A stretch of DNA of 29,088 bases. Origin: a virus. Location of the stretch: positions 1 through 29,088 of the IMG/VR virus record IMGVR_UViG_3300017752_000101; one strand, 5' to 3'. Below are positions 1 to 29,088 of the stretch, one piece after another. The notes beneath the pieces were generated by a model. It was not told the origin of the DNA, ran no database searches, and saw nothing but the letters and a program-made list of their open reading frames with translations. Within the stretch, counting starts at the first letter, position 1; each line of letters opens with the position of its first letter. Made by a program: the position numbers and the translations under genes.

Positions 1-87
1 AGTGAGTTCAGCTTGATTTACAGTCTTTTCCATTTCATCAAAAGCTTTTGACCAAGACCAGTTTGAAGGATTATTTGAATTATACAT
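1..87 (-). CDS. Partial leftward gene, 5' end only, unknown function
   Basis: The first 29 codons of a leftward gene lie here, and the gene runs off the left edge of the window. The start ATG is at 87..85 and the peptide begins MYNSNNPSNWSWSKAFDEME. No family is recognised. The start is supported by a 42-bp module at 102-143 that also precedes the next two leftward genes. The composition (polar, Trp and Asn rich) gives no functional clue. The position next to a divergent control region suggests an early or regulatory transcript, which is inference. Confidence 0.6.
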   Translation of the reverse strand, partial: MYNSNNPSNWSWSKAFDEMEKTVNQAELT

Positions 88-101
88 AGTTATTTATTTT
101 A

Positions 102-143
102 TTAGTTTATTATATTATCGACACTTTGTCGTAATTAGTTTGT
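102..143 (-). promoter_or_regulatory. Copy 1 of the 42-bp leftward promoter/leader module
   Basis: Read on the minus strand this is ACAAACTAATTACGA, then nine bases, then GATAATATAATAAACTAA, ending 14 bases before the ATG of the leftmost gene. The same arrangement with the same nine-base gap is found at 580-621 and 819-860, each time upstream of a leftward ORF. Inside the gap of this copy lies a short inverted repeat (CGACA CTT TGTCG on the plus strand, 119-131). A promoter plus translation leader is the simplest reading. Its polymerase or sigma specificity is unknown. Confidence 0.6.
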
Positions 144-306
144 AACTGAGTGAGAAATCGAATCTCACTTCCAACCATTTCAGTTATGTGTTGAGTAATA
201 TGTTCGTGTTATTTATAGTCGTTAAAGTATTACTATCAACTTCGACTTTGACTCGTTCATTTTTGATTTACCAGTAAACGAGTAGAACTAACTGGACTTT
301 TAGTTT

Positions 307-543
307 TTAAGACTGAGTACTTAATTCTCTGCAGAATTTAGGAACAGTATTACTATTTGTATAAGATTTATACTTTTGAAAACAATTCATCTCGTCAAAT
401 TTATTTTGAAACTCATTATAAATTTCATCATGATTATAAGTGAATGTAATGTCTTTTTTGTTAGTGAAAGTGACTACTGTATTAGTACCTATTAGTGACT
501 TTCTGATTACAAATCTTTTTGTTGTTAAGTTATTAGTTTTCAT
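307..543 (-). CDS. Small leftward protein of unknown function (78 aa)
   Basis: A 78-residue protein starting MKTNNLTTKRFVIRKSLIG. The N-terminal third alternates hydrophobic and basic residues, suggesting a small beta-rich domain, and the C-terminal half is polar with two cysteines. No TM segment, signal peptide or family is recognised. The ATG at 543 follows the 42-bp leftward module (580-621) and an A/T-rich leader, which makes expression credible. The about 160 bases between its stop and the module of the next leftward gene hold no convincing gene. Confidence 0.6.
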   Translation of the reverse strand: MKTNNLTTKRFVIRKSLIGTNTVVTFTNKKDITFTYNHDEIYNEFQNKFDEMNCFQKYKSYTNSNTVPKFCRELSTQS

Positions 544-579
544 ATTATTTATTTTTTATTTAGTTATTATTAATTTAGT

Positions 580-621
580 TTAGTTATATATATTATCTGT
601 TTGTTGTCGTATTTAGTTTGT
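580..621 (-). promoter_or_regulatory. Copy 2 of the 42-bp leftward promoter/leader module
   Basis: On the minus strand: ACAAACTAAATACGA, nine bases, then GATAATATATATAACTAA. The last 18 bases are identical to copy 3 and the first 15 differ from copy 1 at one position. It sits 36 bases upstream of the 78-residue gene's ATG. Conservation of spacing in three copies argues for a functional promoter/leader rather than chance AT-richness. Confidence 0.65.
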
Positions 622-698
622 GTTGTGTAAGTGTAGTTTTGTTTAGTTATTAATTTTAGTTTAGAAGTGTATCGCGTAAACTCTCTGTAATTTACATT

Positions 699-800
699 TT
701 AAATTCCATTAAATGAAATATAGTTTATAATTCCGTGAGTGATTATGTTATAAGCTATCAATGTTATTAGTGATGTTAAAGATATTAGTAATAGTTTCAT
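699..800 (-). CDS. Small membrane peptide (33 aa)
   Basis: A short ORF from ATG at 800..798 to TAA at 701..699, with sequence beginning MKLLLISLTSLITLIAYNII. Residues 2 to about 22 form one hydrophobic, probably membrane-spanning helix, followed by a short polar and aromatic tail. Length alone would not support it. The 42-bp leftward module at 819-860 sits 18 bases upstream of the ATG, exactly as for the other two leftward genes. Small inner-membrane peptides are common among phage early genes (for example in superinfection exclusion or host takeover), but no specific role can be assigned. Confidence 0.5.
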   Translation of the reverse strand: MKLLLISLTSLITLIAYNIITHGIINYISFNGI

Positions 801-818
801 ATTGTTTTTATTTATTTG

Positions 819-860
819 TTAGTTATATATATTATCTAACGAAGCTCGTAAATAGATTGT
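819..860 (-). promoter_or_regulatory. Copy 3 of the 42-bp leftward promoter/leader module
   Basis: On the minus strand: ACAATCTATTTACGA, nine bases, then GATAATATATATAACTAA, followed by an A-rich leader to the ATG of the 33-residue membrane peptide. Its 18-base downstream half is identical to copy 2. Confidence 0.6.
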
Positions 861-921
861 GTACTTATTAGTATGTCAAAATGTTAGACGCTAAAAGGTT
901 ACACAATTATGCATCGAAATA

Positions 922-1000
922 ACTGACGAAGACAAAATATTAATCTAAAATTGATGGGGCCCGTGAAATATAAAATCGTTTTACTGACGAAATACAAAAT
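922..1000. repeat. Imperfect direct repeat pair in control region
   Basis: ACTGACGAAGACAAAAT (922-938) and ACTGACGAAATACAAAAT (983-1000) start 61 bases apart. Each is followed within about 35 bases by a G-run element (TTGATGGGG at 951-959, TTGTGGGG at 1005-1012). This could be a pair of protein-binding sites or part of an origin. Confidence 0.45.
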
Positions 1001-1047
1001 TATATTGTGGGGTGCAGTACTCTACTCCTATATTTCTAGTATATTTT

Positions 1048-1101
1048 AAAAAAACAGTGACATTTGCCTCTTAAAGCTACCTAATAAGGGGTATTTGTCA
1101 C
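1048..1101 (-). terminator. Long hairpin with T-run on the minus strand
   Basis: Arms 1057-1073 and 1085-1101 pair over 17 positions with two mismatches and two G-T wobbles, around an 11-base loop. On the plus strand the left arm is preceded by seven A (1048-1054), so on the minus strand the hairpin is followed by CTG and seven T. That resembles an intrinsic terminator for leftward transcripts. On the plus strand it would instead be a structured element upstream of the first late gene. Which role applies cannot be decided from sequence alone. Confidence 0.5.
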
Positions 1102-1121
1102 CCTATAATGTAGTATAAAAG

Positions 1122-1150
1122 ATGTAAATATGTAAAAATACATGTAAATA
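1122..1150. repeat. Three phased ATGTAAATA-like repeats
   Basis: ATGTAAATA (1122-1130), ATGTAAAAATA (1130-1140) and ATGTAAATA (1142-1150) recur about every 8 to 12 bases, roughly one helical turn, about 50 bases upstream of the first rightward gene. Tandem phased repeats of this sort often bind a regulator. Function is inferred. Confidence 0.4.
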
Positions 1151-1197
1151 ACTATATTATACAGTAATATAAAAGAAATTTCAAAAATCAAGCATAA

Positions 1198-1536
1198 ATG
1201 CCAATAATAACTACATATCCGTTTAAAGAAGCTCCATTGAATGAAAAAGATGAGATACTAATATCGGATTCTGCGTCTTCTAATCCTAAATTAAAGACTA
1301 AGACGACTAATATTATAGCATTAAGCAAGATTATTAACTTAAAATCTACTTTTGTCTTCCATCAAGCCGTACCAAGTGATACGTGGGTAATAGAACATAA
1401 CTTAAATAAGTTTCCATCAGTAACGGTGGTTAACTCTCATAAGGAAGAAGTGATTGGTAGTTTACAATACAACACAACAAATAAATTAACATTAACTTTT
1501 AGTGCGCCTTTTTCAGGGGATGCATATATAAACTAA
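1198..1536 (+). CDS. Short fibre/virion accessory protein with HNLN C-terminal domain
   Basis: A 112-residue protein with two recognisable parts. The N-terminal half begins MPIITTYPFKEAPLNEKDEI and ends in a TKTTNIIALSKI segment, matching the pattern seen at the start of the fibre gene at 4646 (TYP..., D-x-x-L/I-x-x-D, TK...). Such modules commonly anchor phage fibres. The C-terminal half contains WVIEHNLNKFPSVTVV and ends FSAPFSGDAYIN, a small beta-sandwich type of domain found at the C-terminus of many tail proteins and related to the end of the next gene product. It is the first rightward gene, four bases before the next. The function is probably virion attachment, without enzymatic motifs. 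Confidence 0.6.
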   Translation: MPIITTYPFKEAPLNEKDEILISDSASSNPKLKTKTTNIIALSKIINLKSTFVFHQAVPSDTWVIEHNLNKFPSVTVVNSHKEEVIGSLQYNTTNKLTLTFSAPFSGDAYIN

Positions 1537-1540
1537 CAAA

Positions 1541-3253
1541 ATGGCAATAAAATTTTTAGATAACTTAGATTTAAACGGTAATCAGTTATTAAACTCAAGA
1601 TTAGAGGTTTTAGCATCAGACCCTGGCAGCGCAAATTCAGGTGATATAATATATAATTCAACATCTAACGTATTTAAGTTCTATAACGGCTCAGCATGGA
1701 TAGATCCATCGGCTGGTAGTTATACAAGTTGGCAACTATCAGGAGATTCAGGTAGTGGAACTATAGTTAATGCTTCACAAGTTACACTTTCAGGAACAGG
1801 AGCTATTAATACGGCTTTAACTAACCCAACTGGAAACATATTTGTAGTTGGAATAAGTATAGATGCAGCAACATCTACACAAAGAGGTGCTGTAGAATTA
1901 TTTTCTGACACAGCTCAATCAGTAGCAGCTAATTCAGTAACAACTACAGCTAGTAGAACTTATGGTTTACAATTAAACGCCGCTGGCCAAGGTGTGGTTA
2001 ATGTACCTTGGACTGATACGTCTGGTATGACTAGCTGGAACGCTAATATATTCGGCGGAGCCTCAGGACCATTTACTATAGGTCAAGATGGTGATTTAAC
2101 AATAAAGCCAGGTAGTAATATGGATATTTCATTAGCTGGAAGTAATGACGCTGCTAACTATACTATTGGTCTTGCTAATAGTGGTGTTACAGCAGCTTCT
2201 TATACTAATGCAAGTATTACAGTTAATGCAAAAGGTCTAATAACTTCTGCTTCTAGCGGTACAGTGTCTAATACTACTTACACTTTACCAACTAGCGTAC
2301 CATTCAGTAACGTAGCTGCAATAACACTTACTGGTAGTGATAGTTCTCTCGATGTTGTTAATTTTATAGGAGCGGCTAATCAAACTAAAATAAACGCAGC
2401 AACACAGGGAAGTGTTACGATTGGCCTAGCAGATAATGTTAGCACAGTTGGTGATTTAACAGTTGGCGGTGGTGATATAACCTTAAGTGGCACAGGTCGT
2501 ATTCAAGGCATCGACACAGTTTCAGCTGGTACAGATGCAGTAAATAAAACATATGTTGACAATTCTGTAGTTGGTAACTTAGTATTTCAAGGTGGTTATA
2601 ACGCTGCTAGTAATACACCAGATCTTGATTCAAATCCATCATCAAGTATTAAAAAAGGTTGGGCATACGTTGTAACGGATCCTGGTAGTTTCTTTAGTGA
2701 AACTGTTGAAGTAGGAGATTTCTTATTTGCTCAAAGCGATGCTCCAACAGCTTTATCTGATTGGGTAACTGTTCAAAATAACGTTGGCTTAGCAACAATA
2801 TCTACAGTTGGTATTGGTAATGTGAATGCACAAACAGGACCAACTTCTAGCAACCAATTGACAGGTATTGATGTGCGGTATTCAAGTGGCACGGCACAAG
2901 TTGGTATTGATATACGCTCTCAAGATAATTACACAGCTGGATCTGTAGATGTAGATAATGATCTTCTTCTAATAAGCCAAAACACTGATGTTAATGGAGA
3001 TACTAAGAATAATAAAATTACTCTTAATAGTTTAAAAAGTGCTATAGGATTAAAAACGTTTAAAGGAACAAGCGCTTCTGGAACAACACATACCTTTACT
3101 CATAATCTAAATACTAGAAATGTAATGGTACAATTGTTCGATACTTCTAGTTTCGATACTGTTTATGCAACAGTTGTTAGAACTAGCGTAAATGTAGTTA
3201 CTGTTACAACTGCAGCTTCAGCAGATATAACTTGCTTAATAAGCGAAGTATGA
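1541..3253 (+). CDS. Tail fibre-like structural protein (570 aa)
   Basis: A Ser/Thr/Gly/Asn-rich, nearly lysine-free repetitive protein typical of phage fibres. It starts MAIKFLDNLDLNGNQLLNSR. This opening resembles the first residues of the product at 3288 (MAVNFLDGITVDGN), suggesting a common docking peptide. The middle has beta-rich stretches and a segment around residues 330-410 (GTDAVNKTYVDN ... GWAYVVTDPGSF ... VEVGDFLFAQ) widely seen in marine phage fibres. The C-terminus (THTFTHNLNTRNVMVQLFD) is another HNLN-type domain like that of the preceding gene. Likely a trimeric receptor-binding or whisker fibre. The exact location on the virion is unknown. Confidence 0.7.
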   Translation: MAIKFLDNLDLNGNQLLNSRLEVLASDPGSANSGDIIYNSTSNVFKFYNGSAWIDPSAGSYTSWQLSGDSGSGTIVNASQVTLSGTGAINTALTNPTGNIFVVGISIDAATSTQRGAVELFSDTAQSVAANSVTTTASRTYGLQLNAAGQGVVNVPWTDTSGMTSWNANIFGGASGPFTIGQDGDLTIKPGSNMDISLAGSNDAANYTIGLANSGVTAASYTNASITVNAKGLITSASSGTVSNTTYTLPTSVPFSNVAAITLTGSDSSLDVVNFIGAANQTKINAATQGSVTIGLADNVSTVGDLTVGGGDITLSGTGRIQGIDTVSAGTDAVNKTYVDNSVVGNLVFQGGYNAASNTPDLDSNPSSSIKKGWAYVVTDPGSFFSETVEVGDFLFAQSDAPTALSDWVTVQNNVGLATISTVGIGNVNAQTGPTSSNQLTGIDVRYSSGTAQVGIDIRSQDNYTAGSVDVDNDLLLISQNTDVNGDTKNNKITLNSLKSAIGLKTFKGTSASGTTHTFTHNLNTRNVMVQLFDTSSFDTVYATVVRTSVNVVTVTTAASADITCLISEV

Positions 3254-3287
3254 TAATATAAAATCAAATCAAATAAAATTAAATTAA

Positions 3288-4220
3288 ATGGCAGTAAATT
3301 TTTTAGATGGCATAACAGTTGACGGCAATGTGGGTATAGGAACTACTAGCCCAACTGAAAAGCTACATGTCAAAACTTCAGGTGTAGAAATTGCAAAATA
3401 CGAAACTACAGCTACAGCTGATTTAGCAATAGAGTTAGCCAATTCACAAGGAAGTATGTTCTTTGGACTAGGAGGCGGTGAGCAGTTTGGAGTCGGAACA
3501 ACATCAGATTTAAATGGAACTGGTAATTTGTTTATAATAGAACAAGGCGGAAATACTGGCATTGGAACTACTAGCCCAGGCGCTAAACTAGACGTAAATG
3601 GAAACATGGTTGTTAATAGTAGCGGTACAGATGGAGGTTTAGAAATGGGAGTCTGGGCCAACTCAAGTTCTTATAACTTTATAGGCACAAAAAATATGAC
3701 TGGCTTAGAATACGCTATGATATTTGATGGCACTAACACTTTTGTAGGAGCAGGGAATGGTGGATCTTTAAAATTAAGAGGTCCAGCAAATGATTCAAAT
3801 CCATCAATAGTTATATCTGCTACTACTTGTACGGTAGATGCTGGCACTAGTACTGGTCAAGGAACAATAAGAGCTAAGTATAACTCTTCTGATAATTCAG
3901 CTGGTATAACATCTACATTTACAGTTAGAAACGGTAATAACTCTGCTTCTTTAACATTTGTAATAAAAGACGGTGTTGTTACATCAGTTACTAGTAGTGA
4001 TAGAAGATTAAAGAAAAACATTAAGCTTATCGGTAAATCACCAAGTGGAATTAATATATATGAGTTTCAATATAAAGTTAAGTACGCTAAGAATTATGGC
4101 ACAGGTAAATTTCAAGGTGTCATGTCAGACGAAGTTCCATGGAGAGCTGTTAGTGTTGATAAAGGTGGTTATGACATGGTGGACTATAGCATGATAGACG
4201 TAGAGTTTAAACAACTATAG
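3288..4220 (+). CDS. Fibre protein with C-terminal Peptidase_S74-type intramolecular chaperone
   Basis: A 310-residue protein. The N-terminus MAVNFLDGITVDGN is shared with the previous gene. It is followed by two copies of a GIGTTSPxxKLxV motif (about residues 17-28 and 95-106), common in trimeric fibre stems. The last 74 residues begin SDRRLKKNI at residue 237 and include FQGVMSDEVPWRA and YDMVDYS. This is the signature of the S74 chaperone domain, which drives trimerisation and then cleaves itself off at the Ser-Asp site. The domain is short but has the expected Ser-Asp, Lys and GVMxxEV elements. The gene follows a long A/T leader (TAAAATTAAATTAA) with no Shine-Dalgarno and is two bases from the nucleotidyltransferase. 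Confidence 0.8.
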   Translation: MAVNFLDGITVDGNVGIGTTSPTEKLHVKTSGVEIAKYETTATADLAIELANSQGSMFFGLGGGEQFGVGTTSDLNGTGNLFIIEQGGNTGIGTTSPGAKLDVNGNMVVNSSGTDGGLEMGVWANSSSYNFIGTKNMTGLEYAMIFDGTNTFVGAGNGGSLKLRGPANDSNPSIVISATTCTVDAGTSTGQGTIRAKYNSSDNSAGITSTFTVRNGNNSASLTFVIKDGVVTSVTSSDRRLKKNIKLIGKSPSGINIYEFQYKVKYAKNYGTGKFQGVMSDEVPWRAVSVDKGGYDMVDYSMIDVEFKQL

Positions 4221-4221
4221 T

Positions 4222-4686
4222 ATGAAGTTAATACAAAACTGGAGTGACCAAGATAAAACTAAACTTCTAAACAGAATATTAGAAGTGATAGGTGATAAAG
4301 AATATTTAGATATAGTAGTATATGGAAGCAGAGTAAGCGGTGACTTTAAAGTTGACTCTGATTTAGATGTAGGTGTTTATGTAAATGAAATAAAAAGATG
4401 TCCATGTTGTCAGTTGCATCCACGAGAAATTACAAGCTATGTAAATGGTATATATCGACCTGAAAATGATTTGGGAAATTTCTTTATAATGGATATAACC
4501 TATTATACAGCTAAAGACATAGATAATGGAAACTGGACTCAATTTGGAGAAACATATGATCTACCTAAGTATTCTTTAATAACTAACAAGTACTACCCAG
4601 GAAACAAAAAAGAAACAAAAAAATTTAAAAAAACAAAATATCAAAATGGCTCAAATACAAACATATCCGAGAAAGTCTTTTTATAA
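4222..4686 (+). CDS. Small nucleotidyltransferase (Pol-beta superfamily)
   Basis: A 154-residue protein with an intact minimal nucleotidyltransferase core: VVYGSRVSG (G35, S36), SDLDVGVY (D47 and D49) and a third acidic residue in IMDITYY (D91). These match the hG[GS]...DhD...hDh pattern of Mnt/kanamycin-type transferases, which bind two metals and transfer NMP to a protein or small molecule. A CPCC cluster (60-63) inserted after the second strand could bind metal. No partner HEPN gene or helical substrate domain is visible. The Lys-rich tail overlaps the next gene by 41 bases in another frame. It sits between two fibre genes, an odd place for an enzyme. The substrate is unknown. It could be a host-takeover AMPylase-like enzyme or an antitoxin-like factor. 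Confidence 0.75.
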   Translation: MKLIQNWSDQDKTKLLNRILEVIGDKEYLDIVVYGSRVSGDFKVDSDLDVGVYVNEIKRCPCCQLHPREITSYVNGIYRPENDLGNFFIMDITYYTAKDIDNGNWTQFGETYDLPKYSLITNKYYPGNKKETKKFKKTKYQNGSNTNISEKVFL

Positions 4687-5758
4687 CGGCAATGATTTAT
4701 TTTTAGTTGCAGATAAAACTCCTAACGCACAAGGAGAAATAACAAATGAAACTAAAAGTGTAACTTTGTCTACTGTTGTTGCCGCTGCAATTACAGAGTC
4801 TACACCTATTGCTTTAAATTTGACTACTCAAGGTACAAGTGGAGCTGCTAATTTTGATGCTGTTACAAGTACTCTTAATATTCCTGTTTATACAGCTGAT
4901 ACTAATACTACTTACGATTTAACAGCTCCAAGTGCTGGAGTTATTAGGTTAACTGGAAGCGATACTACAACAGATGATGTATCAGTTTCTGGTAGTGGTG
5001 GAATAACAATAACACAAGGCGCAGCCAACAATATTAATATAGACGGATCTGGTATATCAGGTGGTGTTGCTCAAGTAACAGCTGCTTCACCAGCTGCTTC
5101 AGTAGGCACACCATTAATAGTTACTCCTACAAGTGGTAATGTCACTGTTCAATCAAGAGCTTACGATGGTGGTAATAACGTAGGGCATGTACCTACAGGT
5201 GGAACATCTACTACATTTTTAAGAGGTGATGGTAACTTTTCAACAGTAGTTACAGCAACACCTGCATTTAGTCCTATTCCAATAGCTTTGCACCAATCAA
5301 GTGAACCTGTTGATTTGCAAAAGACTATTTTGAATCAATTTATTTCTACTGTTAGAATGGCTCCCACTAAGATAATATTGTATTTTCCCACAGCTAACAA
5401 TGAAGATATAAGTATAGCGATATATAAAGGTACTATTGACCCAAAAGACGGAACATTATTTGCGAGCATAGTTAATGCAAACGTAGGTTCTACAGCTGGG
5501 CAAAAACAATTTACTTTACAAAAAGCAAGTGGAGCTGGAAATGATATTGAAGTAGGAGAGTCAATAATACTTGTTTTATCATTTAAAGGTGGTAGTGGTG
5601 GCGATACTATGGGAATTATATCAGGTACTAGTGATACGAAACTTGGCCAAATGTCTAACGCTCAAGCTTATGTAAGTAGTGCATTTCCTGGCAATGTTAG
5701 TTCTTTTAGCACTTCATTTGCCGCTTTTAGAGGAAGACCAGCGTTTGTACTTTATTAA
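4646..5758 (+). CDS. Tail fibre-like protein (370 aa)
   Basis: The N-terminus MAQIQTYPRKSFYNGNDLFL followed by ...ETKSVTLSTVV parallels the N-terminus of the product at 1198, suggesting the same virion anchor. Residues about 85-165 are Thr/Gly/Asn-rich beta repeats. A linker near residues 170-200 contains VGHVPTGGTSTTFLRGDGNF, a stem motif recurrent in marine phage fibres. The C-terminal about 150 residues (from IALHQSSEP to GRPAFVLY) look like a compact receptor-binding head and are not recognised. The ATG is preceded by A-rich sequence and lies inside the 3' end of the nucleotidyltransferase gene, so the two are probably cotranscribed. Confidence 0.65.
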   Translation: MAQIQTYPRKSFYNGNDLFLVADKTPNAQGEITNETKSVTLSTVVAAAITESTPIALNLTTQGTSGAANFDAVTSTLNIPVYTADTNTTYDLTAPSAGVIRLTGSDTTTDDVSVSGSGGITITQGAANNINIDGSGISGGVAQVTAASPAASVGTPLIVTPTSGNVTVQSRAYDGGNNVGHVPTGGTSTTFLRGDGNFSTVVTATPAFSPIPIALHQSSEPVDLQKTILNQFISTVRMAPTKIILYFPTANNEDISIAIYKGTIDPKDGTLFASIVNANVGSTAGQKQFTLQKASGAGNDIEVGESIILVLSFKGGSGGDTMGIISGTSDTKLGQMSNAQAYVSSAFPGNVSSFSTSFAAFRGRPAFVLY

Positions 5759-5775
5759 AAATATTAAATAACCGA

Positions 5776-5800
5776 ACTATCAAGTGATAGTATATAATAA
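5776..5800 (+). promoter_or_regulatory. Possible late promoter with small dyad
   Basis: ACTATC AAGT GATAGT (5776-5791) forms a six-base dyad running straight into TATATAATAA. The string ATAGTATATAAT recurs at 24167-24178 just after the capsid gene, and CAAGTGAT plus TATAATAA recurs at 26102-26117. All three sites are in intergenic gaps, so this may be a late promoter element. The evidence is only sequence similarity in AT-rich DNA. Confidence 0.3.
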
Positions 5801-5826
5801 CCAACGTTTAACTAAAACCAAATACA

Positions 5827-6117
5827 ATGACGTTTTTATATACCCGCACTAATACGTGGACTAGTGCACCACAACCAAACGAAGAAACCATTAAAATGTG
5901 GAAACATATCTCACAGAAGAAAAACTGGAGAATTGTTCAACTACCTAATGGATTTTTACAAACCGAATATAAATCCATAAACTCAGATGAATGGATAGAT
6001 GTAACTAGAAGAGAAACTATTGATGGCGCTGAAAAAGCTATAGATAGCTCTATTGAACATTATATAAAGAAGTTAGAGTTTACCAAAGGACCGAAAGTAG
6101 TTAAAACCTTCGAGTAA
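5827..6117 (+). CDS. Conserved small phage protein, unknown function (96 aa)
   Basis: A soluble 96-residue protein with a W-rich middle (KNWRIVQLPNGFLQTEYKS), a VTRRETIDGAEKAIDSSIEHY segment that should form a helix, and a GPKVVKTFE end. I recall similar small proteins in marine phages but no function. It has no TM segment, signal or catalytic motif. It stands alone between the fibre block and the chaperonin operon, with its own upstream gap that carries a possible promoter. Confidence 0.55.
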   Translation: MTFLYTRTNTWTSAPQPNEETIKMWKHISQKKNWRIVQLPNGFLQTEYKSINSDEWIDVTRRETIDGAEKAIDSSIEHYIKKLEFTKGPKVVKTFE

Positions 6118-6149
6118 TATTCAAAACAAATCATATCAAATTAAATTAA

Positions 6150-7694
6150 ATGCAAGAAATACAGTTAGTAAAAACCCTGGCTTTTGGCGATCATGCTAGA
6201 AGCCAGGTATTAACTGGTGTTGAGAAACTTACAAATGCAGTAGGTTCAACGCTAGGAGCAAGTGGAAAATGTGTTATACTAGAAGATGCACAAGGAAAAC
6301 CACAGATAACAAAAGATGGAGTAACAGTTGCTAATAGCGTCGTGTTGCAAGACCCATTAGAAAACATAGGAGCTACTTTAATTAAAGAAGCTGCTCAAAG
6401 AACAGTGTCAGATGCTGGTGATGGTACTACTACAGCTACAGTATTAGCTAAAGCAATATTAGATCAAGCTAACGAACACTCTTTGTTAGATGATACTAGA
6501 GCAATGAAAAACGGTATTACATCAGGTGTTGATAAAGTTATAAAATATTTAAATAAAAAAAGTAGAAAGGTAAGTGGAGCAAGGATAGACCAAGTAGCTA
6601 CTATATCAGCTAATAATGATAAGGAGCTAGGCAAGGTTATAGGAGAAGCATTCAGATTAGTAGACGAGACTGGCATTGTTATGATGGAAACAAACGAGCA
6701 GCCAGAGACTGTAGTTGAGTTAATAGAGGGTGTTCAATATGACCAAGCGTTAAAGAACAACCATTTTATTACCAACAAACAAAAAGGAACGGCTGAATTA
6801 GATAATCCGCTCGTGCTCATTGTAGAGTCACAAATAACCAACATAAGGAAAATTCAGTCGGTCCTTGAATTTATTATTAAAAATGGTAAGAGTCTTCTTA
6901 TCATTGCAGATGTTGATCAACAAGTAGTTTCAGCTTTAGCTATGAATAAGTCTAAAGGTAATATAAAGGTAAATATATTAGATGCGCCTACTTATGGTAT
7001 TAGCAAAAAAGATGTGTTAAGCGATCTGTGTGCAGTTACAGGAGCAACTCTTATTAACGAAGATTTAGGAGATGACATGGATATTATACAACCTGAACAT
7101 TTAGGATCATGTTTAAAAGCTATAACTAATCATGAGGAAACTATATTACAAGTTGATCTTTCAGACAATACTGAGGTAAATGATACGATTAGTTTAATTG
7201 AAAGTCAAATTAAAGATACTAAAAATCCTAACATTATAGTCAGACTAGAAAAACGATTAGCTAAGTTAAAAGCTAAAGTTGCTACAGTTAAGGTTGGCGC
7301 TAATTCTGAAATAGAACTTAAAGAGAAAAAAGATAGAGTTGAAGATGCTATTTGTGCTACAAAAGCTGCTATAAAAGAAGGTATAGTATCTGGAGGCGGA
7401 GTAGCTTTATTAAACGCTAGCTTTAATTTGAAACCAATTTGTATTGGTGAAGAAGTATTATACCAAGCTATAAGGAGACCTTACGAATTAATACTTAAAA
7501 ACGCTGGTATAGAAAATTTAACTAAACTTGAAGATGGTAAAGGTTTAGATGTGGTTACAGGAAAAACGGTTGATATGGTAAAAGCCGGAATAATAGATCC
7601 TTTGTTAGTTACTAAAAGCGCATTAATAAATGCTGCCTCTGTTGCTAATACTATATTATCTACTGATTGTGTTATAAATAATATTAGAGCATGA
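6150..7694 (+). CDS. groEL: Phage-encoded GroEL chaperonin
   Basis: A 514-residue group I chaperonin (Cpn60), an ATP-driven double-ring folding machine. Key ATPase residues are present: ITKDGVTVA (D56, equivalent to E. coli D52), AGDGTTTATVLA (D91, equivalent to D87) and RVEDAICATKAA (D399, equivalent to D398), followed by GIVSGGGVALL. Length up to D399 equals the bacterial protein, so the apical and intermediate domains are of normal size. The equatorial C-terminal part is shortened by about 35 residues: the loop before TVDMVKAGIIDP is trimmed and the protein ends at CVINNIRA without the Gly-Gly-Met tail. The sequence is divergent. The start follows an A/T leader without Shine-Dalgarno. It is coupled by ATGA to groES downstream. 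Likely substrates are phage virion proteins, which is inference. Confidence 0.95.
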   Translation: MQEIQLVKTLAFGDHARSQVLTGVEKLTNAVGSTLGASGKCVILEDAQGKPQITKDGVTVANSVVLQDPLENIGATLIKEAAQRTVSDAGDGTTTATVLAKAILDQANEHSLLDDTRAMKNGITSGVDKVIKYLNKKSRKVSGARIDQVATISANNDKELGKVIGEAFRLVDETGIVMMETNEQPETVVELIEGVQYDQALKNNHFITNKQKGTAELDNPLVLIVESQITNIRKIQSVLEFIIKNGKSLLIIADVDQQVVSALAMNKSKGNIKVNILDAPTYGISKKDVLSDLCAVTGATLINEDLGDDMDIIQPEHLGSCLKAITNHEETILQVDLSDNTEVNDTISLIESQIKDTKNPNIIVRLEKRLAKLKAKVATVKVGANSEIELKEKKDRVEDAICATKAAIKEGIVSGGGVALLNASFNLKPICIGEEVLYQAIRRPYELILKNAGIENLTKLEDGKGLDVVTGKTVDMVKAGIIDPLLVTKSALINAASVANTILSTDCVINNIRA

Positions 7695-7951
7695 GAGCAA
7701 TAGGTAAATATATAGTTATAAATCCTATTAAGGAAGTTGATACAACTACAAAAGGAGGTTTAATTCTAGCTGAAAAGCAAAGAGAAGACGTTAGATACAG
7801 AAGAGCTATGGTTGTAGAACCTGGCTCTGATGTTTCTATATTAAAAAAAGGAGATGAAGTTTATTACGACAAATCATCTGGATTTAATATTGAAATAAAA
7901 AAAGAAGAATATAAAGTTATTAAAGAACATGATGTAGTTATTATATTATGA
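7691..7951 (+). CDS. groES: Phage-encoded GroES co-chaperonin
   Basis: An 86-residue Cpn10. It opens with MRAIGKYIVINPIKEVDTTT, followed by KGGLILAEKQ, the mobile loop with the GG-I/L-hydrophobic contact that docks onto GroEL. It continues with a VVEPGS turn, KKGDEVYYDKSSG (the beta-barrel GD-V-x-x motif) and EEYKVIKEHDVVIIL, the usual C-terminal strands. Length is slightly below the bacterial about 95. The start overlaps the groEL stop (ATGA), so translation is coupled, and the order is groEL then groES, opposite to the usual bacterial operon. It overlaps the following gene by ATGA as well. A strong assignment from motif order plus neighbour. Confidence 0.9.
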   Translation: MRAIGKYIVINPIKEVDTTTKGGLILAEKQREDVRYRRAMVVEPGSDVSILKKGDEVYYDKSSGFNIEIKKEEYKVIKEHDVVIIL

Positions 7952-8379
7952 GAAAATTAACTTCTTCTGATCTTAAAGATCTTAATTTATTAAAACATTA
8001 CAGAATAATACGTAAATGGGCTTGCAAAACATGTAATCTTAATGATGCAGACCTTGAGTTATTGATATACTTAGATGCATTAAATATGTTTACTAAGGAT
8101 GATTTTAAGAAAGGTACGTACTCTTATAGCTGGGACAACAGGCGCTGGAACAGATTATTGAAACAAGGGTGGATTACAGTGTGGAGGAAAAGAAACCACA
8201 CCACTCAAAAATATCACATATATAAAGTATCCTACAAGTGCAAACAGTTAATAAGTAGAATGTATCGTATTATGTTAGGTGAAGAAGATATGCCTACTAA
8301 AATATTAAATAAGAATAATAAATATAGTTACAAGGTTATGGCAAAAGCTATAGGCTTTGCAAATAAAGATAAGTTATGA
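7948..8379 (+). CDS. Winged-helix DNA-binding-like protein (143 aa)
   Basis: The predicted secondary-structure pattern is that of a MarR-like winged helix. A helical N-terminus with KHYRIIRKWACKTCNLNDAD is followed by LELLIYLDALNMFTKDDF (helix 1 and 2), a putative recognition helix WDNRRWNRLLKQGWITVWRK, a wing with HHxTTQKYHIYKV-like strands, and then a long helix KQLISRMYRIMLGEED. Two cysteines (CKTC) near residue 26-29 are notable but isolated. It overlaps groES and the next gene by ATGA on both sides, so it is made in step with the chaperonins. It could regulate the late operon or be a structural protein that has borrowed the fold. Confidence 0.55.
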   Translation: MRKLTSSDLKDLNLLKHYRIIRKWACKTCNLNDADLELLIYLDALNMFTKDDFKKGTYSYSWDNRRWNRLLKQGWITVWRKRNHTTQKYHIYKVSYKCKQLISRMYRIMLGEEDMPTKILNKNNKYSYKVMAKAIGFANKDKL

Positions 8380-8885
8380 AAAATAGAAAATCACCATTTA
8401 AAATTGTAGACCCAGTTAGTGGAGCTCCAGTTAATGTACCAGGTCAAATGGTACCAGGCCAAATGCCTATGCCAAATAGAGCAGGTGTACCTGATAGAAG
8501 TTTAAATAGTATGCAGCCTATGGGAACAATAGTAGATCCAGGTATGCAGTCAGCACAGCAAGCTCAAGCTTTTCAAAAGTTTAATAATATAGCTCAGAAC
8601 ATGCCACCATCTCCAACTCAAATGAAGTCTCCAGTTAATAACTATGATGATCCAGGAACAGCGCAAACCATAGATAATTCTTTAGGTGCGGCAGAAGGTG
8701 TTTTAGCAGCACAAAGGGCAGCTTTAATGGCAGATGATGAAGAAGATGGAGAAGATGAAGATAAAAAAAAACTAGATAAAGCAAAGGAAAAATATAAAAA
8801 AGATATGAAAAACCCTGCTAAGTCGTATAAAAAAAATCAAAAACAAATTGAAAAAGGCAAAGGTGTAAGACCAGCTTTTGGATAA
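8376..8885 (+). CDS. Disordered KSP-motif protein (169 aa)
   Basis: An unrecognised, largely disordered protein. The N-terminus MKNRKSPFKIVDP carries the K-S-P-x-K motif seen in several neighbours, and MKSPVNN lies in the middle. The first half is Met/Pro/Gln-rich with VPGQMVPGQMPMP repeats. An acidic stretch DDEEDGEDEDKKK is followed by a very basic C-terminus (KKLDKAKEKYKKDMKNPAKS). Charge-segregated proteins of this type may be virion cargo, scaffold or nucleic-acid binders. The start overlaps the winged-helix gene by ATGA. Confidence 0.6.
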   Translation: MKNRKSPFKIVDPVSGAPVNVPGQMVPGQMPMPNRAGVPDRSLNSMQPMGTIVDPGMQSAQQAQAFQKFNNIAQNMPPSPTQMKSPVNNYDDPGTAQTIDNSLGAAEGVLAAQRAALMADDEEDGEDEDKKKLDKAKEKYKKDMKNPAKSYKKNQKQIEKGKGVRPAFG

Positions 8886-8899
8886 TCAAAAACAAAGAT

Positions 8900-9058
8900 A
8901 TGAAACCAATTACAGGAACAGGAGTAAAATTAAAATGCGGATGCGGTAAGCTAGGCACGAGAGTTATGAAAAGTAATAACTCTACAATCACACCAACATT
9001 AAGACAAATCGATAATATCGAATATAAAGGTAATCCAGCATTATTAGCTCAAAGATAA
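8900..9058 (+). CDS. Small CGCG protein (52 aa)
   Basis: ATG at 8900 to TAA at 9056-9058, with sequence starting MKPITGTGVKLKCGCGKLGT and ending IEYKGNPALLAQR. The CGCG cluster could bind metal or form disulphides, and the rest is polar. No family is recognised. It is supported by tight packing: it begins 14 bases after the previous stop and its stop overlaps the next start (TAATG), with the same codon usage as neighbours. Confidence 0.55.
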   Translation: MKPITGTGVKLKCGCGKLGTRVMKSNNSTITPTLRQIDNIEYKGNPALLAQR

Positions 9059-9216
9059 TGGGTTTAGAAGATTTAAAGCTGTACTGTTTAAATATAACAT
9101 CAGCTACGGTTGTTAGTCTAGGATGGCTAGAGCCTGTATTGTCTATACTATTGTTATTAACCACTTTAGGTTATACTGCTCACAAATGGTATTTACTAAA
9201 GAAAAAAGAAAAATAA
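9058..9216 (+). CDS. Small single-TM membrane protein (52 aa)
   Basis: Starts at ATG 9058 (TAATG overlap) and ends TAA 9214-9216. Residues about 13-20 are mildly hydrophobic. Residues about 22-43 (LGWLEPVLSILLLLTTLGYT) form a clear membrane helix, followed by the basic tail HKWYLLKKKEK, giving a probable cytoplasmic C-terminus. Its position just upstream of the amidase and spanin candidate suggests a lysis role (holin, antiholin or accessory), but a better holin candidate lies at 14522. Similar short membrane proteins are frequent in marine phage lysis regions, though this is memory rather than search. Confidence 0.55.
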   Translation: MGLEDLKLYCLNITSATVVSLGWLEPVLSILLLLTTLGYTAHKWYLLKKKEK

Positions 9217-9219
9217 AAT

Positions 9220-9651
9220 ATGAGCTGGAGAGATAGTTTTTTAAGCAAGAGCCCTATAAAAATCACTGAAGGAGAAACGGAAACTGCTAGAGCTAGAAGA
9301 GAAGCAAATATGGATTTTCATAAAGCAGAGCAAGAATCATTTAAAAGGTTTAACAAAACACCTGAAGGAGAAGCTGCGTATAACTTGTATATGAACAATC
9401 AAGTAGCAGACGGCGCTAAGATGGATCCTAAGACAGGCATGATAAAGGTTGTAAATAGAATGACTGGAGAAACAAACTTAGTAAACGTTGGTGAAACTAA
9501 GAAAGTTAAAAGAGATTATTTTAATGCTGCAGGTAATTTTAGAGTACAAGATGCAGAGTATCAAGAAGCAGATAAAAAAATAAAATCAGGTTTAAAAGGA
9601 GGAGCTTTAGCTAGTGAAGAAGCAGGTGTGACTGAACTCGTAAATAGATAA
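9220..9651 (+). CDS. KSP-motif protein of unknown function (143 aa)
   Basis: The N-terminus MSWRDSFLSKSPIKITEGE contains the K-S-P-x-K motif at residues 10-14. The rest is charged and mostly helical (ARARREANMDFHKAEQESFKRF), then a short beta segment (MDPKTGMIKVVNRMTGETNLV) and a Lys/Glu-rich end. No enzyme motif, TM segment or signal peptide. It lies between the small membrane protein and the amidase. The shared motif ties it to the basic proteins further downstream. Confidence 0.55.
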   Translation: MSWRDSFLSKSPIKITEGETETARARREANMDFHKAEQESFKRFNKTPEGEAAYNLYMNNQVADGAKMDPKTGMIKVVNRMTGETNLVNVGETKKVKRDYFNAAGNFRVQDAEYQEADKKIKSGLKGGALASEEAGVTELVNR

Positions 9652-9652
9652 A

Positions 9653-10066
9653 ATGAGAAATATAAAAGAAATTATTATACATTGCTCTGCTACTAGAGAA
9701 GGACAAGACATACCAGTTGAAACAATAAGAGACTGGCATGTTAACTCTAGAGGGTGGAGCGACATTGGCTATCATTTCTACATCGAACTAGATGGAACTA
9801 TTAAAAAAGGTAGAGATATAGATCGTGTCGGAGCTCATTGCAAGTCGCATAATAGAAATAGCATAGGGTTATGTTATTGTGGAGGCGTTGAAGCAGATGG
9901 TAAGACTCCGAAGGATACTAGAACACAAATACAAAAAGAAAGTCTGTTACATGTCCTTAAAACGTTAAAGGCTATGTATCCAGATGCTATTATTTATTCA
10001 CACAATGAGTTTGCTAATAAAGCATGCCCATCATTTGACGCAACCAATGAGTACAAAGATCTCTGA
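9653..10066 (+). CDS. N-acetylmuramoyl-L-alanine amidase, T7 lysozyme type (endolysin)
   Basis: A 137-residue Amidase_2 domain protein that cuts the bond between MurNAc and L-alanine of peptidoglycan during lysis. Zinc ligands are visible as H10 (IIIHCSAT), H117 (YSHNEF) and C125 (NKACPSFD). Catalytic Y40 lies in SDIGYHFYI and K123 in NKACPSF, as in T7 lysozyme (151 residues). There is no signal peptide, so export needs a holin. T7 lysozyme also inhibits its RNA polymerase, but nothing here shows that activity. The start lies two bases after the preceding stop, and the 3' end overlaps the spanin candidate by 20 bases. Confidence 0.93.
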   Translation: MRNIKEIIIHCSATREGQDIPVETIRDWHVNSRGWSDIGYHFYIELDGTIKKGRDIDRVGAHCKSHNRNSIGLCYCGGVEADGKTPKDTRTQIQKESLLHVLKTLKAMYPDAIIYSHNEFANKACPSFDATNEYKDL

Positions 10067-10460
10067 AAACACTAACATACAACTTGATTTAAAAACTGTA
10101 GTAGCGATAATAATGGTTACAGCCTCTTTTGTAGGTATGTATTATACACTACAAGCAGATATTGAAGAAGCTAGAAAATTACCACCTATAGAAGTTACTC
10201 GCTTAGAATATGAACTAAAAGAAGAGTGGAACGAGAAGATGATAATCCAACTAAAAGATCAAGTAGAAATGCTTGAGCAGACTCAAGATATATTAAAAGA
10301 AGAAATTGGTATAACTGCTAGTATGATTAAAGATGGTACAGAAGCTGATGGTAAGCTAGAAGAGCTTAATAGACAGTTAGAAGAATTACAGAACAAAAAA
10401 CCTAATACTAGAGTAATAGTAAAAGAAGTAAAAGTTGATAAAAAAGGTAGAAAATTATAA
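10047..10460 (+). CDS. Membrane-anchored coiled-coil protein, spanin-like (137 aa)
   Basis: I take the start at ATG 10047 (MSTKISENTNIQLDLKTVVA). An upstream in-frame ATG at 9984 would lie deep inside the amidase gene. Residues about 16-34 form one TM helix (VVAIIMVTASFVGMYY). They are followed by a PP-containing linker and a charged coiled coil at about 60-117 with heptad Leu/Ile, then a basic tail. This topology (N-terminal anchor, long periplasmic coiled coil, directly after the endolysin) fits an inner-membrane spanin. No embedded lipoprotein o-spanin ORF was identified, so the role remains inferred. Confidence 0.65.
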   Translation: MSTKISENTNIQLDLKTVVAIIMVTASFVGMYYTLQADIEEARKLPPIEVTRLEYELKEEWNEKMIIQLKDQVEMLEQTQDILKEEIGITASMIKDGTEADGKLEELNRQLEELQNKKPNTRVIVKEVKVDKKGRKL

Positions 10461-10463
10461 GTT

Positions 10464-10604
10464 ATGAAAAAAGTAAATAACTCACCAGCGTTAAGAAAAC
10501 TATCAGCATCTTGTAAGGCTGCTGCTAGAAAAAAGTTTGATGTTTACCCATCAGCTTATGCTAATATGTGGGCTTCTAAACAACAAGGTAAAGGTAAGTG
10601 TTAA
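10464..10604 (+). CDS. Small basic protein with FDVYPSAYAN motif (46 aa)
   Basis: ATG 10464 to TAA 10602-10604. Sequence begins MKKVNNSPALRKLSASCKAA and continues with ARKKFDVYPSAYANMWASKQ. The (A)ARKKFDVYPSAYAN segment is a motif I recognise from many marine phage genomes as a small basic module of unknown function. It has a variant of the neighbouring KSP motif (NNSPALRK) in its first nine residues. It is packed between the spanin candidate and the phosphatase, with its stop overlapping the upstream A-rich leader of the next ATG. Confidence 0.65.
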   Translation: MKKVNNSPALRKLSASCKAAARKKFDVYPSAYANMWASKQQGKGKC

Positions 10605-10605
10605 A

Positions 10606-11145
10606 ATGTTTGAAGAGTTTGATTATTCTCAATTTAAGAATATGCCTCCTCCTGCAGATGGTTCATTAAGAACTTTATCAGAGATAAAATCTTTAAAAAA
10701 CATACCTATTAACAAAAGCTTTGTAAAAAAGAGAGACAACATATATGGATCTTTCAAAGAAGTAGCAGATAAAAAAAATATAAAACTAGACAAACAGGAA
10801 ATAGATAAATTAACAGATGGATCTGCTAGTGTTATATTAAAGCTAAAAAAATATTATAATAGACCTAGGCCAAAAGATCAAGCAAAACAATATGGTATTG
10901 ACATAGATACTTTAGAACTAGCTTCTATGAAAACACCATCTTATCCTTCAGGTCACTCTGCCCAAGGCGTATTAATAGGTAATTATTTAGCTGATAAATA
11001 CGACAACGATGAGTTTTTGCAAGTAGGAAACGAAATATCAGACGCTAGAAATGTAGCAAGAGCTCATTATAAATCTGATTCTGATATGGGTAAAAAATTA
11101 GGAAAAGCTATGTATAACCACTTAAAACAAAATGGAAGCAAGTAA
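10606..11145 (+). CDS. PAP2-type acid phosphatase (179 aa)
   Basis: All three PAP2 motifs are present: K81-x6-R88-P89 (KKYYNRPRP), PSGH (114-117, with the general-acid His) and R148-x5-H154-x3-D158 (ARNVARAHYKSD, with the nucleophile His and charge-relay Asp). The Ser that often precedes the motif-3 Arg is Ala here. The family removes phosphate from lipids, nucleotides or small metabolites through a phospho-His intermediate. No TM segment or signal peptide is visible, so a soluble cytoplasmic or virion enzyme is likely, unlike membrane PAP2 lipid phosphatases. I chose ATG 10606 because an earlier in-frame ATG (10537) lies within the preceding gene. It overlaps the next gene by 14 bases. Confidence 0.85.
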   Translation: MFEEFDYSQFKNMPPPADGSLRTLSEIKSLKNIPINKSFVKKRDNIYGSFKEVADKKNIKLDKQEIDKLTDGSASVILKLKKYYNRPRPKDQAKQYGIDIDTLELASMKTPSYPSGHSAQGVLIGNYLADKYDNDEFLQVGNEISDARNVARAHYKSDSDMGKKLGKAMYNHLKQNGSK

Positions 11146-11884
11146 ATTAAAAAAAGTATCATCACAGCTTAAAAAATCAGTTAAAGCTCACGAAAAGCAA
11201 GCTAATATAATTGATGGTTATTTAAGTAGCATTAAAGATAAAAGTCCTGCTATGAGAAAAGTTAGAGCAAAAGGCGGTGGTACTAAAAAAGTATGTTTAC
11301 CTTTAGCTAAAATTAGAAGCATGAGCTCTGGTGAAAAATCCAAAATAGTTAGAGCTAAAAGAAAAGCAGGCGCAGCAGGTGAATATAAAAGATCTTCTAA
11401 AAGTAATACTACAGGCACTAGTAGTGGAGGTAGTTTAAAAAACTGGGTAAAACAAGATTGGAGACAAGTTGCTAATCCTAGTTTGAAATGTGGTGAAAAA
11501 GCGCCAGGTGAGAAAAAATCTCCAGCTAAATGTTGGCAAGGTTATGAGAGAGTTCCAGGAACTGCTAAAGGTACAAAAGGTAGTTGTAAAAAATCGCCTG
11601 CTAAAAAAGCAGAGCCAAGAAAAACTATTGGTAGAGGTAAAAACTTTAATAAAGCTAATCCTACTGGAACTGGAGCTAAAGCAGGCGGTGGTATGACACA
11701 AAAAGGTGTTAATGAATACAAAAGAAAAAATCCAGGTAGTAAATTAAAAACTGCAGTAACAAAAGATCCTTCAAAGTTAAAACCTGGTAGTAAAGATGCA
11801 AAACGTAGAAAATCATTTTGTGCTAGATCAAAAGGATGGACTGGCGAAAGAGGTAGAGCTGCTAGACGTAGATGGAATTGTTAA
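11132..11884 (+). CDS. Basic Cys-containing phage protein with KSPAK motifs (250 aa)
   Basis: A Lys/Gly/Ser-rich protein composed of small modules common in marine phages. A segment VCLPLAKIRSMSSGEKSKIV (about residues 53-72) is followed by SLKNWVKQDWRQV, a module resembling the DUF5872 type. The C-terminus runs from about residue 194 (NEYKRKNPGSKLKTAVTKDP) to KRRKSFCARSKGWTGERGRA and RRRWNC, resembling DUF6321-type ends. Between them lie three KSP motifs (DKSPAMRK, EKKSPAKC, CKKSPAKK). Paired cysteines may bind metal. The likely role is nucleic-acid binding or a virion component, with no catalytic motif. The family names are from memory. Confidence 0.6.
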   Translation: MEASKLKKVSSQLKKSVKAHEKQANIIDGYLSSIKDKSPAMRKVRAKGGGTKKVCLPLAKIRSMSSGEKSKIVRAKRKAGAAGEYKRSSKSNTTGTSSGGSLKNWVKQDWRQVANPSLKCGEKAPGEKKSPAKCWQGYERVPGTAKGTKGSCKKSPAKKAEPRKTIGRGKNFNKANPTGTGAKAGGGMTQKGVNEYKRKNPGSKLKTAVTKDPSKLKPGSKDAKRRKSFCARSKGWTGERGRAARRRWNC

Positions 11885-11893
11885 ATATATATT

Positions 11894-12256
11894 ATGGCAT
11901 TTAAATTAAAATCTCCTTATGAGAAACAAACAACGCCAATATATATGGTAGATGACGAGAACGATGTTTTAGGTAGAGCTAACAATAATGGCACTATAAC
12001 TATTAATAATAGAATAGATGATCCTAAGCAACTTGAGGAAGTTATAGATCATGAAGAAGTTCATGTTAATCAATTTAAAAGATTTGAAAAATCAAATGGT
12101 AAAAAAGGTTTAAACTATTCTGATACATCTATAGAGTGGGAAGGAAAATCTTATCCACGTAAAAACGGTAAAATAAAATACAAAGGCAAATGGATCATGG
12201 AAGGTAGTAAGTCGTTTCCGTGGGAACAAGAAGCATACAAAAAAGAGAAAAAATGA
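11894..12256 (+). CDS. Minimal HExxH metallopeptidase-like protein (120 aa)
   Basis: The N-terminus MAFKLKSPYEKQTTPIYMVD carries the KSP motif. The core has a short beta hairpin (GTITINNRI), then VIDHEEVHVNQ, giving the zinc motif H53-E54-x-x-H57. After the EWEGKSYPRK stretch there is PWEQEAY, whose Glu (E111 or E113) is placed like the third zinc ligand of gluzincins. Small DUF4157-like peptidases have this HExxH plus E-x-x-A-Y layout. No transmembrane or export signal. Its neighbours carry KSP motifs, so it may process virion proteins, but that is inference. The 3' end overlaps the next gene by ATGA. Confidence 0.65.
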   Translation: MAFKLKSPYEKQTTPIYMVDDENDVLGRANNNGTITINNRIDDPKQLEEVIDHEEVHVNQFKRFEKSNGKKGLNYSDTSIEWEGKSYPRKNGKIKYKGKWIMEGSKSFPWEQEAYKKEKK

Positions 12257-14007
12257 GTTTTGAAAGTTTAGTAAAAAAATTAATGAAAGAAGGCAAAAGC
12301 AAAACAGCAGCTACTAAAATTGCTGGATCTGTAGCTAATGCTAAAATGAAAGGTGCTGGCTCAGGGCCAACTGCAAAGCAAAAAGCTAGAGCAAAGTCAC
12401 CAGCTACTAAAAAACGTAAGCCAACAGCTGTTATAAGAGACAAAAATAGAGTAGCTGATAAAAGTAGATCTTACACTGATAAAAAAGGTAAAAAAGTAGA
12501 AATAAAAACTTTCAAGCACGAAAAAGCTTATGACAGTGGTGTTAAAGATGATCCTAACAAGCCTTACCAGAAAAGAAAGTCTTCAAGATTATCAAACACT
12601 GTTGAACTACACAAAACAAAAACAAAAAAAGACGGAACTACTAAAACTAAAGTTAAAAGAGCTGCAGGTGGTACTAAAAAATCACAAAGACTGCATACTA
12701 AATTTGCTAAAGGAAAAAACAAAGAAGGCTCTTCTGATGTAATTGTCGAAAATAGAAAATCACCAACAACAATGAAAAAACAAGGATATAATGCACGTTT
12801 AGATGACTCTTTAGGAGCTAAAAACGGTAAGAAAAAACAATCAATGAAATCTCGTAGAGATGAATCTGAAGGTATGGAAAAGAAAATGAAAAATAAGAAG
12901 TTTTCTGGAAACAAGTCTAGTGCTCAAGGTAAAGCACCGGCTAAAATGAAGTCACCTGCTAAAAAACCTTTGGTTGGCGGACAAAAGAAATTACCAAAAG
13001 AACTACAAGAAGCAATATTAAAAGCTCCTGCTAAAATGTTATCTAAGTCAGGAATTAAAATGATGGATAAATCACCTGCTAAAATGAAAGCGCCAATGAA
13101 AAAACAAAAATCAAAAAGCACTGATGCGCATGGTAATGTTACTAAGACGACTGTAAAAGGTAACAAGAAAAAAGAAGTTACAAGAGTAAAAAGAGAATAT
13201 GCTTCTAATGCTAAGCCTTTAGCTGAAAATCCAACAGTTAAAAGAAAAGGTAAAAAAAGATATGTAAAGAAAACTACATATGCTTCTAATGCTCAACCCT
13301 TAGCAGAGAATCCATCTAAAGTAAAAACAAAAGGAACTGCACCAATTAAAAAATCAAAGCAAAAAGTAGAGCAAGACTACGCTAGAAATGCTATTGCTGA
13401 TTATAAGTCTGGAAAGAAAAAAGAAGCTAAGTACGAAAAGAAAAAAGCTTTAGAAATGGCAGCTGGTGAATCTCCTGCTAAAATGAAAAATCCTTCTAAG
13501 AAAAGAGCTAAATTGATGGATAAGGTAGAAAAGTTTGATAACTTATCTAACTTTAGAGGTAGACCTGGAAATTTAAAACCTAGAAAAAAAGACGTCTCAG
13601 CAAAAAGGTACGATAAAAGAATTGATAAAGGTTTTAAAAAAGCTGATAAAAAAATGTCTAAAGTTATGGCTATTGATTCTGCTGCTAAAATGAAAAAGTC
13701 TCCAAGTATGATGAAAGGTGGCGAAAAACGTAAAGTTAAAAAAATGGCAGTTAAACTAGGTTCTAGCGCTAGACCAGGTAAACGTACAGGTAACACTGAG
13801 TTTAAGCCAATGAAAATGGTACCGTATGAAAAGAAACATGAGATGGCGACCTTTAAAAGAATGAAGCCAATGAAAGAAGCTTCACCTACTAAAATGAAAA
13901 GTAATCAAGATGGTGGTGGATATGCAGCTAAGAATATGGCAGCTCCAGCTAGACAACTTAAAAAGTTAGGAAGTGTATTATCTAAGCATTTCAAAAGCAA
14001 TAGATAA
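12253..14007 (+). CDS. Large lysine-rich KSP-repeat protein, histone-like (584 aa)
   Basis: I chose ATG 12253, which overlaps the preceding stop as ATGA. An in-frame ATG at 12220 would create a longer overlap. The N-terminus MSFESLVKKLMKEGKSKTAA leads to KMKGAGSGPTAKQKARAKSP, a conserved opening in phage proteins of this kind. There are 24 lysines in roughly the first 100 residues, and the rest is similar. About ten [K/M]-[S/A/N]-P-x-[K/M] motifs are scattered along it (e.g. KSPATKK, MKSPAKKP, DKSPAKMKAPMKK, GESPAKMKNP). A 27-residue tandem repeat with YASNA(K/Q)PLAENP starts at residues 316 and 343, with a degenerate third copy at 376. It is probably disordered and DNA-binding or packaged with DNA. 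Confidence 0.7.
   Translation: MSFESLVKKLMKEGKSKTAATKIAGSVANAKMKGAGSGPTAKQKARAKSPATKKRKPTAVIRDKNRVADKSRSYTDKKGKKVEIKTFKHEKAYDSGVKDDPNKPYQKRKSSRLSNTVELHKTKTKKDGTTKTKVKRAAGGTKKSQRLHTKFAKGKNKEGSSDVIVENRKSPTTMKKQGYNARLDDSLGAKNGKKKQSMKSRRDESEGMEKKMKNKKFSGNKSSAQGKAPAKMKSPAKKPLVGGQKKLPKELQEAILKAPAKMLSKSGIKMMDKSPAKMKAPMKKQKSKSTDAHGNVTKTTVKGNKKKEVTRVKREYASNAKPLAENPTVKRKGKKRYVKKTTYASNAQPLAENPSKVKTKGTAPIKKSKQKVEQDYARNAIADYKSGKKKEAKYEKKKALEMAAGESPAKMKNPSKKRAKLMDKVEKFDNLSNFRGRPGNLKPRKKDVSAKRYDKRIDKGFKKADKKMSKVMAIDSAAKMKKSPSMMKGGEKRKVKKMAVKLGSSARPGKRTGNTEFKPMKMVPYEKKHEMATFKRMKPMKEASPTKMKSNQDGGGYAAKNMAAPARQLKKLGSVLSKHFKSNR
13198..13314 (+). repeat. 81-bp tandem coding repeat in the lysine-rich gene
   Basis: The codons for YASNAKPLAENP (13198-13233) recur as YASNAQPLAENP (13279-13314), exactly 81 bases later. 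This implies duplication of a 27-codon unit. A weaker third start (YARNA) occurs at 13378. DNA identity is higher within the 12-codon core than between cores. Confidence 0.7.
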
Positions 14008-14522
14008 TGGCTTTTAAAATGTCACCAATAGGTAAGAAAAAGTGTTCTTATTCTCCTATGCAGAAAAGAGGTTTAATATCAGATTCTCCAGTTAAACTAA
14101 GTGGCAATACTGTTTCTAGTACTGGTGAAGAAGAAGAAGAAGGACAGGCTAAATTAGTAGATAGACCCGCAGAGCAGACTGGCGGAAATGTCAATTATAT
14201 GATTAGAGATGGTTATCAACCAAAAGGTGAGTTTGTTAATGATAAAGGCACTAGAATTGTCAAATATATGAATAAAAAAGGCGATACTCAATATCATAAG
14301 TTTAATAACACTCCTACTACGAAAGGTAAGTTACATCAAGTGATAGATCAAGAAACATATAGAAATCTTTTATCAAGGGGTGAAGGAGATAGAACGAAAA
14401 AATATCCTTTTTCTCGCGCGCAAGATGTAGCAGAAAGAGATATGTCAGGAGCTCTTAATCAATCAATGACTGCTCAAGTAAAAGGAGAAGGTATGGCTGG
14501 AAATTATGAAGCTGCAAACTAA
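14007..14522 (+). CDS. KSP/SP-motif protein of unknown function (171 aa)
   Basis: Starts MAFKMSPIGKKKCSYSPMQK, with three S-P motifs in the first 30 residues (MSPIGK, YSPMQK, DSPVKL). The opening MAFK(L/M)(K)SP is the same as in the metallopeptidase-like protein. An acidic patch (GEEEEEG) follows. The C-terminal two thirds (NYMIRDGYQPKGEF, TRIVKYMNKKGDTQYHKF) looks folded and beta-rich but is not recognised. It overlaps the preceding stop and the following start by TAATG, so it is tightly coupled to the lysine-rich gene and the holin. Confidence 0.6.
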   Translation: MAFKMSPIGKKKCSYSPMQKRGLISDSPVKLSGNTVSSTGEEEEEGQAKLVDRPAEQTGGNVNYMIRDGYQPKGEFVNDKGTRIVKYMNKKGDTQYHKFNNTPTTKGKLHQVIDQETYRNLLSRGEGDRTKKYPFSRAQDVAERDMSGALNQSMTAQVKGEGMAGNYEAAN

Positions 14523-14971
14523 TGGAAAAGAAAACATTTAAAGAAACTAAAGTAGGGGCTTTTCTAGCTAGTAAAGCTCCTAAGGTTTTAGATGCTATAG
14601 GAGACATATTACCGAACCAAGGAACTCTTGGTGTAGTAAAAAATCTTATATCAAGTGATAATAAGATTAAGGCTGTTGATAAAGAGCAAGCTATGAAGCT
14701 TATAGAGCAAGATATAGCTGAAATGAAAGAAGTGTCAAGTAGGTGGAGATCTGATATGAAATCAGACTCTTGGCTTAGTAAAAACACAAGACCTCTAGCT
14801 CTTATATTTTTAACAGCATCAGCTGTGTTTATGATGGCTGTAGATTCTTTTCACTTGCAATTTCAAGTTGATGATGCTTGGATAAACTTATTAAAAACAT
14901 TACTGGTAACAGTTTATGTAGCATACTTCGGAAGTCGTGGTGCTGAAAAAATAACAAAGATAAATAAATAA
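14522..14971 (+). CDS. Holin of the 3TM / gene-transfer-release type (149 aa)
   Basis: The C-terminal half has the pattern of this holin family: a conserved SDSWLSKNTRPLALIF entry into the first membrane helix (about 91-107), an aspartate-containing turn (AVDSF), a second helix (about 119-136, WINLLKTLLVTVYVAYFG) and the hallmark GSRGAEKITK end. The N-terminal half is soluble and helical (KLIEQDIAEMKEVSSRWRSD). Holins make membrane lesions that release the amidase. It lies about 4.5 kb from the endolysin but on the same strand, so the lysis genes are split. Coupled to its upstream neighbour by TAATG. Confidence 0.8.
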   Translation: MEKKTFKETKVGAFLASKAPKVLDAIGDILPNQGTLGVVKNLISSDNKIKAVDKEQAMKLIEQDIAEMKEVSSRWRSDMKSDSWLSKNTRPLALIFLTASAVFMMAVDSFHLQFQVDDAWINLLKTLLVTVYVAYFGSRGAEKITKINK

Positions 14972-14973
14972 AC

Positions 14974-15549
14974 ATGAAAGGTTTAGAAGGAAATATGATG
15001 GCTCAACCAAGAGTGTTTGGCCACGACGCTAAAATAGTTACAGTTGGAGCAATAAATACATCAATACCAGCTATACAAGCTGTTGAAATAACTGCTGTAG
15101 GAACAGGTTATGCTTTATCAGAAGTAGGCGATGAACTAACTCAGTCGTCTGTAGCACCTTCAGGTGCAACTGGTATGAAAGTTAAAATAGGTTCATTAGT
15201 ACTTTTAAGTACAAATCCAGATGTATACGGCGTAGCATCTGTTGAAATAACTGCAGCTGGTAGTGGCTATGATATAGATGATGTGATTACTTTAAACAAT
15301 TCAGCTGGTGGTGGAACTGGGCTAAAAGTAAAAGTTTTAGCTAATGGTTTAACTTTACCAGGCCTATCAGTAGAAGATAGAGGAGCTGTTATATATAATG
15401 GAAATGCAGCACAAAGTGTTAAAATAATAACAGAAGCAGGTAATGCAGTAACATTTCCACTAGTACAACCAGGAACAGTCGTAGGTGATAAAGTTCCTAT
15501 TTTAGCAAAAGGTGTTATATCGGGATCAAATTTGATAGCGGTATACTAA
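14974..15549 (+). CDS. Structural protein with GxGY repeats (191 aa)
   Basis: Residues about 37-70 and 85-117 are two copies of a beta motif (VEITAVGTGYALSEVGDELT and VEITAAGSGYDIDDVITLNN), each ending in a G(A/T)TG(M/L)KVKV strand. A hydrophobic beta-rich C-terminus follows (PLVQPGTVVGDKVPILAKGV). The same GxGYxxGDxVxL pattern occurs in the products at 24606 and 26930, both in the capsid module, so this is probably a virion surface or decoration protein. The start at 14974 is assumed, but MMAQPRVFGHDA at 14998 is an alternative. Confidence 0.55.
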   Translation: MKGLEGNMMAQPRVFGHDAKIVTVGAINTSIPAIQAVEITAVGTGYALSEVGDELTQSSVAPSGATGMKVKIGSLVLLSTNPDVYGVASVEITAAGSGYDIDDVITLNNSAGGGTGLKVKVLANGLTLPGLSVEDRGAVIYNGNAAQSVKIITEAGNAVTFPLVQPGTVVGDKVPILAKGVISGSNLIAVY

Positions 15550-15588
15550 AACAAAAACAAACAATTAAATTAAATAAAATAAAATAAA

Positions 15589-15828
15589 ATGGCAAAAGTA
15601 AAAAAATTAACTAAAAAAGAGTTAGAATCTGTACAAGAAGTATCTACTAAATATTCTAGACTTACATCAGATGTAGGTAATTTAGAATTAAATAAGCAAG
15701 ACTTATTAATAGAACTTGCTAAAGTAAGACAAGAAATAGAAGCTGAAAAATCTACATTACAAAAAAAATATGGTGATGTTAATATAAACCTACAAACTGG
15801 AGAGTACAGTGAAAATAAGGAAGATTAG
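15589..15828 (+). CDS. Small coiled-coil protein (79 aa)
   Basis: MAKVKKLTKKELESVQEVST is followed by a continuous helical coiled coil to about residue 60 (heptad Leu/Ile in LELNKQDLLIELAKVRQEIE), then YGDVNINLQTGEY, a tail pattern familiar from small phage proteins. The function is unknown. It is preceded by an about 40-base A/T leader with repeated AAATTAAAT/AAAATAAAAT units and no Shine-Dalgarno. It overlaps the next gene by 20 bases. Confidence 0.6.
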   Translation: MAKVKKLTKKELESVQEVSTKYSRLTSDVGNLELNKQDLLIELAKVRQEIEAEKSTLQKKYGDVNINLQTGEYSENKED

Positions 15829-16030
15829 TATAGGCTCTGACTATAAGAATGAAGCTATGCATTATTCTACTGGTCAAGAGGTGTACGGAGGTCATATTAT
15901 TAACGATATTCTTTTTGAAGATAAAGATCAATCATACAATATATTTATAAGTAAAGATGATGAAGTTTTACCTTGGAAAAAGTTTAATAAAAATATGGCT
16001 ATATCAGTAGAGTATGATTTAAAATACTAA
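15809..16030 (+). CDS. Conserved small phage protein, GTG start (73 aa)
   Basis: The reading frame opens at GTG 15809 within the end of the coiled-coil gene. The product starts MKIRKISIGSDYKNEAMHYS, contains GHIINDILFEDKDQSYNIFI and ends DEVLPWKKFNKNMAISVEYD. This K-x-x-xISIG-DYKNAMHY pattern recurs in marine phages near terminase genes, which supports the GTG start. The function is unknown, and it is probably a small all-beta or alpha/beta domain. The stop overlaps the next ATG. Confidence 0.6.
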   Translation: MKIRKISIGSDYKNEAMHYSTGQEVYGGHIINDILFEDKDQSYNIFISKDDEVLPWKKFNKNMAISVEYDLKY

Positions 16031-16623
16031 TGAAAAGCTTATATAGTTTCATTGTTAAACCATTTAAAGACAGGTATGACAATATACGAAGAGTTGATGA
16101 TAATAACCTTATTATCAATACTAGCATTGAAGATCATAGATTTATTAGTAAAAAAGCTGTAGTAGTTTCGACTCCTGCAGCTTATACTACTAAAATAAAT
16201 ATAGGAGATGAATTATATATTCACCATAATATATTTAGAAGATGGTATGATCAAAAAGGAAATGAACGTAATAGCTCGACTTATTTTAAAAAAGACCTTT
16301 ACTTTGTTACTCCTGAACAAATCTATATGTATAATTTAAAACCTCATTTAGATTATTGTTTTATAAAGCCAATTAAAAACCAAAACTTATTAAAGGCTAG
16401 GAAAGAACAACCTAATGTTGGTATAGTAAAATATACTAATAATGCCTTAGAAGCTCTAGGAATAACACCTGGAACACTTATTACGTTTACACCCAACTCA
16501 GAGTTTGAGTTTATTATAGAGGGTGAACGACTTTATTGTATGAAATTAAATGATATAGCTTTAACGCATGAATACCAAGGAAACGAAAAAGAAAATAATC
16601 CAAGCTGGGCAAAAGGCAATTGA
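16030..16623 (+). CDS. Tandem GroES-like-fold protein upstream of terminase (197 aa)
   Basis: Two halves each follow a Cpn10-like pattern. Half one has FIVKPFKDRYDNI, then VVVSTPA, then KINIGDELYIHHNIFRRW and FVTPEQIYMY. Half two has YCFIKPIKNQNLL, then NVGIVKYTN, then ITPGTLITFTPNSEFEFIIE, GERLYCMKLNDIAL and HEYQGNEKENNPSWA. The FxxKP strand, a mobile-loop-sized insert, a GD/PG-x-x-h-x-h turn and an LY-x-M...DI end mirror GroES. Similar proteins are common next to terminase genes of marine podophages. It may be a co-chaperone or a scaffold with a borrowed fold. No enzymatic motif. Assignment is by eye. Confidence 0.55.
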   Translation: MKSLYSFIVKPFKDRYDNIRRVDDNNLIINTSIEDHRFISKKAVVVSTPAAYTTKINIGDELYIHHNIFRRWYDQKGNERNSSTYFKKDLYFVTPEQIYMYNLKPHLDYCFIKPIKNQNLLKARKEQPNVGIVKYTNNALEALGITPGTLITFTPNSEFEFIIEGERLYCMKLNDIALTHEYQGNEKENNPSWAKGN

Positions 16624-16843
16624 AGAACTAATTAAGGTAGCAAAAGAAAAGATCGTAGACTCAGACGACGACGTAAGCGCTGACAGACTTAAAAATGCTG
16701 CCGCTACTAAAAAATTAGCTATAATGGATGCTTTTGAGATACTACAACGTATTCAAGAAGAAGAAGATATGTTAAATGAAAAAACTAAAAAAGTTAAAGT
16801 AGAAAAAACTTTTAAAGGCTTTGCAGAAGGGAGAAGCAAATGA
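16568..16843 (+). CDS. Putative terminase small subunit (91 aa)
   Basis: A short, mostly helical protein (KKKIIQAGQKAIEELIKVAK, then DVSADRLKNAAATKKLAIMD, then EILQRIQEEEDMLNEK) ending in a basic KGFAEGRSK. This layout and its position directly before TerL, with which it overlaps (ATGA at 16840), match small terminase subunits that recognise DNA for packaging. It has no obvious helix-turn-helix. The ATG at 16568 lies 56 bases inside the previous gene. No other ATG is available before residue 53, so the exact start is uncertain. Confidence 0.6.
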   Translation: MNTKETKKKIIQAGQKAIEELIKVAKEKIVDSDDDVSADRLKNAAATKKLAIMDAFEILQRIQEEEDMLNEKTKKVKVEKTFKGFAEGRSK

Positions 16844-19065
16844 CTCACGAACAAACGCTTTGGAAAGAAGTTAAAGATGTTGTAAACCCTAAAATATTAT
16901 CTAAAAACAATAGGTTTAAAAAATGGGATTATGGTTATAATTCTGATTATGATTTTATAGTAATAAGTAAAACAGGTAAAATTGGACAAATCATTGAAAT
17001 ACAGAATCTCAGGATTGCTTTACCAACAGCAGATGAACCGTTTAAACGAAGCGAAAAAAAAGCGGAACAATATTGGGAAAAACAAGAATACCCAAAAGAA
17101 TTAAGTAAAATTAAAAGTAGGTTTGATTGGGATGAATATCCAGCTGAATTTAAAGAAAAATGGTACGATTATATTGATAATGAATTTACTAGACGAGAAA
17201 AAGGATTTTGGTTTTGTAATAATGGTATTGATACTTACATTACTGGTACTCATTACATGTACTTGCAATGGTCAAAAATTGACGTTGGAGCACCAGACTT
17301 TAGAGAGTCAAACAGACTTTTCTTTATATTCTGGGAAGCTTGCAAAGCAGATACAAGATGTTATGGTATGTGCTACCTTAAAAACAGACGATCTGGATTC
17401 TCTTTTATGTCAAGCGCAGAGCTTGTCAACCAGGCTACAATATCTTCCGATGCTAGATTTGGAATACTTTCCAAGTCTGGAGCAGATGCCAAGAAAATGT
17501 TTACGGATAAAGTTGTACCCATATCAGTTAACTACCCGTTCTTTTTTAAACCCATTCAAGATGGTATGGACAGGCCAAAAACTGAATTGGCTTATAGAGT
17601 TCCAGCATCGAAACTTACTAGAAGAAAGCTTGAATCGAATGAACAGCTTAGAGAACTAGACGGACTTGATACAACTATTGACTGGAAAAATACAGGTGAC
17701 AACTCTTATGATGGTGAAAAGCTAAAGCTATTAGCTCATGATGAAAGTGGAAAATGGGAAAGACCTGATAATATATTAAATAACTGGAGAGTTACAAAAA
17801 CTACATTACGTCTTGGTTCTAGAATTGTAGGCAAGTGTATGATGGGCTCAACTTCAAACGCATTAGATAAAGGTGGAAGCAACTTCAAAAAATTATACTA
17901 CAATTCAGACGTTACAAAAAGAAATAGAAACGGGCAAACATCTTCTGGCCTCTACTCTCTTTTCATCCCTATGGAATGGAGCTACGAAGGATTCATCGAT
18001 ACTTTTGGATTACCTGTCTTCGTTAGACAAGGAGCTCCAATCAAAGGAGTTGATGGTTACGAAATTACGACAGGAGTTATTGAACACTGGCAAAACGAAG
18101 TAGAAGGATTAAAATCTGATCAAGATAGTTTAAATGAATACTACAGGCAGTTTCCAAGAACAGAAGCACATGCTTTTAGAGATGAAGCTAAAGATAGTTT
18201 ATTTAATTTAACTAAAATATACCAGCAAATAGATTACAACGAAGAATTAAATAACGCTGCATCAATAACACAAGGTAATTTTATGTGGCAAGATGGAATA
18301 AAAGATACTAGAGTTGTTTTCGTGCCTAGTACAAATGGTAGATTTATTATTAGTTGGGTACCTCCTAAAAATCTACAAAATCAAGTGATTATAAAAAATG
18401 GAATTAAATACCCTGGTAATCAACATATTGGAGCTTTTGGCTGTGACAGTTACGACATTAGCGGTACTGTTGATGGTAAGGGCAGTAAAGGAGCACTTCA
18501 TGGATTAACAAAGTTTTCAATGGAAGACGCTCCACCAAATCATTTCTTTTTAGAATATATATCAAGGCCACAAACAGCTGAGATATTCTTTGAAGATGTA
18601 TTAATGGCATTGCATTTTTATGGTATGCCAATACTTGCTGAAAATAACAAACCAAGGTTATTATATTACTTAAAAAGAAGAGGTTACAGAGGTTATTCTA
18701 TGAATCGTCCTGATAAAATTTGGAATAAGCTTTCTACAACTGAAAAGGAAATAGGTGGAATACCTAACTCAAGTGAAGATATTAAACAGGCACACGCTGC
18801 CGCTATAGAAAGTTACATTGAAGAATACGTTGGTCAATTACAAGACGGATATGGAGATATGTATTTTCAACAAACATTAAAAGATTGGAGTGGTTTTAAT
18901 ATAAATAATAGAACCAAGTTTGATGCTACTATTAGTTCTGGCTTAGCAATTATGGCTTGTAATAAAAATAGATATAAACCAAATCCTGATAAAAAATACA
19001 AACCTATTAAACTAGGTATAAGTAGATATAATAACTCAGGAACAATTTCAAAAATAATAGAATAA
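16840..19065 (+). CDS. terL: Terminase large subunit (TerL)
   Basis: A 741-residue ATP-driven packaging motor with nuclease. The ATPase part has a deviant Walker A KNRRSGFS (181-188) after GMCYL, Walker B LLAHDE (D301, E302) and a motif III GSTSN (336-340). The nuclease part has AFGCDSYDISG with D536 as first metal ligand and LAENN with E601. A third ligand is not confidently placed. About 110 residues separate Walker A from Walker B, and the N-terminal about 120 residues form an extra helical domain. Length and the SRPQTAEIFFEDVL stretch fit crAss-like and related marine podovirus terminases. The portal gene follows after four bases. Confidence 0.92.
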   Translation: MTHEQTLWKEVKDVVNPKILSKNNRFKKWDYGYNSDYDFIVISKTGKIGQIIEIQNLRIALPTADEPFKRSEKKAEQYWEKQEYPKELSKIKSRFDWDEYPAEFKEKWYDYIDNEFTRREKGFWFCNNGIDTYITGTHYMYLQWSKIDVGAPDFRESNRLFFIFWEACKADTRCYGMCYLKNRRSGFSFMSSAELVNQATISSDARFGILSKSGADAKKMFTDKVVPISVNYPFFFKPIQDGMDRPKTELAYRVPASKLTRRKLESNEQLRELDGLDTTIDWKNTGDNSYDGEKLKLLAHDESGKWERPDNILNNWRVTKTTLRLGSRIVGKCMMGSTSNALDKGGSNFKKLYYNSDVTKRNRNGQTSSGLYSLFIPMEWSYEGFIDTFGLPVFVRQGAPIKGVDGYEITTGVIEHWQNEVEGLKSDQDSLNEYYRQFPRTEAHAFRDEAKDSLFNLTKIYQQIDYNEELNNAASITQGNFMWQDGIKDTRVVFVPSTNGRFIISWVPPKNLQNQVIIKNGIKYPGNQHIGAFGCDSYDISGTVDGKGSKGALHGLTKFSMEDAPPNHFFLEYISRPQTAEIFFEDVLMALHFYGMPILAENNKPRLLYYLKRRGYRGYSMNRPDKIWNKLSTTEKEIGGIPNSSEDIKQAHAAAIESYIEEYVGQLQDGYGDMYFQQTLKDWSGFNINNRTKFDATISSGLAIMACNKNRYKPNPDKKYKPIKLGISRYNNSGTISKIIE

Positions 19066-19069
19066 ATAT

Positions 19070-21502
19070 ATGCAAATTTCATACAACACTAATAGTTCTT
19101 TTCCCAGTCAGGTAGTACCAGATGCAGAAAAAGCTACTTTAGAATATGGTCTTGCTGTAGGTAGAGCTATAGAAGGAGAGTGGTTCAGAAACTATAGAGG
19201 TGGGGCAATGGGTAGTGGCTATGCCATTAACTATAATAACTATCATAACTTAAGGCTTTACGCAAGAGGCGAACAGTCTGTACAAAAATATAAAGATGAA
19301 TTAGCAATTAATGGAGATTTGTCTTATTTAAATATAGACTGGAAACCAGTACCTGTTATTGCTAAATTTGTAGATATAGTTGTTAATGGTATGTCAGAAA
19401 AGTCTTACGAGTTAAAAGCTTTTGCAGTAGATCCATTTTCAATACAACAAAGAACTAAATACGCTAGAGATTTAATGCGTGATGTTCAAGAAAGAGAATT
19501 AGCAGAACAAGTTAATCAAACATTAGGTATAACCATTACGTCACCTCAATTTAAAGAATTAGGACTAGAGTCCGATGAAGAAGTTAAACTACATTTACAA
19601 CTAGATTATAAGCAGTCTGTAGAAATAGCAGAAGAAGAATTATTAGAAGATGTGCTAAATAGAAATAAATACGATTTAACTAGAAGAAGATTAGCTCAAG
19701 ATTTGACAGTGTTAGGAATAGGTGCTGTAAAAACTAACTGGAGTAAAGAAAAAGGTATAATAGTAGATTATGTTGATCCTGCTACACTAATATATTCTTA
19801 CACAGATGATCCTAATTTTGAAGACATATATTACGTAGGAGAAGTTAAAAGCATAAATTTAGCTGATTTAAAAACTCAATTTCCATATCTTTCAGATGAG
19901 GAAATGGAACAAATACAAAAATATCCTGGCAATTCAGAATATCTAAGAAACTGGAGTGGTAGAAACGATCAACAAACAGTTCAAGTTATGTATTTTGAAT
20001 ATAAAACTTATTCTGATCAAGTATTTAAAGTTAAAAAAACAGCTACAGGACTGGAAAAAGCTTTAGAAAAACCTGATACTTTTAACCCGCCTGAAAATGA
20101 TAATTTTGAAGTTGTATCTAGAACTATAGAAACTTTATATAGTGGAGCTAAAATATTAGGTCACCCTCTTATGTTGAAATGGGGATTAGCTGAAAACATG
20201 ACAAGACCTTTTGCTGATACAACTAGAGTTAAAATGAATTATAACATATGTGCTCCTAGGATGTATAAAGGCCGTATAGAGTCAGTGGTTAGTAGAATTA
20301 CAGGTTTTGCTGACATGATACAGTTGACTCATTTAAAGATACAACAAGTATTAGCTAGAATGGTACCTGATGGTGTATTCTTAGATATGGATGGTTTAGC
20401 TGAGGTTGATTTAGGTAATGGTACAAATTATAATCCAGCTGAAGCTTTAAACATGTATTTTCAAACTGGTAGTATAGTTGGTAGAAGTTTAACTCAAGAT
20501 GGTGATCCTAACAGAGGTAAAGTTCCAATACAAGAATTACAAACTGGATCTGGTGGTGGTAAAATAAATACGCTAATACAAACTTATCAATATTATTTAC
20601 AGATGATAAGAGATGTAACAGGTTTAAATGAAGCTAGAGACGGTTCAACTCCTGGTAAAGATACGTTAGTAGGATTACAAAAGTTAGCCGCTAATGCATC
20701 TAATACAGCAACTAGACATTTAGTACAAGCGATGTCGTATCTAACTGTTAGAACAGCAGAAAATGTATCATTAAGAATAAGCGACTCATTAGAATTTCCT
20801 TTTACAAAGCAAGCTTTAGAGAATAGTATATCAAGATATAATCTAGCTACTTTATCAGAAATAAGCGATTTAAATCTTCATGATTTTGGAATATTTATAG
20901 AGCTAGAACCAGACGAAGAGCAACAAGCTCAATTAGAAAAGAATATCCAAATAGCTTTACAATCTGGAGGAATAGATTTAGAAGATGCTATAGATCTTAG
21001 AGAGATAAAGAATATTAAGTTAGCAAATCAAATGCTAAAAGAAAGAAGAAGAAGAAAAGCAGAAAGAGATCAAAGAAATCAACAGGCTAATATTCAAGCA
21101 CAGGCAGAAGCAAACGCTAAAGCTACAGAAGCATCGGCATTAGCAGAGTTACAAAAGCAACAAGGTATAGCAGAAACTACAGTAAATGTTGAAAAAGCTA
21201 AATCTCAACTAGATATAAGTGAGATGATGAAAAAAGCTGAAATAGATAAGCAGTTGATGGAACTTAAGTTTAGTTATGATATGCAATTAAAACAAATGGA
21301 CTTGCAAGAAATAGCTACAAGAGAAAAATTTATTGAAGATAGAAAAGATAAAAGAACAAAACTAGAAGGAACTCAACAAAGTAAAATGATTAGTCAAAGA
21401 GCTAATAACTCTGCGTCTATTGACTTTGAAGATCCTTTTAACTCTTTGGTTGATTCAACACAAGGAGTTACACCTAGCATTGGTGGTGAGCAACCAATGT
21501 AA
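19070..21502 (+). CDS. Portal protein (810 aa)
   Basis: The dodecameric portal forms the DNA gate at one capsid vertex. It begins MQISYNTNSSFPSQVVPDAE and has the expected alpha/beta clip and wing regions, with WSKEKGIIVDYVDPATLIYS typical of portal cores. It also has a long helical crown: residues about 620-740 are charged, Gln/Lys/Glu-rich coiled coil (ANIQAQAEANAKATEASALA), then a polar tail. Position immediately after TerL and before scaffold and capsid supports the call. Length is about that of crAss-like portals and longer than most podovirus portals. Confidence 0.85.
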   Translation: MQISYNTNSSFPSQVVPDAEKATLEYGLAVGRAIEGEWFRNYRGGAMGSGYAINYNNYHNLRLYARGEQSVQKYKDELAINGDLSYLNIDWKPVPVIAKFVDIVVNGMSEKSYELKAFAVDPFSIQQRTKYARDLMRDVQERELAEQVNQTLGITITSPQFKELGLESDEEVKLHLQLDYKQSVEIAEEELLEDVLNRNKYDLTRRRLAQDLTVLGIGAVKTNWSKEKGIIVDYVDPATLIYSYTDDPNFEDIYYVGEVKSINLADLKTQFPYLSDEEMEQIQKYPGNSEYLRNWSGRNDQQTVQVMYFEYKTYSDQVFKVKKTATGLEKALEKPDTFNPPENDNFEVVSRTIETLYSGAKILGHPLMLKWGLAENMTRPFADTTRVKMNYNICAPRMYKGRIESVVSRITGFADMIQLTHLKIQQVLARMVPDGVFLDMDGLAEVDLGNGTNYNPAEALNMYFQTGSIVGRSLTQDGDPNRGKVPIQELQTGSGGGKINTLIQTYQYYLQMIRDVTGLNEARDGSTPGKDTLVGLQKLAANASNTATRHLVQAMSYLTVRTAENVSLRISDSLEFPFTKQALENSISRYNLATLSEISDLNLHDFGIFIELEPDEEQQAQLEKNIQIALQSGGIDLEDAIDLREIKNIKLANQMLKERRRRKAERDQRNQQANIQAQAEANAKATEASALAELQKQQGIAETTVNVEKAKSQLDISEMMKKAEIDKQLMELKFSYDMQLKQMDLQEIATREKFIEDRKDKRTKLEGTQQSKMISQRANNSASIDFEDPFNSLVDSTQGVTPSIGGEQPM

Positions 21503-21524
21503 TTATTAATTATTATATTATATT

Positions 21525-22679
21525 ATGTCAGAAAAACTTAAAGAAGAGAAGGTTGAACCTTTAAAAATTAAAAAACCTTCTTTTAAAAAAATAGAAAACA
21601 AAGAATACAAAGTAGATTTAACTAAAAAACCAGAAAATGCCGTTCAAGAGTCAAGCACAACGAAAGTGGATGTGGGCCAACGATCCGCAGATGGCGAGAA
21701 AGTGGGAGAAACACACGAAAAACAAACCACTGCCGTTGAGGGTAAAGAAGAAGAAATAAAATCTCCTATTACAGAAATAGTAGAAGAAAAAACTGATGAG
21801 CTTGAAAGAGAAGTAAAAGAAGCTAAAAGAGACGAAAAATTATTAGGTAAGCAATTACCTGAAAATATTGAAAAACTAGTTTCATTTATGGAAGAAACTG
21901 GTGGAACAGTTGAAGATTATGTTAGATTAAATGCTGATTACAGCAAAGTAGATAATGACACATTGCTACAAGAGTATTACAAGCAAACAAAACCACATTT
22001 AGATAGAGAAGAAATAAACTTTTTATTAGAAGATAAATTTTCTTTTGACGAAGATGTGGATGATGAAAAAGAAATTAAATTAAAGCGGTTAGCCGCTAAA
22101 GAAGAAATTGCTAAAGCCAAAAACTTTTTGGAAGAAACAAAGAGTAAATATTACGACGAAATCAAGTTGAGACCCGGCGTAACTCAAGAACAACAAAAAG
22201 CTATGGACTTTTTCAATAGATACAACAAAGAACAAAAAGTAGCTGAAGAGCGACATGATAGATTTGTAGAGCAGACAAATAAAATATTTTCTGATGAATT
22301 CAAAGGTTTTGAATTTAATCTTGCAGAAAAGAAGTTTCATTATAATGTTCAAAACACATCTAATGTTGTTGAAAAACAGTCAAACTTAAACACTTTTGTT
22401 AAGAAGTTCTTAAACAATGAGGGTGAAGTTGTTGATGCTGTAGGTTATCACAAAGCTATGTACGCCGCTGATAACGCAGATACTATTGCTAATCATTTTT
22501 ATGAGCAAGGCAAAGCCGATGCTTTAAAAGATGTTATGGCTAAATCTAAAAATATAACAAATGAACCTAGGCCACAAGCTGGAGGTGATGTGTTTGTTAA
22601 TGGTTTAAAAGTAAGAGCAATTAGTGGTGCAGATAGTTCTAAGTTGAAATTTAAAGTAAAAAATAAAAACAACAACTAA
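21525..22679 (+). CDS. Putative capsid scaffolding protein (384 aa)
   Basis: A highly charged, helical and partly disordered protein between portal and major capsid protein, the standard scaffold position. Residues about 1-110 are Glu/Lys-rich and disordered. The middle has helical DYVRLNADYSKVDNDTLLQE and KRLAAKEEIAKAKNFLEETK. The C-terminus is basic (SSKLKFKVKNKNNN), as expected of capsid-binding tails of scaffolds. There is no protease motif, so it is not a protease-scaffold fusion. The AT-only leader TATTATATTATATT precedes the ATG. Confidence 0.75.
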   Translation: MSEKLKEEKVEPLKIKKPSFKKIENKEYKVDLTKKPENAVQESSTTKVDVGQRSADGEKVGETHEKQTTAVEGKEEEIKSPITEIVEEKTDELEREVKEAKRDEKLLGKQLPENIEKLVSFMEETGGTVEDYVRLNADYSKVDNDTLLQEYYKQTKPHLDREEINFLLEDKFSFDEDVDDEKEIKLKRLAAKEEIAKAKNFLEETKSKYYDEIKLRPGVTQEQQKAMDFFNRYNKEQKVAEERHDRFVEQTNKIFSDEFKGFEFNLAEKKFHYNVQNTSNVVEKQSNLNTFVKKFLNNEGEVVDAVGYHKAMYAADNADTIANHFYEQGKADALKDVMAKSKNITNEPRPQAGGDVFVNGLKVRAISGADSSKLKFKVKNKNNN

Positions 22680-22690
22680 AAACATAAAAC

Positions 22691-24166
22691 ATGAGTTTTA
22701 ACATAGGTGGGTCTTTTCCCGCATCAATCGTACCTATGCCAAGCAAAGTTACTGTACAAGACAATTATATTGACTTTCAGGAAGCTGGTTTTGCACAATG
22801 GTCACAACAATATCTACCTGAGCTTTATGAAGCTGAGATAGAAAGATACGGAAACCGAACAATCGGAGGTTTCTTGAGAATGGTAGGCGCTGAAATGCCT
22901 ATGACATCTGATCAAGTAATTTGGTCTGAACAAAATAGACTACACATTGCTTATGACACTGTTCAATTAGCAAATGGTGGTGGTGGTTTTCCTGAAGTTA
23001 CAGCAACTATTACTAAAGGTGCTAGTAACCCTACTACTTCTGGTATTAGAGTTGGTGCTACAATTTTAGTTTCTGATAACGCTACTGGTTTAGTTACTAC
23101 TAAATTATTAGTAACTGCTTTAGCTAACAACGGATATACATTAACATGTCACGCATATGAAGGAGGAGCTTTACCAGGTGCTTTAGTAACTGGTGCTGGT
23201 TCTAACAGTTTATTTGTTTATGGTTCTATGTTTCCAAAAGGAAGTCAAGGAATGGAAGGAGCTCTTGAGCCACAGTTAACTACTTTTAAAAATTCTCCAA
23301 TTATCATGAAAGATAATTATGAGATAAGTGGTTCTGATGCTGCTCAAATTGGCTGGATCGAAGTTGCTACTGAAGACGGAACTTCTGGATACTTATGGTA
23401 TTTAAAAGCTGAATCTGAAACTAGATTAAGGTTTCAAGATTATCTAGAAATGGCAATGGTAGAATCTGTACCTAATGACAATGCTGCTACTTTTGGAACT
23501 AATTTTGGTCCTACTGGAGCAAATGGTTCTGCTATATATGGAAGTACTGGTTTATTTTCTGCTATAGAAACTAATGGAAATGTATACTCTGGTTTTGCTG
23601 GAGCTGCTGCTCCTGGTTCTGGTGCTTTAGGTGATTTTGATGAAATACTTAAAAACTTAGACAAGCAAGGTGCTATTGAAGAAAACATGCTTTTCTTATC
23701 TAGAGCTACTGCTCTTGATTTTGACGATATGTTAGCTGCTACTAACGGTGGATTTGCTTCTACTCAAGCTGCTTCTTATGGTTTATTCGAGAATGATGGC
23801 GACATGGCATTAAACTTTGGATTTTCTGGATTCAGAAGAGGTTCTTATGACTTCTATAAAACTGACTGGAAATATCTAAATGATGCTACTACTAGAGGTC
23901 TTGATAATGAGATTGATGGTGTAATGGTACCGGCTGGTACTACTACAGTATACGATCAAATGCTAGGATCTAATATCAGACGTCCTTTCTTACACGTAAG
24001 ATATAGAGCTTCTGAAACTGAAGATCGTAGAATGAAGTCTTGGATCACTGGATCTGTTGGTGGTGCTTTCACTTCTGATTTAGATACAATGAGAGTAAAC
24101 TTCTTATCTGAAAGATGTTTAGTTACTCAAGCTGCTAACAATTTCGTATTGTTTAAAGGAGCTTAA
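22691..24166 (+). CDS. Major capsid protein (491 aa)
   Basis: Starts MSFNIGGSFPASIVPMPSKV. The order DNYIDFQEAGFAQWSQQYLP, then YGNRTIGGFLRMVGAEMPMT and WSEQNRLHIAYDT, matches the N-terminal arm and spine-helix pattern I associate with crAss-like and marine Bacteroidota phage capsid proteins of HK97 fold. Gene order (terminase, portal, scaffold, this) agrees. Codon usage shifts toward GCT, ACT and GGT compared with neighbours, which fits very high expression. It is followed by the strongest hairpin in the window, a terminator, consistent with a highly expressed monocistronic or operon-ending transcript. Confidence 0.85.
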   Translation: MSFNIGGSFPASIVPMPSKVTVQDNYIDFQEAGFAQWSQQYLPELYEAEIERYGNRTIGGFLRMVGAEMPMTSDQVIWSEQNRLHIAYDTVQLANGGGGFPEVTATITKGASNPTTSGIRVGATILVSDNATGLVTTKLLVTALANNGYTLTCHAYEGGALPGALVTGAGSNSLFVYGSMFPKGSQGMEGALEPQLTTFKNSPIIMKDNYEISGSDAAQIGWIEVATEDGTSGYLWYLKAESETRLRFQDYLEMAMVESVPNDNAATFGTNFGPTGANGSAIYGSTGLFSAIETNGNVYSGFAGAAAPGSGALGDFDEILKNLDKQGAIEENMLFLSRATALDFDDMLAATNGGFASTQAASYGLFENDGDMALNFGFSGFRRGSYDFYKTDWKYLNDATTRGLDNEIDGVMVPAGTTTVYDQMLGSNIRRPFLHVRYRASETEDRRMKSWITGSVGGAFTSDLDTMRVNFLSERCLVTQAANNFVLFKGA

Positions 24167-24178
24167 ATAGTATATAAT

Positions 24179-24203
24179 GTGGGGAGCAATCCCCACTTTA
24201 TTA
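24179..24203 (+). terminator. Intrinsic terminator after capsid gene
   Basis: GTGGGGA (24179-24185), GNRA-type loop GCAA, then TCCCCAC (24190-24196): a perfect seven-base, mostly G-C stem, followed by TTTATTAAT. It lies 12 bases after the capsid gene stop. The T-run is short, so partial read-through into the next genes is likely. Confidence 0.8.
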
Positions 24204-24223
24204 ATCTTTAAATAATAAAAATT

Positions 24224-24595
24224 ATGGCAAGTAGAATTAAATTTCCTTACAATGGAACTACAACAGCTGTTAGCCCTGACAACGCAAATACGACTTTGTC
24301 GTTAAACGTAGATGGTGCTTATGCTGTTACCCAAGATAGTGGAAATCTTTTCGTTCATTACGAAGATACAATGGGAGGTGGCAAATCACTAAAAGTGGAG
24401 CTAGATTACGTTGGATCAAAAGCTATCATCGCAGATGCAGCAAGACTAATGAATCTTATAAAAACAGTTCAACAACAACCTGGTAGTTGTCCTATATTTA
24501 AACTAACTGACGACGTCCCTGGTGTATCTACACCTGCAAACTTTAGACTAGAAAAGCAAACGCCTTTCACAGCTCTTAGAGGAGACGCGGTATAA
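24224..24595 (+). CDS. Small head-associated protein (123 aa)
   Basis: MASRIKFPYNGTTTAVSPDN begins a beta-rich, soluble protein with SLKVELDYVGSKAIIADAAR in its centre and a PIFKLTDDVPG / FRLEKQTPF end. No family is recognised. It follows the capsid gene and terminator and precedes a GxGY-containing protein, so a decoration or head-completion role is plausible from context alone. Confidence 0.55.
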   Translation: MASRIKFPYNGTTTAVSPDNANTTLSLNVDGAYAVTQDSGNLFVHYEDTMGGGKSLKVELDYVGSKAIIADAARLMNLIKTVQQQPGSCPIFKLTDDVPGVSTPANFRLEKQTPFTALRGDAV

Positions 24596-24605
24596 AACAA
24601 TTATT

Positions 24606-25247
24606 ATGGGTTATATATTAGTACCAATAGACAAAGATCAACCATTAGCTACTTCAGCTCTTAAAAATGTTGCTAACGCTACTGGCGGTGGCACGGTTAC
24701 TGGAACTGGAGCGTCAGCTGCTCAAGATTTAACTGCTGTTACAGGAGTTGGATCAGGTGGAAAAGTAACAGTTGCAAAAGGTGGTGATGCTACTATAGCA
24801 ACTGCTACTATAACAGTTACTGTAGCAGGTGATAACTACTCTATAGGAGATGTTGTTTCAATACCAGCTATTACAGGTGGTACCGCAACAAAAACTGATG
24901 CGGTAGCATTTTACACTATAGTTGATGGAGACTTAATTGGAGATTCAACTGATCAAACAATACCAGTTGGTGATGTGTTATTTGCACAGCCAAATGATGA
25001 CGATGAAGTTGATTTAATTACAAGAAACTGGAATACTGGAACTAACGGTGGCGCTAACGCAGATGTCACTAGTTACACTATTAAAGTTACTGGTGGTGCA
25101 GCTATATCTGACGAGGGTGATTTAGCTTATGACGCTGATGGCGCATTAGTTAAAGAAGCTCAAGGGCATTTAGTGCCTGAGATAGTTTGGAACTCTGCTG
25201 TTGTAGACAGCGGTAATTCTGGACTTAGCGTTACTTATACTGACTAA
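24606..25247 (+). CDS. Beta-rich structural protein, possible decoration protein (213 aa)
   Basis: MGYILVPIDKDQPLATSALK is followed by a Gly/Thr/Ala-rich stretch (ATGGGTVTGTGASAAQDLTA) and a repeat unit VTVAGDNYSIGDVVSIPAIT of the GxxYxxGDxV type seen in the products at 14974 and 26930. A tail PVGDVLFAQPNDDDEVDLIT and a C-terminal VSVTYTD-like strand complete it. No enzymatic motif. It is followed by an intrinsic terminator. Confidence 0.55.
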   Translation: MGYILVPIDKDQPLATSALKNVANATGGGTVTGTGASAAQDLTAVTGVGSGGKVTVAKGGDATIATATITVTVAGDNYSIGDVVSIPAITGGTATKTDAVAFYTIVDGDLIGDSTDQTIPVGDVLFAQPNDDDEVDLITRNWNTGTNGGANADVTSYTIKVTGGAAISDEGDLAYDADGALVKEAQGHLVPEIVWNSAVVDSGNSGLSVTYTD

Positions 25248-25253
25248 AAAAAT

Positions 25254-25281
25254 AAAGATCCCGTTTCGGCGGGGTCTTTTT
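25254..25281 (+). terminator. Intrinsic terminator
   Basis: AAAGATCCCG (25254-25263), loop TTTCGG, CGGGGTCTTT (25270-25279) make a ten-base stem with one T-G wobble, extending into TTTTT. It lies seven bases after the preceding stop. Confidence 0.9.
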
Positions 25282-25303
25282 ATTTATTATATTATATTAT
25301 ATT

Positions 25304-26101
25304 ATGGAAACAAAAGAAAAGAAAAAGACTGCGCCAAAGGCTGCAGCAAAACCTGAAGTAAAAAAAGATCTTTGGGAATATAAAGATAGAAATTATTACT
25401 TAATGGGTAATAAAACGCCTTTAACATATACGTTACCTAGTAGGCACTCTCGTAGATTTAGTTTGGTTTGGTTTGATCCAGAGCTAGGTTATGAAAGAGA
25501 AATGAGATATGCTACTAATCAAAAATCTTGTTTTGTAGATGAACAACAAGGTCCTTGCACTTTAAAACATGTAGTTTTTGAAAAAGGTATGTTAACGGTC
25601 CCAAAACAACAAAGAAATTTGCAAGAGTTTTTAAATAAACATCCTCACAAAGGTATTATTTTTCAAGAATTTGATCCTGTTTTAGAAGCTGTTGATGAGT
25701 TAGAATATATAGAATACGAAATGACAGCCTTAAACTTAGCTTATGAAATGGATATAGATAAATCAGAAGCTATATTAAGAACAGAAATAGGTTCAGAAGT
25801 AAATAAATTAAGTTCTAAAGAGCTTAAGAGAGATATACTTTTATTTGCTAAAAGAAATCCAGTATTACTTATTTCATTAGCAGAAGATGAAAATGTAGAA
25901 CTTAGAAACTTTGCTATTGTAGCTAGAGAACAAGGAATTATTACTCTAGATGGTGATCAAAGAACATTTAAATGGGCGGCGAATGGTCGTAAATTAATGA
26001 CTACCCCATTTGATGAAAGTCCTTATTCAGCTATGGCTGCTTGGTTTAAAACCGATGAAGGACTTGAAGTTTATAACTCTATACAGAAAAAACTTAAATA
26101 A
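25304..26101 (+). CDS. Conserved head-region protein, unknown function (265 aa)
   Basis: A Lys/Ala-rich disordered N-terminus (METKEKKKTAPKAAAKPEVK) is followed by a folded domain with YTLPSRHSRRFSLVWFDPE and MRYATNQKSCFVDEQQGPCT (two Cys). A helical half follows (AVDELEYIEYEMTALNLAYE, ILRTEIGSEVNKLSSKELKR), then RTFKWAANGRKLMTTPFDES and AAWFKTDEGLEVYNSI. The WAANGRKLMT and AAWFKTDEG strings are patterns I recall from head modules of marine phages. The function is unknown, with no catalytic motif. An A/T-only (TATTA) leader separates it from the upstream terminator. Confidence 0.55.
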   Translation: METKEKKKTAPKAAAKPEVKKDLWEYKDRNYYLMGNKTPLTYTLPSRHSRRFSLVWFDPELGYEREMRYATNQKSCFVDEQQGPCTLKHVVFEKGMLTVPKQQRNLQEFLNKHPHKGIIFQEFDPVLEAVDELEYIEYEMTALNLAYEMDIDKSEAILRTEIGSEVNKLSSKELKRDILLFAKRNPVLLISLAEDENVELRNFAIVAREQGIITLDGDQRTFKWAANGRKLMTTPFDESPYSAMAAWFKTDEGLEVYNSIQKKLK

Positions 26102-26115
26102 CAAGTGATTATAAT

Positions 26116-26143
26116 AAAGGTGGTTTAATCGCCACCTTTTTTT
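26116..26143 (+). terminator. Intrinsic terminator
   Basis: AAAGGTGG (26116-26123), an eight-base loop, CCACCTTT (26132-26139) and T continuing to 26143 (seven T in a row). A perfect eight-base stem, extendable by a T-G pair. It lies 14 bases after the preceding stop and 12 before the next start, so the downstream gene needs read-through or a promoter in or after this site. Confidence 0.9.
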
Positions 26144-26155
26144 AAAAATATTAAT

Positions 26156-26923
26156 ATGGCAATAAACGTAAATACGGTATATACAACAGTACTTAGCATA
26201 TTGAATAAAGAGCAACGTGGTTATTTAACTCCAGATGAGTTTAATAAAGTTGCTACACAAGTTCAATTAGAAATATTTGAAAAGTTTTTTGAAGACTACA
26301 ACCAATATTTACGTATGCCAAAAACAGATGTTGATTATGCTTCACGTATGGATCACATATATGAAGAGTTTCAATTATTTATAGAAAGCAACTCAGCTTC
26401 AGCTGTAAATGGAAATATATATAATCAACCAATAGAAGGTACACCTGCTAATGCTAATCCTGTTCATAGACTAGGCTCTATAAACTATAATTTAGGCAAA
26501 GGTGCTCCTCAAATAGAATTAGTAGGTAGAAGCGAATATACACAGCAAACTCTATCACCGCTGACTTTACCTACTTCTAATTTTCCAATAGGTATATATA
26601 CTAATAATAAGATAACGGTTTATCCTCCTTCTACAGGAACACCAGCTGTAACTGATGTAACTTTTAATTATATTAGAAAACCAAAAGATGTTGTTTGGGC
26701 TTTTAGTATAGGTACAGCAGGTCAATATGTATATGAACCAACTACTACGGGAACTGGTGTTATTCCTAGTACTGGATCTGTAAATTTTGAGATAGATGAA
26801 ACTCAACAAACTGAAGTTATTCTTGAAATATTAAAATACTCTGGTGTTATAATAAGAGATCCACAAGTTATTCAAGCCGCAACAAGAGAGTTAGCGGAAG
26901 AAGAAGTAAATACAAAAAGATAA
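26156..26923 (+). CDS. Putative ring/neck or tail-stabilisation protein (255 aa)
   Basis: The helical N-terminus MAINVNTVYTTVLSILNKEQ followed by GYLTPDEFNKVATQVQLEIF recalls the first ring or connector proteins of crAss-like phages. After an Asn/Pro-rich linker, a beta region (PIGIYTNNKITVYPPSTG, then VTFNYIRKPKDVVWAFSIG) and a helical C-terminus (VILEILKYSGVIIRDPQVIQ) follow. It is in the position just before another ring-like gene and the muzzle-like gene, so a neck role is inferred. Confidence 0.6.
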   Translation: MAINVNTVYTTVLSILNKEQRGYLTPDEFNKVATQVQLEIFEKFFEDYNQYLRMPKTDVDYASRMDHIYEEFQLFIESNSASAVNGNIYNQPIEGTPANANPVHRLGSINYNLGKGAPQIELVGRSEYTQQTLSPLTLPTSNFPIGIYTNNKITVYPPSTGTPAVTDVTFNYIRKPKDVVWAFSIGTAGQYVYEPTTTGTGVIPSTGSVNFEIDETQQTEVILEILKYSGVIIRDPQVIQAATRELAEEEVNTKR

Positions 26924-26929
26924 TAAAAC

Positions 26930-28348
26930 ATGGGACTAATAAAACAAACAGCTTCACAATATTATGATGGTCAAGTAAATTATACTCCGGCAGCTGCTAA
27001 TAATACAAATGTTTTAACATGGCCTAATACAATGACTCCTTTAATATGGGATGCTACAGCCACTCAAACATCTATAGATAATTATAAAGTATTTGTAGAT
27101 AATGTTGAACAAACTATAGAAACATCACCTTATTTTTTAACAAGAAGTTTATCTACAACTATTGTTAACGGAGTATCAACTCAACAATTAACACTTACTT
27201 CAACTCCTGAAGTTACAGCAATTAACCAAACAGTTACAGGTGCTGGTTATCAAATTGGTAGTATTTCACAAACAACTGGAGGTAGTGGAACTGGATTAAG
27301 TATATTAATAAATAATACTAACGGTAATGGAACTATATATGAAGCAGGTTCTGGTTATACAAATGGAAATGTAGTAACACTAACAAGTGGTAACGGTGGT
27401 GCTAAAGTTGCTGTTACTGTTACTCAGACAGCTATACCAGCTGGATCAGATATAACAATTAAGCTTAATAATCCTTCTTTATGGGACAATTATAAAAGCT
27501 ATCAGTATACTAGCTTAATAGACATCGTAAATAACTTTATGGTTGCTTATGTAGGTACTGACAAAATAGTTCCTAGAGTTAAAAGATCTGATGTTATATT
27601 CCATGCTAAGCGAGGATTACAAGAGTTTAGCTACGATACTTTAAGAAGTGTTAAATCTCAAGAGTTAACAATACCACCAAGCTTATCTTTAGTCTTACCT
27701 CAAGATTATGTAAATTACGTTCAACTTTCTTATATAGACGATGCTGGTATAAAACATATTATATATCCGACCCGTTTGACTAGTAACCCTCAACAAGTAC
27801 CTTTACAAGATGACCAAGGTATTCCTACTCAAGATATATATGGTAATAATATACAAGCTGTTCAATCACTTACTAACAGCAGATGGAGAGCTGAAGATCA
27901 AGATTTATTAAATGGACAATTTAATTTAGATGCTCAGTCAAATCCTGGTGTTTATAATTGGGCTTGGTGGAAAATGGCTTATGGCCAAAGATATGGATTA
28001 AATCCAGAAACAACACAAACTAATGGATGGTTTACTATTGATGAAAGAAGAGGTGTGTTTGCTTTTAGTAGCAACTTAGCTAATAAGCTTATAATATTAG
28101 AATACATATCTGATGGTTTAGCGTATGATGAAGATACCAAAATACCTAAATTAGCTGAAGAAGCTTTATATATGTATATATTATATAATATAATAGCGGT
28201 AAGATCTAACTTTCCAGAGTACGTAGTTCAAAGATATAAAAGAGAAAAAAGTGCTAAACTAAGAAATGCTAAAATAAGATTAAGCAACATAAAATTAGAA
28301 GAATTTACTCAAGTTATGCGAGGCAAATCTAAATGGATTAAATTTTAA
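26930..28348 (+). CDS. Putative ring/tail-tubular protein with inserted GxGY repeats (472 aa)
   Basis: Residues about 93-170 are an inserted beta region with two GxGYxxG units (TGAGYQIGSISQTTGG and AGSGYTNGNVVTLTSGNGG). The rest looks like a neck/ring protein: RVKRSDVIFHAKRGLQEFSY, then WFTIDERRGVFAFSSNLANK and KLAEEALYMYILYNIIAVRS. The C-terminus KLRNAKIRLSNIKLEEFTQV followed by MRGKSKWIKF is a highly conserved ending in such phages. It is three bases before the muzzle-like gene. Together these suggest the connector between portal and tail. The exact ring is not determined. Confidence 0.65.
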   Translation: MGLIKQTASQYYDGQVNYTPAAANNTNVLTWPNTMTPLIWDATATQTSIDNYKVFVDNVEQTIETSPYFLTRSLSTTIVNGVSTQQLTLTSTPEVTAINQTVTGAGYQIGSISQTTGGSGTGLSILINNTNGNGTIYEAGSGYTNGNVVTLTSGNGGAKVAVTVTQTAIPAGSDITIKLNNPSLWDNYKSYQYTSLIDIVNNFMVAYVGTDKIVPRVKRSDVIFHAKRGLQEFSYDTLRSVKSQELTIPPSLSLVLPQDYVNYVQLSYIDDAGIKHIIYPTRLTSNPQQVPLQDDQGIPTQDIYGNNIQAVQSLTNSRWRAEDQDLLNGQFNLDAQSNPGVYNWAWWKMAYGQRYGLNPETTQTNGWFTIDERRGVFAFSSNLANKLIILEYISDGLAYDEDTKIPKLAEEALYMYILYNIIAVRSNFPEYVVQRYKREKSAKLRNAKIRLSNIKLEEFTQVMRGKSKWIKF

Positions 28349-28350
28349 AT

Positions 28351-29088
28351 ATGGCTGAATTAAAAAATACTTTTACTAAGTCTAAAATGAATAAAGACTT
28401 AGACGATAGAATAGTACCTGCCGGAGAATATAGAGATGCGCAAAACGTAAATATAAATAAATCTGAAGGAGCTGATGTTGGCGCTTTAGAAAATGTAAGA
28501 GGCAACTCTTTATTAACTAATTTTAATATATCTAATGGAGATTTAGATCAATTAAATATAGAAGCAATAGGTCTTCACACTGATGACGAGACCCAAAGAA
28601 TATTTGTTTTTGCAACTAACTACACAGATACTACTCCAACTAGATTAGGAATGCACGCTGCTGCTGCTAAATCTACATGCTATATAGCAATGCGAGATTT
28701 AAATAGTGGAACTGATAGTATATTAGCAAATGGAAGTTTTTTAAATTTTTCTAAAACTCACAGAATAGATGGTATTAACGTTTTACAAGGTTTTTTATAT
28801 TTTACAGATAATAGAAATCAACCTAGAAAATTAAATATAAAAACAGCTGTTGAGAACCCTAATTATTATAGCTGTGAAGAAACAGTAAGTATATTAAAAA
28901 TAAATCCTTGGAAAACTATGAGATTTTATAACATTAATAATAATGTTGTAGAGTCTACAATGAGAAATGTTAGTAATGAATTTTTACCTTTTTACCTAGA
29001 AGGATTATGTAATACTGCTAGCGGTGATTTGACAGTTAGTAAAAACAATACTGAAATAACTCTTGATATTAACGTACCGAGTAACTGG
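28351..29088 (+). CDS. Partial muzzle-like/tail hub protein (5' part)
   Basis: The open frame runs off the right edge after 246 codons. The opening MAELKNTFTKSKMNKDLDDR followed by VPAGEYRDAQNVNINKSEGA is a hallmark of the large tail muzzle or hub protein of crAss-like and related podoviruses. Later segments (IEAIGLHTDDETQRIFVFAT, HRIDGINVLQGFLYFTDNRN) read as beta-propeller blades. The gene is the last of the capsid-to-tail series here. Confidence 0.8.
   Translation, partial: MAELKNTFTKSKMNKDLDDRIVPAGEYRDAQNVNINKSEGADVGALENVRGNSLLTNFNISNGDLDQLNIEAIGLHTDDETQRIFVFATNYTDTTPTRLGMHAAAAKSTCYIAMRDLNSGTDSILANGSFLNFSKTHRIDGINVLQGFLYFTDNRNQPRKLNIKTAVENPNYYSCEETVSILKINPWKTMRFYNINNNVVESTMRNVSNEFLPFYLEGLCNTASGDLTVSKNNTEITLDINVPSNW

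Follow-up and report, generated by a model that had tools for sequence, protein, structure and literature searches.

What is the 42-bp module that stands before each of three leftward small genes at one end of a viral DNA fragment, and which protein would read it? The window, by which we mean the whole stretch analyzed (record G000, 29,088 bases, 33% G+C), is a tailed-phage fragment with terminase, portal, capsid, and GroEL/GroES genes. Its big genes all run rightward and the leftward small genes are confined to the left 0.86 kb; from this gene content, we infer that the leftward strand is the 'early' one. The original prediction had placed three minus-strand copies of the module at 102-143, 580-621, and 819-860. 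These copies are exact in their core: TACGA-N9-GATAATATA occurs with zero mismatches at 111-133, 589-611, and 828-850, all on the minus strand, and a repeat search groups the three modules as one family, copies 2 and 3 being 76% and 69% identical to the first. The distances it gave from module edge to ATG (14, 36, and 18 bases) were also correct. The exact core was found three times in the window and never in 300 dinucleotide-Markov shuffled copies of it. With three mismatches allowed, matches are hardly enriched (12 versus 7 expected in the window). Thus, only close matches count, and the weak ones scattered over the rest of the window are noise. The features discussed below are listed here; the three promoter rows are based on the exact core match together with the geometry of 401-403 sites in relatives.

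107..144, minus strand: putative promoter copy 1; upstream block (-37 to -22) at 144-129, TACGA at 133-129, GATAATA at 119-113, predicted +1 at 107
585..622, minus strand: putative promoter copy 2; upstream block at 622-607, TACGA at 611-607, GATAATA at 597-591, predicted +1 at 585
824..861, minus strand: putative promoter copy 3; upstream block at 861-846, TACGA at 850-846, GATAATA at 836-830, predicted +1 at 824
1..87, minus strand: 5' portion of a small gene truncated at the window end, behind promoter 1 with a leader of 20 nt
307..543, minus strand: 78-aa gene behind promoter 2, leader of ~41 nt; family widespread in related records
699..800, minus strand: 33-aa membrane-peptide gene behind promoter 3, leader of ~24 nt

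Two related records preserve this arrangement. G051, which is 99.9% identical to the window over 17.6 kb, contains the same three module copies and extends the truncated gene at 1..87 to 66 aa. In G047 (61.9 kb; 78.5% identity to 73% of the window), the module precedes the same three genes (33, 78, and 66 aa), although the 78-aa frame is disrupted in that assembly. The 33-residue peptide gene, which the module had exposed in the original reading, looks real, since the peptide is conserved at 54-85% identity in relatives and its gene is preceded by the motif in G047.

The rest of the window has several other sequence features. A terminator-like hairpin (1007-1028, plus strand) lies in the intergenic stretch from which the leftward small genes and the rightward module diverge. 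G+C-rich inverted repeats with a T run (25248-25303 and 26102-26155, plus strand) lie ahead of rightward late genes; TATTATATTATATT is also found ahead of 25304 (plus strand), and the same layout precedes similar genes in G047, G028, G036, and G032. The gene at 12220-14007 (plus strand) encodes a repetitive, very lysine-rich protein of 595 aa with SPAKMK-like repeats and is flanked by genes for other lysine-rich proteins.

The module recurs throughout a group of related viruses. A scan of IMG/VR relatives, which had been proposed as a check, found many copies clustered in one part of each genome and nearly all in the orientation of the small leftward genes, while reversed-pattern control scans of these records gave near zero matches. 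With a weight matrix built from 87 exact-core sites, we detected 7 to 14 sites per near-complete genome, with a single off-strand match across all these genomes and one match in all simulated sequences of the same dinucleotide content. De novo expectation-maximization on 186 early-strand upstream regions recovered TTACAAactaAATACGA-N9-GATAATAT (log likelihood 920 versus 757 reversed) and found no motif in 131 late-strand regions (236 versus 227 reversed). Unbiased gapped-word counting in upstream regions likewise gave this motif for the early strand and no motif for the late one; a late promoter motif was dropped as a candidate, with nothing above the reversed control. Among 401 sites taken from independently fetched loci, 360 lie within 60 nt of the ATG of an open reading frame (ORF) of at least 30 codons, and only 14 of 421 fall wholly within a same-strand ORF. 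Both promoter function and phage specificity, as first proposed, are strongly supported by sequence, and the module appears to be a real promoter class that this phage group uses many times.

The geometry of these sites resembles that of a sigma-dependent promoter. Of 401 sites, 400 have a purine 26 nt downstream from the T of TACGA, even though this position was not scored. Taking this purine as +1 places GATAAT at -12 to -7, CARACT at -35 to -30 (a spacer of 17 bp), and TACGA at -26 to -22. All of the hallmarks, namely, -35 and -10 elements, 16-18 bp spacing, and a purine at the predicted start, are present over the 401 sites. It had been argued that the gap of nine bases excludes a -35/-10 pair. 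This argument fails, because the nine-base gap lies between the -10 element and TACGA, which is an additional inner element, and a -35-like block lies further upstream at the normal spacing of 17 bp. The 42-bp repeat is then probably the promoter plus the first transcribed bases, with AACTAA as +1 to +6, and the window RNAs are predicted to begin with AACUAA at 107, 585, and 824. In 58 sites, the ATG falls exactly at the predicted +1, so that ~14% of the promoters would be leaderless by these predicted starts; in Flavobacterium psychrophilum, 5.5% of mapped mRNAs are leaderless (PMC9723704). GATAATA is unchanged in all 403 sites, whereas the upstream block has one version per genome (TACGRAGCAAACACGT in L246, AAAAGGTTGACACGA in L251, ATATARGTTTGACACGA in L294, and TTCGAAnnnTAATACGA in L285). 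An upstream block that drifts as a unit beside a fixed GATAATA is the pattern expected of separate readers, or of separate domains of one reader.

Other kinds of element were considered and set aside. The motif has TACGA-N9-G(+1) in common with the T7 promoter, in register, but TATA at -4 to -1 and the contacts at -9 to -5 are not conserved; furthermore, a T7-type polymerase (PF00940) was found in 0 of 12 genomes, while the T7 positive control was detected at 1e-109. In the window, copies 1 and 3 are able to fold small hairpins of the N4 kind, but base pairing does not clearly covary across 131 sites (in the N9 gap, the best of 14 axes gave 10 stems versus 5.5 expected, sd 2.2). An RNA element was rejected for want of an Rfam match, and a sigma-70 consensus scan gave matches no more numerous than in shuffles.

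Comparison of gene content points to a candidate reader. Two adjacent regulatory genes, encoding a sigma-70 family protein of ~250 aa and a helix-turn-helix (HTH) protein of ~206 aa, are present in 12 of 12 near-complete motif-bearing genomes, the sigma gene being disrupted by frameshifts in one assembly, versus 0 of 5 motif-free relatives. The ~250-aa protein matches PHROG 351 in all 12 genomes (down to 8e-25), Pfam Sigma70 region 2 in 10, and region 4 in 9, and its PDB profile matches include SigA (6e-11) and, over the full length, FliA (1e-9). A fold search with its structural model, which is of moderate confidence (pLDDT 75), gave sigma-A chains as matches (E 5e-7) with low overall TM-scores of ~0.3, as expected if the domains are flexibly placed. 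All four comparisons (PHROG, Pfam, PDB profile, and fold) identify this protein as a sigma-70-family member, for which core binding and initiation are predicted. No PHROG 351 sigma was found in the five motif-free relatives or in phi14:2, apart from one spurious match of 53 positions. The invariant G106 and R109 of the family align to E. coli Q437 and T440, residues that contact promoter position -12. By structural analogy, G106 and R109 would fit the T-to-G change at -12.

The window fragment of 29 kb does not itself include the sigma gene. Its nearest intact sigma/HTH pair is in G005, whose terminase is 85% identical, and judging from such relatives, the window's own phage presumably carries the gene. 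The G047 sigma gene (L183:8094-8855) is split by several frameshifts; together with the shifted 78-aa gene, this suggests assembly errors in that record. Cultured relatives, namely, Elemovirus, Cellulophaga phages phi38:1 and phi13:2, and Tenacibaculum phage Gundel_1, as well as the uncultured complete genome MW202828, have terminase, portal, and several structural proteins in common with the window's group but, unlike it, lack both the sigma gene and the motif. The hosts of cultured relatives are Flavobacterium, Cellulophaga, Tenacibaculum, and Maribacter. The phages of the group are a large set of uncultured marine viruses of Flavobacteria-like bacteria.

Scanning viral contigs with the sigma protein alone yielded 80 loci. 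Of their motif copies, 422 share the strand of sigma and 1 is on the opposite strand; the reversed control gave 0. At least one copy is present in 72 of the 80 loci. Of the eight motif-free loci, most offer only a short sequence upstream of sigma; the sites of L306 are variant and weaker, and L248, in which the HTH frame is truncated and 10 kb upstream of sigma are free of the motif, may be misassembled. At the level of sequence, it can be taken as established that a promoter class exists, that it shares its strand with the small leftward genes, and that it co-occurs with a sigma gene.

We consider the best explanation, with a probability of about 0.65, to be a promoter class read by host core RNA polymerase with a phage-encoded sigma-70-family factor. 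The phage sigma would redirect the host core enzyme to the module promoters, possibly helped by its HTH partner. Region 2 of sigma would read GATAATA at -12 to -6, and the block from -37 to -22 (TACARACTAAATACGA) would be read by sigma region 4 and/or the adjoining 206-aa HTH protein. Transcription would begin at the conserved purine, sometimes right at the start codon, and the promoters would drive the small genes that precede and surround the sigma operon. A point against this explanation is that most of the promoters are found upstream of the sigma gene, with one directly before it (within 120 bp) in only 1 of 80 loci. The first expression of sigma must therefore need another promoter or carry-in, neither of which was found in these sequences, and the module promoters would amplify a programme begun by some other promoter. 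We advance more tentatively, at somewhat less than even odds, a two-protein system in which sigma reads the invariant GATAATA and the adjoining HTH reads a -37 to -22 block that is reset per lineage, giving private promoter sets.

The main rival, which we regard as unlikely, is that host RNA polymerase with a host sigma is activated by the 206-aa HTH protein at -37 to -22 in the manner of T4 MotA, with the phage sigma serving another gene class. In 75 of 80 loci, the HTH gene is the immediate neighbor of sigma; in about half of them, the two frames overlap or almost touch, often with overlapping stop and start codons. It is thus almost as frequent as sigma, and co-occurrence does not single out sigma as the reader. 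The HTH model is confident, with the helix-turn-helix at the C terminus, and the upstream block occupies the place where an activator replaces the -35 element; the spacing of the MotA box, 12±1 bp from the -10 (PMC2988021), can be cited in the same sense. The sequence of the -10 element speaks against this rival. The primary promoter of Bacteroidota is TTTG/TAnnTTTG (PMC6847099, PMC9723704), and GATAATATA is unlike the flavobacterial -7 element TAnnTTTG at -12 to -5, in whose place it sits, and unlike every one of the six sigma motifs reported in F. psychrophilum (PMC9723704). The original prediction had already recognized that the module does not match the Bacteroidota promoter, and TAnnTTTG is not enriched upstream of early genes. 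Nor did we find a late-strand motif for the phage sigma to serve instead. Against an HTH activator, sigma is encoded in the record of L285 (G359, 68.9 kb), where a variant promoter contains GATAATATA, yet no homologue of HTH was found there; this single case, in a possibly incomplete record, suggests that HTH is dispensable. Beyond its C-terminal helix-turn-helix, the 206-aa protein has no recognizable relative of solved structure: a fold search gave no PDB match below E 0.5 and one viral match (A0A516MIB4, E 2e-10). A covariation analysis of sigma or HTH residues against promoter positions was set aside because it was dominated by relatedness. We advance more tentatively, at somewhat less than even odds, a two-protein system in which sigma reads the invariant GATAATA and the adjoining HTH reads a -37 to -22 block that is reset per lineage, giving private promoter sets.

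A polymerase carried in the virion, as in crAss-like phi14:2 and Thermus phage P23-45, could also transcribe the early genes, with the motif as its promoter. The small leftward genes resemble first-expressed genes, the genomes encode a giant protein of ~2,000-3,700 aa, and the P23-45 virion polymerase has a conserved AT-rich motif as promoter (PMC10770324). Yet BLASTP, phmmer, and profile comparison found no homologue of phi14:2 gp66, although very diverged polymerases could escape such searches, DxDxD is not conserved in the giant proteins, and no PDB match was obtained. Moreover, the motif tracks sigma, and relatives with the giant protein but no sigma are motif-free. We judge this account improbable. 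The phage polymerase of the original prediction is not supported in either a T7-type or a phi14:2-type form; since the genomes carry sigma-70-family and HTH proteins and no phage polymerase was found in them, a change in the specificity of the host enzyme is likelier.

The phages might instead have copied a pre-existing host promoter for an alternative sigma. In a few Flavobacteriaceae chromosomes, exact copies do stand before host genes, some with conserved leaders. But a match within two mismatches occurs in only 7 of 299 host-family genomes, with one or two copies each and several near chance level, and the phages have a sigma of their own, which makes this origin very improbable. The Flavobacteriales MAG contigs L315, L316, L317, and L313, as well as L328, have exact or one-mismatch phage-promoter copies before host genes. 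The L315 copy precedes a presumably TerB-like gene near parA/parB; those in L316, L317, and L328 precede a small secreted-protein gene with a conserved leader, and a similar leader is found in L332. These host-chromosome copies could mark infection-induced genes or be relics. A phage early gene (L314, Prochlorococcus SAG contig) and a sigma/HTH pair (L311, Ilumatobacteraceae MAG contig), found in assemblies of unrelated bacteria, are probably contamination or co-sorted phage.

A promoter class with a candidate sigma and a candidate co-factor is thus defined for abundant, uncultured marine phages of Bacteroidota, hosts whose unusual promoter is ill-suited to standard tools. It helps to find many small genes, the 33-residue peptide included, and to date their expression, and phage gene timing becomes testable in an abundant group that is experimentally untouched. 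Because natural promoters number in the hundreds and matched sigma/HTH pairs in the dozens, the drift of specificity with coherence within each genome is directly testable.

Among open-access papers, we found no description of the motif or of a sigma factor in this phage group. Phage sigma factors are already known, and it is this promoter architecture and pairing that appear undescribed. Conserved motifs ahead of early genes in P23-45 are likewise promoters, there of the phage polymerase (PMC10770324), and phi14:2 also has a marine flavobacterium as host; unlike both, the present group has a sigma gene and no detected homologous polymerase. T4 middle promoters, which depend on sigma appropriation by MotA/AsiA, similarly have a phage element in the -35 place beside a -10 at -12 to -7 (PMC2988021), but T4 borrows host sigma-70, whereas here the sigma is phage-encoded and the -10 is unlike that of the host. 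Also similar are phiEco32 gp36 and phage 7-11 gp47, phage sigma-family proteins that redirect host core RNA polymerase to conserved phage promoters; in those phages, as predicted here, the start lies 6-9 bp from the element, and phiEco32 also has a co-factor, gp79 (PMC8948821). Their promoters (tAATGTAtA or GTAAtg-16-aCTA) serve middle and late genes (PMC8948821), whereas the present class combines GATAATA with a 16-bp upstream block, stands before small early-strand genes, and is accompanied by an adjacent HTH gene.
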